Shown here: positions 1 to 64,000 of the stretch, one piece after another | Layout of the letters: the number at the start of each line of letters is the position of its first letter | How positions within the stretch are numbered: the stretch's first letter is position 1 | Assembly (NCBI RefSeq): GCF_040529335.1 | Contig: NZ_CP159534.1 | Location: 5,642,001 to 5,706,000 of the forward strand | DNA from: Streptomyces sp. HUAS MG91 | GTDB lineage: Bacteria > Actinomycetota > Actinomycetes > Streptomycetales > Streptomycetaceae | Direction: 5' to 3' | DNA length: 64,000 bases | Made by a program: the position numbers and the translations under genes | The notes under the pieces: generated by a model | What the model saw: only the letters and a program-made list of their open reading frames with translations | The model's database searches: none | Told to the model about the DNA's origin: nothing

Positions 1-2
1 TC

Positions 3-710
3 GGGCGTGTCCTTGAGTGGCCGGTGGTCAGCCGCAGCGAACTCAAGGACGGGCTCTACACGTACGACGCGATCGGCCGACTGCACGACGCTCAGCTCGA
101 CCGGGGCGGTGCCGGAGCGACTTCCGAGGACATCGGCCGCTACATCAAGCTGGGGCCCCTCGGCACGGCTCTGCTCGCGGCCGACCGGCCCCGTGTGCTG
201 CTCATCGACGAGCTGGACAAGAGCGACATCGACCTGCCCAACGACCTCCTCAACGTCCTGGAGGAGGGGCGGTTCGCGATCCCGGAGCTGGAGCGCATCG
301 CCGACCATGCGCCCGAGGTCTCCGTGCTCACCGACGACGGCCGGCGGGTGGTGGTCACCGGTGGAGTGGTCCGCTGTCGCGCCTTTCCCGTCGTCGTGCT
401 GACCAGCAACCGCGAACGGGAGTTCCCCACGCCGCTGTTGCGCCGCTGCATCACGCTGGACCTGCAGTCTCCGCGCGACCAGCGACTCGCAGCGCTCGTG
501 CAGGCGCACTTCGGCGAGGGTGCCTACGAGGCGCACCACGACATCGTCGACCTGTTCACCGAGTCCGGGACGGACGGCGCGCTGCGCCCCACCGACCAGC
601 TGCTCAACGCGATCTTCCTTACCCAGTACACCGCCCGCGAGCAGACTCCCGCGCAGCGCACCGAGATCGCCGAACTGTTGATGAGGCCGCTCGACCACGA
701 GGTGCGGTGA
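3..710 (+). CDS. MoxR-type AAA+ ATPase, 3' part of gene
   Basis: This is the C-terminal part of an AAA+ ATPase of the MoxR type. The reading frame is open from the first bases of the window with no start codon, so the Walker A part lies upstream. Visible are the VLEWP segment typical of MoxR proteins, a Walker B motif VLLIDELDK at about 199-225, a sensor-1-like VLTSNRERE segment near 397-423, and a following LLRRC arginine-finger region. MoxR ATPases usually remodel client proteins together with a vWA-domain partner. The next gene starts only 3 bases after this stop codon and encodes a vWA-like protein, so the two are very likely co-translated and functionally paired. The length of the missing N-terminus cannot be judged here. 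Confidence 0.85.
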   Translation, partial: GRVLEWPVVSRSELKDGLYTYDAIGRLHDAQLDRGGAGATSEDIGRYIKLGPLGTALLAADRPRVLLIDELDKSDIDLPNDLLNVLEEGRFAIPELERIADHAPEVSVLTDDGRRVVVTGGVVRCRAFPVVVLTSNREREFPTPLLRRCITLDLQSPRDQRLAALVQAHFGEGAYEAHHDIVDLFTESGTDGALRPTDQLLNAIFLTQYTAREQTPAQRTEIAELLMRPLDHEVR

Positions 711-713
711 CCT

Positions 714-3700
714 GTGTCCGCCGCCCGCACGTCCCACGACCCCGGCGAGCAGCACCGTGCGGGCACGCTGCTCACCGCGCTCGCGGAGCGGCTGCGGGAA
801 GCGGAACTCGACCCCGGAGTAGAGGAGTTGGCCGACGCGTTATGGCTCGCTGGATATCTGGACCGCGAGGCCGGGGACAGCACCGTAGAGCCAACCGCGT
901 CACCCTCTTCGCCGTCCGCTCCGGAGCCGCCACCCGGCGCGGCGACCGGCCCTTTGCCCGAGCCCACGGGGCAGCAGACTCTCGCGTCCACCGACGAACT
1001 CGACGTGGGAGGGGGGCTGTTCGTCCCGTCGGGCGAGGCGGCGCAGCCGTCCTGGCTGCGCGCCGTTCCGGTCAGAGCGCCGTCACCGCCTGTGCTGCCC
1101 GACCCCGTGGGTCTCCAGCGCGGGCTGCGTCCCTTACAGCACTACCGGGCGCCGGTCCGACCCCCCGCCCGCATTCTCGACGAGCAAGAAACGGCCGAAC
1201 TCGCCGCCCGGTCGGGCGGGCTGGTGATCCCCGTCTTCTCCCCGCGGCGGCGCAGGGAGGCCCGCCTACTGCTGCTCATGGACCTGTCGACATCCACCGT
1301 CGTCTGGCGCGCGGCCCTCGACGAACTGCGTTACGTGTGCGAGCGCGCGGGCGCCTTTCGCGAGGTCCAGGTCCAGTACCTGTATGAGAACGAGAACGGC
1401 CGCCCCGGCACTGCTCCGGCTGTCGGCCACGTCGGCAGGCTCCGTGACCCCGCCCAGCTCACCGACCCCACAGGCCGTCAGCTCACACTGCTGCTCAGCG
1501 ACTGCGCGGGTCCCATGTGGCGCAGCGGCCGCATGCAGCAGTTGCTGCACCACTGGGCCCGCTCCGCGCCGGTGGCCGTCGTCCAGCCGCTTCCGCAGGG
1601 GATGTGGCAGCGGACGCACATGCCCGCCCGGCGCGGTGTGCTTCACCGCCGCGAAGGTCCCGCGGGCCGCCTGGAGTTCACCCCCGACCGCGGCAGTCCC
1701 GTGCCGGGCGCGCTGCCGGTTCCGGTGCTCGCGCTGCGCCGCTCCTCCGTCGAGGGCTGGGCCCGGCTGATGGCGGGGGCGACCGGGCGGGCGCTGCGAA
1801 CCGCGGCCGGATGGGTCGGTGCCGCGCACCCCGTCTCCGCGAGTCCGGTCCGCGCACGTCAAGAGGTCTCGGCGGCCGACCGGGTCCGCACATTCCTGCG
1901 CCGGGCCACGCCGCCCGCCCGCCAGCTCGCCGTCAGCCTCTCCGTCGTACCGCTGTACCTGCCGGTGATGCGGCTCGTGCAACACGCCATGCTCGCCGGG
2001 AGCGGACCTGACGTCCTGGCGGAAGTTCTGCTCAGCGGATTGCTGCGCCGGCGCGACGACGCCGTCGACCCGGAACAGGTCCGCTACGAGTTCCTGCCGG
2101 AGGTCGCCTCCGAGCTGCGCCGGCACGTCGACCCGCAGGAAGCCGAGTTACTGCTCAAGCACTGCTCGGACTACGTGGCCCGCAACTTCGGCCGCACCGC
2201 ACGCAATTTTCCGGCTCTCGCGGCCGCCTATCTGCGCGGCAAGGTCCCGGCACCGGGATCCGACGCGCCCTTGGAACCCCTGGCCGAGGGCCGCGACGAG
2301 CCGCTCGGGCTGCGGGCCTTCGCGGAGGTCTCTCTGGAGGTGCTGCGGGACCTGGCGCCGAGATTGCCGCTGCCGGTCGGGTCCGGGCCCGGTGGAGAGG
2401 CCCCCGTGGGGTACGGCGAATTGGTCGAGCGCGGGCGGGCAGCCGAGGAGACGTACGAGCTCGAGGGGAACGTACGGGAGCTGGAGCGCGCCGTCGAGCT
2501 GTATCGGGAGGCGGGACGGGCCGCGGAGGCGCGGGACGAGCAGGCCCTGGCCGCGGAGGCGTTGGGGAGGGCGCTGCGGCGGCGGGCGTTGGCCGGAGCG
2601 CCGCCGGAAGTTCTGCTGGAGGCGCTGCAGGTACTGCGCGGGGTGGCCCGGCTGTCGGCGCGGGGGCGGGCGGACCTGGGGCACGTGCTGATGCAACTGG
2701 CCATGGCCGTGGCTGGGGGACAGCTGCCGGTCTCCCGTCTGCCGAGACCGATCCCGGAGTGGGCGCGGGCACAGGCCACGGACGACCGTCCGGCCGAGGA
2801 CTGGGCCGAGACGGAATTCGTGTACCAGGCCGCCGACGAGCTGACAGCGGCGCTGGGAGCGGACCACGGGTTCGGTGACCACCTGCCGATTCTCATCGCC
2901 GGATCCCGCCGGATCCTGGCGCTGCGTCACGACTTGTCGCGCCCTGAGGGCCGATTCGAGGCCGCCCGCCCCCGGGACTGGTTCACCGGTCAACTGGAGC
3001 TCGGGCTCACGGCCTTGGAGGCGCTGCCCGAGGGCCCCGCGGCGTACAAGGAACGGGCCGCGGGGCACGGCCTGCTGGCCGAGTTCTACGACGGTCGGCG
3101 GCTGCAGGACGCCGAGCGGGACCGCGAGGATCACGAGCGTGCTCGGCGGCACGCGGATCTGGCGCGGCGGAACTTGGAGAACCTCCTGGCGGCCTCCGCC
3201 GAACAGGACGTCGAGGTCTGGCTCGGGCTCGCCACCGCGCTGGAGATCCAGGGGGAGGAGTCCGACTCCGTCGGTGAGGCGCTGGACCAGGCGCTCGCCG
3301 CGGCCGGAGACTCCAGCGCTCAGCGCTTCGAGTGTCTCGTCCGTGTCGGGCGGTTCTGGGACGCCCGGTTCGAGGAGACGGGTGAGCCGGCGGCTGCCGA
3401 CCGGGCAGTGACGGCGTGGGAGCAGGCGAGCGACTTGCTCGGGCAGGACGACGACAGACGGGCGGACACCCTCACCAACTACGGTCGGGCGCTGCTCGAC
3501 CGAGGAAGCCCGCCCGATTCTTCGAACGACGACCACCTCACCGCCGTGCGTCTCCTGAAGGACGCGGTCGCCGCGACGCCGGGCGGCCATCCCATGCTGC
3601 CGATCCGCCAGACGGTTCTGGCCCGCGCCTGCATCATGCGGTTCCAGGCCCAGGGCGTGGTCACCGACCTGCACGAGGCCGACTGGATACTCGCAGAAGC

Positions 3701-4028
3701 CTCGCGCGAGACCGACGACGACGCCGCGCTGGCGCTGGTGTGGTCCCTGCGCGCCTTCGGCACCTATCTGCTCGCTGGGCGGACCGAGAAGCGTGACCTG
3801 CTGTACCTGGCGCTGCGCCACAATGAGACGGCCCTGGAGCACGCGGCAGGCCTCGATCCGAGCATGGGCGGCACCGTGCATCGGGCCCAGGCCCGCATCC
3901 TGATCGCCCTCGACCGCCCCGCCGAAGCCGCGGCCTCCTACCGCGTAGCCCTCGCTCTCACCGAGGACCCCGAGGAACGCGCGGGCCTGGAGGCCCGCAT
4001 CGCCGATCTCGAGGCGGCCTCCGAGTGA
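714..4028 (+). CDS. vWA-like protein of the SAV_2336 type with long helical repeat tail
   Basis: A protein of 1104 residues that resembles the SAV_2336 N-terminal family of actinobacteria. At residues 190-194 it has DLSTS, which fits the MIDAS pattern DxSxS of von Willebrand A domains. A second acidic motif, LLLSDCAG, lies at 259-266 (Asp263). Residues 560-1104 are Ala, Leu and Glu rich and look like tetratricopeptide-type helical repeats (AAASYRVALAL near the end). No signal peptide or membrane segment is visible. The GTG start at 714 sits 3 bases after the ATPase stop. The 3' end overlaps the next small gene in a GTGA. I infer the vWA partner of the upstream MoxR ATPase, with the repeats as a protein-binding surface. 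The enzymatic output, if any, is unknown. Confidence 0.75.
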   Translation: MSAARTSHDPGEQHRAGTLLTALAERLREAELDPGVEELADALWLAGYLDREAGDSTVEPTASPSSPSAPEPPPGAATGPLPEPTGQQTLASTDELDVGGGLFVPSGEAAQPSWLRAVPVRAPSPPVLPDPVGLQRGLRPLQHYRAPVRPPARILDEQETAELAARSGGLVIPVFSPRRRREARLLLLMDLSTSTVVWRAALDELRYVCERAGAFREVQVQYLYENENGRPGTAPAVGHVGRLRDPAQLTDPTGRQLTLLLSDCAGPMWRSGRMQQLLHHWARSAPVAVVQPLPQGMWQRTHMPARRGVLHRREGPAGRLEFTPDRGSPVPGALPVPVLALRRSSVEGWARLMAGATGRALRTAAGWVGAAHPVSASPVRARQEVSAADRVRTFLRRATPPARQLAVSLSVVPLYLPVMRLVQHAMLAGSGPDVLAEVLLSGLLRRRDDAVDPEQVRYEFLPEVASELRRHVDPQEAELLLKHCSDYVARNFGRTARNFPALAAAYLRGKVPAPGSDAPLEPLAEGRDEPLGLRAFAEVSLEVLRDLAPRLPLPVGSGPGGEAPVGYGELVERGRAAEETYELEGNVRELERAVELYREAGRAAEARDEQALAAEALGRALRRRALAGAPPEVLLEALQVLRGVARLSARGRADLGHVLMQLAMAVAGGQLPVSRLPRPIPEWARAQATDDRPAEDWAETEFVYQAADELTAALGADHGFGDHLPILIAGSRRILALRHDLSRPEGRFEAARPRDWFTGQLELGLTALEALPEGPAAYKERAAGHGLLAEFYDGRRLQDAERDREDHERARRHADLARRNLENLLAASAEQDVEVWLGLATALEIQGEESDSVGEALDQALAAAGDSSAQRFECLVRVGRFWDARFEETGEPAAADRAVTAWEQASDLLGQDDDRRADTLTNYGRALLDRGSPPDSSNDDHLTAVRLLKDAVAATPGGHPMLPIRQTVLARACIMRFQAQGVVTDLHEADWILAEASRETDDDAALALVWSLRAFGTYLLAGRTEKRDLLYLALRHNETALEHAAGLDPSMGGTVHRAQARILIALDRPAEAAASYRVALALTEDPEERAGLEARIADLEAASE

Positions 4029-4186
4029 CGGCCACCCCGCTGCCCGTACCGGACGAAGCCCCGCTCCCCGCGTTCGGTCTCCCCGCGCGAAGCGATCACC
4101 CGGTCCTCAGTGCCGTGCTCGACGAACTGCGGCTGCGCGCCCTCGACCCCGAGCCGGTCGTGGCCCGCTACGAGGACGCGCCGTGA
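4025..4186 (+). CDS. 53-aa putative peptide substrate ending YEDAP (FxsA-like)
   Basis: A small open frame of 53 codons, GTG at 4025 to TGA at 4186. It overlaps the previous stop by GTGA (4025-4028), and its own stop overlaps the GTG start of the radical SAM gene by GTGA (4183-4186). It is rich in Pro, Ala and Leu and ends VVARYEDAP. FxsA peptides of radical SAM FxSxx-COOH systems have a similar short acidic/Leu leader and a C-terminal Phe-x-Ser-x-x. Here the equivalent positions are Tyr49 and Asp51. I infer that it is the ribosomal precursor modified by the downstream FxsB-like enzyme, with the core at Y49-E-D51. Position, coupling and size support this. The motif match is partial and no homolog search was possible. 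Confidence 0.65.
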   Translation: MTATPLPVPDEAPLPAFGLPARSDHPVLSAVLDELRLRALDPEPVVARYEDAP

Positions 4187-5433
4187 CCATGCCCGCCCGG
4201 CAGGCGGCAGGTCATCCCCGCTGGCCGCACGCTGTGCTCGACACGACGGCCCACACCCCGGTCCCGTTCCGCCAGTTCGTCCTGAAGGTGCACGGCCGGT
4301 GCAACCTGGACTGCTCGTACTGCTACGTCTACCACGCCCAGGACGACAGCTGGCGCGACCGGCCGGCCAGTGCCGACGCAGACCTGCGGCGCACGACCGC
4401 CCGCCGGATCGCCGAGCACGTCACCACCCACGGGCTGCGCCGCATACGGATCGAACTGCACGGTGGAGAGCCGCTGCTCGGCGGCCCGGGGCTCGTCCTC
4501 GCCTACGTCGACGCCGTCCGGGCCGCCGTCCCCGACTCCTGCGAGGTGCACGCCACCGTCCAGACCAACGGCACGCTCCTCACCGCTTCCGTGCTCGACC
4601 GGCTCGCGGCCTCGAAGGTGCGCGTCGGCCTCAGCCTCGACGGGGGCCGCGCCGCGCACAACGCCCGCCGCACCGACCATGCGGGCCGCCCCGCCTGGCC
4701 CGCTGCGCACGCCGCCGCACGTCGCCTCGCCCGGCGACCGGGGACCTACGCCGGAATCCTGTGCACCGTCGACCTCGCGGCCGATCCGCTCGGTGTCTAC
4801 CGCTCACTCGTGTCCCTCGGCCCACCCGGCATCGACTTCCTCCTGCCGCACGGAAACTGGGGCACTCCGCCCCCTGGCCTCGGGGTAAGCCGGCCCGCCC
4901 GGCACCGTCCCGCCCCAGCCCCGTACGGCGACTGGCTCACGACCGTCTTCGACGCATGGTGGGGCACCGAAGGCGACGAACGCGTACGGGTCCGGCTGTT
5001 CCACGAGATCCTGGCGCTCCTGCTCGGCGTCCCGAGTACCGCCGAGGCCGTCGGACTCTCGCCGATGGCCGCGGTCGTCGTGGAGACCGACGGGGCCATC
5101 GAGCAGGTCGACTCGCTCAGGTCCGCCTACGCGGGCGCCCCCGCGACCGGTCGCGACGTCTTCCGCCACACCTTCGACGACGCGCTGCGCCACCCCGGCG
5201 TCGCGGCTCGGCAGATCGGCGCCCGGGCCCTGGACGCGGTGTGCCGCGGCTGCCCCGTCGGCGCGGTCTGCGGCGGCGGCAACTATGTGCACCGCTACGC
5301 TCCCGGCTCCGGTTTCCGGCATCCCAGCGTGTATTGCGCCGATTTGGAGCGGCTCATCCGTCATGTGGCGCACGCGCTCGCGCAGCAGGTGTCCGTACCT
5401 GCATGGAAATACGGACCAACTTCCTTTGTTTGA
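4183..5433 (+). CDS. fxsB: FxsB-type radical SAM/SPASM peptide-modifying enzyme
   Basis: A 416-residue radical SAM enzyme. The [4Fe-4S] motif CxxxCxxC is at Cys40, Cys44 and Cys47 (RCNLDCSYCYVY), followed by QDDSW, as in the FxsB family. A C-terminal SPASM-type cluster is indicated by Cys354, Cys357, Cys363 and Cys385 (CRGCPVGAVCGGG). The LHGGEPLL segment fits the SAM-binding GGE motif. Known FxsB enzymes form a C-C crosslink between the aromatic residue and the residue two places on in a C-terminal FxS motif (three-residue cyclophane). The substrate here is probably the overlapping 53-residue peptide ending YEDAP. The GTG start at 4183 is fixed by translational coupling to that peptide. No HExxH hydroxylase partner is seen in the window. 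Confidence 0.85.
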   Translation: MTMPARQAAGHPRWPHAVLDTTAHTPVPFRQFVLKVHGRCNLDCSYCYVYHAQDDSWRDRPASADADLRRTTARRIAEHVTTHGLRRIRIELHGGEPLLGGPGLVLAYVDAVRAAVPDSCEVHATVQTNGTLLTASVLDRLAASKVRVGLSLDGGRAAHNARRTDHAGRPAWPAAHAAARRLARRPGTYAGILCTVDLAADPLGVYRSLVSLGPPGIDFLLPHGNWGTPPPGLGVSRPARHRPAPAPYGDWLTTVFDAWWGTEGDERVRVRLFHEILALLLGVPSTAEAVGLSPMAAVVVETDGAIEQVDSLRSAYAGAPATGRDVFRHTFDDALRHPGVAARQIGARALDAVCRGCPVGAVCGGGNYVHRYAPGSGFRHPSVYCADLERLIRHVAHALAQQVSVPAWKYGPTSFV

Positions 5434-5502
5434 ACGGTTTTTGACGCACACTTGAGTTACCTGTGCACGCACGTGACAGGTCAGGTGGAAAGGGGCAGGC
5501 GC

Positions 5503-8472
5503 ATGCAGGGCGAGTCCGCCCATGTCACGGTCGTGTTCGCCGGGCAGAGCGAGTCGTGGGCGAGATGGATCGAGCATCAGGTCAGAGCGGCCGGACGGGC
5601 CACCGCCCTGGTGCGCTGGGACCCGCTGCGTCGCCCGCCGGAGCCCGAGGCGCTCACCGACCTGCTCAGCGCTCCCGGCCGGCTGCTGCTCGTCATCGAC
5701 GACTGGTACGAGCGGCTCGGCAGCAAACGCTTCGAGGCCTGGGCCGCTGCGCTGCGCGCCGCGCTCCCGCGCTACCAGGGCCGTGTCGCCGCGGTCTCGG
5801 TCACCGAGCAGCCGCTGCCGGACGCGGTGATTCCGCTCGCCCCGGTCGCGCTGCGCGGCCTGCCGCCCGAGGTGGCCAGGAGACATGTCCTGGAGTGCGC
5901 CGACATCGGGGCTCCCGAGCGGCTCGTCGCGCTCGACCGCGGCCCGCGTTTTCCCGACTACAAGCCGACGGTGGCCAACGCGCCGCGTGCCAACCGCCGC
6001 TTCCTGGGGCGGGCCGAACTCCTCGAGCGGATCTACGACACCTTCCGTGCGGCCGGGGAGGGCATCACATCCGTCGTGTTGCACGGACCCGGCGGCATCG
6101 GCAAGACCCAGCTCGCCCAGGAGTACGCCGACCGGTTCAGCGGCGACTACGACATCATCTGGTGGATGGGTGCCACCAACCGGCTCACCGCGCGCGAGAA
6201 GTTCGCGGCCCTGGCGCCCGAGCTGGGGCTGGGCACCCACGGCGAACTCGGCGCGGACGTGCGGGCCGTGCGTCGCGCGCTCGGCTCGACCCACCGGCCC
6301 TGGCTGCTCGTCCTCGACGCGGCGGACGCCCCCGGCAAGCTGAGCGACCTCCTCCCCGAGCCGGACGGGGCCCACCGCGGCCACATGCTCATCACCTCGC
6401 TGGACACCGAGTGGGCCAAGCACGCGGAGGCCATCGCCGTCCCGCCGTTCGATCGCACCGAGTCGGTGGCATTCGCCGCGCGCCGCACCACGCGGCTCAC
6501 CGAGCACGACGCGGACCGGCTCGCCGCCGCCGTCCAGGACCTCCCGCTGTTGCTCGATCAGACCACCGCCTGGCTCGACCTCAACCCCATGGCCGACGTC
6601 CACGACTACATACGCGACATCGAGCAGGGCGAGGACCGCATAGCCGCCGTCGAGTCCTCCGACTACAAGCAGCACTACCAAGTGGTGTGGGCCAAGCTCC
6701 TCAACACGCTGCGCCAGGACTCCCCGCCCGCCTGGCAGCTGCTCAACCTCCTGGCCTGTTTCTCCCCCGAGGTCGTCCCTGTACGGCTGCTGCAGACCAC
6801 CCGCCCCGGCGAGCTGCCGCCCGCCCTCGCCGACCTGGTGAGCGAGCCCAGCAGTTGGAACTCGGCACTGCGCAAGCTCTCCGAGATCACATCCATGCGG
6901 GTCGAGTACGAGGAGGGGCCACGCGGCATTCAGGTGGTGCGCACCCTGCGCATGCACCGCCTCTTCCACCGCTACGTGCGGTCCGTGCAGGCTCCCACCG
7001 ACGCCGCCCACAACGCCGAGGTGGCCCGCCGCGTGCTCGTCTCGGCAGACCCGCGTGACACGGCGTCACCGGGCAACTGGAGCCGCTACGCCGACCTCAT
7101 CCCGCATCTCGAACCCTCCCGCGCGCTCCAGTCGCGCGACGAGGACGTGCGCGGACTCGTCCTCAACTGCATCGAGTACCTGCGGATGCGTGGTGAGCAC
7201 ACCGACGGATGGTGGCTTTCGCAGCAGGCCGTCGAAGCCTGGCGGGAGAAATACGGGCCCACGGACCGCTCCCTTCTCGTGGCCGTGCATCAACTCGCGA
7301 ACAATCTGCGCTCGTTGGGGCGCTATCCGGAAGCCGAGACCGTCGGGCGCGAAGTCCACGATCGCCTTGCCGGGGCCACCGAGGGCGTCCGCCCCATCGA
7401 GCTGATCCGCGCGAAGGACGGGCTCGGCGGCACCCTGATGGCGCTCGCCCGCTTCGACGAGGCGCGCGCTCTGTTCGAGGACGCCGCGGCCCGGGCGACC
7501 GCCGAACTCGGTGGCGAGGGCGTGCCGCGCACTCTGTCCATCCGCAGCAACCTCGCCGTCGCGATAGGCCTCCAGGGCCATTACACGCAGGCGTACGCGA
7601 TGCACCGGAAGATCTACGAGACACGGGTGCGGCTGCTGGGGGACAAGAGCGCTCTGACGCTCAACTCCGCTCTGCGTACCGCCTGGATGCTGCGCCTCCT
7701 CGGCCAGTACCGGGACGCCCTCGTCATCCAGGGCCACAACTCACGGCTGCACCGCCAGGTCTTGGACCGGACGCACAGCCAGACCCTGGAGGCCGAGCAC
7801 AATTACGCGCTGTGCGCCCGGCGTGAGGGCGATCTGATGTTCGCCCGAACGTTGATGCGTGCGGTCCACAAGAAAATCGTCGGCCGGCGCGGCGAACTCC
7901 ACCCCGAGTCGCTCCTCGTCTCCTGCGACTACGCGATGCTGCTGCGCGAGATCGGCCAGACGCAGGAGGCGTTGGAGCTTGCCGAGGCTACCGCGGAGCG
8001 TTACGCGGACCTGTACGGCGAGAGCCACCCCTATGCCATCGGGTGCCGGGACAACGTGGCGACGGTGCTGCGTCAGCGCGGCGATCTCGGGGCCGCGTGC
8101 CGCATGTCCGAGGAGACGGCGCGGGAGATGACGCGTGCCGTGGGCGCCACACACCCGTGGGCTGTGGGCTGCGCGAAGAATGCCATGACGGCGTTGGCCG
8201 CTACGGGGCAGTACGAGGCGGCCGGGCGGACCGGCCGTGCGGCGCTCGCATCGGCGGCCGTGACCCTCGGCGAGAGCCACGTGCTGACCATCAGCTTGCG
8301 CGTGGGCCTGTCCGGGACGTTGCGGGAAGTGGGCGAGGAAGCGGAGGCAAACGAGCTCTACCGCCAGGCCGCCGACCGGCTCGTCCAACTGCTCGGCCCC
8401 GACCACCAGCAGTCCCGCTACATCCTCGAACAACGTCTGCCCTACTGGGATTTCGAGCCCCAGCCCATCTGA
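5503..8472 (+). CDS. fxsT: FxsT-like TIR-like/NB-ARC/TPR protein
   Basis: A STAND-class regulator of 989 residues. Residues 1-130 have an alternating alpha/beta pattern starting HVTVVFAGQSESW that looks TIR- or SEFIR-like. The NB-ARC ATPase domain has a P-loop GPGGIGKTQ with Lys201 and a Walker B segment WLLVLDAAD. From about residue 520 to the end there are TPR repeats with the family pattern of paired GESHP segments. Such proteins are recurrent partners of FxsA/FxsB genes. I chose the ATG at 5503 because AAAGGGGC lies just upstream. A TTG at 5452 in frame would give a longer N-terminus. The gene begins 69 bases after fxsB, so it may be co-transcribed or have its own promoter. Its likely job is sensing and signalling in the cluster, which is inference. 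Confidence 0.8.
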   Translation: MQGESAHVTVVFAGQSESWARWIEHQVRAAGRATALVRWDPLRRPPEPEALTDLLSAPGRLLLVIDDWYERLGSKRFEAWAAALRAALPRYQGRVAAVSVTEQPLPDAVIPLAPVALRGLPPEVARRHVLECADIGAPERLVALDRGPRFPDYKPTVANAPRANRRFLGRAELLERIYDTFRAAGEGITSVVLHGPGGIGKTQLAQEYADRFSGDYDIIWWMGATNRLTAREKFAALAPELGLGTHGELGADVRAVRRALGSTHRPWLLVLDAADAPGKLSDLLPEPDGAHRGHMLITSLDTEWAKHAEAIAVPPFDRTESVAFAARRTTRLTEHDADRLAAAVQDLPLLLDQTTAWLDLNPMADVHDYIRDIEQGEDRIAAVESSDYKQHYQVVWAKLLNTLRQDSPPAWQLLNLLACFSPEVVPVRLLQTTRPGELPPALADLVSEPSSWNSALRKLSEITSMRVEYEEGPRGIQVVRTLRMHRLFHRYVRSVQAPTDAAHNAEVARRVLVSADPRDTASPGNWSRYADLIPHLEPSRALQSRDEDVRGLVLNCIEYLRMRGEHTDGWWLSQQAVEAWREKYGPTDRSLLVAVHQLANNLRSLGRYPEAETVGREVHDRLAGATEGVRPIELIRAKDGLGGTLMALARFDEARALFEDAAARATAELGGEGVPRTLSIRSNLAVAIGLQGHYTQAYAMHRKIYETRVRLLGDKSALTLNSALRTAWMLRLLGQYRDALVIQGHNSRLHRQVLDRTHSQTLEAEHNYALCARREGDLMFARTLMRAVHKKIVGRRGELHPESLLVSCDYAMLLREIGQTQEALELAEATAERYADLYGESHPYAIGCRDNVATVLRQRGDLGAACRMSEETAREMTRAVGATHPWAVGCAKNAMTALAATGQYEAAGRTGRAALASAAVTLGESHVLTISLRVGLSGTLREVGEEAEANELYRQAADRLVQLLGPDHQQSRYILEQRLPYWDFEPQPI

Positions 8473-8495
8473 GGCGAACCGGCCGGAACACGCTG

Positions 8496-8527
8496 AGGGC
8501 CCGGCACCCCCGAGGGTGCCGGGCCCT
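8496..8527. terminator. Bidirectional terminator hairpin
   Basis: A perfect 14-base stem (8496-8509 with 8514-8527) around the loop CCGA lies between the convergent fxsT-like gene and kgd. It can serve both strands. It ends the accessory operon of the first 8.5 kb. Confidence 0.8.
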
Positions 8528-8549
8528 TCCGTGCGCGGGATCCGGGGCC

Positions 8550-11500
8550 TTACGCCTCGAACACCTCACGCACCAGCTGCTCCTGCTCGGCCTGGTGGCG
8601 CTTGGCCGAGCCGACCGCCGGCGACGAGGAGTGCGGCCGCGAGATGCGGCGCAGGCGCTCGCCGTGCGGGATGTCGGCGCCGACCGCCAGGTCCAGGTGG
8701 TCGATCAGGTTGAGCGCGATGAACGGCCACGCACCCTGGTTCGCCGGCTCCTCCTGCGCCCAGATGTACTTCTCGGCGTTCGGGAACTTGCTGATCTCCG
8801 CCTGGAGTTCGGCACCCGGCAGCGGGTACAGGCGCTCGACGCGGATGATCGCGGTGTCGGTGTTCCCGCTCTTCTTCCGCTCGGCCTCCAGGTCGTAGTA
8901 CAGCTTGCCCGCGACGAAGACGACCTTGCGGACCGCGTTCGCGTCCACCGTCTCGTCGCCGATGACCGGACGGAAGCCGCCCGTCGTGAACTCCTCCACC
9001 TTCGACGCGGCGGCCTTGAGGCGCAGCATCGACTTCGGGGTGAAGACCACCAGCGGCTTGTGGTGCGGGTTGTGCACCTGCCACCGCAGGAGGTGGAAGT
9101 AGTTCGACGGGAGCGTGGGCATCGCGACCGTCATGTTGTTCTGCGCGCAGAGCTGGAGGAAGCGCTCGACGCGGGCCGAGGAGTGGTCCGGGCCCTGGCC
9201 CTCGTAGCCGTGCGGGAGGAGCAGGGTGACGCCGGACGTCTGGCCCCACTTCTGCTCGGCGGCCGAGATGTACTCGTCGACGACCGTCTGCGCGCCGTTG
9301 ACGAAGTCACCGAACTGGGCTTCCCACATCACCAGGGACTCGGGACGCGCCAGCGAGTAGCCGTACTCGAAGCCCATGACCGCGTATTCGGAGAGCAGCG
9401 AGTCGTAGACGTTGTAGCGGGCCTGCTCGGGCGACAGGTAGAGCAGCGGGGTGTAGTCCTCGCCGGTCTCCCGGTCGATCAGCACCGCGTGGCGCTGGCC
9501 GAAGGTGCCGCGGCGCGAGTCCTGGCCGGACAGCCGGACCGGGGTGCCCTCCAGGAGGAGGGAACCGAGGGCCAGGGTCTCGCCCATGCCCCAGTCGATC
9601 GTCCCGTCCTCGATCATCGACGCGCGGCGCTGCAGCTGCGGCAGCAGACGCGGGTGGACCGTGATGTTGTCCGGGATGTTGACCTGGGACTCGGCGATGC
9701 GCTTGACGACCTCCTGGGAGATCGCGGTCTGCACCGGCACCGGGAACTCGGCCTGCGGCTGCGGGGAGGTCTCCTCGCTCGCGCCGGCGACGGCCTCGCG
9801 GACCTCGGTGAAGACCTTCTCCAGCTGCCCCTGGAAGTCCTGGAGCGCCTGCTCGGCCTCTTCGAGGGTGATGTCGCCGCGACCGATGAGGGACTCGGTG
9901 TAGAGCTTGCGCACCGAGCGCTTCTTGTCGATCAGGTCGTACATCAGCGGCTGGGTGAACGCCGGGTTGTCCGACTCGTTGTGACCGCGGCGGCGGTAGC
10001 AGATGAGGTCGATCACGACGTCCTTGTTGAACGCCTGACGGAACTCGAACGCGAGCCGCGCGACGCGGACGACGGCCTCGGGGTCGTCGCCGTTCACGTG
10101 GAAGATCGGCGCCTCGATCATGCGGGCCACGTCGGTGGCGTACATCGAGGAGCGCGAGGACTCCGGGGCGGCGGTGAAGCCGACCTGGTTGTTGATGACG
10201 ATGTGGACCGTGCCGCCCGTGCGGTAACCGCGCAGCTGCGACATGTTCAGCGTCTCGGCCACGACGCCCTGACCCGCGAAGGCCGCGTCACCGTGCAGGG
10301 CGACCGGCAGGACCGTGAAGTCCGTGCCGCCCTTGTTGATGATGTCCTGCTTGGCGCGGACGATGCCCTCGATGACCGGGTCGACCGTCTCCAGGTGGGA
10401 CGGGTTGGCCGCGAGCGAGACCTTGATCTGCTCGCCGTCCAGGCCGGTGAAGGTGCCCTCGGCGCCCAGGTGGTACTTCACGTCGCCGGAGCCGTGCATC
10501 GACTTCGGGTCGAGGTTGCCCTCGAACTCGCGGAAGATCTGCGCGTACGACTTGCCGACGATGTTCGCCAGCACGTTCAGGCGGCCGCGGTGGGCCATGC
10601 CGATGACGACCTCGTCGAGGCGGGCCTCGGCGGCGGAGTCGATGACCGCGTCCAGCAGCGGGACGACGGACTCGCCACCCTCCAGCGAGAAGCGCTTCTG
10701 GCCGACGAACTTCGTCTGCAGGAACGTCTCGAACGCCTCGGCCGAGTTCAGGCGGCGCAGGATCCGCAGCTGCTCCTCGCGCTCCGGCTTGGAGTGCGGG
10801 CGCTCGACGCGGTCCTGGATCCACTTGCGCTGCTTCGGGTCCTGGATGTGCATGAACTCGATGCCGACCGTGCGGACGTACGAGTCACGGAGCACGCCGA
10901 GGATGTCGCGGAGCTTCATCATCGACTTGCCGGCGAAGCCGCCGACGGCGAACTCGCGCTCCAGGTCCCACAGCGTCAGCCCGTGCTCGTTGATGTCGAG
11001 GTCGGGGTGCTTGCGCTGGCGGTACTCCAGCGGGTCGGTGTCGGCCATGACGTGGCCGCGGACCCGGTAGGAGTGGATCAGCTCGAAGACGCGGGCGGCC
11101 TTCGTGACGTCGTCGTCGTGGCTCGCGTCGATGTCCTTGAGCCAGCGGACCGGCTCGTAGGGGATGCGCAGGGCCTTGAAGATGTCGTCGTAGAACTCGT
11201 TCTCACCGAGCAGCAGGTTCGCGACGATGCGCAGGAACTCGCCGGAGGCGGCGCCCTGGATGACCCGGTGGTCGTAGGTCGACGTGAGCGTCATGACCTT
11301 CGAGATGCCGAGCTTGTTCAGCGTGTCCTGGGAGGTGCCCTGGAACTCCGCCGGGTAGTCCATCGAGCCGACGCCCATGATGACCGACTGTCCGGGCATC
11401 AGGCGCGGGACCGAGTGGACGGTGCCGAGGCCGCCGGGGTTGGTCAGGGAGACCGTGACACCGGTGAAGTCGTCCATGCCGAGCTTGCCGTCACGGGCGC

Positions 11501-12362
11501 GGCGGACGATGTCCTCGTAGGCCTGCCAGAACTCGAAGAAGTTCAGCGTCTCGGCCTTCTTGATGCCCGCGACGACCAGCTGGCGGTCGCCGTTGGGCTT
11601 CACGAGGTCGATCGCGAGGCCGAAGTTGATGTGCTCCGGCTTGACCAGGGTCGGCTTGCCGTCCTTCTGGGCGAAGGAGTAGTTCATCGACGGCATGGCC
11701 TTGATGGCCTGAACCATCGCGTACCCGATGAGGTGCGTGAAGGAGATCTTCCCGCCGCGGGCGCGCTTGAGGTGGTTGTTGATGACGATGCGGTTGTCGA
11801 ACAGCAGCTTCACCGGGACGGCGCGCACGGACGTGGCCGTGGGGACCTCGATGGAAGCGTTCATGTTCTTCGCGACGGCGGCGGCGGGACCGCGCAGCGT
11901 CACGAGCTCGGGGCCGGCAGGGGCCTCGGTCGTCACTTGTTCAGCCTTCTTCGGTGCGGGTGCGGGTGCAGGTGCGGGTGTTGCGGGGGCGGCCTTGGCG
12001 GGGGCGGAAGTCGCGGCGGCAGTCTGTGCGGGAGCTGCGGCTGCGGGCTTCGCGGCGGGCGCCTGGGCGGCGGGCGCGGCGGGGGCCTGGGCGGCGGGCG
12101 CCGGAGCGGCGGCCGGGGCCGGAGGCTTCTGGGCCGGCTGCGCTGCAGGCTCAGTCGGCGCAGCCCCCGCGGCTGCGGCACCGGGCTTGTAGTCGGCGAA
12201 GAAGTCCCACCAGGCTCGGTCAACCGAATTCGGGTCCTGGAGGTACTGCTGATAGATCTCGTCGACGAGCCACTCATTGGGACCGAAGGCGGCCGCAGGG
12301 TTTCTGCCCTGCCCGGCTTGGTCGGTCTCGGTGGTCGAGTTACTGGGGGACTGTGGCGACAC
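8550..12362 (-). CDS. kgd: Multifunctional 2-oxoglutarate decarboxylase/dehydrogenase (E1o with E2-like domain)
   Basis: An actinobacterial 2-oxoglutarate dehydrogenase component of 1270 residues that oxidatively decarboxylates 2-oxoglutarate in the TCA cycle. Order of domains: a short E1 N-terminal segment (about 20-65, ending [11 protein letters not shown]), an Ala/Pro-rich linker (about 68-145), an E2-type acyltransferase catalytic domain with the DHRVIQG histidine motif, then the thiamine diphosphate E1 domain from about residue 380 to the end. Total length and fusion match the Kgd/OdhA family. The start is a GTG at 12362 preceded by GAAGAGGGC. In related bacteria the enzyme is controlled by the FHA protein OdhI/GarA, whose gene is not in this window. 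The gene stands alone and ends at the shared terminator. Confidence 0.95.
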
Positions 12363-12602
12363 GGCGTGAACCGCCCTCTTCCGCTTCTCACAAGGTGATG
12401 GACAGCGGGAATAAAGGCTACGCCTCCCCGGGCGGGACGTGCAGACCGGGCCGGTGATCCGTCGCGTAAGTCACACTGGAAGTCGTGTTTCGGGCCGGGA
12501 AATGGCGGGAAACAACCGGGGTTCCGCATGCGCGGATCGCCTACCCGGCACATCCGGGTACGCCAGGGCGTGGCTTGACCACCGCCTGACCGAAACCCTA
12601 CG

Positions 12603-13751
12603 TCAACTTTGCGGTCGGGGCTCTCCCGGAAGAGTGACCTTGATCCGGCAGCCCCGCTCGGATTCGGCCACACCGATCCGGCCGCCGTGCAGGTCCACGG
12701 CCCAGCGCGCGATGGCCAGGCCCAGGCCCGTGCCGCCGTCGCCCTTGCCGCTGGACCCCTGGTCCTTCGTACCGCGGTTGAAGCGCTCGAAGACCCGGTG
12801 CCACTCGGACTGCGGGATGCCGGGACCCTCGTCCTGCACCTCGATCTCCAGCGACTCCGGGTACAGCCCGCGCCGGGCCCGGACCGTGACCCGGCCGCGC
12901 GGCGGGGAGTGCTTGACGGCGTTGTCGATGAGATTCGCCACTACCTGGTGGATGCGCTCCGGATCGGCGTGCGCGGTCAGCTCCGGCGGCGACACGTCGA
13001 GGTGCAGATGGACGTCCGTCCGCGTGTGGGTGCCGGAGCCGGAGGCGATGCCGGCGCGCTGCGAGACGGCCATGTTGGCCTCCTTGAGCACGCCCGACAG
13101 GTACGGCCAGACCTCGAAGCGCCGCGCCTTGAGCGGGACGACACCGTTGTCCAGCCGGGACAGGTCGAGCAGCGTCTCCACGAGCCGGCCCAGCCGCTCC
13201 GTCTGTTTCAGAGCCGTGCGCATCGTCTCGGGGTCGGCGGACATGACACCGTCCACCACGTTCTCCAGCACCGCGCGCAGGCCCGCGATGGGGGTGCGCA
13301 GCTCGTGCGAGACGTTCGCCACGAGCTCCTTGCGCTGGTGGTCCTGGGCGGCCAGCTCGTCGGCCATGCGGTTGATGGTGACGGCCAGGTCGCCCAGCTC
13401 GTCGCGGCGGTCGGCGCCGCGCACGCGCCGCGTGTAGTCGCCGTTGGAGATCGAGCGGGCCACGGTGTTCATCTCGTCCAGCGGCGCGGTCAGCGAGTGC
13501 GCGACGAACTGCGTGATCAGCAGCGTGGCGATGATCGAGAACACCGTGATGAAGCGCAGCTCCGTCGCCGTGTACATCGCGACCATGAGCAGGCCCGTGG
13601 TGATGAAGACCGAGATGACGACGAGGGTGCCGAGCTTCGCCTTGATGGAGAAGGGGCGCAGCCCGCCGGTCACCCAGTACGGGTTCAACGGCGGCTTCAG
13701 CGCCTTCGGCCGGTCCGCCCGGCTGTGCTGTGCCCGGTCCCCGACGCTCAT
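12603..13751 (-). CDS. Two-component sensor histidine kinase
   Basis: A 382-residue membrane histidine kinase. Two membrane segments near residues 37-59 and 69-92 (VVISVFITTGLLMVAMY and VFSIIATLLITQFV) are separated by only about ten residues, so there is almost no extracytoplasmic sensor. A HAMP linker follows, then the phospho-acceptor segment VANVSHELRTP, and an ATPase domain with N box (VANLIDNAVKH) and G boxes (DEGPGIP, GTGLGLAIA). The ATG at 13751 overlaps the stop of the response regulator in an ATGA, so the pair is one operon. Position between kgd and lon matches a conserved Streptomyces pair. The stimulus is unknown; the short loop suggests sensing in the membrane or through a partner. 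Confidence 0.92.
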   Translation of the reverse strand: MSVGDRAQHSRADRPKALKPPLNPYWVTGGLRPFSIKAKLGTLVVISVFITTGLLMVAMYTATELRFITVFSIIATLLITQFVAHSLTAPLDEMNTVARSISNGDYTRRVRGADRRDELGDLAVTINRMADELAAQDHQRKELVANVSHELRTPIAGLRAVLENVVDGVMSADPETMRTALKQTERLGRLVETLLDLSRLDNGVVPLKARRFEVWPYLSGVLKEANMAVSQRAGIASGSGTHTRTDVHLHLDVSPPELTAHADPERIHQVVANLIDNAVKHSPPRGRVTVRARRGLYPESLEIEVQDEGPGIPQSEWHRVFERFNRGTKDQGSSGKGDGGTGLGLAIARWAVDLHGGRIGVAESERGCRIKVTLPGEPRPQS

Positions 13752-14485
13752 GGGTTCGGTGTCTCCAGCGCGTAGCCCACGCCGTGCACGGTGCGGATGC
13801 GCTCGGCGCCGATCTTCCGCCGCAGGGCCTTGATGTGGCTGTCGACGGTCCGGGTGCCCGAGGCGTCCGCCCAGTCCCACACCTCGGCGAGCAGCTGCTC
13901 GCGCGAGAGCACGGCGCGCGGGGTGTTCGCCAGGCACACCAGGAGGTCGAACTCGGTGGGCGTGAGGTGCACGTCCTCGTTCCTGACCCGCACCCGGCGC
14001 TGCGCGTGGTCGATCTCCAGCTCGCCGAGCCGCAGGATGCCGCTGCGCGGCGTCGAGGCGGCGACGGCCGCGCGCTCCACCCGGCGCAGCAGGACGTGCA
14101 CCCGGGCCGCCAGCTCCCGCATCGAGAACGGCTTGGTCATGTAGTCGTCGGCGCCCACGCCGAGCCCGACCAGCATGTCGGTCTCGTCGTCGCGCGCGGT
14201 CAGCATCAGCACCGGCACCGGCCGCTGGGCCTGCACCCTGCGGCACACTTCCAGGCCGTCGAAGCCCGGCAGCATGATGTCGAGGATCAGCAGGTCGGGC
14301 TGCCAGGCCTCGGCCGTGTCCACGGCGGCCGGGCCGTCCTGTGCGGTTTGCACCAGGAATCCCTCGGCGCGCAGCCGGGCGGCGATGGCGTCCACGATCG
14401 TGGGGTCGTCCTCGACGACGAGGACTCGTCGTTGAGCCCCCGCCGTCGCCGTGCTGCCGTTGTGGGAGGTGTGTGTCTGCTCCAT
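13748..14485 (-). CDS. OmpR/PhoB-family response regulator
   Basis: A 245-residue DNA-binding response regulator, first gene of the operon with the downstream kinase. The receiver domain (about 20-135) has VVEDDP, the phospho-acceptor Asp in LLILDIMLPG, and the conserved Lys in MTKPFSM. A winged-helix domain (about 150-240) carries the family pattern LSREQLLAEVW and DSHIKALRRKIG. The first about 18 residues form a low-complexity extension. The TGA overlaps the kinase ATG by four bases. The target genes cannot be read from the sequence. Confidence 0.93.
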   Translation of the reverse strand: MEQTHTSHNGSTATAGAQRRVLVVEDDPTIVDAIAARLRAEGFLVQTAQDGPAAVDTAEAWQPDLLILDIMLPGFDGLEVCRRVQAQRPVPVLMLTARDDETDMLVGLGVGADDYMTKPFSMRELAARVHVLLRRVERAAVAASTPRSGILRLGELEIDHAQRRVRVRNEDVHLTPTEFDLLVCLANTPRAVLSREQLLAEVWDWADASGTRTVDSHIKALRRKIGAERIRTVHGVGYALETPNP

Positions 14486-14578
14486 CGCCCCGCCCCTGAA
14501 TGCACGCCTTCGTGGCGCGCTTGACGCTTGAATGATCGGGTTTCGGGCCTCAGCGTACGGGGAGTTACCGCCGGTCGG

Positions 14579-15274
14579 CTACGCGCCCCGTACTGCGAGG
14601 TGCACCACGTCGGGTACGCCTCGGACAACCGGGATCTCTTCGGTGCGGACCCGTCGGAATCCGGCATTCCGCAAGGTTCCTTCGAAATTTGCGGACGGCT
14701 GTGCCGACCAGACGGCGAGCACACCGCCCGGGTTCAGGCGGGCGGCGCAGGCGGCGAGACCGGCCGGGGAGTAGAGGCCGTCGTTGTCCTCGGTGACGGT
14801 CCAGTCCGGCCCGTTGTCGATGTCGAGGCAGAGCGCGTCGTAGGCGGCGGGGCCGGTGTGCAGGTGCTCGACGAGGTCGGCCTCGACGATCTCGGTGCGG
14901 GGGTCGGCCAGCGCTTCGGCGGACAGCTCCGCCAGCGGGCCGCGCCGGTGCCAGTCGATGACGGCCGGCTCGCGCTCGACGACGGTGATCCGGCCCCAGC
15001 GCGGGTCCGCGGCGGCGTGCGCCAGCGAGAAGCCGACGCCGAGACCGCCGATCAGCACGCTCGGGCGCTCGCGGTCCGGGCCCAGTTCGCCGAGGGCGGC
15101 GTCCACGAGCAGCCGCTCGGAGCGGCCGTCGGAGGTGTCCATGAGGAAGGTGCCGTTGGCGATGATCTGGAGCAGATCACCGTGCCGGCGCAGCACCACC
15201 TCGCCGTGGGGACCCTCGCGGCGGTCCAGGACGGCAGGGGCCTCTTCCGGGTGCGCGACGCTCATGCGGACCAT
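14579..15274 (-). CDS. Spermidine-synthase-like methyltransferase-fold protein
   Basis: A protein of 231 residues (or 228 from the second ATG at 15265) with the SAM-binding fold of the spermidine synthase family. The segment VLIGGLGVGFSLA matches the glycine-rich motif, ITVVEREPAVI the acidic loop, and ALCLDIDNGPDW the conserved Asp region. It is shorter than true spermidine synthases (about 280-310) and lacks the usual N-terminal beta domain length, so polyamine synthesis is unproven. Such stand-alone proteins are common in Streptomyces next to lon. It is transcribed in the same direction as the two-component genes, 93 bases upstream of them. The frame stays open further 5', but that extension overlaps the divergent rhomboid-like gene. 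Confidence 0.75.
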   Translation of the reverse strand: MVRMSVAHPEEAPAVLDRREGPHGEVVLRRHGDLLQIIANGTFLMDTSDGRSERLLVDAALGELGPDRERPSVLIGGLGVGFSLAHAAADPRWGRITVVEREPAVIDWHRRGPLAELSAEALADPRTEIVEADLVEHLHTGPAAYDALCLDIDNGPDWTVTEDNDGLYSPAGLAACAARLNPGGVLAVWSAQPSANFEGTLRNAGFRRVRTEEIPVVRGVPDVVHLAVRGA

Positions 15275-15431
15275 CTTGGCGGACAAGGGTTTGGCACGTC
15301 GGGGGTTCGGTTGCGGACGCGGCCGGGGCCTGTGAGGTTGCTGTGCATCGCGTCTCACGTGGCGTCCGTCATAGACAGGGCGGCCGGCAGGGGCGAAGTC
15401 TGGGGCGGATGCGCGCGAAAGGGGTGCCCTC

Positions 15432-16238
15432 GTGGAACCAGCAGGCGTGATCACCGGTGCCGGTGAGACGGCGGTCGCCGACGGCCGCCCGCTCGACGGC
15501 ATCCCCGCGCAGGCCGGGCCTCCGGCGCTGGAGACGGTGCGCCGCACCGGCCCCCGCCGCCTGCGGCCGTGGCTGCTGCTGCCCACCCCCACCGGCACCC
15601 CGTTCACCTTCGGGTACGCGGCCGTGCTCGCCGTCACCTCGCTCTACATGGAGTTCGCGCCGCCGGACGCGGTGTCCGCCGCGCTGCGTGCGTCCAGCAC
15701 CGATGTCACCCATCTGGCCCAGTCCCCGGCACTCGTCCTGGTGGCGAGCGCGCTGTGGATCGCGGGCGGCCTCACATCCCCCTTCGTGATCGCCTTCGTG
15801 GTCGTGCTGACCGCGCTGGAGCGCCGGATAGGGGGCCTGCGCACGGCGGCCGTCTTCCTGCTCGGCCATGTCCTGGCGACGCTGGCCACCGAGGTGCCGG
15901 TGGGCCTGTCGGTGGCGGCGGGCCATCTGCCGGACAGCTCGCTGCACCGCCTCGACTACGGCATCAGCTTCGGCGTCGCCGCGAGCATCGGCGCCCTCGC
16001 CGGACTGCTCACGCCCTGGCTGCGCTGGCTGATGCTGGCCGTGTTCGCGGCGACGCTGATCCAGGACCTGATCGCCTTCACGGACCCGATGACCAGCTGG
16101 GGCCACCTGCTGGCCCTGGCCATAGGAATCGGAACCTGGCCGTTGGTCCGCCGCTGGCGCCGAATGAGCCCCTCCGCCACGACAAGCGCGTACGGCAGAG
16201 CGAGCACCTCCGCCACAACAAGCCCCTCCGGCGATTGA
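15432..16238 (+). CDS. Rhomboid-like membrane protein
   Basis: A polytopic membrane protein of 268 residues with about six hydrophobic segments between residues 55 and 240. The segment Gly177-Ile-Ser179-Phe-Gly181 fits the rhomboid catalytic GxSxG motif, and His225 (SWGHLLALA) lies in a late membrane segment where the rhomboid His would be. Intramembrane serine protease activity is therefore possible. Many actinobacterial members annotated as rhomboid-like have not been tested. The GTG start at 15432 is the only good start before the first membrane segment. The last about 10 codons run into a dispersed repeat that supplies the stop codon, so the C-terminal tail is probably not conserved. Confidence 0.7.
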   Translation: MEPAGVITGAGETAVADGRPLDGIPAQAGPPALETVRRTGPRRLRPWLLLPTPTGTPFTFGYAAVLAVTSLYMEFAPPDAVSAALRASSTDVTHLAQSPALVLVASALWIAGGLTSPFVIAFVVVLTALERRIGGLRTAAVFLLGHVLATLATEVPVGLSVAAGHLPDSSLHRLDYGISFGVAASIGALAGLLTPWLRWLMLAVFAATLIQDLIAFTDPMTSWGHLLALAIGIGTWPLVRRWRRMSPSATTSAYGRASTSATTSPSGD

Positions 16239-16266
16239 GGAGCGGGGTCCGGGGCGGAGCCCCGAG
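16221..16266 (+). repeat. Dispersed Streptomyces repeat, copy 1
   Basis: A 46-base unit beginning AGCCCCTCCGGCGATTGAGG and ending in a CCGGGG..CCCCG hairpin. A near-identical unit lies at 28173-28218. Here it contains the stop codon of the rhomboid-like gene. Units of this kind are found at many gene ends in Streptomyces and may act as terminators. Confidence 0.75.
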
Positions 16267-16297
16267 ACCTCAGCCACGACAGGCCCGCACCCGGAAT

Positions 16298-16945
16298 TCA
16301 GCCCACGAACTTCGCATTGGTGAGCGGCGCCACGACCTCCCACCCCAGCGACTCGTACAGCAACCGCCCGGCGGGAGTGCACGCGAGAACCCCACGCACC
16401 GCCCCCTGCTCATACGCGGCCGCGTGCAACGTGCGCATCACGACGCTGCCGAGCCCCTTCCGGCGATGGTCCGGCGCCGTCTCGATCTGATCGACGGTGG
16501 CGCTGGCGCCGACCGGCGCCACCTGCCCGCGCGCGGCGAACGCCCCGTCGGCGTCGGTCACCAGCACCCGGGTGACGCCCCCGCGGGCCCAGGTGCGCAG
16601 CCGGTACCCGGCCGGGGCCCCGGGCGCGGGCGCCGGGCCCAGCCCGGTCGTCATCAGGAAGTCGTCCGCGCCGTACGGCTCCCAGTCCGCCCCGAGCCAG
16701 GGCAGCACCCGCTCGCGGTCGGCGAAGATCTTCAGATGGGTGCCGCGGCCGGTGGTCGCCCCGGCGACCTTGCGGACGTCGTCCTCGCGCAGGCCGTCGT
16801 TCGTGGCGTCGAACACGTGCCGCCCGACCTGTTCCGCCAGGCCGACATAAATCGTGTACCCCCATGGTTCGACCAGAGGGGGAGCGGCTCCCCGGGAGAC
16901 GGCCCAGCCGTCGACCCAGTCGCGTACATGGCGCTCGCCGGTCAT
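16298..16945 (-). CDS. GNAT-family N-acetyltransferase
   Basis: A 215-residue protein with a C-terminal GNAT acetyltransferase domain (about 115-215). The acetyl-CoA binding motif A reads APDHRRKGLGSVVM, matching R/Q-x-x-G-x-G/A, followed by AGRLLYESLGWE typical of motif B. The N-terminal half (about 1-110) is a lineage-specific extension. The ATG at 16945 was chosen because GGGGGTG precedes it; an in-frame ATG at 16993 has no good ribosome site. The substrate cannot be told. It lies convergent to the rhomboid-like gene and divergent from lon, with its start about 160 bases upstream of the lon start. Confidence 0.85.
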   Translation of the reverse strand: MTGERHVRDWVDGWAVSRGAAPPLVEPWGYTIYVGLAEQVGRHVFDATNDGLREDDVRKVAGATTGRGTHLKIFADRERVLPWLGADWEPYGADDFLMTTGLGPAPAPGAPAGYRLRTWARGGVTRVLVTDADGAFAARGQVAPVGASATVDQIETAPDHRRKGLGSVVMRTLHAAAYEQGAVRGVLACTPAGRLLYESLGWEVVAPLTNAKFVG

Positions 16946-17066
16946 GCGCACCCCCGGTGTAATAGTTGAAGACGGTAAGTGAACCTTACGCACCGCGCGC
17001 GGTTCCCGGGCAGAGGTGATCGCTCAGAGCGAACGCCCGGCCGGGAACATCCGAGGCCTCCCGTGC

Positions 17067-17087
17067 ATTGAGTCGACATAGCTCAAC
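17067..17087 (+). promoter_or_regulatory. HAIR element, HspR operator of lon
   Basis: TTGAG (17068-17072), nine bases, then CTCAA (17082-17086). This matches the HAIR consensus CTTGAGT-N7-ACTCAAG except for the two outermost bases and one inner base. It lies 22 bases upstream of the lon ATG. lon of Streptomyces is a known HspR/HAIR heat-shock target. Confidence 0.8.
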
Positions 17088-17108
17088 TTGACTGCCAAAG
17101 GGGAGATC

Positions 17109-19511
17109 ATGGCTTCGACGTCCGCACCGCTCACCCTGCCCGTGCTGCCCCTCGACGACGAGGTGGTTCTGCCCGGCATGGTGGTGCCGCTGGACCTGAA
17201 CGACACCGACGTACGCGCCGCGGTCGAGGCCGCGCAGGCCGCCGCGCGCGGCGAGCCCGGCAAGCCCCGGGTGCTGCTCGTGCCGCGGATCGACGGCGCG
17301 TACGCGAACATCGGCGTGCTCGGCACCGTGGAGCAGGTGGGACGCCTGGCCGACGGCGACCCGGGCGCCCTCATCCGGGGCCGCGACCGGGTGCGCATCG
17401 GCGCGGGCACGACCGGCCCCGGCGCCGCCCTGTGGGTGGAGGGCCTGACCGTCGAGGAGACCGTCCCCGACCCGCTGCCCGGCGCCGTCGCCGAGCTGGT
17501 CACGGAGTACAAGGCCCTCGCCACCAACTGGCTGAAGAAGCGCGGCGCCTGGCAGGTCGTGGACCGCGTCCAGCAGATCGACGGCGTCTCCGCCCTCGCG
17601 GACAACTCCGGGTACTCGCCCTTCCTGACCACCGCGCAGAAGGTCGAACTCCTGGAGACCTCCGACCCGGTGGAGCGCCTGCGGCTCGCGACCGCCCAGC
17701 TGCGCGAGCACCTGGCCGAGCAGGACGTCGCCGAGACCATCGCCAAGGACGTCCAGGAGGGCGTCGACAAGCAGCAGCGCGAGTTCCTGCTGCGCCGCCA
17801 GCTGGAAGCCGTACGCAAGGAGCTGCGCGACCTCAACGGCGAGCAGGAGGGTGAGGAGTCCGACGACTACCGCGCCCGGGTCGAGGCCGCCGACCTTCCC
17901 GAGAAGGTCCGCGAGGCCGCCCTCAAGGAGGTCGACAAGCTGGAGCGCTCCAGCGACCAGTCGCCCGAGGGATCGTGGATCCGCACCTGGCTCGACACCG
18001 TCCTCGAACTGCCTTGGAACGAGCGGACGGAGGACGCCTACGACATCAAGGGCGCCCGCGAGGTCCTCGACGCCGAGCACTTCGGCCTGGACGACGTCAA
18101 GGAGCGCATCACCGAGTACCTGGCCGTGCGCAAGCGGCGCACCGACCGCGGCCTCGGCGTCGTCGGCGGACGGCGCGGCGGCGCGGTGCTCGCCCTCGTC
18201 GGCCCGCCCGGCGTCGGCAAGACCTCGCTCGGCGAGTCCGTCGCGCACGCCATGGGCCGCAAGTTCGTCCGCGTCGCGCTCGGCGGCGTCCGCGACGAGG
18301 CGGAGATCCGCGGCCACCGTCGTACGTACGTCGGCGCGCTGCCCGGCCGCATCGTCCGCGCGATCAAGGAGGCCGGGTCGATGAACCCGGTCGTGCTCCT
18401 CGACGAGATCGACAAGGTCGGCTCCGACTTCCGCGGCGACCCGGCCGCGGCCCTCCTCGAAGTCCTCGACCCGGCGCAGAACCACACCTTCCGCGACCAC
18501 TACCTGGAGGTCGAACTCGACCTGAGCGACGTGGTGTTCCTCGCCACGGCGAACGTCCTGGAGGCCATCCCCGAGGCGCTGCTCGACCGCATGGAGCTGG
18601 TCCGGCTCGACGGCTACACCGAGGACGAGAAGGTCGTCATCGCCCGCGACCACCTGCTCCCGCGCCAGCTGGAGCGGGCCAGCCTCGCCGACGGCGAGGT
18701 CGCGATCGGCGAGGGCGCGCTGCGCAGGCTGGCCGGCGAGTACACGCGCGAGGCCGGCGTGCGCAACCTGGAGCGGGCCGTCACCCGCGTCCTGCGCAAG
18801 GTCGCGGCCCAGCACGAACTCGGCGACCGCGAGCTGCCGTTCACCGTCGGCGAGGACGACCTGCGCGCGCTCATCGGGCGCCCGCACCACGTGCCCGAGT
18901 CGGCGCAGGACCCGGCCGAGCGGCGCACGGCGGTGCCGGGCGTCGCGACCGGGCTCGCGGTGACCGGCGCGGGCGGTGACGTGCTCTTCGTGGAGGCGTC
19001 GCTGGCCGACCCGGAGACGGGCGCGGCGGGCCTGACCCTCACCGGTCAGCTCGGCGACGTGATGAAGGAGTCCGCGCAGATCGCGCTCTCCTTCCTCCGC
19101 TCGCACGGCGCCGAACTGGAGCTGCCCGTCGCGGACCTGAAGGAGCGCGGCGTGCACATCCACTTCCCGGCGGGCGCGGTCCCCAAGGACGGCCCGAGCG
19201 CGGGCGTCACGATGACGACGGCCCTCGCCTCGCTGCTCAGCGGGCGTCTGGTCCGTACGGACGTGGCGATGACCGGTGAGGTCTCGCTGACCGGCCGGGT
19301 GCTGCCCATCGGCGGCGTGAAGCAGAAGCTGCTCGCCGCGCACCGGGCGGGCGTCACGACCGTCATCATCCCCAAGCGCAACGAGGCGGACCTGGACGAC
19401 GTCCCCGCCGAGGTGCTGGAGAAGCTGGACGTCCACCCGGTGACGGACGTCCGGCAGGTCCTCGAACTCGCCCTGGCCCCGGCCGGGGTGGAGGTTCCGG
19501 TCGCGGCGTGA
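17109..19511 (+). CDS. lon: ATP-dependent protease Lon
   Basis: Lon protease of 800 residues, a cytoplasmic hexamer that degrades misfolded and regulatory proteins. An N-terminal substrate domain (about 1-205), a coiled-coil region (about 210-300), an AAA+ domain with the P-loop GPPGVGKTS (about 365-373) and Walker B VLLDEID, and a C-terminal serine protease domain. The catalytic dyad is Ser697 (PKDGPSAG) and Lys740 (GGVKQK). I chose ATG 17109 because AAGGGGAG sits 4 bases before it; an upstream in-frame TTG lies against the HAIR element. Heat induction by release of HspR is expected. It is followed by a strong hairpin at 19531-19562. Confidence 0.97.
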   Translation: MASTSAPLTLPVLPLDDEVVLPGMVVPLDLNDTDVRAAVEAAQAAARGEPGKPRVLLVPRIDGAYANIGVLGTVEQVGRLADGDPGALIRGRDRVRIGAGTTGPGAALWVEGLTVEETVPDPLPGAVAELVTEYKALATNWLKKRGAWQVVDRVQQIDGVSALADNSGYSPFLTTAQKVELLETSDPVERLRLATAQLREHLAEQDVAETIAKDVQEGVDKQQREFLLRRQLEAVRKELRDLNGEQEGEESDDYRARVEAADLPEKVREAALKEVDKLERSSDQSPEGSWIRTWLDTVLELPWNERTEDAYDIKGAREVLDAEHFGLDDVKERITEYLAVRKRRTDRGLGVVGGRRGGAVLALVGPPGVGKTSLGESVAHAMGRKFVRVALGGVRDEAEIRGHRRTYVGALPGRIVRAIKEAGSMNPVVLLDEIDKVGSDFRGDPAAALLEVLDPAQNHTFRDHYLEVELDLSDVVFLATANVLEAIPEALLDRMELVRLDGYTEDEKVVIARDHLLPRQLERASLADGEVAIGEGALRRLAGEYTREAGVRNLERAVTRVLRKVAAQHELGDRELPFTVGEDDLRALIGRPHHVPESAQDPAERRTAVPGVATGLAVTGAGGDVLFVEASLADPETGAAGLTLTGQLGDVMKESAQIALSFLRSHGAELELPVADLKERGVHIHFPAGAVPKDGPSAGVTMTTALASLLSGRLVRTDVAMTGEVSLTGRVLPIGGVKQKLLAAHRAGVTTVIIPKRNEADLDDVPAEVLEKLDVHPVTDVRQVLELALAPAGVEVPVAA

Positions 19512-19530
19512 CGGACGCTGCCGGACGACG

Positions 19531-19562
19531 AAGGCCCGGACCCCGTGAGGGGCCCGGGCCTT
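19531..19562. terminator. Bidirectional terminator hairpin after lon
   Basis: A 14-base stem with one mismatch (19531-19544 with 19549-19562) and the loop GTGA, between the convergent lon and lysozyme genes. Confidence 0.75.
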
Positions 19563-19588
19563 CGGCGTACGGTCGCGGGGGAGCGGGC

Positions 19589-20413
19589 TCAGCCGTTGGC
19601 GAGCGCCTGCACGCGGTCGAGCGCGCCGTTGAACTTGTCGTGGTCACCGACCGTCGGGCCGGACGACGTGTACTGCCACATCGTGTAGAAGCCCCAGCCG
19701 GCCGGGAGCGTGCCCACGGTGGCGGCGTAGCGCGCGACCCACAGCGGGTTGTTGGCCGCGAAGCCCGCGTAGTTGCCGGTGCACTCGGTCCACCAGCTCG
19801 TCGCCGTGTAGATGACGGCGTCCCGGCCGGTACGGGCCTTGTACTGGTTCAGGAAGCTCGCGATCCAGCTCACCATGGCGCTCTGCGACAGGCCGTAGCA
19901 GGACGCGCCGTAGGGGTTCCACTCGATGTCGAGGACGCCCGGCAGCGTCTTGCCGTCCTTGGACCAGCCGCCTCCGTGGTCCACGAAGTAGTTGGCCTGG
20001 GTGGCGCCGCTCGTCGTGTCCGGCGTCGCGAAGTGGTACGAGCCGCGGATCATGCCGACGTTGTACGCGCCGTTGTACTGCTGGGCGAAGTACGGGTTGG
20101 TGTAGTACGTGCCCTCGGTGGCCTTGGTGTAGGCCCACCTCACGCCGCTGCCCCAGAGAGTGGCCCAGGCGACGTTGCCCTGGTGGCCGGAGACGTCGAC
20201 GCCCTCCGTCTGGGTGGCGCTGCCGGACGGGGCCGAGCCGGTGTCGCCGTCGTGGGCCGCGACGCCGATGCCCATGCGGGCCTCACCGCGGGTGGGGGTG
20301 TCGGCGGCCTGCGCCGCACTCGGCAGGGTGAAAAGGAGCGAGAGCGCTGCGAGGAGCGTCCCGGCCACGCCGAGGCGTGTGCGGCGGGTCGTTCCGGGTC
20401 TGTGCACGGGCAT
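19589..20413 (-). CDS. Secreted GH25 lysozyme (N,O-diacetylmuramidase type)
   Basis: A 274-residue secreted muramidase of glycoside hydrolase family 25, which cleaves peptidoglycan glycan strands. Signal peptide: basic start, hydrophobic core LGVAGTLLAALSLLFTL, and likely cleavage after Ala36 in SAAQA-ADTP. The catalytic domain starts at EGVDVSGHQG and runs to the end; the active-site pair is the Asp-x-Glu in LDIEWNP. Size and fold match the Streptomyces Cel-type lysozymes. Start ATG 20413 is supported by CGGAGGC 6 bases upstream. The upstream in-frame ATG would place 44 extra residues before the signal peptide and is rejected. Confidence 0.93.
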   Translation of the reverse strand: MPVHRPGTTRRTRLGVAGTLLAALSLLFTLPSAAQAADTPTRGEARMGIGVAAHDGDTGSAPSGSATQTEGVDVSGHQGNVAWATLWGSGVRWAYTKATEGTYYTNPYFAQQYNGAYNVGMIRGSYHFATPDTTSGATQANYFVDHGGGWSKDGKTLPGVLDIEWNPYGASCYGLSQSAMVSWIASFLNQYKARTGRDAVIYTATSWWTECTGNYAGFAANNPLWVARYAATVGTLPAGWGFYTMWQYTSSGPTVGDHDKFNGALDRVQALANG

Positions 20414-20675
20414 GGGTGTGCCTCCGAAGGCCTCGTGGGGGATCAGTGGTGCTGATCGGGGACCTGTGCTGGGACGTGCCGTGACCTGGTGGCATGTCAC
20501 CGTGCGGGGCGATGGTGTGAACATGCCATGCACGACGCTACGCATGTAGACCCGGGCAGGGAAGAGGGTCCGGGTGCTGCCGTTGGTCTACTCCTGCGAA
20601 ATACTGGCGGAGCTGCGGCAATGGCGGCGATTGGCGAAAACTTTCAGAATCTCGAAACCCGGGGACACTGTGGCC

Positions 20676-21194
20676 ATGGGCGCTGACGTGCACGAAGGCG
20701 GGAACGGCAGGCGACGGAGTGCGGAACGTACCGCGAAATCCGATATCGCGCCGACTGGTGTGGACCACGAATTCCTTGCCCTGGAGCGGGAGTTGACCGT
20801 CTTCCTGCGGCGGGCCCGCGCCTCCTCCGGGGAGATGGCCCGCGAGGTCCATCCCGACCTGGAGCCGGCCGCCTACGGGCTTCTGGTGCGGCTGGAGGAG
20901 TCCGGGGCGCAGCGGGCCACCGAACTCGCCGGGTACATCGGGGTCGGCAAGGCCACCATGAGCCGTCAGCTGCGCGCCCTGGAGGACCTGGGCTTCGTCG
21001 CCCGCGAGCCCGACCCGGCGGACGGGCGGGCCTGGCTCGTCTCGCTCACCGATCTCGGGCGGGAGAACTTCCGTCAGGTGCGGGATGCCCGGCGGGCGCG
21101 GTATGTCCGTCAGCTGGCGGGCTGGGACCGGAGCGAGGTCGCCGAACTGGCCCGCTTGCTGCACCAGTTGAACGCGGGCGCCGAACACGAGTAG
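20676..21194 (+). CDS. MarR-family transcriptional regulator
   Basis: A 172-residue MarR regulator. The winged helix-turn-helix covers about residues 65-140, with recognition segment VGKATMSRQLRALEDLGF and the wing DPADGRAWLVSLT, both typical of MarR. The first 30 residues are charged and poorly ordered. ATG 20676 was chosen with GGGGAC upstream; a GTG at 20670 or 20574 is also in frame. It is divergent from the lysozyme gene, whose start is about 260 bases away, so it may regulate itself and that gene. The ligand is not evident. A large hairpin repeat follows its stop. Confidence 0.88.
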   Translation: MGADVHEGGNGRRRSAERTAKSDIAPTGVDHEFLALERELTVFLRRARASSGEMAREVHPDLEPAAYGLLVRLEESGAQRATELAGYIGVGKATMSRQLRALEDLGFVAREPDPADGRAWLVSLTDLGRENFRQVRDARRARYVRQLAGWDRSEVAELARLLHQLNAGAEHE

Positions 21195-21236
21195 CTCCGC
21201 GGCTCTCGTCGCGACCTGCGGGCCGGTGGCCTCTTC

Positions 21237-21298
21237 TCGCGCAGTTCCCCGCGCCCCTGAAGGCCGCAGGCCTCTCAGGGGCGCGGGGAACTGCGCGA
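21237..21298. repeat. Large inverted repeat, SCO-type GCGGGGAACTGCGCGA unit
   Basis: Two perfect 24-base arms (21237-21260 and 21275-21298) around a GC-rich centre that also pairs. The arm contains the unit GGGGCGCGGGGAACTGCGCGA, also found four times at 40412-40719 and in part at 32930-32977. It lies between convergent genes and may terminate both. Confidence 0.8.
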
Positions 21299-21341
21299 TC
21301 AGCCACCGCGCGCCCGCAGCCGAGTACGCGCCTCCAAAAGC

Positions 21342-22130
21342 TCAGAGCTCCACGTAAACCAGCGTCGCGTCGTCATGGGTCTTACTGCGGCGCAGATAGG
21401 CGCGGGCCCGCGCGTCCGCGTCCTCCAGAGCGCGCACCCGCGCCACCGTCGCCTCGGGCCCCTCCTTGCGGACGAGGGCGAACAGGTCGGCCCAGTCGCC
21501 CTCGCGGAACGTCTCCACCCAGCGGGTGACCCCGTCGGTCATCGCGGCCAGCGCCCTGACATCGGCCCGCGCGAGGGTCCCGGTCACCGCCTTGTCGGCC
21601 ACCGCAGGATCGGCCGCCGCCGTGAAGAAGCCGCCCTCCCTGTTACGGACCGTCGCGTCGGCCACCGCGGCCGAGGCGAGGGAGGCGCGCGGCACCCGGT
21701 CCAGACGGTCGTCGACCAGCGCCGTGACCGTCCCGGCCGGGTCCTCGACGAGCAACACCGAGTCCGACAGCACCAGATGCTCGACCCGCTCCGCGTCCCA
21801 GCGGGCCAGTACGACGGTTGCCTGAGGGGTGCGCGGGTGAGAAAGGTCACAGGTCGCCCGGTGCAGGTCGGCGGTCCGGGCCACGGCGGCCGCGAGAATG
21901 TCACGCACAGCCATATCCCGCCGCGAACCGGACAGTTCAAGCAGGGCGCCGCCGAGCCGGGCGGTGAACCAGGGGACGGAATGCAGACAGCCGTCGTCGG
22001 AGGGCGGGGGTGTGACACCGTCCAGGACGACCAGGGATCCGCCCTGCCCGGAGGCCGGAAGCGCTACTGATGTGTAGTCCTCGTTCGGACGGGCCGGGTC
22101 GCCGGGCTCGCTGGTCAGTTCGATGCGCAT
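21342..22130 (-). CDS. PP2C-like protein phosphatase
   Basis: A 262-residue protein with the layout of PP2C Ser/Thr phosphatases. Metal-binding Asp motifs are visible as RPNEDY near the N-terminus, LVVLDGVTPPP, AAMTDGVTRW, and the terminal HDDATLVYVEL. The sequence between motifs differs from classical PP2C, so it belongs to a divergent actinobacterial branch. The ATG at 22130 gives the usual start just before the first motif; a GTG at 22145 is in frame. It is divergent from the conservon, with 346 bases between. PP2C enzymes dephosphorylate targets of Ser/Thr kinases, but no kinase is adjacent. It is probably cytoplasmic, since no membrane segment is seen. Confidence 0.8.
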   Translation of the reverse strand: MRIELTSEPGDPARPNEDYTSVALPASGQGGSLVVLDGVTPPPSDDGCLHSVPWFTARLGGALLELSGSRRDMAVRDILAAAVARTADLHRATCDLSHPRTPQATVVLARWDAERVEHLVLSDSVLLVEDPAGTVTALVDDRLDRVPRASLASAAVADATVRNREGGFFTAAADPAVADKAVTGTLARADVRALAAMTDGVTRWVETFREGDWADLFALVRKEGPEATVARVRALEDADARARAYLRRSKTHDDATLVYVEL

Positions 22131-22476
22131 CCGGTCAGTCTGCACGACCTCTTCACAGACGCGACGGACATCGGCCGCACGGCCCGTCGTAGCAGGTCAG
22201 CCGCCGGGTTTGGGCCGGAATGATCAACTCCGGCGGCTACCGGCGGGGCATCTTGCCAAAGCCCCTGAAGGACGTCCAACCGGCGCGCTGTGAAAAGGTG
22301 ATGACTGTGCCGTGGGAACTTGCCCGCCAACTTCCGTTCGGGGTTCACTCCTTCGGGTGGCGGGCGAGGTGATGTGCGCCCCCTGCCCACCGGCGCTGGA
22401 ATGGTCGGGAGCCATGCCAGAAGGGCCCATGTGGTGACGAATCGTCACCCGGACCCACGGGTAGGACGAGTCAGGA
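22131..22476. other. 346-base intergenic region between phosphatase gene and conservon
   Basis: No convincing gene in either strand. It must hold the divergent promoters of the PP2C-like gene and the conservon. The only clear structure is the perfect inverted repeat at 22433-22449, followed by ACCCACGGGT. Confidence 0.6.
22433..22449. promoter_or_regulatory. Palindromic operator candidate before conservon
   Basis: GGTGACGaatCGTCACC, a perfect 7-base inverted repeat with a 3-base centre, 27 bases upstream of the cvnA start. It fits a dimeric repressor site or an mRNA hairpin. The protein that binds it is unknown. Confidence 0.45.
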
Positions 22477-25379
<2,903 letters not shown>

Positions 25380-25383
<4 letters not shown>

Positions 25384-25871
25384 CTGCGCCCACCCCTGCA
25401 CTCAACAACTCTGCACTGAGCAGCGAAGCACGCAATCTGCACTGGCTGCTGACGAACCTGGTCGAGGAGGTGCCAGGGCTGCTCTCCGTCGCGGTCGTCT
25501 CGTCCGACGGACTGCTCCTGCTCTCCTCCGACCCGGGAAGGAACACCGAGACCCCCAGCGACCACAGCGGCGGCCCCAAGGGCTCCAGCGCCGACCTGGC
25601 CACCATCGTCTCCGGCGTCGGCTCCCTCACCATCGGAGCCGCCAAGCTGATGGACGGCGGAGGCGTCAAGCAGACCATGGTCGCCATGGAGGAGGGCAGC
25701 CTCTTCGTCATGTCCATCAGCGACGGTTCGCTGCTGGGCGTGCACGCCACCCCGGACTGCGACATGAGCGTCATCGCGTACCACATGGCGCTCTTCGTCG
25801 GACGTGCCGGGCACGTCCTGACGCCCGAACTCCGCAGCGAGCTGCGCCAGTCGATGGAGAGCACCCGATGA
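25380..25871 (+). CDS. cvnB: Conservon roadblock/LC7 protein CvnB
   Basis: A 163-residue roadblock/LC7-fold protein, the usual regulator of small GTPases, second in the conservon. The segment GLLSVAVVSSDGLLLLSS and the following DLATIVSGVGSL match the family. It starts at a TTG (25380) that overlaps the cvnA stop; GAGGAGG lies 8-10 bases upstream and fixes this start. It probably bridges CvnA and the GTPase CvnD at the inner membrane face. Confidence 0.93.
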
Positions 25872-26284
25872 CCCCCGGCAGTACGAGCTCGACCCCGAAC
25901 AAACTCCCCAAGCGCGGCGGCGACCGCAGACCCGCCCGCGTCCGGCCCTACTCGCTCACCGGCGGCCGCACCCGCTTCGGCCACGTCCTCCTCGTGGAGA
26001 CCTTCGTGGCCGCGCTGGAGGCCCCGGACGAGCGGCTCGAACTGGGCAAGGGCACGCTCGCGGGAGTGATGCCGGAAATGCGCGCCATCGTCGAACTGTG
26101 CCGCCGCATGCGCACGGTCGCCGAGATCGCCGCGCTCCTCAAGATGCCCCTCGGAGTGGTCCGCGTACTGCTGAGCGACCTCGCCGACCAGGGAAAGATC
26201 CGTGTGTACGGAACCGGTCACGGCCCGGGACAGCCGGACCGCGCGCTGCTCGAAAGGGTGCTGAGTGGACTCCGCCGTCTCTGA
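25868..26284 (+). CDS. cvnC: Conservon DUF742 protein CvnC
   Basis: A 138-residue DUF742 protein, third in the conservon. It has the family signature RPYSLTGGRTR and a helical C-terminal half with a winged-helix-like pattern (VAEIAALLKMPLGVVRVLLSDL). The ATG at 25868 overlaps the cvnB stop in ATGA, and its 3' end overlaps cvnD by 20 bases. The reaction is unknown; CvnC binds the other Cvn proteins in the systems studied. Confidence 0.93.
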   Translation: MTPGSTSSTPNKLPKRGGDRRPARVRPYSLTGGRTRFGHVLLVETFVAALEAPDERLELGKGTLAGVMPEMRAIVELCRRMRTVAEIAALLKMPLGVVRVLLSDLADQGKIRVYGTGHGPGQPDRALLERVLSGLRRL

Positions 26285-26882
26285 ACTCCTCGACGACGAG
26301 GAGCAGGTGCAGGCTTGGCAGACGGACCGAACCCGGGCCCCCATCGCGACGAAGATCGTGATCGCGGGCGGCTTCGGGGTCGGCAAGACGACGATGGTGA
26401 CCGCCGTCTCGGAGATCCAGCCCCTCCAGACGGAGGCGCTGATGACCCAGGCGAGCGAGGAGACCGACGATCTGACGGCGACGCCGGACAAGACGACCAC
26501 CACGGTCGCCATGGACTTCGGCCGCATCACGCTCGACGACGACCTGGTGCTGTACCTCTTCGGCACACCGGGCCAGCAGCGGTTCTGGTTCATGTGGGAC
26601 GACCTGGTGCGCGGCGCGATAGGCGCCGTGGTCCTGGCCGACACCCGCCGGCTCTCGGACTGCTTCCCGGCCCTCGACTACTTCGAGAGCTGCGGACTGC
26701 CGTACGTCGTCGCGGTCAACCACTTCGACGGAAGCGAGGAGTTCGAGGAGGCCGACGTCCGCGAGGCACTGACCGTGCCCCCGCACGTGCCCGTCCTGAT
26801 CATGGACGCGCGCCGCCGGATCGCCGTGATCGAGACGCTGCTCTCCCTGGTCGGTCACGCCCTGGACGCCACCCCCGCGTAA
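26265..26882 (+). CDS. cvnD: Conservon small GTPase CvnD
   Basis: A 205-residue Ras-like GTPase, fourth in the conservon. G1 P-loop GGFGVGKT (35-42), Thr-rich switch I (TTTTVAMDFG), G3 GTPGQ, and G4 NHFD in place of NKxD. It has the conservon-specific long insert after the P-loop helix. The GTG at 26265 lies within the end of cvnC, so translation is coupled. It likely cycles GTP/GDP under control of CvnB and CvnA. Confidence 0.93.
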   Translation: MDSAVSELLDDEEQVQAWQTDRTRAPIATKIVIAGGFGVGKTTMVTAVSEIQPLQTEALMTQASEETDDLTATPDKTTTTVAMDFGRITLDDDLVLYLFGTPGQQRFWFMWDDLVRGAIGAVVLADTRRLSDCFPALDYFESCGLPYVVAVNHFDGSEEFEEADVREALTVPPHVPVLIMDARRRIAVIETLLSLVGHALDATPA

Positions 26883-26916
26883 CTCCCTTTATTCGTAACC
26901 CAGTTAGAGGCACCCC

Positions 26917-28164
26917 ATGTCACGGAAGATACTCGTCGTCGGAGCCGGCCAGTCCGGTCTCCAGCTCGCCCTCGGTCTCCAGACCCAGGGCTACGAGGTC
27001 ACGCTGATGTCCAACCGCACCGCCGACGAGATCCGCTCGGGCCGGGTCATGTCGACGCAGTGCATGTTCCACACCGCGCTCCAGCACGAGCGCGATCTCC
27101 AGCTCAACTTCTGGGAGTCCCAGGCCCCGAAGATCGAGGGCCTCGGCGTCTCCGTCGCCGCCCCCGGCTCGCACGACCCGGGCCCCACCCAGCGCGCCAT
27201 CGACTGGGTCGGCAAGCTGGACGGCTACGCCCAGTCCATCGACCAGCGCGTGAAGATGGCCGGCTGGATGGAGACCTTCGCCCAGCGCGGCGGCCAGCTC
27301 GTCATCCACGGCGCGGCCGTCTCCGACCTGGACTACTTCTCCCGCACCTACGACCTGGTGCTGGTCTCGGCCGGCAAGGGCGAGCTGGTCTCGATGTTCG
27401 GCCGGGACGCGGAGCGCTCCCCGTACACCGAGCCGCAGCGCGCGCTCGCCGTCGCCTACGTCCACGGCATGGGCCCGCGCCCCGAGCACCCCGACTTCGA
27501 CGCGGTCCGCTGCAACCTCGTCCCCGGCGTCGGCGAACTGTTCGTCATGCCGACGCTCACCACGTCGGGCCGCGCCGACATCCTCTTCTGGGAGGGCATC
27601 CCCGGCGGCCCGCTGGACGCGTTCAAGGGCGTCAAGGACCCCTCCGAGCACCTGGCGCTCACCCTGGAGCTGATGGAGAAGTTCACGCCCTGGGAGTACG
27701 CGCGCGCCACCAAGGTCGAGCTGACCGACGCCAACGGCACGCTCGCCGGCCGCTACCCCCCGACCGTGCGCAACCCCATCGGCCGCCTCCCCTCGGGCGG
27801 CGCTGTCCTCGGCGTCGCCGACGTGGTCGTCGCCAACGACCCGATCACCGGCCAGGGCTCCAACTCGGCGTCGAAGTGCGCGGCCTCGTACCTCGCCTCC
27901 ATCGTCGACCACGGCGACAAGCCGTTCGACGAGGAGTGGATGCAGGCCACGTTCGACCGCTACTGGGACACCGCCCAGCACGTCACCAAGTGGACGAACA
28001 CCATGCTCCAGGCCCCGCCGGAGCACGTCCTCAACCTGATCGGCGCGGCCGGCCAGCTCCAGCCCGTCGCCGACCGCTTCGCGAACGGCTTCAACAACCC
28101 GGCGGACTTCGAGAACTTCTTCTACGACCCGGAGAAGACGAACGCCTACCTGGCGTCGTTCTAG
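26917..28164 (+). CDS. Styrene/indole monooxygenase-like flavoprotein
   Basis: A 415-residue FAD-dependent monooxygenase of the StyA type. The N-terminal Rossmann motif VGAGQSGLQLA (7-17) binds FAD, and the later GSNSASKCA region fits the second FAD contact. StyA-type enzymes epoxidise styrene or indole with FADH2 supplied by a separate reductase, which is not in this window. The gene starts 34 bases after cvnD and is probably read with the conservon, as other conservons also carry a linked cytochrome P450 or oxygenase. The substrate is unknown. It ends next to a copy of the dispersed repeat. Confidence 0.85.
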   Translation: MSRKILVVGAGQSGLQLALGLQTQGYEVTLMSNRTADEIRSGRVMSTQCMFHTALQHERDLQLNFWESQAPKIEGLGVSVAAPGSHDPGPTQRAIDWVGKLDGYAQSIDQRVKMAGWMETFAQRGGQLVIHGAAVSDLDYFSRTYDLVLVSAGKGELVSMFGRDAERSPYTEPQRALAVAYVHGMGPRPEHPDFDAVRCNLVPGVGELFVMPTLTTSGRADILFWEGIPGGPLDAFKGVKDPSEHLALTLELMEKFTPWEYARATKVELTDANGTLAGRYPPTVRNPIGRLPSGGAVLGVADVVVANDPITGQGSNSASKCAASYLASIVDHGDKPFDEEWMQATFDRYWDTAQHVTKWTNTMLQAPPEHVLNLIGAAGQLQPVADRFANGFNNPADFENFFYDPEKTNAYLASF

Positions 28165-28172
28165 CCGAATCG

Positions 28173-28218
28173 AGCCCCTGCGGCGATTGAGCAGCGGGGT
28201 CCGGGGCGGAGCCCCGAG
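28173..28218. repeat. Dispersed Streptomyces repeat, copy 2
   Basis: Near-identical to 16221-16266, differing at a few positions (CTGCGG for CTCCGG, GAGCAG for GAGGAG). It lies between the convergent monooxygenase and NlpC/P60 genes and can form a GC-rich hairpin. Confidence 0.75.
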
Positions 28219-28240
28219 ACGCCCACCCCGACCCCGCTGG

Positions 28241-29377
28241 TCACTGACCGGGCGCCCCCGCGGCGCCGTACCCCGCGTCACCGCCCGACATCGCGTCCCG
28301 GGGCAGCTCGGGCGCCCGGTACCCGGTCATCGCGCCGGCCCCCGGGTCCGGCCGCACCGCGCCGAGCAGGGGATTCGCGGCGATGGGGGAGACCTTCACC
28401 TTCGCCCCGGGCCGCGGCGCCTGCACCACCATCCCGTCGCCGAGATACATCGCCACGTGCGTCGCCTTGGGGAAGTACACGACGAGGTCCCCGGGCCGCA
28501 GCTGTGACAGCGGCACCTTCGGCAGCGTCGCCCACTGCTCCTGCGAGGTGCGCGGGATCGACCGCCCCGCGTGCGCCCACGCCTGCGACGTGAGCCCGGA
28601 GCAGTCGTACGACGCCGGGCCCTCCGCGCCCCACACGTACGGCTTCCCGATCTGCCGGACGGCGTACGCGAGTGCCGTCCCGCCCTCCTTCGACGGTGAC
28701 CGGCCCACCGAGCTGAGCGCGCCCGACGCCATGAACGTGCGCTGCGCGTCCGCCGTCCCGGCGTCCTCCAGCCGGGTCAGCTCGCCGAGCTGGTCGGCGG
28801 TCAGCGACGCCAGCAGCTCCTCGACCTCCTTCAGCCGGGCTTGCACCGCGTCCCGCTCCTTCTTCTGCCGGTCCGCGAGCTGCATCTGCTCGTCCAGCGC
28901 GGCCCGCGCCCTCGTCGCCACCGCGTCGGCCTTCTTCTCGCTGCCCACGAGCCGGTCGACGGTCGCCTCCTGCTCGCGCGCGGCCCGCCGCAGCACATGC
29001 CCCTGGTCGATGGCGTGCTGCGGATCGCGGGCCAGCAGCAGCCGCACGTACGGGGAGATCTCGCTGCTGCCCTGGTACTGCTCGCGGGCCAGGCGCCCCG
29101 CCGCCACCCGGCTGCTGTACAGCGCGTCCCGCGCCGCGGCCAGCTTGCCGGACAGGTCCTCGGCGGCCTTGCGGCGCTCCTTGAGCTTCTCGGCCGTCCC
29201 GTTGTACGTCTCCGTGGCCTCCTCGGCCTGCTGGTACAGGCCCTGAAGATCCGTCAGGAGGTCGGCCACGGACCGGCCGCCGTCGGGGGCGGGCGCCGCG
29301 CCCGCCGCGGAGGGGGAGAGCAGCGCCCCCGTCACCGCCGCCGTGCACACCCACCGCATCACACTGCCTGACACCAT
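28241..29377 (-). CDS. Secreted NlpC/P60 peptidoglycan endopeptidase
   Basis: A 378-residue exported cell-wall hydrolase. Signal sequence MRWVCTAAVTGALL with cleavage near SAAGA-APAP. A long coiled coil (about 35-215) with many Glu, Lys and Ala keeps the enzyme at the wall or inactive. The C-terminal NlpC/P60 domain (about 240-350) has the catalytic Cys in SYDCSGLT and the His in THVAMYLGDG. These enzymes cut stem peptides, usually D-Glu to diamino acid. ATG 29377 was chosen because GGAGG lies 4 bases upstream. An upstream frame extension lacks a ribosome site. Confidence 0.92.
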   Translation of the reverse strand: MVSGSVMRWVCTAAVTGALLSPSAAGAAPAPDGGRSVADLLTDLQGLYQQAEEATETYNGTAEKLKERRKAAEDLSGKLAAARDALYSSRVAAGRLAREQYQGSSEISPYVRLLLARDPQHAIDQGHVLRRAAREQEATVDRLVGSEKKADAVATRARAALDEQMQLADRQKKERDAVQARLKEVEELLASLTADQLGELTRLEDAGTADAQRTFMASGALSSVGRSPSKEGGTALAYAVRQIGKPYVWGAEGPASYDCSGLTSQAWAHAGRSIPRTSQEQWATLPKVPLSQLRPGDLVVYFPKATHVAMYLGDGMVVQAPRPGAKVKVSPIAANPLLGAVRPDPGAGAMTGYRAPELPRDAMSGGDAGYGAAGAPGQ

Positions 29378-29512
29378 GTCACCTCCGGTGCGGGCAGCCC
29401 CGGTGCCGGCCCGCACCGTGAACACCAACAGACAGCCACCTCGTCCGCCCGGAGGGCTGCGCGGTTCGGCCCAACCTCGCCATCCCTTGAGGGGGCGCGC
29501 GGCGAGCCGCCT

Positions 29513-29818
29513 TTACGCCGGATCCTGCGGCTTCTCCGTCGTCTCCGTCGGCTCCGTCTTCTTCGTCCAGGGCCACTTCACGGAGCGCTCCACCTTCCCG
29601 TCCGGCGCGAACGCGTACCGCCACTTCTGCACGAGGCGCACCGCCCGCCCGTCCGGCACGGGCTCGCGCACGTACACGAGGACGGTGTCGGGCCCGCCGT
29701 CCGGGTCCGGCACCGGCACCTTGTACACCTTGGGCGGATTGCCGGTGGCGGTGACGAGGACCGGCAGGCTGCGCCCGTCGAGGGGGCCGCCGACAAAGGG
29801 GATGTCTTCGCTCTTCAC
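29513..29818 (-). CDS. Small conserved protein of unknown function
   Basis: A 101-residue protein with no membrane segment. It begins KSEDIPFVGGPLDG and has beta-strand-like stretches around VYKVPVPDPDG and WRYAFAPDGKVER. The C-terminal end is Thr/Glu/Lys rich. I do not recognise a function. The GTG at 29818 is preferred: a longer frame upstream would include a TTA codon, which is very rare in Streptomyces genes. It lies between the NlpC/P60 and TetR genes in the same direction. Confidence 0.65.
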   Translation of the reverse strand: MKSEDIPFVGGPLDGRSLPVLVTATGNPPKVYKVPVPDPDGGPDTVLVYVREPVPDGRAVRLVQKWRYAFAPDGKVERSVKWPWTKKTEPTETTEKPQDPA

Positions 29819-29861
29819 GCCTACCAGTAACGCACGGCCCGGTGACGCACGCCCCGGCCGG

Positions 29862-30587
29862 TCACAGCAGGTGGGCCGCGTCACTCACCACGGGCAGCAC
29901 CCGCCGCGCCAGCCGGCCGACCGGCCCGTCCGGGGTCTCCAGGGCGAGCGCGTGGCGGACGACGTCGGCGGTCTGCGGGTCGCGGCCCGCGGTCGCGGTG
30001 AGGACCGCCATGAACTGGTCGACGAGGCCGTCGCGCAGGTCGTCCAGCGGCGGCTGCTTCCCCTCGTCGAGCCAGATCAGCGAGGCCGCCTCGACCGCCG
30101 TGATCCACATCCGGACCGTCATCCGTAGCCGGGCGCCCGGCGCCGTGACCGCGAGGTGGCTGAGGATGTGCTCGGCCGCGGCCCGCCGCACCCCGTCGAC
30201 GATCGCCGTCGTCCGCGAGGTCTCCACGACGCTGCCGCCCTGGAGCAGCGCGGCGAACCCCATGTCGTGCTGGTCGACGAAGGCGAGATAGCGGTCCAGC
30301 GCCCGCGCGAGCCGGGTGGTGAGGGGGCCCTCGGCGGGCTCGGCGAAGCACTGCTCCAGTACGTCCGCGGCGGAGCGCAGGGCGGCCTCGTAGAGCTGCT
30401 GCTTGCCGCCCGGGAAGTAGCGGTAGACCAGCGGGCGGGACACGCCGGCGGCCTCCGCCACGTCGTCGAGGGAGACCTCCTCCGGCGCCCGGTGCGCGAA
30501 CAACGACAGCGCCGCTTCGAGGAGTTGGGCCCGCCGCTCCTCGACGCTGAGCCGTCTGTAGGCGGGCGTACCGGTTGCCGACGTCAT
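29862..30587 (-). CDS. TetR-family transcriptional regulator
   Basis: A 241-residue TetR repressor. The N-terminal helix-turn-helix (about 15-62) reads LLEAALSLF and VSLDDVAEAAGVSRPLVYRYF, the family hallmark. The rest is a helical ligand and dimer domain. ATG 30587 begins 95 bases downstream of the diiron oxygenase stop, so it probably shares that operon. A palindrome at 31697-31712 in the divergent region upstream of that operon is a plausible target. The ligand is unknown. Confidence 0.9.
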   Translation of the reverse strand: MTSATGTPAYRRLSVEERRAQLLEAALSLFAHRAPEEVSLDDVAEAAGVSRPLVYRYFPGGKQQLYEAALRSAADVLEQCFAEPAEGPLTTRLARALDRYLAFVDQHDMGFAALLQGGSVVETSRTTAIVDGVRRAAAEHILSHLAVTAPGARLRMTVRMWITAVEAASLIWLDEGKQPPLDDLRDGLVDQFMAVLTATAGRDPQTADVVRHALALETPDGPVGRLARRVLPVVSDAAHLL

Positions 30588-30682
30588 GCTTCGCAGGGTA
30601 ACGGGACGAGGGCGTGGCCGGGAGTCGACCGGCAACCCGCGACCAGCCCCCACCGGACCGGCACTCGACGGCGCATCGGGGC

Positions 30683-31621
30683 TCAGGCCAGCAGTCCGGA
30701 GGCGCGCCACAACTGGCGGCCGGGGCCGCGCAGGACGCCGATGTCGTCCAGGAAGTCGGTGAGCCGCTTCGCGCCGGTCTGCATGATCTCGCGGCGGTGC
30801 CCGGAGGCCTTGACCTGAGCCATGGCCTCCTTCTTGTCCAGTCCCACGTTCGTGTAGACCTCGGGATTGATGAAGGCCACCGAGAAGACGCGCGCGAACT
30901 CGCCCGAGGTGAGCCGGGTGAACTCCTTCGACCACTTCGGCGCGGTCACCATCTGGCGCCGCAGCTCCTCACGCGCGTACCGCACGTGCCGCGCCTCCTC
31001 GACGACATGGATGCGGGTCACCCCGCGCACCAGCGGCTGCACCCGCTCGTCCGGGAACGTGAGCCGCTGCATCCAGTCGAGGATCTCCTCGCCGAGCAGC
31101 GTCGCCGTGAACGAACCCGGCGTCGTCGAGATGGTCTTGAACAGCCGGCCGAGGTTGTGGTGGACGCGGGCCACCGGATAGTGCGGGGTCCCGCCGCGCG
31201 TGACCAGCCGCGCGAACATCTTCGAGTGCCGGCACTCGTCCTCGATCTCGGTGAGCGCGTACCGCACATGGGCGCTCGTCGCCGCCTTGTCGTAGACGTG
31301 CCGCACCAGTAGCTGCATCAGGATCAGCTCGAACCAGATGCCGAGCGAGGCGAGCGCCGCCGCCTCGTGCCGGGACAGATCGATCCGCTGCTCCTCGCTC
31401 ATCCGCTTCCACAGCGGCGTGCCGTACAGCGACACCAGCTCCGGCGGCCAGAACCACTTGCCGTCCTCGAACGGCGCGTCCCAGTCCAGCTCCTTGTCCG
31501 GGTCGAAGGAGTGCTTGGCGGACGAGTCGAGCAGCCGCTCGGCCACCTGCTCCCGGTCCTTGAGCAGACCGAGCGCGTCCCGCAGCCCTTCGAGCGCGTC
31601 GGCTTCAGTCGTGGTGGTCAT
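30683..31621 (-). CDS. AurF-like diiron oxygenase
   Basis: A 312-residue ferritin-like protein of the AurF family, named for a p-aminobenzoate N-oxygenase. Two metal-ligand motifs are visible: EIEDECRH (about 144-151) and VVEEARHVRYA (about 225-235). Together with Glu residues of the first helices they fit a diiron site. Members oxidise aryl amines or other small substrates, but many are uncharacterised. It is transcribed toward tetR and divergently from another ferritin-like gene across a 165-base control region. The substrate cannot be read from the sequence. Confidence 0.85.
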   Translation of the reverse strand: MTTTTEADALEGLRDALGLLKDREQVAERLLDSSAKHSFDPDKELDWDAPFEDGKWFWPPELVSLYGTPLWKRMSEEQRIDLSRHEAAALASLGIWFELILMQLLVRHVYDKAATSAHVRYALTEIEDECRHSKMFARLVTRGGTPHYPVARVHHNLGRLFKTISTTPGSFTATLLGEEILDWMQRLTFPDERVQPLVRGVTRIHVVEEARHVRYAREELRRQMVTAPKWSKEFTRLTSGEFARVFSVAFINPEVYTNVGLDKKEAMAQVKASGHRREIMQTGAKRLTDFLDDIGVLRGPGRQLWRASGLLA

Positions 31622-31696
31622 CGCTGACGTCCCATCGCTGTAGGTGAGTTGCCGGATCGACGGGTATCCGAGTTACCGGCGGTCACGTCTGTCCCT

Positions 31697-31732
31697 CAGT
31701 CTTATGAGACTGCCTGTCAGTAAGGGCGTCAA
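31697..31732 (-). promoter_or_regulatory. Minus-strand promoter with overlapping palindromic operator
   Basis: On the minus strand, TTGACG (31732-31727) is a good -35 for the AurF-like gene, followed about 17 bases later by a weak -10. The perfect palindrome CAGTCTtatgAGACTG at 31697-31712 covers the -10 area, a position from which a TetR protein could block transcription. The nearby TetR is the natural candidate. Confidence 0.5.
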
Positions 31733-31786
31733 TCCCTTGCGCACGACTTGTTGACCGCGCGTCTATCACCGTGTGAGCCTGCCGGT

Positions 31787-32893
31787 ATGTCGACCCATGA
31801 GCTGTACACCGAGCCCGTGGGCGAGCCCAACTGGCAGGTTCCATCGGCCAGTTCGGCCCGCCTCAGCTGGGAATACGACGACGGGCGCGACCGTCTGCTG
31901 TCCCTGTACCAAAAGGGCAAGGACAAGCAGTGGGACGGCGCCAGACGCATCGACTGGGAGCTGGAGGTCGACCCGTACGACCCCCTCGGCACCCCTGACG
32001 AGTCGATGTCCCTGTACGGCACGCCGTACTGGGCCAAGATGACCGACAAGGACAAGGGCGAGCTGCGCAAGCACTACGCGTCCTGGCAGTTCAGCCAGTT
32101 CCTGCACGGGGAGCAGGGCGCGATGGTGTGCGCGGCGCGCATCGTCGAGTCCGTGCCCGACCTCGACGCCAAGTTCTACTCCGCGACCCAGACCATGGAC
32201 GAGGCGCGGCACGCGGAGATCTACGGCCGCTTCCTCCACGAGAAGATGGGGATGCTCTACCCCATCAACGACAACCTCCAGGCCCTGCTCGGCGACACCC
32301 TGCGCGACTCCCGCTGGGACATGCCGTACCTGGGCATGCAGGTCCTCATCGAGGGGCTGGCGCTGGCCGCCTTCGGCATGATCCGCGACACCACGGACAA
32401 GCCGCTGCCCAAGCAGATCCTCGCGTACGTGATGCAGGACGAGGCCCGCCACGTCGCCTTCGGGCGGATGGCGCTGCGCGACTACTACAAGCAGCTCACC
32501 GACGCCGAGCTGCGCGAGCGCGAGGAGTTCGTCATCGAGGGCTGCTACCTCATGCGCGACCGGCTCCGCGGGGTGGAGGTCCTGGAGAACTTCGGCATCC
32601 CGAAGGCGCAGGCCGAGCAGTACAGCGAGGAGTCCGAGTTCCTCGCCATGTTCCGGCAGTTGCTGTTCTCCCGGATCGTGCCGTGCGTCAAGGACATCGG
32701 GCTGTGGGGCAAGCGGCTCCAGCAGGCCTACGTCGACATGGGCGTCTTCGAGATGGGCGACTCGAACCTCGATCTGCTGATGGCCCAGGACGAGGAGATC
32801 GCGGAGAAACTGGACGCGGAGCGCTTCGCGGCCGAGGAGCAGGCGCGGGTCTCCGAGGTGGAGGCGGCGATCCGCTCCGGGGAGACCGGCTGA
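31787..32893 (+). CDS. Ferritin-like diiron protein
   Basis: A 368-residue protein of the ferritin-like superfamily. The diiron ligand motifs are TMDEARHAEIY (about 137-147) and VMQDEARHVAFGRM (about 217-230), each an ExxH. A long helical bundle spans about 85-300. The N-terminus shares SLYGTP with the divergent AurF-like protein, which suggests the two are distant relatives. ATG 31787 is the first start after the divergent control region. It may be an oxygenase or N-oxidase acting on a hydrophobic substrate, but no function is established. Confidence 0.8.
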   Translation: MSTHELYTEPVGEPNWQVPSASSARLSWEYDDGRDRLLSLYQKGKDKQWDGARRIDWELEVDPYDPLGTPDESMSLYGTPYWAKMTDKDKGELRKHYASWQFSQFLHGEQGAMVCAARIVESVPDLDAKFYSATQTMDEARHAEIYGRFLHEKMGMLYPINDNLQALLGDTLRDSRWDMPYLGMQVLIEGLALAAFGMIRDTTDKPLPKQILAYVMQDEARHVAFGRMALRDYYKQLTDAELREREEFVIEGCYLMRDRLRGVEVLENFGIPKAQAEQYSEESEFLAMFRQLLFSRIVPCVKDIGLWGKRLQQAYVDMGVFEMGDSNLDLLMAQDEEIAEKLDAERFAAEEQARVSEVEAAIRSGETG

Positions 32894-32943
32894 GTTCCGT
32901 CCCGCGAGTGCCGCTCTCGTCGTGGCCGGTCGCGTAGTTCCCC

Positions 32944-32977
32944 GCGCCCCTGAAAGGCCTGCGGCCTTCAGGGGCGC
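32944..32977. repeat. Inverted repeat of the GCGCCCCTGA family
   Basis: Arms 32944-32959 and 32963-32977 pair with one bulge. It contains GTTCCCCGCGCCCCTGA, the same unit as at 21237-21298, and lies just after the ferritin-like gene. It is a likely transcription terminator. Confidence 0.65.
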
Positions 32978-33035
32978 AAGGGCGCAGGCCGATACAAGAC
33001 AACCCGGTGTCCTCCGGATGGAGTAGCGTTCGGGC

Positions 33036-33848
33036 GTGTCCACGCCACCACCGCCCTCGCAGCAGCCGAACCCGAACCCGTACGGTCAGCAGCCCGGCCC
33101 CTACGGCCAGCCGCAGCCCCCGTACGGCCAGCAGCCCCCCGCCTACCCGGGCTTCCCGCAGCAGCAGTACCCGGGCGCCCCGCAATGGGGCGCGCCCCCG
33201 CCCCCGCCGAAGCGCCGGGTCGGGATGATCATCGGGATCGTGGTCGGCGTCGTCGTCGTGGTCGCGCTCGGCCTGGGCGCGCTCGCGTACGTCGGACTGA
33301 AGTCCGACGCCGGCTTCCCCGAGGCGAAGTACCGGCTGACGCTGCCCAAGAAGGTGCTCGACGACAAGTACGAGCTGGTCCAGGACCTGTCCTCCTCCAA
33401 GGGGCAGGCACTGGAGGACGAGGCGGACGGCGCCTGGGACGCGCGAGACACCAAGGCCGCCATCGGCCAGTACGCGCTGGGCGGCGACCAGAGCAAGGGC
33501 ATGCTCGTCATCTCCGGCATGTACGGCCGGTTCAAGAACACCGACGAGGCGCGGAAGAACATGATGAAGGGGGCCGCCGAGTCCGACCACGCCTCGGTCG
33601 CCGTCGCCCCGAAGGACTTCCACCCGTCCGGCACCGACGTCACCATCACCTGCGAGGTGCTGACCCAGAGCGACGGCGCCACGAAGATCACCCTGCCGAT
33701 GTGCGCCTGGGTCGACGGCAACACCGGCGCCTCCATCGGCAAGGTCACCGCGGACACCGCCACCAAGGACCCGCAGGACGTCGACCTGGACGCCGCCGCC
33801 GAGACCGCCGCGAAGATCCGCGAGGAGATCCGGCAGCCGCTGGGCTGA
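33036..33848 (+). CDS. Proline/glutamine-rich single-pass membrane protein
   Basis: A 270-residue protein. Residues 1-60 are made of Pro, Gln, Tyr and Gly with repeated YGQQP units, a cytoplasmic tail common in Streptomyces membrane proteins. One membrane segment lies at about 62-86 (VGMIIGIVVGVVVVVALGLG). The exported part (about 90-270) is a folded domain with two Cys, in ITCEVL and LPMCAWVDG, that may form a disulfide. I do not recognise the domain. GTG start 33036. It ends 8 bases from the convergent pbp2 gene. The family is widespread and uncharacterised. Confidence 0.8.
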   Translation: MSTPPPPSQQPNPNPYGQQPGPYGQPQPPYGQQPPAYPGFPQQQYPGAPQWGAPPPPPKRRVGMIIGIVVGVVVVVALGLGALAYVGLKSDAGFPEAKYRLTLPKKVLDDKYELVQDLSSSKGQALEDEADGAWDARDTKAAIGQYALGGDQSKGMLVISGMYGRFKNTDEARKNMMKGAAESDHASVAVAPKDFHPSGTDVTITCEVLTQSDGATKITLPMCAWVDGNTGASIGKVTADTATKDPQDVDLDAAAETAAKIREEIRQPLG

Positions 33849-33856
33849 AAGGCCGT

Positions 33857-35329
33857 TCAGCCGCGGGACGAGCCGAGCACGGCCTCCATCACCGACCGGG
33901 CGATGGGGGCCGCGCTGCCCCCGCCGCTGATGTCCGCCCGGTTCGCCGACGCGTCCTCCACCACCACGGCGACCGCCACCTGCGGCGTGGAGGCGTCCGG
34001 CCCCTGCGCGTAGGAGATGAACCAGGCGTACGGCACGCCCTCGTTGTTCACGCCGTTCTGCGCGGTGCCGGTCTTGCCGCCGACCGTCATGCCCGGGATC
34101 CGCGCGTTGGTGCCGGTGCCCTTCTCGACGACGTCGACCATCAGCTGCTGGAGCTGCGTCGCGGTGTAGGCCGACATGACCTGCTGGTAGCTCTTGTTGT
34201 CGGTGGTCGACACCGTCGTGCCGTTCTTCTTCGTCGTCTTCTCCACCAGGTGCGGCTGCATCAGCGTCCCGCCGTTGGCGACGGCCGCCGAGACCATCGC
34301 CATCTGCAACGGGGTGGCCGACGTGTCGAACTGGCCGATGGAGGAGAGCGCGAGCTGCGCCTTGTCCATGTCGGTGTCGAAGTTCGACTTGGCGGCGGTC
34401 ATCGGGATCCGCATCTTGGTGTCGTTGAAGCCGAAGTTCTGCGCCATCTTCACCATGCCGGAGAGCCCGACCTTCACCCCGAGGTTGGCGAACACGGTGT
34501 TGCAGGAGGCGGCCATCGCGTACTCCAGCGTGGCGTTCTCGCAGGCGTCGGACGACGACTCGTTCGTCAGCTGGGTGGTCGTGCCCGGCAGGGTGTACGG
34601 GGACGGGGTGTCGGTCGCCGTGCCGGTCCCGTCGACGATGCCGTTCTCCAGCACCGCCGCGGCCGTGACCACCTTGAACGTCGAGCCCGGCGGATAGGTC
34701 TCGCGGATCGCCCGGTTCAGCATGGGCCGGCTGGACGAACCGTTCAGGCTGTTCCAGGCGTTCACGTCGGACTGGCCGGTGCCCGCGATGTTCCCGGGGT
34801 CGTACGACGGGGTGGAGACCAGCGCGAGGATCTTCCCGGTCGACGGGTCGATCGCCGCGACGGCGCCCTTCTTGCCGCCGAGCCCGTCGTAGGCGGCCTG
34901 CTGCGCGCCCGCGTCGATGGTCGTCTCGACGTTTCCGCCGGGGTTCTGGAACCGCGAGATCTCGTTCCAGAAGGGGACCGTCGACAGCATCGCGTCGGTG
35001 CCGGACAGGACGTCGTCCTCGGCGCTCTCCACGAACGTCGTGCCGTACGTCTGCGAGGCGTACCCGGTGACGGGCGCGTACAGCGGCCCGTTCTTGTACG
35101 TCCGCTCGTACTTGTACGTCTCCCCGGTGTTCCGCGAGCCGGTGATCGGCTTGCCCTGCACCAGGATGTTCCCGCGCGGCTGGTCGTAGCGCTGGATGGT
35201 CTCGCGCCGGTTCGCCGAGTTGTCGTCCAGCGACTGCGCCTCGAAGACCTGGACCCGGGCCGCGTTCAGGAGCAGCGCGACCAGCAGGACGAAGCAGAAG
35301 ACGGACGCGCGGCGGATGTACTTGGTCAC
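33857..35329 (-). CDS. pbpA: Penicillin-binding protein 2 (class B PBP)
   Basis: A 490-residue transpeptidase that cross-links peptidoglycan in the periplasmic space. An N-terminal membrane anchor (about 9-27), a non-catalytic domain, and the transpeptidase domain with all three motifs: Ser216-T-F-Lys219, Ser275-C-Asn277 and Lys419-T-Gly421. The sequence matches the short actinobacterial PbpA type. The ATG at 35329 overlaps the stop of the rodA-like gene by four bases. It probably pairs with that glycosyltransferase. Streptomyces have several such RodA/PBP pairs used in growth or sporulation. Confidence 0.93.
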   Translation of the reverse strand: MTKYIRRASVFCFVLLVALLLNAARVQVFEAQSLDDNSANRRETIQRYDQPRGNILVQGKPITGSRNTGETYKYERTYKNGPLYAPVTGYASQTYGTTFVESAEDDVLSGTDAMLSTVPFWNEISRFQNPGGNVETTIDAGAQQAAYDGLGGKKGAVAAIDPSTGKILALVSTPSYDPGNIAGTGQSDVNAWNSLNGSSSRPMLNRAIRETYPPGSTFKVVTAAAVLENGIVDGTGTATDTPSPYTLPGTTTQLTNESSSDACENATLEYAMAASCNTVFANLGVKVGLSGMVKMAQNFGFNDTKMRIPMTAAKSNFDTDMDKAQLALSSIGQFDTSATPLQMAMVSAAVANGGTLMQPHLVEKTTKKNGTTVSTTDNKSYQQVMSAYTATQLQQLMVDVVEKGTGTNARIPGMTVGGKTGTAQNGVNNEGVPYAWFISYAQGPDASTPQVAVAVVVEDASANRADISGGGSAAPIARSVMEAVLGSSRG

Positions 35330-36711
35330 GGGCCGGCCTCCTGGACGCCCTCGGGGAGCATCGCGCCACGCGCCGAGTCACTGATCCGTACGAGGATCGC
35401 GACGATGACCCAGTTGGTGACGAGGGACGAGCCGCCCTGCGCGAGGAACGGCATCGCCATGCCGGTCAGCGGGATCAGCCCCATCACCCCGCCCGCGATG
35501 ACGAACACCTGGAGCGCGACGATCGAGGCGAGACCGACCGCGAGCAGTCGGCCGAACGGGTCGCGCAGCGCGAGCCCGGCCCGGTAGCCCCGCTCCACCA
35601 GCAGCGCGTACAGCAGGAAGATCGCGGTCAGCCCGGCCAGGCCCAGCTCCTCGCCCGCCGTCGCCAGGATGAAGTCCGACTTGGCGGCGAAGCCGATGAG
35701 GATGGAGTGGCCCATGCCGAGCCCGGTGCCGAGCATCCCGCCCCAGGCGAACGCGAACAGCGACTGGGCGAGCTGGCTCGCGCCCAGGCCCGCTTCGATG
35801 GAGGCGAAAGGGTTCAGCCAGTCCTGGACGCGGCTGTGCACATGCGGCTCGAACGACCCGACGAAGACCGCGCCGGCGGCGGCGAGCACCAGGCCGATGG
35901 CGATCCAGCTCCCGCGGCCCGTGGCCACGTAGAGCATCACGATGAAGAGCCCGAAGAAGAGCAGCGACGTGCCGAGGTCGGTCTCCAGGACCAGCACCCC
36001 GACGCTCAGCAGCCAGATCACGAGGATCGGCGCGAACACCCGCATGGTGGGGAACTGGAAGCGCCACACCTTCTTGCCGGTGTAGCGCAGGGCGTTGCGG
36101 TTGGCGGCGAGATAGCTGGCGAAGAAGATCGCGAGCAGGATCTTGGCGAACTCGCCGGGCTGGATGGAGAAGCCGCCGATCTGGATCCAGATCCGGGCGC
36201 CGTTCACGGCCGGGAAGAAGATCGGCAGGATCATCAGGACCAGCGCCGCGACCACCGACAGGTACGCGTACCGCTGGAGGACGCGGTGGTGGCGCAGGAA
36301 GAGGACGAAGACGATGAACAGGCCCACGCCGAGCGTCGACCAGACCAGCTGGGTGGGGGCCGCGTCCGAGTCCGGGGTCTCCAGGTCGAGCCGGTAGATG
36401 AGGACCAGCCCGAGGCCGTTGAGGAGCACGGCGATCGGCAGCAGCAGCGGATCGGCGTACGGGGCGCGGAAGCGGACCGCGCAGTGCGCGAGGAGCGCGA
36501 GCACCCCGAGCCCGGCGCCGTAACCGGCGGCGCCGGGCGGAACGGTTCCGTTCCTGGCGAGCCCCACGTCGCAGTAGCCGTAGACGCTGAGGAGCACGGC
36601 GAGGACGATCAGGACGAGTTCGGTGCCCCGGCGCCGGGGGACGCGCACGGCCGGAACCGCGGAGGTGGCCGCGGTGGCCACCGGTCCCGATGAACCCGTT
36701 GATCCGGTCAT
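35326..36711 (-). CDS. rodA: RodA/FtsW/SpoVE-family peptidoglycan glycosyltransferase
   Basis: A 461-residue polytopic SEDS protein that polymerises lipid II into glycan strands. About ten hydrophobic segments span residues 28-445. The conserved region FAWGGMLGTGLGMGHSILIGFAAKSD and the late LPLTGMAMPF segment are typical of the family. It is the first gene of an operon with the class B PBP, coupled by an ATGA overlap. Because two-gene units like this exist beside division ftsW-ftsI elsewhere, I call it RodA-like; division or sporulation use cannot be excluded. Confidence 0.92.
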   Translation of the reverse strand: MTGSTGSSGPVATAATSAVPAVRVPRRRGTELVLIVLAVLLSVYGYCDVGLARNGTVPPGAAGYGAGLGVLALLAHCAVRFRAPYADPLLLPIAVLLNGLGLVLIYRLDLETPDSDAAPTQLVWSTLGVGLFIVFVLFLRHHRVLQRYAYLSVVAALVLMILPIFFPAVNGARIWIQIGGFSIQPGEFAKILLAIFFASYLAANRNALRYTGKKVWRFQFPTMRVFAPILVIWLLSVGVLVLETDLGTSLLFFGLFIVMLYVATGRGSWIAIGLVLAAAGAVFVGSFEPHVHSRVQDWLNPFASIEAGLGASQLAQSLFAFAWGGMLGTGLGMGHSILIGFAAKSDFILATAGEELGLAGLTAIFLLYALLVERGYRAGLALRDPFGRLLAVGLASIVALQVFVIAGGVMGLIPLTGMAMPFLAQGGSSLVTNWVIVAILVRISDSARGAMLPEGVQEAGP

Positions 36712-36751
36712 GCCCGGAACCTAGCAAGTTCACCGGTGATATCTGGATATG

Positions 36752-37102
36752 TCAGCACCAACGGGGTGCCGCGCCGATGTTCGCGATGTACTTCGCCGAG
36801 CCCCAGGCCCAGGTGCCGTCGGTCAGCAGGTACCAGAGGTTGTTGCCGCCGATGTTGTCGCCGCCCGTCTTGCAGAAGATCGGGACGATCTTGTTGTACG
36901 GCTCGGTGCGCACGATGCGGCTGCCGCGGGTCGGCGCGTCACGCAGGTTCAGACCGCTCTTGGCCGTGACCCGGCCCTTGTAGACGGGGTGGCCGCTCCC
37001 CAAACCGGAGTCGGCGGCGAGGGCGGGGGATGCGGTGGCCGCCAGGGTCGCGACGGCGGCGACGGCTATGCCGAGACGGGTGGCTGCGGTCCGTGTGCTC
37101 AT
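36752..37102 (-). CDS. Secreted SH3-like domain protein
   Basis: A 116-residue exported protein. Signal peptide MSTRTAATRLGIAVAAVATLAATASPALA with cleavage before ADSG. The mature part is a bacterial SH3-type fold with the motif SGLNLRDAPTRGSRI and ends with a Cys, plus one more Cys at IFCKTG, so a disulfide is possible. ATG 37102 has GAGGAGG 5 bases before it. It may bind the wall. It lies upstream of rodA in the same direction, 40 bases apart, but has its own promoter candidate. Confidence 0.8.
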   Translation of the reverse strand: MSTRTAATRLGIAVAAVATLAATASPALAADSGLGSGHPVYKGRVTAKSGLNLRDAPTRGSRIVRTEPYNKIVPIFCKTGGDNIGGNNLWYLLTDGTWAWGSAKYIANIGAAPRWC

Positions 37103-37162
37103 GGAGCCTCCTCGGGGAGGGTATGCGGCGGGTACCCGGAAATGGGTGTAAAGCCGTGCTTC

Positions 37163-37191
37163 ACAGTAAAAGCGTCACGAACCGTACGCAA
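37163..37191 (-). promoter_or_regulatory. Promoter of the SH3-like protein gene
   Basis: On the minus strand, TTGCGT (37191-37186), 17 bases, then TACTGT (37168-37163). This fits the -35/-10 spacing of a vegetative sigma promoter, about 61 bases before the ATG at 37102. Confidence 0.5.
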
Positions 37192-37220
37192 AAGGTCACG
37201 GCGCGTGGCCGTGGGTCGGC

Positions 37221-38531
37221 TCAGGCGGGCGCCGGTTCGCCGTACGGCAGCGTCAGCGTCGCCAGCGCCCCGCCGTCCGCCGCGTTCGTGAACTCCAGCC
37301 GCGCGCCCAGGACCTCGGCCTGGCCGAACGCGATGGTCAGCCCGAGCCCGTGCCCGCGCGCCCCGCCCTCGGTGCGGAACCGCTGCGGGCCGTGCTCCAC
37401 CAGATAGTCCGGGTAGCCCTCGCCGTGGTCCCGCACGGTGATCACCGGCCCGTCGACGGTCAGCACCACCGGCGGGGCGCCGTGCCGGTGGGCGTTGCCG
37501 ACGAGGTTGCCGAGCACCCGCTCCAGGCGCCGCCGGTCGGTCTCCACGCACACGTCCCGTACGACGACGACCTCGGCCCGACCGGTGCCGGTCGCCGCCG
37601 AGGCGCGCACGACCCGCTCGGCGACCGGCCCCAGCCACGCCGCGTCCAGCTCCACCCGCTCGCTGCGCGCGTCGAGCCGGGAGATCTCCAGCAGGTCCTC
37701 GGTGAGCGTGCGCAGCGCGGCGACCCGGTCGCGGACCAGCTCGGTGGGGCGGCCCGGCGGCAGCAGCTCGGCCGCCGCGTGCAGCCCGGTCAGCGGGGTG
37801 CGCAGCTCGTGGGCGACATCGGCGGTGAAGCGCTGTTCCGTGAGGATGCGGGCTTGGAGCGAGGAGGCCATCGAGTCGAGCGCGCCGGCGACGGCGGCGA
37901 CCTCGTCCTGGTGGCGCCGCGGGTCCTTGGTGCGCCGGTCGTTGACGCGGGCGTCCAGATCGCCCGCGCTGATCTTGCGGGCGACCCGGGCCGTGGTGTG
38001 CAGCCGCCGCGTCACCCGGGTCACCGCGAACGCGCCGACGAGCAGGGTCGCGCCGATCGCCAGCACCGACGAGCCGAGGATCGCGTTGTCGAGGCCGTCG
38101 ATGGTGCGGGCGCTCTGCTCGTAGTCGACCTCCACGGCGAGCGTGCGGTCAGCGCCCGAAGCCTGTCCGGGCCGCGCGGCGGAGGCCGGCCCGGCCGCCC
38201 ACATCACCGGGCGCGCGCCCGACCGGCCGAGCATCGTGCCGTGCTCGCCCCGCGCCGCGAGGTCGCGCAGCGGCGCCGGCAGGTCCGGCGGGTCGACCGC
38301 GGCGCCGGGGCCCAGCCGGTCGCCCGCCGCGAGCGCCCCGGCTGCCTCGTCGAGCCGCGACAGCGCCCGGTCCCGGGCCTCGCCCACCGTCTGCCGGGTC
38401 ACCGAGACGTGCACGAGGATGCCGAGCAGCGCGGTGAGCGCACAGCACATCACCGTGATGAACGCCGCCGCCTTCCAGGTGAGCGACGCGGTCCACGCGG
38501 GCAGCCACGGCCGGCGCCCCGGGAACGTCAT
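37221..38531 (-). CDS. Orphan membrane sensor histidine kinase
   Basis: A 436-residue histidine kinase. Membrane segments at about 21-44 (AAAFITVMCCALTALLGILV) and 150-172 (ILGSSVLAIGATLLVGAFAV) flank an extracytoplasmic domain of about 105 residues. HAMP follows, then the phospho-acceptor DVAHELRTPLTG and an ATPase domain whose N box is GNLVGNAHRHG and whose G box is GHGLGLTIA. No response regulator is adjacent; instead the stop of a lipoprotein gene overlaps its ATG (38528-38531). The lipoprotein probably modulates its sensing, as in other lipoprotein-kinase operons. The partner regulator must be encoded elsewhere. Confidence 0.9.
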   Translation of the reverse strand: MTFPGRRPWLPAWTASLTWKAAAFITVMCCALTALLGILVHVSVTRQTVGEARDRALSRLDEAAGALAAGDRLGPGAAVDPPDLPAPLRDLAARGEHGTMLGRSGARPVMWAAGPASAARPGQASGADRTLAVEVDYEQSARTIDGLDNAILGSSVLAIGATLLVGAFAVTRVTRRLHTTARVARKISAGDLDARVNDRRTKDPRRHQDEVAAVAGALDSMASSLQARILTEQRFTADVAHELRTPLTGLHAAAELLPPGRPTELVRDRVAALRTLTEDLLEISRLDARSERVELDAAWLGPVAERVVRASAATGTGRAEVVVVRDVCVETDRRRLERVLGNLVGNAHRHGAPPVVLTVDGPVITVRDHGEGYPDYLVEHGPQRFRTEGGARGHGLGLTIAFGQAEVLGARLEFTNAADGGALATLTLPYGEPAPA

Positions 38532-39283
38532 GACGCCCCGGGGGACGCGGAGGCCGACGGGCTTGTGGAGGGGGTTGGCGCCGCGGTGGGTGGCCCGGTC
38601 GGGCTCGCCGAGGGCGTCTGCGGCGGCCCGGTCCGCACGATCTCGTCCCGCGTCGGCAGCATGGCCTTCTGGTGGGCGTCGTACTGCCACGAGGTCCGGT
38701 ACTCGTATCCGGACAGGTCCGCCACGGCCCGCACGACCACGGTGTCCCCGGCCAGCTCGACGCTGATCACGGCGTCCTCGTCGTTCATGATCTGGGTCAG
38801 GGTGCCGTCCCCGTACGTGAAGACGCGCACCACGAGCTGCTGCTTCGGCGCCTTGACGGCGACGACCATCTCGTCCTCGCCGTCACCGGTCAGATCGGCG
38901 AAATAGGGAGCCAGGACGGGGCAGCCGGGCCCGCGCTTCCCCGGATCGCCGCAGTCCGCGAGCCCCTTCTCGATGTCCTTGTACGAGTCCGGGTCCGCGG
39001 CCCGCTGGGCACGGATCACGCTGACCGGGTCCACCCGGCGCAGATCGCCGCCCGGCACGGTGACGCCCTTGACCACGTCGGTCTCGCCCGCGCCGTAGTC
39101 GTCGACCGCGGCGGACGCGGGGGTCAGGGACGGCCACAGCTCGCGCGGGCCGACCGCCGTCGGGGTGGGACCGGCGCTCTCCAGGCCGCCCGCGTCGCCG
39201 CAGCCGGTGAGCAGCAGCGCGGCGGCGGGCACGGCGAGAGCGAGCGTCACCGCCGGACGACGGCCGGCGCGCCAGGACTTCAC
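38528..39283 (-). CDS. Lipoprotein, likely partner of histidine kinase
   Basis: A 251-residue lipoprotein. The signal peptide ends in a lipobox LLLTGC (Cys about 27), so it is anchored outside the membrane. The body has an LTGDGEDEMVVAVK segment that resembles FG-GAP/VCBS-type calcium-binding beta repeats. The C-terminal 50 residues are Thr/Ser/Pro rich. I chose the GTG at 39283, with GGAG 5 bases before it; an ATG at 39332 is in frame but gives a poor signal sequence. The coupling to the kinase gene suggests a sensory role at the membrane surface. Confidence 0.82.
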   Translation of the reverse strand: MKSWRAGRRPAVTLALAVPAAALLLTGCGDAGGLESAGPTPTAVGPRELWPSLTPASAAVDDYGAGETDVVKGVTVPGGDLRRVDPVSVIRAQRAADPDSYKDIEKGLADCGDPGKRGPGCPVLAPYFADLTGDGEDEMVVAVKAPKQQLVVRVFTYGDGTLTQIMNDEDAVISVELAGDTVVVRAVADLSGYEYRTSWQYDAHQKAMLPTRDEIVRTGPPQTPSASPTGPPTAAPTPSTSPSASASPGAS

Positions 39284-39597
39284 TGCGCTCCACGCTCCTG
39301 TCTCCGACGGCTCTCCCACCGCGTACACCATATGGTCAGGGAAGTTCTTTTTCGGCGGGAGGTCCTGTTTATTAGCCCGTCGGGCCGTGTGCACCCGGTG
39401 GGGTGGCGTGGGGTGGCACTTCATATGGTTCGACGCGTTGAGCAGGAAAAGTCCGCCATGACGGCAATGCGCCGACGATGCACGGACCGCGCACCGGCCC
39501 CGCCACCGGCCCGTTCCGCGGCGCCGGGCGCGGCCTGCGGGCTTCTTGCCTGCGGCCGTTCTTGCTGCTCCCATGGTCGGAGGGGTGGTGATGGGGC
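39284..39597. other. 314-base region between lipoprotein and NERD-like genes
   Basis: This divergent region carries an AT-richer patch around 39360-39375 (GTTTATTAG), a palindrome ACCATATGGT at 39327-39336, and a related CATATGG at 39422-39428. The 3' part contains a possible small gene at 39458-39601. No other gene is seen. Confidence 0.5.
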
Positions 39598-39601
39598 ATG
39601 A
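39458..39601 (+). CDS. Possible 47-aa Cys-rich small protein
   Basis: An open frame of 47 codons with AGGAAAAG 7-14 bases before the ATG. Its TGA overlaps the ATG of the NERD-like gene (ATGA at 39598-39601). It is Arg, Ala and Pro rich with five Cys. It could be a small leader gene that couples translation to the next gene, or a chance frame. No function is suggested. Confidence 0.3.
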   Translation: MTAMRRRCTDRAPAPPPARSAAPGAACGLLACGRSCCSHGRRGGDGA

Positions 39602-40401
39602 GCGGACTGCGCGTCATTCCGACCTGGCGGGACGGTCAGGAGCGGCTCTACGTCTATGGGGAGGACGGCACGAACGTCGCCTGGTACGACCGTGAGACGG
39701 GCCGGGTGAGCCTGCTCAGCGAGTCGAGCAGGGAGGCCGTGCTCGCGGTGCTCGGGCCGTTCATCGCCGGGCCGTTCACGGTCGGGCCGCCGCCGGTGCC
39801 CACGCCGGTGGAGCTGGCCCGGCTCAGTCTCCACCCGGACGACGACCTCGCGCCGAACCGGCCGGGGGAGGCGCTGCTGATCTCCCTCGACCGGGAGCCC
39901 GCACCCCCGCGCAGGCTGCGCGCCGACCCGCGCCGCAGGGCGCTCGCCGCGCAGCAGCGGGTCGGCGAGGCGCTCGACGGGCTCGAAGCGGGCGGCTGGC
40001 GCGTCCTGCACTCGGTGCCGCTGCCCGGCGGCGCGTGCGTCCACCATCTGCTGATCGGCCCCGGGGGCCTGTTCGCCCTGCACGTCCTGCCCGCCCGCAA
40101 GCAGCGCGTCCGGATCACCGACCCCCTGGTCGCGGTCGGCCGCACCACCCCGCAGCCCCTCCTGCGCCGGGTCCGCGCGGACGCCTCCCGCGCCTCCTTC
40201 GCCCTGACGGCCGAGGTGCGGGCCGCACTGGTCCTGGTGGAACCGGGCCCGGTGGACATCCCCGCCCCACCCCGCGACGTCCGAGTCCTGACGGACACCG
40301 ACCTCCCGACCCTGACCCGCTCCGGCGCCCTCCTGAAACCAGCGGACGTGGAAGTCCTCCACGCAATGGCCCGCGACCGCACGACGTGGCGACGCGTCTG
40401 A
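39598..40401 (+). CDS. NERD-like (nuclease-related) protein
   Basis: A 267-residue soluble protein. Residues about 120-215 resemble a NERD domain: a first helix (RRALAAQQRVGEALDGL), then WRVLHSVPLP, HHLLIGPGGLFALHVLPA, and a final basic strand. The catalytic Lys/Glu residues of active NERD nucleases are not clearly conserved, so it may be non-catalytic. The N-terminal part starts SGLRVIPTWRDGQERLYVY, a small beta-rich unit found in related Streptomyces proteins. A four-copy tandem repeat follows its stop. Role unknown. Confidence 0.7.
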   Translation: MSGLRVIPTWRDGQERLYVYGEDGTNVAWYDRETGRVSLLSESSREAVLAVLGPFIAGPFTVGPPPVPTPVELARLSLHPDDDLAPNRPGEALLISLDREPAPPRRLRADPRRRALAAQQRVGEALDGLEAGGWRVLHSVPLPGGACVHHLLIGPGGLFALHVLPARKQRVRITDPLVAVGRTTPQPLLRRVRADASRASFALTAEVRAALVLVEPGPVDIPAPPRDVRVLTDTDLPTLTRSGALLKPADVEVLHAMARDRTTWRRV

Positions 40402-40411
40402 AGGCGGGCGT

Positions 40412-40719
40412 GAAGAGAAGCGCAGCGCGAAGCGCACGCTCCAGGGGCGCGGGGAACTGCGCGAGAACCCCCACCGGACGGGCGCGTGACGAGAAGAGCA
40501 GCGCGAAGCGCACGCCCCGGGGGCATGGGGAACTGCGCGAGAACCCCCACCGGACGGGTACGTGACCGAGAAGGGCAGCGCGAAGCGCACGCCCCAGGGG
40601 CGCGGGGAACTGCGCGAGCAACCACACTCAACCGGCACGTGACGAACCAAGCGGCGCGAAGCGCACGCCCCAGGGGCGCGGGGAACTGCGCGACCAGCCC
40701 CCACGCACCCGCACCCGAC
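40412..40719 (+). repeat. Four tandem copies of a 76-79-base repeat
   Basis: Copies lie at 40412-40490, 40491-40566, 40567-40643 and 40644-40719. Each has the block GCGCGAAGCGCACGC followed by CCAGGGGCGCGGGGAACTGC and CGCGA, then a Pro-codon-like CCCCCAC tail and a GTGAC or CCGAC junction. The core is the same element that forms the inverted repeat at 21237-21298. The 364-base gap between the NERD-like and ligD genes holds these and no convincing gene. Confidence 0.9.
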
Positions 40720-40765
40720 ACCGAACCCCCACCCCAAACCCCGCCCCCAACACCCCCACCCCACA

Positions 40766-41668
40766 TCACCGAAACCGAACAACCTCGGCGGAAAACACCC
40801 CGTGCCGAGTACTCCGCTGCCGAACCTCCACCACCAACTCCACATCCCTCCGCACCAGTTGATACGGCACATCCCCCACCCCCACCCCCACGACAACCCC
40901 CACCTCCCCACTCCCGGCCGCCCCCACCAGCCGCCCAGCCTCCCGCCGCACCCCCGCGGACAACGGCACACTCAACACCGGCTCCCCGTCCCCGGCCACC
41001 ACGACCACCAGCGCCCGCGGAGCCCCCACCGCCCCGGTGAACCCGACCACCACGGCATCCCTGGTGTCGCTGTGCCGGATCTTCAGCCAGGCCCGCCGCC
41101 CTCCCCGGTACACGCCGTCGAGCCGCTTGGCGACCAGCCCCTCGACCCCGGTGGCGACCAACGCCTCGTACCAGACCAGCGCCGTCTCCCGATCCGTCGT
41201 GGCGGGCACGGCCTGCAACGGCGGCCCCAACGGCCCGAGCAGCTCGACCAGCCGCGCCCGCCGCTCGCGATAGGGAAGCCCGCGCAGATCGCCCCCACCG
41301 TCACCCAGCAGATCGAACGCGGCGTAGGACGCGGGAAGCTCACGCGCCAGCCCCCGCGCCCGCCCGGCACTCGCGGCGGCCGCCCGCCGCTGCACGGCGG
41401 CGAAGTCGGTACGCCCGTCGTGCCAGACCACCACCTCCCCGTCGAGCACGGTCCCGGCCGGCAGCGCCAGCGCGGCCTCGACGAGATCCGGGAACGCCCG
41501 CGTCACCGCCCGCCCGGACCGGGCCTGAAGCACCACCCCGTCCTCGTCCCGGAACACCACCATCCGATGCCCGTCGAACTTCGGCTCGAACGCCCAGGCC
41601 GCCCCCGTACCGTCCACCGGCAGATCATCGGCCGGCTCGGCCAGCGCCACCTCCACCGGCCGCCTCAT
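40766..41668 (-). CDS. ligD: ATP-dependent DNA ligase, LigD ligase module
   Basis: A 300-residue ATP-dependent ligase, the LigD ligase domain as a separate protein. The nucleotidyl-acceptor motif is EPKFDGHR with Lys30; later motifs are LDGEVVVW, EGLVAKRLDG and AWLKIRH. An OB-fold region completes it. It seals nicks in non-homologous end joining. The ATG overlaps the polymerase-module stop by four bases, so both come from one mRNA. In mycobacteria the modules are fused; Streptomyces often split them, and no nuclease module is seen here. Confidence 0.92.
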   Translation of the reverse strand: MRRPVEVALAEPADDLPVDGTGAAWAFEPKFDGHRMVVFRDEDGVVLQARSGRAVTRAFPDLVEAALALPAGTVLDGEVVVWHDGRTDFAAVQRRAAAASAGRARGLARELPASYAAFDLLGDGGGDLRGLPYRERRARLVELLGPLGPPLQAVPATTDRETALVWYEALVATGVEGLVAKRLDGVYRGGRRAWLKIRHSDTRDAVVVGFTGAVGAPRALVVVVAGDGEPVLSVPLSAGVRREAGRLVGAAGSGEVGVVVGVGVGDVPYQLVRRDVELVVEVRQRSTRHGVFSAEVVRFR

Positions 41669-42552
41669 CCCGGAATCCGCCCGGCCCTGGCGGGATTGAT
41701 CAGCGGGCCGAGCAGATCCCCGTACCGGCGCAGCCGCGGCGCGATGTCGTCGGCCCGGAACACCAGCTCGTCGGCGCGCGCACAGCCCGCGACCTCGTCC
41801 CAGGTTACCGGCGCCGACACGGTCGGCTCGGGCCGGGCGCGCAGCGTGTACGGCGCGGCCGTCGTCTTCGCGGCGGAGTTCTGGCTGTGGTCGACGAACA
41901 CCTTGCCGGGCCGCAGGCTGCGCGTCATGCGATGCACGACGAGGTGCCCCAGCGCGCCCTCGGCCTCCTGCGCGAGCGCCTTCGCATAGGCGCTGACCTG
42001 CGCGGACGGAGTCGGTACCAGCGGCACCAGCAGATGCAGCCCCTTCGACCCGGACGTCTTCGCGTACGCCTGCAACCCGTCCTCGGCGAGCCGCTCACGC
42101 AGCCACAACGCCACCTCGCAGCACTGCACGACATCGGCGGGCGCCCCCGGATCGAGGTCGAGGACCAGCCGGTCGGCGGCGCCCGGCGCCTCCGCCCGCC
42201 ACTGCGGGGTGTGGAACTCGGTGACCAGATTCGCCGCCCACATCAGCGTGGGCAGGTCCTGGACCAGGATCTGCCGCGCGCTCTCCCCGTCCGAACGCGG
42301 CACCTCGGCCGTCTTCACCCAGGCGGGGGTGCCGGGCGGCACGTTCTTGGCGAAGAAGCGCTGGCCCCCGGGACCGTCCGGAAAGCGCAGGAAGGAGACC
42401 GGGCGGTCGTACAGGTGGGGGAGCAGGGCTCCGGCCGTGGTCGCGTAGTAGTGCAGCAGCTCGCCCTTGGTGAACCCGGACTCCGGATACAGCACCTTGT
42501 CCAGATTGCTGAGCGCGAGCCGCCGCCCGTCCACTTCTGTGATGGGCGTCAT
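41665..42552 (-). CDS. ligD: LigD primase-polymerase module
   Basis: A 295-residue archaeo-eukaryotic primase-type polymerase, the LigD POL domain as its own protein. It has the metal-binding pair Asp132-L-Asp134 in RLVLDLDPG, the nucleotide-binding SGSKGLHLLVP segment and the third catalytic Asp in KVFVDHSQNS. It fills in and adds nucleotides at breaks before ligation. Start ATG 42552. It is divergent from ku with only 69 bases between the starts, which points to shared control of the repair pathway. Confidence 0.92.
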   Translation of the reverse strand: MTPITEVDGRRLALSNLDKVLYPESGFTKGELLHYYATTAGALLPHLYDRPVSFLRFPDGPGGQRFFAKNVPPGTPAWVKTAEVPRSDGESARQILVQDLPTLMWAANLVTEFHTPQWRAEAPGAADRLVLDLDPGAPADVVQCCEVALWLRERLAEDGLQAYAKTSGSKGLHLLVPLVPTPSAQVSAYAKALAQEAEGALGHLVVHRMTRSLRPGKVFVDHSQNSAAKTTAAPYTLRARPEPTVSAPVTWDEVAGCARADELVFRADDIAPRLRRYGDLLGPLINPARAGRIPG

Positions 42553-42621
42553 ACGCTCATACTGAGACAACCTGACAATCCGCACTTTTCTTGCGAAAGC
42601 TGGCGAAACGGGAGGTACACC

Positions 42622-43626
42622 GTGCGCTCCATATGGAACGGCGCCATCTCGTTCGGCCTGGTCAGCATCCCCATCAAGCTGGTCAACGCCACCGAGAACC
42701 ATGCGATCTCCTTCCGCCAGATCCATCTGGAGGACGGCGGCCGCATCCGCTACCGCAAGGTGTGCGAACTGGAGGACAAGGAGGTCACGGCCGCCGAGAT
42801 CGGCAAGGGGTACGAGGACGCCGACGGCTCGATCATCCCGATCACCGAGGACGATCTGGCCTCCCTGCCCATCCCGACGGCGAAGACGATCGAGATCGTC
42901 GCCTTCGTCCCGGCCGACCGCATCGACCCGCTCCAGATGGACGCGGCCTACTACCTCTCGGCGAACGGCGTCCCGGCCGCCAAGCCGTACACCCTGCTGC
43001 GCGAGGCCCTGAAGCGCAGCCAGAAGGTCGCCATCGCCAAGTTCGCCCTGCGCGGCCGAGAGCGGCTCGGCATGCTGCGCGTCGTCGACGACGTCATCGC
43101 CATGCACGGCCTGCTCTGGCCGGACGAGATCCGCGCCCCCGAGGACGTCGCCCCGGACACCCGGGTCACGGTGCGCGACGCGGAACTCGATCTGGCCGAC
43201 GCCCTGATGGACACCCTCGGCGAGGTCGACCTCGCCGACCTCCACGACGACTACCGCGAAGCGGTCGAGAACATGATCGCGGCGAAGGCCTCCGGCGACG
43301 AGCCGGCGGAGGCACCCGCGGCGTCCGGCGACGGGGGCGGCCGGGTCATCGACCTGATGGCCGCGCTGGAAGGCAGCGTGAAGGCCGCGAAGGAGGCGCG
43401 CGCCTCCGACTCCCCGGGCGGCGGGGTGGCCGAGGTGACGCACCTGGCCGGGCGCACCAGCAAGAAGGCGGCGGCGAAGAAGAAGACGACGTCGGCGAAG
43501 AAGACGACAACGGCGAAGAAGGCCACGACGGATACGAAGAAGAAGGCGACGTCGGCGAAGAAGACCACCGCGAAGAAGACCACCGCGGCGAAAAAGGCGA
43601 CCCCGAGGAAAAAGGCGTCCGCCTGA
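42622..43626 (+). CDS. ku: DNA end-binding protein Ku
   Basis: A 334-residue bacterial Ku, a homodimer that rings broken DNA ends and recruits LigD. The core (1-about 260) starts RSIWNGAISFGLVSIPIKL and contains RERLGMLRVVDDVIAMHGLLW. A Lys/Ala/Thr-rich tail of about 50 residues made of KKTTAKK-type repeats follows, which in other bacteria aids DNA binding and threading. GTG 42622 has GGGAGG 7-12 bases upstream. The gene is followed by a long perfect palindrome. Confidence 0.95.
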   Translation: MRSIWNGAISFGLVSIPIKLVNATENHAISFRQIHLEDGGRIRYRKVCELEDKEVTAAEIGKGYEDADGSIIPITEDDLASLPIPTAKTIEIVAFVPADRIDPLQMDAAYYLSANGVPAAKPYTLLREALKRSQKVAIAKFALRGRERLGMLRVVDDVIAMHGLLWPDEIRAPEDVAPDTRVTVRDAELDLADALMDTLGEVDLADLHDDYREAVENMIAAKASGDEPAEAPAASGDGGGRVIDLMAALEGSVKAAKEARASDSPGGGVAEVTHLAGRTSKKAAAKKKTTSAKKTTTAKKATTDTKKKATSAKKTTAKKTTAAKKATPRKKASA

Positions 43627-43657
43627 GGCAGTGGGGCGGTGGGGCGGTGCGGCGGTG

Positions 43658-43725
43658 CGGCGGGAAAAGGGAACCGGCCGGTCGGCGCGTATACGCGCCG
43701 ACCGGCCGGTTCCCTTTTCCCGCCG
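43658..43725. terminator. 68-base perfect palindrome between ku and acyltransferase gene
   Basis: Each half is 34 bases with no unpaired centre, reading GGAACCGGCCGGTCGGCGCG in the left arm. It lies between convergent genes, carries TTTT on both sides of the duplex, and should terminate both transcripts. It could extrude as a cruciform. Confidence 0.85.
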
Positions 43726-43728
43726 GAA

Positions 43729-44871
43729 CTATCTCCGCCGCGCGACCTCGGCGGCGTCCTTCTTGAAGGCCCACTCCATCTTCGGCTCCATGACGAACCG
43801 GAAGGCGCGTTGCACGGGTGGTGTGCACAAGACGGTGATGAGGGAGGCGGCGAAGACGGTGACGACGATCTCGCCCCAGGGCGTGTGCACCCAGCCCACG
43901 TCGTACCAGTCCCAGAACCGCGAGCCCTTCGCCAGGAACCCGTGCAGCAGATACCCGTACAGCGTTCCGGCGCCCAGGGCGGTGAACCAGAGCTTGCGCC
44001 CCGGCACCCAGGCGAAGAAGCAGGCGGCCAGGATCACCGAGCAGCCGAACATGGCGAGGGTCATGACCGCGCCGGACCAGCCGGGCGCCGCCAGTTCCTG
44101 GGCGCTGTCGCGACGGTAGAACCAGGCGGCGTTCATCCGGGGGGCCGCCCAGTACGCGAACAGCAGCGCACCGGCGAACACCGGCACGGCCAGCAGCCGT
44201 GCTTCCTTGCGCCGTACGAGCTGGAAGTGTTCGGGCTTCAGGCACAGCCCGAGGACGAAGAAGGGCAGGAACTGCAGCACCCGCTGGAGATCCAGGTCGT
44301 CACCGATGTCGGGGGAGACCGAGGCGAGGACCGCGATGGCCAGCGCCAGCGGCAGCGGCCAGCGGACGACCTTCCAGAACGGCGTGGACAGCCGCCACAC
44401 GAACAGCGCGATCAGGAACCAGGTCAGGTACCAGGGATCGAGCAGGCTGATCGGGTAGTCGGGGTCGCCCCCGGCGGTCCGCTTGAAGAAGGTGTACGCC
44501 ACCTCGAAGACGACGTACGGCACGGCCACCCCGGTGATCAGCCGCTTCAGCCGGCCCGGGCTCGCGTCGAAGGACCGCGAGAAGTAGCCGGAGATCACGA
44601 TGAACGCCGGCATGTGGAACGCGTACACGGTCATGTACAGCGCGGACGCCGCCCGGCTGTCACCGCGCAGCGGCTCCCAGGAATGGCCCATCGCGACGAG
44701 CACGATCGCCAGGTACTTCGCGTTGTCGAAGAACGAGTCCCGCGCCTTGCCGGGCTTCTTCCCGGCCGCGGCGGCGGGCGCCGGAGCCGTGGTGCCCGTG
44801 GAGGGTGCGGCGGCGGCGCGCTGGTCCGGCAGTGGGGCTCGCTGCGCCGCGAGCTGAAGTCGTTCGCTCAT
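43729..44871 (-). CDS. Membrane acyltransferase (acyltransferase 3 family)
   Basis: A 380-residue polytopic membrane protein of the acyltransferase-3 family. The conserved N-terminal segment is SFFDNAKYLAIVLVAMGHSWEP, with His after the first membrane segment as in the active-site RxxxH region of the family. About ten hydrophobic segments reach residue 365. Members move acyl groups onto sugars or wall polymers. The first 45 residues are Ala/Pro rich and probably cytoplasmic. It has no clear operon partner, so the substrate is unknown. Confidence 0.85.
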   Translation of the reverse strand: MSERLQLAAQRAPLPDQRAAAAPSTGTTAPAPAAAAGKKPGKARDSFFDNAKYLAIVLVAMGHSWEPLRGDSRAASALYMTVYAFHMPAFIVISGYFSRSFDASPGRLKRLITGVAVPYVVFEVAYTFFKRTAGGDPDYPISLLDPWYLTWFLIALFVWRLSTPFWKVVRWPLPLALAIAVLASVSPDIGDDLDLQRVLQFLPFFVLGLCLKPEHFQLVRRKEARLLAVPVFAGALLFAYWAAPRMNAAWFYRRDSAQELAAPGWSGAVMTLAMFGCSVILAACFFAWVPGRKLWFTALGAGTLYGYLLHGFLAKGSRFWDWYDVGWVHTPWGEIVVTVFAASLITVLCTPPVQRAFRFVMEPKMEWAFKKDAAEVARRR

Positions 44872-45011
44872 GATCCCTCCCAGATGGAACCTCGACTCTC
44901 GTCTTCGCGTCTTCTCTGGTTTACGGGAATCATGTGGCGGCGAGACATCTCAGGCACCGTAGTCACCGATTGCGGCGCACGTAAACCTGTGCCGGACATG
45001 GGTGGTGTCTG

Positions 45012-45431
45012 TCACACGCCCCCGGAACGCCCCTGCCGCCCCTTCACCGGCCGGGTGTGAATCCGGGACAAACAGGCCGGCAGATCGCCCCCTTCCGCCC
45101 GCTCCCGGGCCCGGTAGGCACTGGGCGTTTCCCCCACCAACTCGGTGAACCGCGAGCTGAACGACCCCAGCGACGTACACCCCACCTCGAAGCACACCTC
45201 GGTCACCGACATGTCCCCCCGCCGCAGCAACATCTTGGCCCGCTCGATCCGCCGGGTCATGAGATAGCTGTACGGAGTCTCCCCAAAAGCGGCACGAAAG
45301 CTCCGCGAGAAGTGTCCCGGCGACATCAGCGCGGTCCGCGCGAGAGCGGTGACGTCCAACGGCTCGGCATACTCCCGATCCATCCGGTCCCGAGCCCGCC
45401 GCAACCGCACAAGATCATCTAAATTCCCCAC
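45012..45431 (-). CDS. Short AraC-family transcriptional regulator
   Basis: A 139-residue AraC-type protein with only the two helix-turn-helix DNA-binding domain (about 8-108). The segments LDVTALARTALMSPGHFSRSFRAAFG and VTEVCFEVGCTSLGSFSSRF are diagnostic. The usual N-terminal ligand domain is absent, as in SoxS/MarA-size members, so its level may be its signal. The start lies close to the divergent beta-helix protein gene. Targets are unknown. Confidence 0.87.
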   Translation of the reverse strand: MGNLDDLVRLRRARDRMDREYAEPLDVTALARTALMSPGHFSRSFRAAFGETPYSYLMTRRIERAKMLLRRGDMSVTEVCFEVGCTSLGSFSSRFTELVGETPSAYRARERAEGGDLPACLSRIHTRPVKGRQGRSGGV

Positions 45432-45539
45432 ACCCGAATGATCCCACGCAAACGCGAAACGGCCGATGGTGCCCGTTCAGAGGATTTCCACCCGCCGCTC
45501 CCCACCGTCGCCCTCTTCCGCAACCATTCGGGTGCGGAA

Positions 45540-46952
45540 GTGGTCCTGACGGATGTGACGACGCGTAAGTCCTGGCGCCGCGGTGAGCAGCGCGGCCTGA
45601 AACTGATACCGGTCGGCCTCGCTCTCGGCCTGACGTTCGCCGTCGCGGTGGCGGTCGCCGGCTTCGTGTTCTTCACCGGCTGGGATCTGCTGAACGTCCA
45701 GGGGCTCAAGCCGGAACGCCGCATCGACGCCAAGACGCTCTTCGACCTCGTCAAACTGGCGTTCGGTGTCGTGGCGGGCGCCGGTGCGCTGGTGGCGCTG
45801 GTCGTCGCCTACAGGCGCCAGCGCGTCGACGAGGACGCCGCGCTGCGCGAGGCCACCCGGCTCCACACGGAACGCTTCACGGCCGCCGTGTCCCAGATCG
45901 GCCAGGAGTCCGCCGCGGTGCGGCTCGGCGGTGTGCACGCCCTGGCCGGCCTGGCCGACGACGCCCCCACCACCGAGCTGCGTCAGACGTGCATCGACGT
46001 GCTCTGCGCCTACCTCCGGCTGCCCTACATCGCCGAGAGCGCACTGCCCGCCGGTGACACGAGGGCCGAGCACGAGTACCGGGGTCTGCGCGAGGTCCGG
46101 CAGACCGTCATCCGGCTGGTCCGGGACCATCTGCGGCTGAAGGAGGGGCACCGGCACTCGTGGCGCGGGCACGACTTCGACTTCACCGGCGTGGTCTTCG
46201 ACGGCGGCGACTTGTCCGGGGCGGTCTTCGACCGGGGTACGGCCCGGTTCACCGGAGCGACGTTCGCGGGGACGGCGATGTCCTTCGCCGGTGTCCAGGT
46301 ACTGTCCGACGCCACGTTGGACTTCACGCGTGCCGTCTTCGCGGGCGCGCGGGTCGACTTCGCGGGATGCGCGTTCAAGGGCGGCTCGACGGACTTCACC
46401 GACGCCCTGTTCCGGAGCGGTACCGTCGATTTCCGGGACTGCGGGTTCATCGCGGGCAGCGTCCTTTTCCGCGGTGGCCGTTTCACGGGCGGCACGGTGT
46501 CCTTCAGCGGAGACCGTCCCTCTCCGGCCGCCACCGAGGTGTGCTTCTCCGGGAGCACGGTCGACTTCGACAGGGCCGTGTTCGCCGGTGGGCAGGTCGC
46601 GTTCGGCGGGGCGCGGTTCTCGAAGGGGAGCGTCTCGTTCCGGCGCGCGGAGTTCTCCGGTGCCGAGGTGAGCTTCGAGCGCGCTCGCTTCGAGGGCTGC
46701 GGGGTCGATCTCGCCGAAGGCGTGTTCTCGGCCGGCGCGGTCCGATTCGCCGAGGCGGAGTTCTCCGCGGGCTCGGTGGCGTTCCGCGACGCGGTGTTCG
46801 TCGGAGCCGCGGTGGACTTCGCCCAGCGGTCCCTCCTCGGCGGCACACTCGACTTCACCGGCGCGCGCGGCACGCCACCGGGAGCGCTCATGCCGGCGGT
46901 TCCTGCGGGCGGGACCGCACCCGTGGGCCTCATCGTGCCGCTGACGTGGTGA
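45540..46952 (+). CDS. Membrane protein with 12-residue beta-helix repeats (pentapeptide-repeat-like)
   Basis: A protein of about 470 residues. Two membrane segments lie near 24-44 (LIPVGLALGLTFAVAVAVAGFVFF) and 73-93 (LVKLAFGVVAGAGALVALVVAY), then a cytoplasmic helical domain to about residue 225. The rest is a repeat array with a 12-residue period of the form xVxFxxAxFxxG; at least ten units are clear, such as QVAFGGARFSKG and SVAFRDAVFVGA. It should form a right-handed beta-helix like pentapeptide-repeat proteins. I use GTG 45540; an ATG at 45438 lies only 6 bases from the divergent araC start and its first codons lack GC bias. Function unknown. Confidence 0.7.
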   Translation: MVLTDVTTRKSWRRGEQRGLKLIPVGLALGLTFAVAVAVAGFVFFTGWDLLNVQGLKPERRIDAKTLFDLVKLAFGVVAGAGALVALVVAYRRQRVDEDAALREATRLHTERFTAAVSQIGQESAAVRLGGVHALAGLADDAPTTELRQTCIDVLCAYLRLPYIAESALPAGDTRAEHEYRGLREVRQTVIRLVRDHLRLKEGHRHSWRGHDFDFTGVVFDGGDLSGAVFDRGTARFTGATFAGTAMSFAGVQVLSDATLDFTRAVFAGARVDFAGCAFKGGSTDFTDALFRSGTVDFRDCGFIAGSVLFRGGRFTGGTVSFSGDRPSPAATEVCFSGSTVDFDRAVFAGGQVAFGGARFSKGSVSFRRAEFSGAEVSFERARFEGCGVDLAEGVFSAGAVRFAEAEFSAGSVAFRDAVFVGAAVDFAQRSLLGGTLDFTGARGTPPGALMPAVPAGGTAPVGLIVPLTW

Positions 46953-47089
46953 CGTCCAACTCCTCCACCAGGACTGCGAACCAGGCACGTGCACCACGCC
47001 GACGCGCACGGCCGCGAAACTGTTTCACGGCCGGGCGGAGGGCTATATCCGTAAGGACGGAGTGGGGCGGGACAGGGGGAGGAAGCGCG

Positions 47090-49189
47090 ATGAGCGGTGC
47101 ACACGGGGTGACGCCGGAAAACGAACCGCCGGAAAACGAAACGACGGAAATCTCACCGACGGAAAACGAACCGACCGAGAACGACGCGGGGGCATCGCCG
47201 ACCCTGTGGTCCGTGGACATACCCCGCCAGCTGCCTCGCGCGGCGACGCACTTCACGGACCGGGTGGCGGAAATGACCCTGCTGGACGAGGCGGCAAGCG
47301 GTGCCGACGGTCTCGTCGTGGTGTCGGGGCAGGCGGGGGTCGGGAAGAGCGCCCTGGCGGTGCAGTGGGCGCGACAGGCGGCGGACCGCTTTCCCGACGG
47401 ACAGCTGTACACCGATCTGCGCGGATACCACAGCCTCCCGGCCCAGCGGCCCGAAGAGGCACTGAACTCCTTCCTGCTCGCGTTCAACGCGCCGATGGAG
47501 AACCTGCGGGGACACCTCGACGCGATGGCGTCCAGATTCCGCACCGTGCTGCACGGCAGGCGCGTGCTGATGGTGATCGACAACGTGCGCAGCGCCGAGC
47601 AGGTGATCCCCCTGCTGCCGGGATCGCCCGGGTGCTGTGTCGTGGTGACCAGCCGCAGCGACCTGAGCTCGCTCGCGGCGACCCACGGAGCGGAACGCGT
47701 GCCGCTCCCTCCGCTGCCGGGGGACGACGCGGTGCGACTGTTCTCCCTGGTGTCCCGGCAGGGCCGGACGCAGCAGATGGCCCGTTTGGCCGAACAGTGC
47801 GGCCGCCTTCCGCTGGCCTTGCGGATCGTGGCCGAACGCAGCCAGACCGCCGCCGACATCACGGACCTCATCCGAACGCTGGAAGATCCCGCCCAACGCA
47901 TGGACGTATTCGTCAGCGACGACGAGGAGATGGGAGTTCCCATGGCGCTGTCGTGGTCCTATGCGGGCCTGAGCGGCGACAAGGCCCGCGCATTCAGGCT
48001 GCTCGCCCTGCACGCCGGACCTGATTTCTCGCACGCGTCGGCCGCGGCCCTGCTGAACGTGCCGCTCGAGCCGGCGCAGCGGCTGCTGCGCTCCTTGAAG
48101 TCGGACAACCTGCTCGAGGAGATGTCGGACCGCCGTTACCGGTTCCACGACCTGGTCCGTGACTACGCCAGGGCGCGGGTACTCGCCGAGGAGTCCGAGG
48201 CCGAACGCGCTGCCGCGGTCCGCCGTGAACTGGAGTACTACCTGCGCTGCTGCGACGCCGTGGACCGTCTTCTCGCTCCGCAGCGCCAGCACGTACCTGT
48301 GGACGAGAACAGCTTCTCGCTCCCTCTGCCCGACCTGCCCCACCCCGCGGCCGCGCTCGCCTGGTGCGACGCCGAGGTCGTCAGCATCGCCGCCGCCGTG
48401 GATCAGGCACGACGGGGCGGCATGCACGACCTGGCGTGGAAGATCCCCATCTCCCTCATCTACTACTTCGTGGTCCGCCACCACCACACCTACCGTCACG
48501 ACCTCTCCGTGGTCGCGCTGCGGGCCGCGCGGCTCTGCCTCGACACATGGGCCGAGATCTGGGCCAACATCTGCCTGGGCGGCGCGACCGGCGAGGTCGG
48601 CAGACACGCGGAGGCGGCCGAATACTTCTCCGCGGCACTGGACCTGAGCCGACGGACCGGCGACCGCAAGTGGGAGGACATCGCCCACAACAACCTCGCC
48701 TGGACGCTGCGTCTGGCAGGCCGTTACGAAGAGGCCTATGTGCAGCAGAAACAGGCGCTGGAACGGCACGTCAGCGGGCAGAACCTGCGCAGCCAGGCCG
48801 TCAGCCTGAACGAGCTCGCCACCCTGAGTCTCATCCTCGACCAGCCCGAGCGCGCCCTCGAGCACCTGCTGGCCGCTCTCCCACGAGCCGTGGAAGCCGA
48901 CGATGCTCTCCAACGTGCCGCGATTCTGCACCAGTTGGGCACGACGACCCTCCGACTGGGTGATCGCGAGGCGGCCGTCGAATGGTGGGGCCAGGCGGTC
49001 TCACTCCGCCGCGAGGTCGACGACCGCCCCGGCCTCGCGGACTCCCTCGTCGAACTGGGCCTACTCCGCGTCGAAAGGGACCTGGACATGGCCCGCGAGG
49101 CACTGACCGAAGCCCTGAAAGTCATGGAATCGCTGAGGCACCCACGCACGGAGGAGATCCGCAGCATGCTGGAAACCTTGTCGTCCTGA
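47090..49189 (+). CDS. STAND-class NB-ARC/TPR protein
   Basis: A 699-residue protein related to the NB-ARC/TPR part of SARP-type regulators but without an N-terminal DNA-binding domain. Residues 1-35 hold a five-residue repeat of ENEPT type. The NTPase domain has a P-loop GQAGVGKSA (about 83-91), a Walker B VLMVIDNV and the GLPLALRIVAE-like sensor (CGRLPLALRIVAER). TPR repeats fill about 430-690. ATG 47090 has GGGGGAGGAAG just before it. It is probably a signal-transducing switch; no effector domain is recognisable. Confidence 0.82.
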   Translation: MSGAHGVTPENEPPENETTEISPTENEPTENDAGASPTLWSVDIPRQLPRAATHFTDRVAEMTLLDEAASGADGLVVVSGQAGVGKSALAVQWARQAADRFPDGQLYTDLRGYHSLPAQRPEEALNSFLLAFNAPMENLRGHLDAMASRFRTVLHGRRVLMVIDNVRSAEQVIPLLPGSPGCCVVVTSRSDLSSLAATHGAERVPLPPLPGDDAVRLFSLVSRQGRTQQMARLAEQCGRLPLALRIVAERSQTAADITDLIRTLEDPAQRMDVFVSDDEEMGVPMALSWSYAGLSGDKARAFRLLALHAGPDFSHASAAALLNVPLEPAQRLLRSLKSDNLLEEMSDRRYRFHDLVRDYARARVLAEESEAERAAAVRRELEYYLRCCDAVDRLLAPQRQHVPVDENSFSLPLPDLPHPAAALAWCDAEVVSIAAAVDQARRGGMHDLAWKIPISLIYYFVVRHHHTYRHDLSVVALRAARLCLDTWAEIWANICLGGATGEVGRHAEAAEYFSAALDLSRRTGDRKWEDIAHNNLAWTLRLAGRYEEAYVQQKQALERHVSGQNLRSQAVSLNELATLSLILDQPERALEHLLAALPRAVEADDALQRAAILHQLGTTTLRLGDREAAVEWWGQAVSLRREVDDRPGLADSLVELGLLRVERDLDMAREALTEALKVMESLRHPRTEEIRSMLETLSS

Positions 49190-49350
49190 CCTGAAGGGCG
49201 AAGAGCGAAACCACGAGTGTTCGACGGGGTCGGCGGGATAGCGCAAGCAGGACATTCTTTCCGCACCCCACCAAGCCCCGAACCAGCGACAGCCTCGTGT
49301 ACGCGATCACCGGCAAACCACTGCTCCCGCCCGCCTCCACCTGCACACAC

Positions 49351-49395
49351 AAAAAGACCCCGTCGTCAGCGTCTCCGCTGGTGACGGGGCCTTAG
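49351..49395 (-). terminator. Terminator, probably the original one of tRNA-Arg
   Basis: Arms 49358-49371 and 49376-49389 pair at 12 of 14 positions, and on the minus strand the stem is followed by five T. It sits 16 bases beyond the tRNA 3' remnant, in the right orientation to end the minus-strand tRNA transcript before the insertion occurred. Confidence 0.6.
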
Positions 49396-49410
49396 ACACA
49401 CTTGCACAGT

Positions 49411-49457
49411 GTGCCCCCGGCAGGATTCGAACCAGCTCACACGGTTCCGGAGGACGC
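49411..49457 (-). other. att-like duplicated 3' half of tRNA-Arg (tRNA remnant)
   Basis: Positions 49411-49433 are identical to 53247-53269 (23 bases, GTGCCCCCGGCAGGATTCGA plus ACC). The next about 22 bases match at 18 positions and reach through the anticodon loop, which still reads CTCCGGA on the minus strand. The 5' half of the tRNA is missing. It is the far attachment site of an element inserted into the tRNA 3' end. Confidence 0.8.
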
Positions 49458-49621
49458 GGCTGTCCCAGGTTCTTGTGCAGGTCGCGGGCTTAACTGACAG
49501 TTACTCAGCCTCGTGGTCCCGCGCATGTCCCGCGAAAACGGAATGCCCCGTACGGGGTATGACTCTGCGGTTGCGGTGGAGGGTGCCGAAGGGGCTTGAC
49601 GTCGCAAGGGAGAGTCGATGG

Positions 49622-50038
49622 TTAGACCTTGATGACGGTGATGCGGGGGCCGCACAGGGCGGTCAGATCCTCGGGGTCTGAAGTCAGAACCGTCGCCGGG
49701 CCTGGGGCGGCGAGGGCGGTGGCGCCGAGCATGGCGTCGATGGCGTGTTTGTGACCGTGCAGGCCGGCGTTGGCGAGGAGGGTGCCGGCATGACGGGCGA
49801 TGTGCTCGGTGATCGGTTCGATGACGAGGCGGGAGAGGGTCCACTCCAGGGCCGGGCGGTTGATCCGAGGGTGCACCACTTCCACAAGGATGGCCGCGGA
49901 AGTGATCACCCGTAGGTCATCGGCGCGAGCGAGAGCGAGCCAGCCGGTGACAGTGCGGTCGCGAAGGATGGCCTTGGCCAGCCCTTCGCTGTCGAGGACC
50001 AGAGTGCCGCCGGGGGTAGCTGCGGAGGAGCGGGTCAC
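49622..50038 (-). CDS. PIN-domain toxin (VapC-like)
   Basis: A 138-residue PIN-domain protein, a likely RNase toxin. The acidic residues expected for the metal site are seen in TLVLDSEGL, LVEVVHPR, HAIDAMLGATAL and LTSDPEDL. The start overlaps the antitoxin stop by four bases (50035-50038), the usual antitoxin-toxin order. VapC toxins cut tRNA or rRNA when the antitoxin is lost. It is a stabilising or abortive module within the tRNA-Arg element. Confidence 0.82.
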   Translation of the reverse strand: MTRSSAATPGGTLVLDSEGLAKAILRDRTVTGWLALARADDLRVITSAAILVEVVHPRINRPALEWTLSRLVIEPITEHIARHAGTLLANAGLHGHKHAIDAMLGATALAAPGPATVLTSDPEDLTALCGPRITVIKV

Positions 50039-50298
50039 GCGGCGTTCGCCCCACCTTGCGTTTGCTGCTGGCGGGCCTGGTGGAGATGGTCACGTAGGGC
50101 CTGGACCTCTTCGTCCATGATGGGCCCGTGCTCGGCCTCGGCGACCTGAATGAGTTCGTTGAGATTGTCCCGCTCGATCTGGCGTGCGACGGCAGCGGCG
50201 ACATAGGCCGACAGCCCCGATGGGCCGCTGCGGGCTTTGGCGGCTTCGGCGATGTCGCGGGGCATGGTGATTGAGTACTTGCCGGTAGGGTCACTCAT
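50035..50298 (-). CDS. Antitoxin, ribbon-helix-helix type (VapB-like)
   Basis: An 87-residue protein that begins SDPTGKYSITMPRDIAEAAK, a pattern of ribbon-helix-helix DNA-binding antitoxins, followed by a helical toxin-binding region with EHGPIMDEEVQALRDHL. It directly precedes and overlaps the PIN toxin gene. The ATG at 50298 is chosen with AGGATTGG upstream. Autoregulation by the complex is expected. A longer frame upstream has Arg-rich non-conserved residues. Confidence 0.8.
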   Translation of the reverse strand: MSDPTGKYSITMPRDIAEAAKARSGPSGLSAYVAAAVARQIERDNLNELIQVAEAEHGPIMDEEVQALRDHLHQARQQQTQGGANAA

Positions 50299-50417
50299 GC
50301 TACCAATCCTACCTCTTATCCTCCTCGCGGTCGGTGGCTGGCGCAGATCGACCGCATGCCGGTGCACCAGGGATGCGCTGAGAGGAGCCTGGGTGGCGAT
50401 ATCGGCTGGCCCTAGAG

Positions 50418-53033
50418 CTAACTGGGTCGGCCGCTCAGCATTTCACGTAGTGCCGCCTTCATCTCTCGTTCGCTTTCTTTCAGTCCAATTCTGCGAAAGA
50501 TTCGAATGGCTTCCTCGTAGTAGATCTTTGCTTGGTCAGTGTCTCCCGACATCCACTCCGCAGCCCCTAGCAAGCCGAGTGAATTAGCCTCGAAATGATG
50601 ATTTGAGGTGCTCTGGAAAAATCGGAGTGCTCGATGTAGGGAGCCTCGCGCTTCCTTGATCTTTCCGGATTTTAGTTGTGTGTGAGCCAAGTTCATATGG
50701 TTGAGATGGATTCCCGCTTCATCCTGCACTTCTCTGTATGCGGTAAATGCCTTCTGGAAACACTCTTCGGATTTCTCTTGCTGGCCCAGCTGGCTAAGGG
50801 CTACCCCCAGCCCGGCGTGGGCAGATGCTTCCTGCCTCCGGTTTCCCGAGGCGCGATGGTATGGGAGGGATGCGCTGAGAGCTGCCGCTGCTGGGTGCAA
50901 GAGACCGGATTCGCGGTATGCGGAGCCAAGGTTGGTTAGAGATGCTCCGATATCGTTTGGGTCTCGATTCTCTCTTGACAGTTTCACGGCTTCGATCAAG
51001 ATTGGGATAGCTGCTCTAGGGCTGATGTGCTGGCGAACCGCCGCGCCTAGGCTGACTGTTGCGTCGCATTGGCCATCCAGGAAGCCGATTCTTTCTGCAG
51101 TGGCGGCTGCCTTTTTGAGGGTTCGAATGGCCTCTTCCATCCTGCCCTGGGAGGTGAGGTTGATTCCGATGTTATTGAGAGCTCTAACCTGCCGTTCGGT
51201 GTCACGCTCTTTGCATGCCGCCTCGTAGGCGATTTGCGCCGACTGAAGGCCTTCGGTGACGCGCCCCCTAAGGTCGAGATAGAGGATGAGGTGCATCGAA
51301 ATGGCGTAAGTCTGTTCGGTTAGATCGATGTCGCGAGCGGCCCGCGCTGAAGCCTGCAGATTTGCGCACTCTAGGTCAAGCCAGTTCAGGGCTTCGGTAG
51401 TCGACTGGAACTGTGGCGGATTCCCTTCAGGGGTGCCGCGCAGCGTGAGGTCTGCATTTAGTGAAGCCTGGCAATATACCTCGGTTAGGCGACTGAAGGC
51501 TTGTTGGCGATCACTGGCAGAGACCGTTGTTTCACATTGCTCAGCAGCGAATAGATAGACAAGATCATGCATCCGCCATCGCGAGGTGGCGGACCCGCGG
51601 GAGATGAGGCTGGCCTGACTGAGCCGGCGGAGGAGCGAGCGAGTCTGTGGGACAGATACTCCGAGGACTGCCGAGGCTGCCTGTTCCGACATCTCGCTGC
51701 CCGGATGGATGGAGAGTCGGCAAAAGGGATCCCTCATGGCACGGTCGAGGCGAGCGAGCGAGACCTGAAGGGCTGCCCTTACGGCGGTGTCCCCAAAGTG
51801 CAGGACATCGAGCCGGCTCTTCTCTTCACTCAGTTCTGCCAGTAGATCGTCGATCGTGAGGCCGACGTCGTCTTTCAGGATTGCTGCCGAGATGCTTAGC
51901 GCCAGCGGAAGATGGCCACACAGGGTGCACAGATCACGGATCGGGCCGGAGGTGTGGAGACGCTGATCCCCAGGCCCCAAGATCTGAGTGAGCAGGACGC
52001 CTGACTCCTCCGGGCTGAGACAGTCGAGGTTGATCGTCTCGATTCCTTCGAGCACTCCCAACCTGCTACGAGAGGTCAGTACCACGCCATGGGCCTCTGC
52101 CCTGGGGAGCAATTCGGCGACCTGAGAGAGCTCGGCTACGTTGTCGAACACCATCAACACCGGGTTGCCAGAGGCGTCGAGGGCGTCGAGCGTTCGGTGG
52201 TAGAGCGCAGCCTGGCCTTCTGTGGTGCGTGGGATCTCATTCCCTGCTACGCCGAGAACTGACAGGAGAGGTCCGTACGCGATTCCGGGGCTGGCCATGC
52301 GTGTGCGATGCGCCGAGAAACCGTGCATGTCTGTGACGATCACGCCGCCAGAGAACACTGCGGACACGTCGTGGTGCCTGACCACTTGGTCTACCAAGGA
52401 TGTCTTGCCGACGCCGGCCATCCCTGAGACCAGGACTCGACCTCCCATGGTGGTCAGCATGTTCCTGATCGCCTGTTGCTCCTGCTCCCGGCCTACGAAG
52501 CGGGGCGAGGTGCTGGAGGTTTCTGTCAGTCGAGTGACGTGCAGTGATGCCTCTTCGATGCGTCTTTGTGAACGATCCTCAACGAACTTATGCGTCAGTG
52601 CCAGGAACGACTGGATGGTGTCCTCGTTCAGTTCCTGTTCCCGCGGCACGGTGATCCAGCTGGGCGCCTCCTCGGAGGACTCCAGGCACTCCGTGAGGTT
52701 CGCCCAGAACAGCTGCTTCGTTGCCAGGTCGAACACCACACCTAGGACGGACAGTAGGCCGTTCTTCCAGTCGTTCGCATGACCCTCGACAGGGATTGCG
52801 TAACTATGAGCCCGCTTGTACTTATTGCCGCTCTTCACCTGGATGGTGATCGCGACACCAGTTCGCTCACCGTCCTTGGTGAGCATGACGAAGAGGTCTT
52901 CCCCGTAGTCGTTGCCGCCGTCGATCTCTTGGACGATCTGATCGTGGTCTTCGAGGAGCGTGCGTAGAGCGTTTACCCCCGCCCGCTCGATCCTTCTGCT
53001 CTTGGTGACCCTTTCCGGCACCGCTTCCCCCAA
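50418..53033 (-). CDS. DUF4365 nuclease-like/NB-ARC/TPR STAND protein, defence candidate
   Basis: An 871-residue protein with three parts. Residues about 10-160 match DUF4365, a predicted PD-(D/E)xK nuclease: Asp42-Y-G-Glu45-Asp46 and then Gln65-V-Lys67 in the IQVKSGN strand. The NB-ARC NTPase has a P-loop GMAGVGKT (204-211, Lys210) and Walker B VLMVFDNV (Asp297). TPR repeats cover about 545-860 with paired helices (ALNNIGINLTSQGR, SLTNLGSAYRESG). Nuclease-STAND-repeat architecture is that of Avs-type anti-phage proteins, where target binding to the repeats activates a DNase. The gene has visibly lower GC than the flanks and lies in the tRNA element, which supports transfer. Substrate and trigger are inferred only. 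Confidence 0.8.
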   Translation of the reverse strand: MGEAVPERVTKSRRIERAGVNALRTLLEDHDQIVQEIDGGNDYGEDLFVMLTKDGERTGVAITIQVKSGNKYKRAHSYAIPVEGHANDWKNGLLSVLGVVFDLATKQLFWANLTECLESSEEAPSWITVPREQELNEDTIQSFLALTHKFVEDRSQRRIEEASLHVTRLTETSSTSPRFVGREQEQQAIRNMLTTMGGRVLVSGMAGVGKTSLVDQVVRHHDVSAVFSGGVIVTDMHGFSAHRTRMASPGIAYGPLLSVLGVAGNEIPRTTEGQAALYHRTLDALDASGNPVLMVFDNVAELSQVAELLPRAEAHGVVLTSRSRLGVLEGIETINLDCLSPEESGVLLTQILGPGDQRLHTSGPIRDLCTLCGHLPLALSISAAILKDDVGLTIDDLLAELSEEKSRLDVLHFGDTAVRAALQVSLARLDRAMRDPFCRLSIHPGSEMSEQAASAVLGVSVPQTRSLLRRLSQASLISRGSATSRWRMHDLVYLFAAEQCETTVSASDRQQAFSRLTEVYCQASLNADLTLRGTPEGNPPQFQSTTEALNWLDLECANLQASARAARDIDLTEQTYAISMHLILYLDLRGRVTEGLQSAQIAYEAACKERDTERQVRALNNIGINLTSQGRMEEAIRTLKKAAATAERIGFLDGQCDATVSLGAAVRQHISPRAAIPILIEAVKLSRENRDPNDIGASLTNLGSAYRESGLLHPAAAALSASLPYHRASGNRRQEASAHAGLGVALSQLGQQEKSEECFQKAFTAYREVQDEAGIHLNHMNLAHTQLKSGKIKEARGSLHRALRFFQSTSNHHFEANSLGLLGAAEWMSGDTDQAKIYYEEAIRIFRRIGLKESEREMKAALREMLSGRPS

Positions 53034-53157
53034 GTCACTGGCCAGTCGGCAGCTTGATCTTCGGGGAGGCTATCGGTGGCCTTGCGTCCTAGGAGAGGCT
53101 TTCGGGGGGCGATCGCGCCTCACGCACCACTCACGCGTGACCCGTGACAGACAACCA

Positions 53158-53196
53158 CGAAGGGCCGGACTCAGTGAGACTGAGTCCGGCCCTTCG
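53158..53196. terminator. Perfect 18-base hairpin between the element and tRNA-Arg
   Basis: Arms 53158-53175 and 53179-53196 pair fully around GAG. It lies 51 bases beyond the 3' end of the minus-strand tRNA and may now terminate it, replacing the displaced terminator at 49351-49395. Confidence 0.8.
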
Positions 53197-53247
53197 TCTT
53201 CGGCACTTCAGCAGACCAGCGGTTTGATCACGCTGTCCGAGCTGGAG

Positions 53248-53319
53248 TGCCCCCGGCAGGATTCGAACCTGCGCACACGGCTCCGGAGGCCGTTGCTCTA
53301 TCCCCTGAGCTACGGGGGC
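53248..53319 (-). tRNA. tRNA-Arg(CCG)
   Basis: The minus strand folds into a cloverleaf: acceptor GCCCCCG with CGGGGGC, D arm GCTC..GAGC, anticodon stem ACGGC/GCCGT with loop CTCCGGA (anticodon CCG), and T arm GCAGG TTCGAAT CCTGC. The discriminator base is A and CCA is not encoded. It reads CGG codons. Confidence 0.92.
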
Positions 53320-53548
53320 GTGCGCCGCGCGGTGCGTGGCGACGGGTAGAACACTACCAGCTCGCTCGGGGTCCTCATGAACAGGTTTTCCGAGGTCGCG
53401 GAACCGGGTGGGAGAGGGCGGGAGAGAGGGAGGGAGAGGCCAGTCGGTGGTGGGGGAGCGGGGGCCGGGGCGGGGTCCGTGTCCCCTGTACGGGGCGGAA
53501 GTGGGGAAAACCCGGACGCGGTGGCCGGTGCGGACCTACTCTCGAGTT

Positions 53549-54046
53549 GTGCCAGGCGCGTCCGGCCGGGTCCTTGTCGTGGACGACAACAAGGTGATCC
53601 GGCAGTTGATCAGGGTCAATCTCGAGCTGGAGGGCTTCGAGGTCGTGACCGCGGCCGATGGTGCCGAATGTCTGGAAGTCGTGCATCAGGTGCGGCCCGA
53701 CATCGTCACCCTCGACGTGGTCATGCCGCGCCTCGACGGCCTGCGCACCGCCGCCCGGCTCCGCGCCGACGCCCGTACCAGCGACCTGCCCATCGTCATC
53801 GTGAGCGCCTGCACCCAGTACGAGGTGGAGAACGGGCTGGACGTCGGCGTCGACGCCTTCCTCGCCAAGCCCTTCGAGCCCGGTGAACTGGTGCGTGTGG
53901 TGGGCCAGTTGAGGGAGCGCGGGCGCGGCCGTGGCGGCGCCGGCCGGAGCGGCTCCGGTGAGGGCGGGGCAGGGGGCGACTCCGGGCCCCAGGGGAACAG
54001 CGGCGACGGTTCGGCAGGGCGCGCCACCCGTACCGCCGACGCCTGA
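53549..54046 (+). CDS. Single-domain response regulator
   Basis: A 165-residue protein with only a CheY-like receiver. Asp pair in VLVVDDN (8-14), phospho-acceptor Asp in IVTLDVVMPRLDG, Thr/Ser in VIVSACTQ and Lys in FLAKPFEPGEL. A Gly/Arg/Ser-rich tail of about 40 residues follows, with no DNA-binding domain. The GTG at 53549 was chosen because the protein then begins immediately before the first receiver strand; the longer frame upstream has non-conserved Gly/Arg-rich sequence. No kinase is adjacent. It may signal by protein contact. Confidence 0.88.
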   Translation: MPGASGRVLVVDDNKVIRQLIRVNLELEGFEVVTAADGAECLEVVHQVRPDIVTLDVVMPRLDGLRTAARLRADARTSDLPIVIVSACTQYEVENGLDVGVDAFLAKPFEPGELVRVVGQLRERGRGRGGAGRSGSGEGGAGGDSGPQGNSGDGSAGRATRTADA

Positions 54047-54197
54047 CCACCCCGGCGAGCCCGAGCCGCTGATACTCGCCCCCGGCACCGTCAGCCCGGC
54101 CCGGCCCAGTGCCCGCACCCCCAGCCACCGTCCGCATCCCGGACCATCCGCATAACCGACTCGCCTACCCACCCCCCTCCTCCCCTACGCTTGCCCT

Positions 54198-55256
54198 GTG
54201 ACGCCCGCCGACCTCTCCCGTACCGTCCTGCGCGCCGTTCGTCGCGCGGTCGACGACGGTGAGTTCGGTGTGGTCGCCGAGGGGGCCGTGGAGCAGGCCG
54301 TCGCGCGGGTCGTCGTCGAGCGGCCGCGGGCCGGCGGCCGCGGGGACTACGCCACGAACGCCGCCCTGCAGATCGCGGGGCCCACCGGCCGCCCCCCGCG
54401 CCAGGTCGCCGAAGTGCTCTCCCGGCGGCTGACCGGCAGCCCGGGGATCGTGGCCGTCGACATCACCGGGCCCGGGTTCCTCAACCTCACGCTCGCCCCG
54501 GCGGCCGACCCGAGCCGGACGCTCGTCGCCGGCATCCGGCGCCAGGGCCTCGCCTACGGGCACGGCGACGCACTCCGCGGCCACCACATCGACCTGCGCG
54601 TCCCGCGCGAACTGCGCGCCGAGACCGTCGCCGACGCCGTCGCGCGCATCGCACGGAGCCAGGGCGCCGACGTACACATCGCCGACGAGCGCATCGCCGA
54701 CGAGGGCCTCGCAGAGGCCGGCGGCCAGAGCGGCGTCACCCTGCGGCCCGTGCCGGTCGCCCGCCCCGACGAGCTGTTCGCGGTCCTCGGCCGCGACGCC
54801 GCCCACTGGGCCCTGCTCCTGCCCGCCGGGCACGACCACCCGCGCACCGCCACCGCCGAGGACCGCGCCGCCCTCCTCGCGCAGCGCGAGACGAACCCGC
54901 TCTTCCGCGTCCGGTACGCGCACTCCCGCACCCGGGCCCTCACCCGCAACGCCGCGGACCTCGGATTCGACGGCACCCCCGGCGAGACCCCCGGCCGCGA
55001 CGACCTCCTCGCCGCGCTCGCCGAACACCCCCGCATCCTGCTCTCCGCCGCCCGGCACCACGCCCCCGACCGGCTGGCCCGGCACCTCGTCGGCGTCGCC
55101 GACGCGCTGCTGCCCGCCCTCGGTGACGTACTGCCCCTGGGCGGAGAGAAACCCTCGGCCGCCCACCGCGCCCGGCTCGCGCTCGCCGAAGCCGCCGGGA
55201 CGGTGCTGGCCGGCGGCCTGTCCCTGCTCGGCATCGACGCCCCCGTACACGTATGA
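54198..55256 (+). CDS. nrtL: ArgS-related anticodon-binding protein NrtL
   Basis: A 352-residue protein related to arginyl-tRNA synthetase but without the catalytic HIGH/KMSKS body. Residues about 1-100 resemble the ArgS N-terminal additional domain ([24 protein letters not shown]). The C-terminal half resembles the DALR anticodon-binding domain ([20 protein letters not shown]). It may bind tRNA-Arg for a non-translational role. GTG 54198. It precedes lysA, and the tRNA-Arg(CCG) gene lies about 0.9 kb upstream. Function unproven. Confidence 0.85.
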
Positions 55257-55284
55257 GCACCCCGAAGAGAGCGCAACCGAAGCC

Positions 55285-56676
55285 ATGAGCCGTTCCGCAC
55301 ACCCCGCAGGCCCCCGGCACGCCGACGTCCTGCCCGAGGGGCACTACGCCGCCCCGCCCACCGACCTCAACGTCCTCGACCCCAAGGTCTGGTCGCGGAC
55401 CGTGGCCCGCACCGCCGACGGCGGCACCACCGTCGGCGGTATCGAGGTCGCCCGGCTCGCCGAGGAGTTCGGTACCCCGGCCTACTTCCTCGACGAGTCC
55501 GACTTCCGCGCCCGCTGCGCCGCCTGGCGCGACGCCTTCGGGCCGGACGCCGACGTGTTCTACGCCGGGAAGGCGTTCCTGAGCCGGGCCGTCGTGCGGT
55601 GGCTGCACGAGGAAGGGCTGAACCTCGACGTCTGCTCCGGCGGGGAACTCGCCACCGCGCTCGCCGCCGGCATGCCCGCCGAGCGCATCGCCTTCCACGG
55701 CAACAACAAGACGGAGGAGGAGATCGAGCGCGCCGTCGCCGCCGGCGTCGGACGCATCGTCCTCGACTCCTTCCAGGAGATCGTCCGCGTCGCCCACATC
55801 GCCGACCGGCTCGGCAAGCGGCAGCGCGTGCAGATCCGGGTGACCGTCGGCGTCGAGGCGCACACCCACGAGTTCATCGCCACCGCGCACGAGGACCAGA
55901 AGTTCGGCATCGCGCTCGCGGGCGGGCAGGCGGCGGAAGCCGTGCGACGTGCGCTCAAGCTCGACGGTCTCGAGCTCATCGGCATCCACTCGCACATCGG
56001 GTCGCAGATCTTCGACATGGCCGGCTTCGAGGTCGCCGCGCGCCGCGTCGTCGGACTGCTCGCCGAGGTGCGCGACGAGCACGGCGTCGAGCTGCCCGAG
56101 ATCGACCTCGGCGGCGGCCTCGGCATCGCGTACACCAGCGACGACGACCCCCGCGAGCCGCACGAGATCGCCAAGGCGCTCAACGAGATCGTGACCCGCG
56201 AGTGCGAGGCCGCCCAGCTGCGGACGCCGCGGATCTCCGTCGAGCCGGGGCGCGCCATCGTCGGCCCGACCGCCTTCACGCTCTACACCGTCGGCACCGT
56301 CAAGCCGCTCGACGGACTGCGGACGTACGTGTCCGTGGACGGCGGGATGTCCGACAACATCCGTACCGCGCTCTACGACGCCGAGTACACCGTCGCGCTC
56401 GTCTCCCGCCGCTCCGACGCCGAGCCCGTGCTCGTGCGCGTCGTCGGCAAGCACTGCGAGAGCGGCGACATCGTGGTGAAGGACGCCTTCCTGCCCGCGG
56501 ACGTCGCGCCCGGCGACCTCATCGCCGTGCCGGCCACGGGCGCGTACTGCCGCTCCATGGCCAGCAACTACAACCACGCGCTCCGCCCGCCCGTCGTCGC
56601 CGTGCGCGACGGCGAGGCCCGGGTGATCGTGCGGCGCGAGACGGAGGAAGATCTCCTGCGTCTCGACGTCGGATAA
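55285..56676 (+). CDS. lysA: Diaminopimelate decarboxylase
   Basis: A 463-residue PLP enzyme that converts meso-diaminopimelate to lysine and CO2, the last step of lysine synthesis. It is a fold-type III decarboxylase with the PLP Lys in FYAGKAF (about 93-99), [19 protein letters not shown] and the C-terminal active-site segment [10 protein letters not shown] with Cys. ATG 55285 was chosen since it begins the family N-terminus; the frame continues upstream into nrtL. It probably shares a transcript with nrtL, whose stop is 28 bases before. Confidence 0.95.
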
Positions 56677-56697
56677 ATGAAATATCTGTCTCATCAT

Positions 56698-56726
56698 CCG
56701 GACCGGGGGCAGAATCCCCGGTCCGG
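56698..56726 (+). terminator. 11-base perfect hairpin between lysA and hom
   Basis: CCGGACCGGGG (56698-56708) pairs with CCCCGGTCCGG (56716-56726) around a 7-base loop. No T-tract follows. It may end lysA transcripts or act as an attenuator before the hom-thrC genes. Confidence 0.5.
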
Positions 56727-56799
56727 TAAGTGAGACTGGACCCACCGTAGGGATGTGGTGCGTAGTGCCATGTCGCAGTAGGAGAGGAAACGAGGTCGG

Positions 56800-58092
56800 A
56801 TGATGCGTACGCGTCCGCTGAAGGTGGCGCTGCTGGGCTGTGGGGTCGTCGGCTCAGAGGTGGCGCGCATCATGACGACGCACGCCGACGACCTCGCCGC
56901 CCGCATCGGGGCCCCGGTCGAGCTCGCCGGCGTCGCCGTCCGCCGTCCCTCCAAGGTCCGCGAGGGGATCGACCCCGCCCTCGTGACCACGGACGCCACC
57001 GCGCTCGTCAAACGCGGCGACATCGACGTGGTCGTCGAAGTCATCGGAGGGATCGAGCCCGCCCGCACCCTCATCACCACCGCCTTCGAGCACGGCGCCT
57101 CCGTCGTCTCCGCCAACAAGGCGCTGCTCGCCCAGGACGGCGAGGCCCTGCACGCGGCCGCCGCCGAGCACGGGCGCGACCTGTACTACGAAGCCGCCGT
57201 CGCGGGCGCCATCCCGCTGATCCGGCCGCTGCGCGAGTCCCTCGCGGGCGACAAGGTCAACCGCGTCCTCGGGATCGTGAACGGCACGACGAACTTCATC
57301 CTCGACAAGATGGACTCGACCGGCGCCGGGTACCAGGAGGCGCTCGACGAGGCGACCGCCCTCGGGTACGCCGAGGCCGACCCGACCGCCGACGTCGAGG
57401 GCTTCGACGCCGCCGCCAAGGCCGCCATCCTCGCCGGGATCGCCTTCCACACGCGCGTACGTCTCGACGACGTGTACCGCGAGGGCATGACCGAGGTGAC
57501 CGCCGCCGACTTCGCGTCCGCGAAGGAAATGGGCTGCACCATCAAGCTGCTCGCCATCTGCGAGCGGGCCGCCGACGGCCAGTCCGTCACCGCCCGCGTG
57601 CACCCGGCGATGATCCCGCTGAGCCACCCGCTGGCCTCCGTGCGCGGCGCGTACAACGCCGTGTTCGTCGAGGCCGACGCCGCGGGCCAGCTGATGTTCT
57701 ACGGGCCCGGCGCCGGCGGCTCGCCGACCGCGTCCGCCGTCCTGGGCGACCTCGTCGCCGTCTGCCGCAACCGGCTGGGCGGCGCGACCGGACCCGGCGA
57801 CTCCGCGTACACGCAGCTGCCCGTCTCCCCGATGGGCGACGTCGTGACGCGGTACCACATCAGCCTCGACGTGGCCGACAAGCCCGGCGTTCTCGCGCAG
57901 GTGGCGACGGTCTTCGCCGAGCACGGCGTCTCCATCGACACCGTGCGCCAGTCGGGGAAGGACGGCGAGGCCTCCCTCGTCGTCGTCACCCATCGCGCGG
58001 CGGACGCGGCCCTCACCGGGGTCGTGGACGCGCTGCGTCAGCTCGACACCGTGCGCGGTGTCGCCAGCATCATGCGTGTTGAAGGGGAGTAG
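56800..58092 (+). CDS. hom: Homoserine dehydrogenase
   Basis: A 430-residue NAD(P)-dependent enzyme that reduces aspartate semialdehyde to homoserine. Rossmann motif [12 protein letters not shown] (10-21), the catalytic region around [16 protein letters not shown] and [11 protein letters not shown], and a C-terminal ACT domain (about 350-428, [18 protein letters not shown]) that likely gives threonine feedback control. ATG 56800 and 56803 are both possible; GGAGAGG and GAGG lie upstream. The thrC start follows 5 bases after the stop, so hom-thrC is an operon. Confidence 0.95.
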
Positions 58093-58097
58093 CAGGG

Positions 58098-59165
58098 ATG
58101 ACCGGAATGACCCACCAGTGGCGCGGCATCATCGAGGAGTACCGGGACCGGCTCCCGGTGACCGACACCACGCCGGTCGTGACGCTGCGCGAGGGCGGCA
58201 CGCCGCTCGTGCCCGCGCAGGTCCTCTCCGAGCGCCTCGGCTGCGAGGTCCACCTGAAGGTCGAGGGCGCCAACCCCACCGGCTCCTTCAAGGACCGCGG
58301 CATGACCATGGCCATCACCAAGGCCAAGGAGGAGGGCGCGCAGGCCGTCATCTGCGCCTCCACCGGCAATACGTCGGCCAGCGCGGCCGCGTACGCCGTG
58401 CGGGCGGGCATGGTCTGCGCCGTGCTCGTGCCCCGCGGCAAGATCGCGCTCGGCAAGATGGGCCAGGCGCTGGTCTACGGCTCGAAGATCCTCCAGGTCG
58501 ACGGCAACTTCGACGACTGCCTGAACCTGGCCCGCAGCCTCTCCGAGAACTACCCGGTGGCGCTGGTCAACTCCGTCAACCCGTTCCGCATCGAGGGCCA
58601 GAAGACGGCCTCGTTCGAGATCGTGGACGCGCTCGGCGACGCGCCCGACATCCACGTCCTCCCGGTCGGCAACGCGGGCAACATCACGGCCTACTGGAAG
58701 GGCTACAAGGAGTACGCCGCCGACTCGGTGTCTTCGCGTACTCCTCGCATGTGGGGCTTCCAGGCCTCCGGCTCCGCGCCGATCGTGCGCGGCGAGGTCG
58801 TCAAGGACCCCTCGACGATCGCGACCGCAATCCGCATCGGGAACCCGGCGTCGTGGCAGCACGCGCTCGCCGCGCGTGACGAGTCCGGCGGTTTCATCGA
58901 CGAGGTGACGGACCGTGAGATCCTGCGCGCCTACAAGCTGTTGGCGTCCCAGGAGGGTGTCTTCGTCGAGCCGGCGTCCGCCGCGTCCGTCGCCGGTCTG
59001 CTGAAGGCCGCCGAGCAGGGCAAGGTCGACAAGGGCCAGAAGATCGTCTGCACCGTGACGGGCAACGGCCTGAAGGACCCGGACTGGGCCGTCGCGGGCG
59101 CCCCGCAGCCGGTCACCGTCCCGGTCGACGCGGCCGCCGCCGCCGAGCGGCTCGGCCTCGCCTGA
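58098..59165 (+). CDS. thrC: Threonine synthase
   Basis: A 355-residue PLP enzyme that turns O-phosphohomoserine into threonine. The PLP-binding Lys lies in [13 protein letters not shown] (Lys about 63). The segments [16 protein letters not shown] and [16 protein letters not shown] bind the phosphate and substrate. It is a short class II-type actinobacterial ThrC. ATG 58098 has GGGGAG about 10 bases upstream. Five bases separate it from hom. Confidence 0.95.
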
Positions 59166-59263
59166 GTCCTCCTCCGGCGCTGACACACCGTCAACCGGAC
59201 CTCTGCGCATACAGGGTGCACAGGGGGCTTACGACACGCATCGTGCGCCTCCTGTGCGCCCTA

Positions 59264-59293
59264 TGTCGCCACAGAACCTTCCTTCGATAGGCT
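59264..59293 (+). promoter_or_regulatory. Possible promoter for thrB
   Basis: TAGGCT at 59288-59293 resembles the -10 of the vegetative Streptomyces sigma factor; TGTCGC (59264-59269) 18 bases before is a weak -35. It sits in the 282-base gap between thrC and thrB. Confidence 0.35.
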
Positions 59294-59447
59294 GTACCGA
59301 ACCCGCCCACCGCATATGCAGCGGTGCCGCCGCCGTTCCGTCGTTTTCTCTTCTGATTCCGTCGTTCGCGGCCCGGGTGCCTCATAAAACATCGGAAGTC
59401 TCGGAAGTTCTCGAAACATCCCGCAGCTCAAGGAGAGTCATCGAGCG

Positions 59448-60365
59448 ATGGCCGGTCCCGCGTTCCGCGCCGCCGCCGTCAGGGTGCGCGTCCCCGCCAC
59501 CAGCGCCAATCTCGGCCCGGGCTTCGACAGCCTCGGCCTGTCGCTGGGGCTCTACGACGACGTGGTCGTCAGGGTCGCCGACTCCGGGCTGAACATCGAC
59601 ATCGCGGGTGAGGGCTCCGAGACCCTGCCGCGCGACGAGTCCCATCTGCTCGTACGGGCCCTGCGCACCGCCTTCGACGCGCTCGGCGGACAGCCGCGCG
59701 GCCTGGAGATCGTCTGCGCGAACCGCATCCCGCACGGCCGCGGCCTCGGCTCGTCCTCGGCCGCCATCGTCGCGGCCGTCGTCGCCGCGCGCGCCGTGAC
59801 CATAGGCGGCGACACCCGGCTCGACGACGCCGCGCTGCTGGAACTCGCCACCGAGATCGAGGGCCACCCGGACAACGTGGCGCCCTGCCTGCTCGGCGGC
59901 TTCACCATCGCCTGGATGGAGAGCGGCGCGGGCCGGGCGATCCGCCTGGACGCCGCGGATTCCATCGTTCCGGTGGTTTTCGTCCCCGGGAAACCCGTCC
60001 TCACCGAGATGGCGCGAGGACTCCTGCCGCGCAGCGTCCCCCATGTGGACGCCGCGGCCAACGCGGGCCGGGCGGCCCTGCTCGTCGAGGCCCTCACCCG
60101 GCGCCCCGAGCTGCTGCTGCCGGCCACTGAAGACCGACTTCACCAGGAGTACCGCGCTCCGGCCATGCCGGAGAGCGCCGCCCTCGTGGAGCGGCTGCGG
60201 GCGGACGGTGTCCCCGCAGTGATCTCCGGGGCGGGGCCGACGGTCCTCGCCCTGGTGGAGGACGGCGCGGCCGACAAGGTCGCCCGGCTGGCCGGAGAGG
60301 GATGGGCGGCCAATCGCCTGGCCCTCGACGTCGACGGAGCGAGCGTGCTGCCGCTTGGCTCCTGA
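59448..60365 (+). CDS. thrB: Homoserine kinase
   Basis: A 305-residue GHMP kinase that phosphorylates homoserine. N-terminal substrate segment PATSANLGPGFDSLGLSL (16-33) and the ATP loop PHGRGLGSSSAAIVAA (about 97-112), plus the C-terminal ISGAGPTVLAL motif. ATG 59448 with AAGGAGAG upstream. It is separated from thrC by 282 bases, so it may have its own promoter. Confidence 0.95.
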   Translation: MAGPAFRAAAVRVRVPATSANLGPGFDSLGLSLGLYDDVVVRVADSGLNIDIAGEGSETLPRDESHLLVRALRTAFDALGGQPRGLEIVCANRIPHGRGLGSSSAAIVAAVVAARAVTIGGDTRLDDAALLELATEIEGHPDNVAPCLLGGFTIAWMESGAGRAIRLDAADSIVPVVFVPGKPVLTEMARGLLPRSVPHVDAAANAGRAALLVEALTRRPELLLPATEDRLHQEYRAPAMPESAALVERLRADGVPAVISGAGPTVLALVEDGAADKVARLAGEGWAANRLALDVDGASVLPLGS

Positions 60366-60761
60366 CACACGGTTGCCGGATGAGAGAGGGGGAATGTTTG
60401 TTGGATCCGGTAGTGTTAACCTCAAACCTGCACCCGACCCCACCATGGCGAGGTGCTGTGTGTCCCCGTCCGGGACAACCATTCTTCCGGGAGCCTCCCC
60501 AGCAATTCATCGCGATGCCGTCGCCTGTCGACAGCTCGCGCTGAACGTTGCCGAGCTTGCTCCGGAACCGGCGTGACCGTTCCGCGTGACACGGAAATTC
60601 AGTGCACCCGCGGAATCCGGAATCGCTGCCACCAATGAATTCTTCCGCCTCTTCGGCGGACAACCGCCCCGGCACGGTCCGTACCGAGAGGACCACCGCC
60701 GGACAGCACAACCGGTCGCCGAGCCAGACAGGCCGACGTCCGCTCCAGGGAAGGACCCTTC
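60366..60761 (+). other. 396-base leader region before rho
   Basis: No gene is supported here. The stretch GTAGTGTTAACCTC at 60411-60424 is AT-richer and may hold a -10, but no clear -35 is seen. The long distance to the GTG of rho leaves room for leader-based autoregulation, known for rho in other bacteria. Confidence 0.45.
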
Positions 60762-62780
60762 GTGAGCGACACCACCGATCTGATGGGCGTGACTGCCGAC
60801 AGCTCCGCTGCCGCGCCCGCAGCGTCTGCAGGGGACGCCTCTGCTACGCCTGCCCGGCGGCGCCGCGGTACCGGCCTCGACGGCATGGTGCTGGCCGAGC
60901 TGCAGCAGGTCGCATCGGGCCTCGGTATCAGGGGGACTGCGCGGATGCGCAAGAGCCAGCTGATCGAGGTCATCAAGGAGGCGCAGGCCGGTGGCGGTGC
61001 CCCGGCGAAGAGCGCCGACACCGCCGAGGCCAAGCCGAAGCGCCGGGCCACCTCGAAGGCCCGTACCGGCGACGAGCCCGCGGCCGACACCAAGGCGGAG
61101 AAGGCCGAGTCCGGCGCCGCCAAGGCCGAGAAGGCCGAGTCGGGTGCTGTGAAGGCGAAGAAGGCCGTCGCCCAGCAGCAGATCGACATCCCGGGCCAGG
61201 GTGCCGGGGACGAGCAGCCCGCGGGTGAGCGCCGCCGCCGGCGCGCGACCGCCGAGGCGGGCAGCCCGGAGACGGTCACCGCCGAGGCCAAGGCCGAGTC
61301 CAAGCAGGACGGCGGCCAGGGCGGCGACAACGGCCAGGACAACGGCGGCAACGAGGGCCGGCGCGAGCGCCGCGACCGTCGGGACCGCGGTGGCCGCGAC
61401 CGTGACCGCCGGGGCGGCAAGGGTGACGGCGGCCAGGACGGCGGCGGCAACAAGGACCAGGGCGGCGGTGGCAACCGCCAGCAGCAGGGTGGCCGCCAGG
61501 ACCGCAACAACGGCCCGCAGGACGACTTCGACGACGAGGCGGGCGGCCGTCGTGGCCGGCGCGGGCGCTACCGCGACCGCCGTGGCCGCCGTGGCCGCGA
61601 CGAGGGCTTCGGCAACGAGCCGCAGGTGTCCGACGACGACGTGCTGATCCCCGTCGCCGGCATCCTCGACATCCTCGACAACTACGCGTTCATCCGTACG
61701 TCGGGCTACCTCCCCGGTCCCAACGACGTCTACGTGTCGCTGGCCCAGGTCCGCAAGAACGGCCTGCGCAAGGGTGACCACGTCACCGGTGCCGTGCGCC
61801 AGCCCAAGGAGGGCGAGCGCCGCGAGAAGTTCAACGCGCTGGTCCGCCTCGACTCGGCGAACGGCATGGGGGCCGAATCCGGCCGCGGACGCCCGGAGTT
61901 CAACAAGCTCACCCCGCTCTACCCGCAGGACCGGCTCCGCCTGGAGACCGACCCGGGCGTGCTCACGACCCGGATCATCGACCTTGTCGCGCCGATCGGC
62001 AAGGGCCAGCGCGGTCTGATCGTGGCCCCGCCGAAGACCGGCAAGACCATGATCATGCAGGCGATCGCCAACGCGATCACGCACAACAACCCCGAGTGCC
62101 ACCTGATGGTCGTCCTGGTCGACGAGCGTCCGGAAGAGGTCACCGACATGCAGCGGTCGGTCAAGGGCGAGGTCATCTCCTCGACCTTCGACCGTCCGGC
62201 CGAGGACCACACGACCGTCGCCGAGCTGGCCATCGAGCGCGCCAAGCGTCTCGTGGAGCTGGGTCACGACGTCGTCGTGCTGCTCGACTCGATCACCCGT
62301 CTGGGCCGCGCGTACAACCTCGCCGCCCCGGCCTCCGGCCGCATCCTGTCCGGTGGTGTCGACTCGACGGCCCTGTACCCCCCGAAGCGCTTCTTCGGCG
62401 CCGCGCGCAACATCGAGGACGGCGGCTCGCTGACCATCCTCGCCACCGCGCTCGTCGACACCGGGTCCCGCATGGACGAGGTGATCTTCGAGGAGTTCAA
62501 GGGCACGGGCAACGCCGAGCTCAAGCTCGACCGCAAGCTCGCCGACAAGCGCATCTTCCCGGCGGTGGACGTCGACGCGTCCGGCACCCGCAAGGAAGAG
62601 ATCCTGCTCGGCAGCGACGAGCTCGCCATCACCTGGAAGCTGCGCCGCGTGCTGCACGCGCTCGACCAGCAGCAGGCGATCGAGCTGCTGCTCGACAAGA
62701 TGAAGCAGACGAAGTCCAACGCGGAGTTCCTGCTCCAGATCCAGAAGACGACGCCGACGCCGGGCAACGGCAACGACTGA
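60762..62780 (+). CDS. rho: Transcription termination factor Rho
   Basis: Rho of 672 residues, an ATP-driven RNA translocase that ends transcription. Order: Rho N domain (about 38-73, [15 protein letters not shown]), a long insertion of about 200 residues rich in Gly, Arg, Asp, Lys and Ala (about 75-285), the RNA-binding domain ([15 protein letters not shown]), and the RecA-type ATPase with P-loop PPKTGKTM (about 423-430) and the conserved [10 protein letters not shown]. The insertion is the actinobacterial type that binds structured RNA. GTG 60762 has GGAAGGACC 7 bases upstream. Confidence 0.97.
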
Positions 62781-62796
62781 TCGTCGTACGTCCTTC

Positions 62797-62840
62797 AGGG
62801 CTGGGCCCCGCCGCTTCGTGCGGCGGGGCCCAGCCCTTTT
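62797..62840 (+). terminator. Terminator of rho
   Basis: A perfect 18-base stem (62797-62814 with 62820-62837) with the loop TTCGT, followed by TTT. A classical intrinsic terminator just after the rho stop. Confidence 0.88.
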
Positions 62841-63073
62841 CGTCCCGGTCCCCGGAGACCTTCACCACATGCATAAGAATTCGGGCCCTTTGTGAAGCAT
62901 GTAGGGGGCACGGGCAAAAGCGCAGGTGGGAGGGGTTAGGGACCTTAGTCCCGTTACGTTCCGTAAGGAGAAGTGTTCGCTGCGGAGACAGTTGGCTGTG
63001 CAACCCTTCTTGGCGATTCGCCGTCACACCAGGTGAGGGCCACAGTGGAGCTGACAGACCCAGCGAGGGACAG

Positions 63074-64000
63074 ATGCCGGACCGTGACAGCACGCCCGGG
63101 CGCCGACGCGCCAAGGGGCGCCGCCGCAAGCCGCGCAGCGGACGCAGTAAGGCGCTGCGCGTAGCGGCATGGAGCGCGGCGGGCATCGTCGTCCTCGGCG
63201 GTACCGGTCTCGGGTACGTCTACTTCAAGCTCGACGGCAACATCAAGAGCGTGGACATCAACGCGGCGCTGGGCACGGACCGCCCGCAGAACGTGGACAA
63301 CGGCTCGCAGGACATCCTGGTCCTCGGCTCCGACAGCCGCGCCGGGGCCAACAAGAAGGCCGGCGGCGGGCAGGACGACGGCTCGGCCCGCTCCGACACC
63401 GCGATGATCGTCCACATCTACAAGGGCCACAAGAAGGCCGGCGTGGTCTCCATACCCAGGGACACGCTCATCGACCGGCCCGAGTGCACCGCAGCCGACG
63501 GCACCGTGCACCAGGCGGCCCGCCAGGTCATGTTCAACTCCGCCTACTCGACGGGCGGCGCGGCCTGCGCGGTCAAGACCGTCGAGTCGGTGACCGGCAT
63601 CCGCATGGACCACTACGTCGAGGTCGACTTCAGCGGCTTCGAGCAGCTCATCGACGACCTCGGCGGCGTCGATGTCACCACCACCAAGGCGATCGACGAC
63701 CCCGACAGCCACCTCACGCTCGACGCGGGCACCCACACGCTCGACGGCAAGCAGGCCCTCGGCCTCGTCCGCACCCGGCACGGCGTCGGCGACGGCAGCG
63801 ACCTGGGCCGCATCCAGCTCCAGCAGGCGTTCATGAAGGCCCTCATGGACCAGCTGAAGAGCGTCGGCGTCTTCACCAACCCCAAGAAGCTGTACGACCT
63901 CGCGAACACCGCCACCAAGTCCGTGACCACGGACTCGGACCTCGCCTCGGTGAAGGACCTGGCCTCGTTCGCGAACGGGCTCAAGGGCATCGGCTCGAAC
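63074..64000 (+). CDS. LytR-CpsA-Psr family wall-polymer ligase, 5' part
   Basis: The first 309 codons of an LCP protein; the frame runs off the window end. An Arg/Lys-rich cytoplasmic N-terminus (1-36), one membrane segment (about 37-57, AAWSAAGIVVLGGTGLGYVYF), then the LCP domain with DILVLGSDSR, RSDTAMIVHI, VSIPRDTLI, the Arg pair in LVRTRHGVGDGSD, and LGRIQLQQ. LCP enzymes transfer teichoic acid or other polymers to peptidoglycan outside the membrane. ATG 63074 has GAGGGAC before it. The 293-base gap from rho has no gene. Confidence 0.92.
   Translation, partial: MPDRDSTPGRRRAKGRRRKPRSGRSKALRVAAWSAAGIVVLGGTGLGYVYFKLDGNIKSVDINAALGTDRPQNVDNGSQDILVLGSDSRAGANKKAGGGQDDGSARSDTAMIVHIYKGHKKAGVVSIPRDTLIDRPECTAADGTVHQAARQVMFNSAYSTGGAACAVKTVESVTGIRMDHYVEVDFSGFEQLIDDLGGVDVTTTKAIDDPDSHLTLDAGTHTLDGKQALGLVRTRHGVGDGSDLGRIQLQQAFMKALMDQLKSVGVFTNPKKLYDLANTATKSVTTDSDLASVKDLASFANGLKGIGSN

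Follow-up and report, generated by a model that had tools for sequence, protein, structure and literature searches.

One of the questions raised by this locus concerns what is encoded in the short space between the gene for a vWA protein and that for a radical SAM enzyme. Is the small frame found there a real gene, and what would the neighbouring enzyme do to its product? The window, by which is meant the whole stretch of 64,000 nucleotides that was analysed (C1:5642001-5706000 of the 8.6 Mb genome of Streptomyces sp. HUAS MG91), contains at 4025..4186 (+) a frame that starts with GTG, stops with TGA and is translated as MTATPLPVPDEAPLPAFGLPARSDHPVLSAVLDELRLRALDPEPVVARYEDAP. It is read here as a YxD-tail RiPP precursor gene of 53 aa, with a leader of about residues 1-47 and a putative core of Y49-E50-D51-A52-P53. 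The best explanation of the whole is very probably that of a triceptide-type precursor, whose last five residues would be ring-stapled by the adjoining enzyme.

The short frame and the conservation of its tail

The initial annotation had described a GTG-to-TGA frame, tied by four-base overlaps to the genes on either side and ending in VVARYEDAP, and the sequence bears this out. The first GTGA (4025..4028, +) connects the stop codon of the vWA gene (TGA, 4026-4028) with the start of the peptide, and the second (4183..4186, +) connects the stop codon of the peptide with the GTG start of the radical SAM gene (4183-4185), each overlap being 4 bases long. Translation gives the VVARYEDAP end, with the core encoded by TAC GAG GAC GCG CCG (4169..4183, +). 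The overlaps were set aside as sole proof of a gene, because xTGA is found at both ends in 10 of the 147 window ORFs of 40-80 aa, making such ends common by chance and weak as evidence. A YxD within the last six residues is found in one of these 147 ORFs, which is the frame 4025-4186 itself. It is conservation, rather than the overlaps, that decides the reality of the 53-codon gene.

Related loci were taken as the best 80 of 141, from one genome per species across 84,980 species, a set that leans to close relatives. Twenty of these 80 (L038-L057), together with the window, form 21 rows in which YEDAP is encoded and runs into [AG]TGA at the enzyme start, such that the expected conservation of the YxD tail in the equivalent space of homologous clusters holds in the 20 closest related clusters. 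At the other end, 20 of the 21 rows have an open frame whose GTG (18) or TTG (2) start sits on the TGA that closes the long upstream frame, giving GTGA or TTGA; the exception is the draft contig L038, which has an in-frame stop and where the start is absent from the peptide frame. The neighbourhood is also retained, as tblastn matched the vWA protein in 20 of the 21 rows, the short contig L051 being the one row with no such match; MoxR was matched in 18 rows and the TIR gene in all 21.

Could the tail be conserved as a translational element, in which GAGGA, lying in the Glu-Asp codons, provides the radical SAM gene with its ribosome site, while the frame does no more than couple translation and its peptide is not a substrate? 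GAGGA does lie 6 bases ahead of GTG 4183 in the window and the stop/start overlap occurs in 21/21 YEDAP rows, yet the Glu codon is GAG in 10/21 rows and GAA in 11/21, and since GAA breaks GAGGA while keeping Glu, it is the protein and not the ribosome site that is conserved. Tyr, Ala and Pro of the tail are likewise kept through synonymous changes. Across the last five codons pN is 0 and pS 0.55 (20 sequences; changes synonymous only), the Pro codon being constrained at its third position by the start codon of the enzyme as well; for the leader pN/pS is 0.64 (20 sequences, with L049 and L052 entered as 23 aa from an internal GTG). Moreover, four loci without the overlap (L058, L061, L062 and L090) still end in YEDSP, and the leader retains HPVL and matches FxSxx leaders. 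A purely translational role is thus extremely improbable, and the reading of a conserved precursor is kept in what follows.

A known peptide family

The 53-aa gene is a real, unnamed member of an already known peptide family. Against NF041709 ('YxD-tail cyclophane-containing RiPP peptide', NCBIfam) the window peptide scores 40.3 bits (E 2e-10), which falls short of the curated cut-off of 55, whilst the conserved Tyr-x-Asp near the C terminus that marks the family is present in the window and in the 20 related loci. On its own genome the profile finds the peptide at E 7.5e-9, the next best match being 0.33, and all 20 peptides of the YEDAP alignment A1 match it at E <= 0.01. TIGR04268 (FxSxx-COOH peptide) gives no match to the window peptide at E <= 10, and reaches E <= 0.01 in 2/20 of the A1 peptides (best 0.0024). 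When the YEDAP leaders are compared with FxSxx leaders by hhalign an E of 9.5e-9 is obtained, carried by the HPVL segment, and the geometry of Y-E-D-A-P is that of F-x-[S/N]-x-x-COOH, with the aromatic at -5 and its partner at -3. The proposal of a YxD variant of the FxSxx substrate therefore retains its footing in the FxsB-family neighbour, the shared geometry and the conserved tail, but not its newness, as NF041709 and YxdB are already recorded.

NF041709/YxdB triceptides resemble the window in having Tyr-x-Asp at the C-terminal end and an adjoining gene for a cyclophane-forming radical SAM enzyme. Among the loci above the NF041709 cut-off (L009-L023), 10/15 have weak vWA-protein matches upstream and 10/15 read YY[ED]DGP plus an extension, in distinction to the below-cut-off window peptide; two (L020 and L022) end in YYEDAP, sharing the YEDAP ending of the window.

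How widely is the peptide spread? Searching 5.8 billion proteins with the sequence by itself returned, apart from the protein of the window, one relative only. An alignment-based search gave 70 public relatives among 7987 candidates scored, 62 of which end exactly in YEDAP; by eye, the remaining 8 comprise seven with Y-x-D-[AS]-P and one with Y-F-G-D-S-P, each then followed by an extension. An 18-base pattern covering YEDAP and the overlap has 21 matches in 392 Streptomyces genomes and none in the backward control. Twenty of the 21 coincide with NF041709 profile matches and 19/21 open an enzyme frame with HGGEP; L143 carries a frame of 73 codons, and L145 is a chance match. The profile itself, at E <= 0.001, matches in 120/392 of these genomes (15 over cut-off), with many of the matches ending before the tail and belonging to FxSxx-type peptides, and in a phylum-wide sample it matches at E <= 1e-6 in 6/396 genomes and 1/236 genera, some matches again being short of the tail. 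The expectation that gene callers would miss so small a gene proved only partly right, since gene callers do pick up relatives, although all the NCBI names shown read 'hypothetical protein'; an identity is now supplied for a gene so listed in databases.

Some further arrangements were seen. The peptides of L058, L061, L062 and L090 end in YYEDSP beside FxsB enzymes, and there a vWA tblastn match is absent, which places the YxD module in another genomic setting. In L072 tandem cores, AYFSDAP and AYFADTP, lie in one peptide upstream of the enzyme, suggestive of a two-ring FxD precursor. A plasmid search yielded 19 records.

The enzyme, its predicted chemistry and a candidate signature

The downstream gene (4183..5433, +) encodes a 416 aa, putatively cyclophane-forming radical SAM/SPASM maturase, whose claimed FxsB-type identity is upheld by a TIGR04269 score of 412 bits over a cut-off of 370. 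Its motifs include CX3CX2C at 40-47, SPASM cysteines at 354/357/363/385 and R89-x-E91-L-HGGEP, and the cysteines expected of an FxsB maturase (40, 44, 47, 354, 357, 363 and 385) are present in 81/81 enzymes (window plus best 80 of 141). Assignment as a YhhB maturase (NF041707) was rejected at 313 bits versus a cut-off of 445, and a weak PADLOC match to pVip (viperin) was read as general fold similarity. ChlB, part of a fusion with an HExxH beta-hydroxylase and termed a multiple cyclophane synthase in the portion of PMC12636437 drawn on here, provides the best match in both sequence (240 bits) and structure, with 35% identity in the structural alignment. An AlphaFold model built with 40 sequences (pLDDT 90.3) has as its best PDB matches ChlB 9gm3/9gmc (TM 0.86 by query and 0.95 by target, 1.7 A), which are titled, respectively, as a complex with the leader region and a complex with the R3A mutant of ChlA. 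By relatedness, the enzyme stands nearest to proteins from Streptomyces.

In the proposed mechanism the leader (PLP...DHPVLxAVLxELRxR) would dock on the adjoining FxsB-family enzyme and the 5'-deoxyadenosyl radical would take the beta hydrogen of Asp51. Abstraction of an Asp C-beta hydrogen is the outcome expected from established radical SAM chemistry. The C-beta of Asp51 would then be joined to ring carbon C3 of Tyr49, generating a three-residue cyclophane, minus 2 Da, at YEDAP-COOH. A Tyr49-Asp51 ring is to be expected of the window enzyme because of its homology to enzymes of the YxdB/MscB type; in the parts of PMC11002830 used here, YxdB is reported to link C3(Tyr) with Cb(Asp) (citing Sugiyama et al. 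2022), and MscB to link C4(Phe) with Cb(Ser). The two 4-base overlaps would, through translational coupling, keep precursor and enzyme together. The bond and the docking, like the role considered below, are what we infer from a gene, its conservation, its families, its operon and a missing hydroxylase gene, all of which are read from the sequence.

Might the enzyme instead modify the peptide at some other site, or act on a different protein encoded in the operon, with YEDAP kept for binding? The position and spacing of YEDAP agree with those of the FxS/YxD motifs known from characterised enzymes of the family, and enzyme residues 89 and 91 vary together with the tail, both of which make this very improbable and favour a ring at YEDAP.

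This covariation came from a scan of the 416 enzyme positions, in which residue 91 separates the tail groups. For an enlarged set, 29 peptide-profile loci (L009-L037, spanning about 1.5 kb each side of the peptide) were added and 5 near-duplicates removed, giving 105 enzymes, with 85 tails assigned by eye. Where Asp stands at i+2, R89 is accompanied by E/D91 (R-x-[ED]-L before HGGEP) in 44/46 enzymes, the other 2 having H/Q with N. Where Asn or Ser stands at i+2, residue 91 is V/I/T in 30/32; the 2 exceptions with R-E, L028 and L092, are both FxN and nested in the YxD clade. V/I/T at 91 is found in all 7 rows with other tails and in all 20 unassigned rows, and ChlB aligns Ala and Val with R89 and E91. 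In F-x-N/S enzymes the pair at 89 and 91 is A/S with V. Within the added loci alone (25 after duplicates removed), E, D or N occurs in 19/19 Asp tails and V in 3/3 FDS tails, with the FxN tails split as 2 V and 1 E. The signature follows Asp rather than Tyr, for L072 (FSD) has R-D and L074 (YNS) has A-V. L028, L030, L032, L059 and L092 form an FxN (AYF[ED]N) subclade within the YxD lineage, 3/5 of them with H/S-V at 89/91.

In a tree of 81 enzymes (window plus best 80 of 141), rooted by midpoint only, the YxD lineage of 29 rows forms one group (SH-aLRT 93), within which a YEDAP group is nested (85). The minimum number of changes on this tree is 2 for the tail and 3 for residue 91, and independent pairs of residue 91 against tail provide one contrast on supported branches and two on all branches, a number at which significance is unreachable. 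The correlation of residues 89/91 with the tail is thus a lead, with one or two independent changes behind it. In the AlphaFold model a strand is made up of residues 87-92, and because 88, 90 and 92 are hydrophobic, residues 89 and 91 would be expected to point into the lumen of the barrel. An R-x-[ED] before HGGEP may let annotation predict the residue that an FxsB enzyme accepts.

A defence-like operon and its missing hydroxylase gene

The gene order is VMAP, MoxR, vWA, peptide, enzyme and TIR/NB-ARC/TPR, with VMAP and MoxR starting upstream of the window. VMAP (PF20028, 131 bits) has a Trypsin_2 domain with GVSGGP. The MoxR-type AAA ATPase (AAA_5, 34 bits) is seen in its C-terminal part at 24..710 (+), the gene start lying before the window (L118 9700). 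The vWA protein (714..4028, +) has a SAV_2336 N-terminal domain (SAV_2336_NTERM, 426 bits), a DLSTS MIDAS-like motif at residue 190 and weak C-terminal TPR matches, VWA_CoxE being below cut-off. The TIR/NB-ARC/TPR protein (5452..8472, +; likely start ATG 5503) is an FxSxx-system TPR protein, at 739.5 bits to NF040586 (cut-off 300). The three genes of the VMAP-MoxR-vWA ternary system are found together, and the operon is such a system plus a TIR/NB-ARC/TPR protein, defence-like in character. PADLOC left the vWA and TIR genes unmatched, and its weak matches to the VMAP and AAA genes were read as general fold similarity.

The FxSxx-type layout of VMAP-MoxR-vWA systems in PMC7159879 has, as here, a trypsin-domain VMAP, MoxR, vWA, radical SAM and a separate TIR-AP-ATPase-TPR. 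In the passages of that paper used here the peptide types are FxSxx, RxD, acidic and FtsH-associated, with YxD not named among them, and the peptide part is centred on a zincin-like gene, whereas the window operon is without an HExxH gene. FxSxx-COOH (TIGR04268)/FxsB systems share with the window the enzyme family, the leader HPVL, the aromatic-x-partner-x-x-COOH arrangement and the operon type; they differ in pairing Phe with Ser/Asn, where the window pairs Tyr with Asp, lacks the HExxH beta-hydroxylase gene and has no TIGR04268 match. The HExxH gene is called a metallopeptidase in the same passages of PMC7159879, and the family is treated as alpha-ketoglutarate-dependent hydroxylases in those of the more recent PMC12636437 and likewise by NCBIfam.

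Is the hydroxylase gene absent throughout the lineage? With the L081 copy as query (TIGR04267, 165.5 bits), tblastn over the window and the best 80 of 141 loci found the HExxH gene in 50/80 loci, namely 32 rows beside the YxD lineage and 18/20 rows of a deeper actinomycete branch. In the 32/50 of these with a readable tail, Asp at the ring position is found in none (15 FxN, 8 FxS and 9 others, among them a WxN and a YxS). The same search did not find the gene in the 21 YEDAP rows, the window included, in 5 YEDSP rows, in the nested FxN/FxD rows L059, L092 and L072, or in L104 and L103, the latter on a contig that stops some 0.25 kb downstream. Since FxN/FxD rows nested in the YxD lineage are also without it, its absence tracks the lineage and not strictly YxD. 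Between enzyme and TIR gene there are 11-178 bases in the YEDAP rows (tblastn ends), and in the window 22 bases separate the radical SAM stop codon region from the longest TIR ORF.

An alternative is that the Tyr-Asp peptide is modified further, for example by Asp beta-hydroxylation, or is cut by the trypsin-like domain of VMAP, with the cyclophane as an intermediate. The genome does carry one TIGR04267 gene (7.22 Mb, 175.7 bits) and the upstream VMAP gene has the Trypsin_2 domain, but the HExxH gene belongs to a separate STAND/TPR-like locus 1.57 Mb from the peptide, and the tree is most simply read as one loss in the ancestor of the YxD lineage. Nor is a cleavage site evident, because the residue preceding the core Tyr is H in 12 rows, Y in 4, R in 3, Q in 1 and D in 1, and no conserved site before the core was seen across the 21 YEDAP rows. 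Such further processing is rather unlikely. With no HExxH gene in the operon, unlike most of the F-x-[S/N] systems seen, the cross-link would probably be the sole tailoring encoded there.

The cross-linked product could act as an internal signal, or as a ligand, for the VMAP-MoxR-vWA and TIR/NB-ARC/TPR proteins that its own operon encodes, the role as a signal being favoured with low confidence. In SARM1-like NADases a Glu follows Trp in the TIR domain. At that place Glu is absent from the window TIR domain (5503-5900) and from the rows inspected of both tail types, so that the domain may be inactive as an NADase.

The locus offers a natural pair in otherwise similar operons, F-x-S/N with the hydroxylase versus Y-x-D without it, which makes ring chemistry and the role of the hydroxylase separable. 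A fuller scenario, tentative and as a whole somewhat doubtful, would have an Fxs lineage lose the beta-hydroxylase, shift from Phe-x-Ser/Asn to Tyr-x-Asp and gain an Arg-x-Glu/Asp substrate switch in strand 2 before HGGEP (Arg reading the Asp carboxylate and the acid holding Arg), with the cyclophane read by the operon's NLR-like TIR protein. The below-cut-off subfamily, the hydroxylase absence and the candidate specificity pair may be new, no statement of them having been found in the parts of the open-access literature covered by a search that was not aimed at the enzyme signature.

Two other regions bear mention. The distant HExxH locus (L120, C1:7213000-7227000; 6157-7905) looks STAND/TPR-like and has, by eye, a caspase-like neighbour to the HExxH gene; immediately upstream of that gene is a short frame with the end ...IAGSNPSGRAE, which may be its peptide. 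In the window itself, an 871-aa protein at 50418-53033 (-), by eye DUF4365-like/NB-ARC/TPR, is found where GC is low (59% at 50001-52000) and adjoins a small gene pair, VapBC-like by eye, at 49622-50294; this stretch is possibly an acquired defence island.
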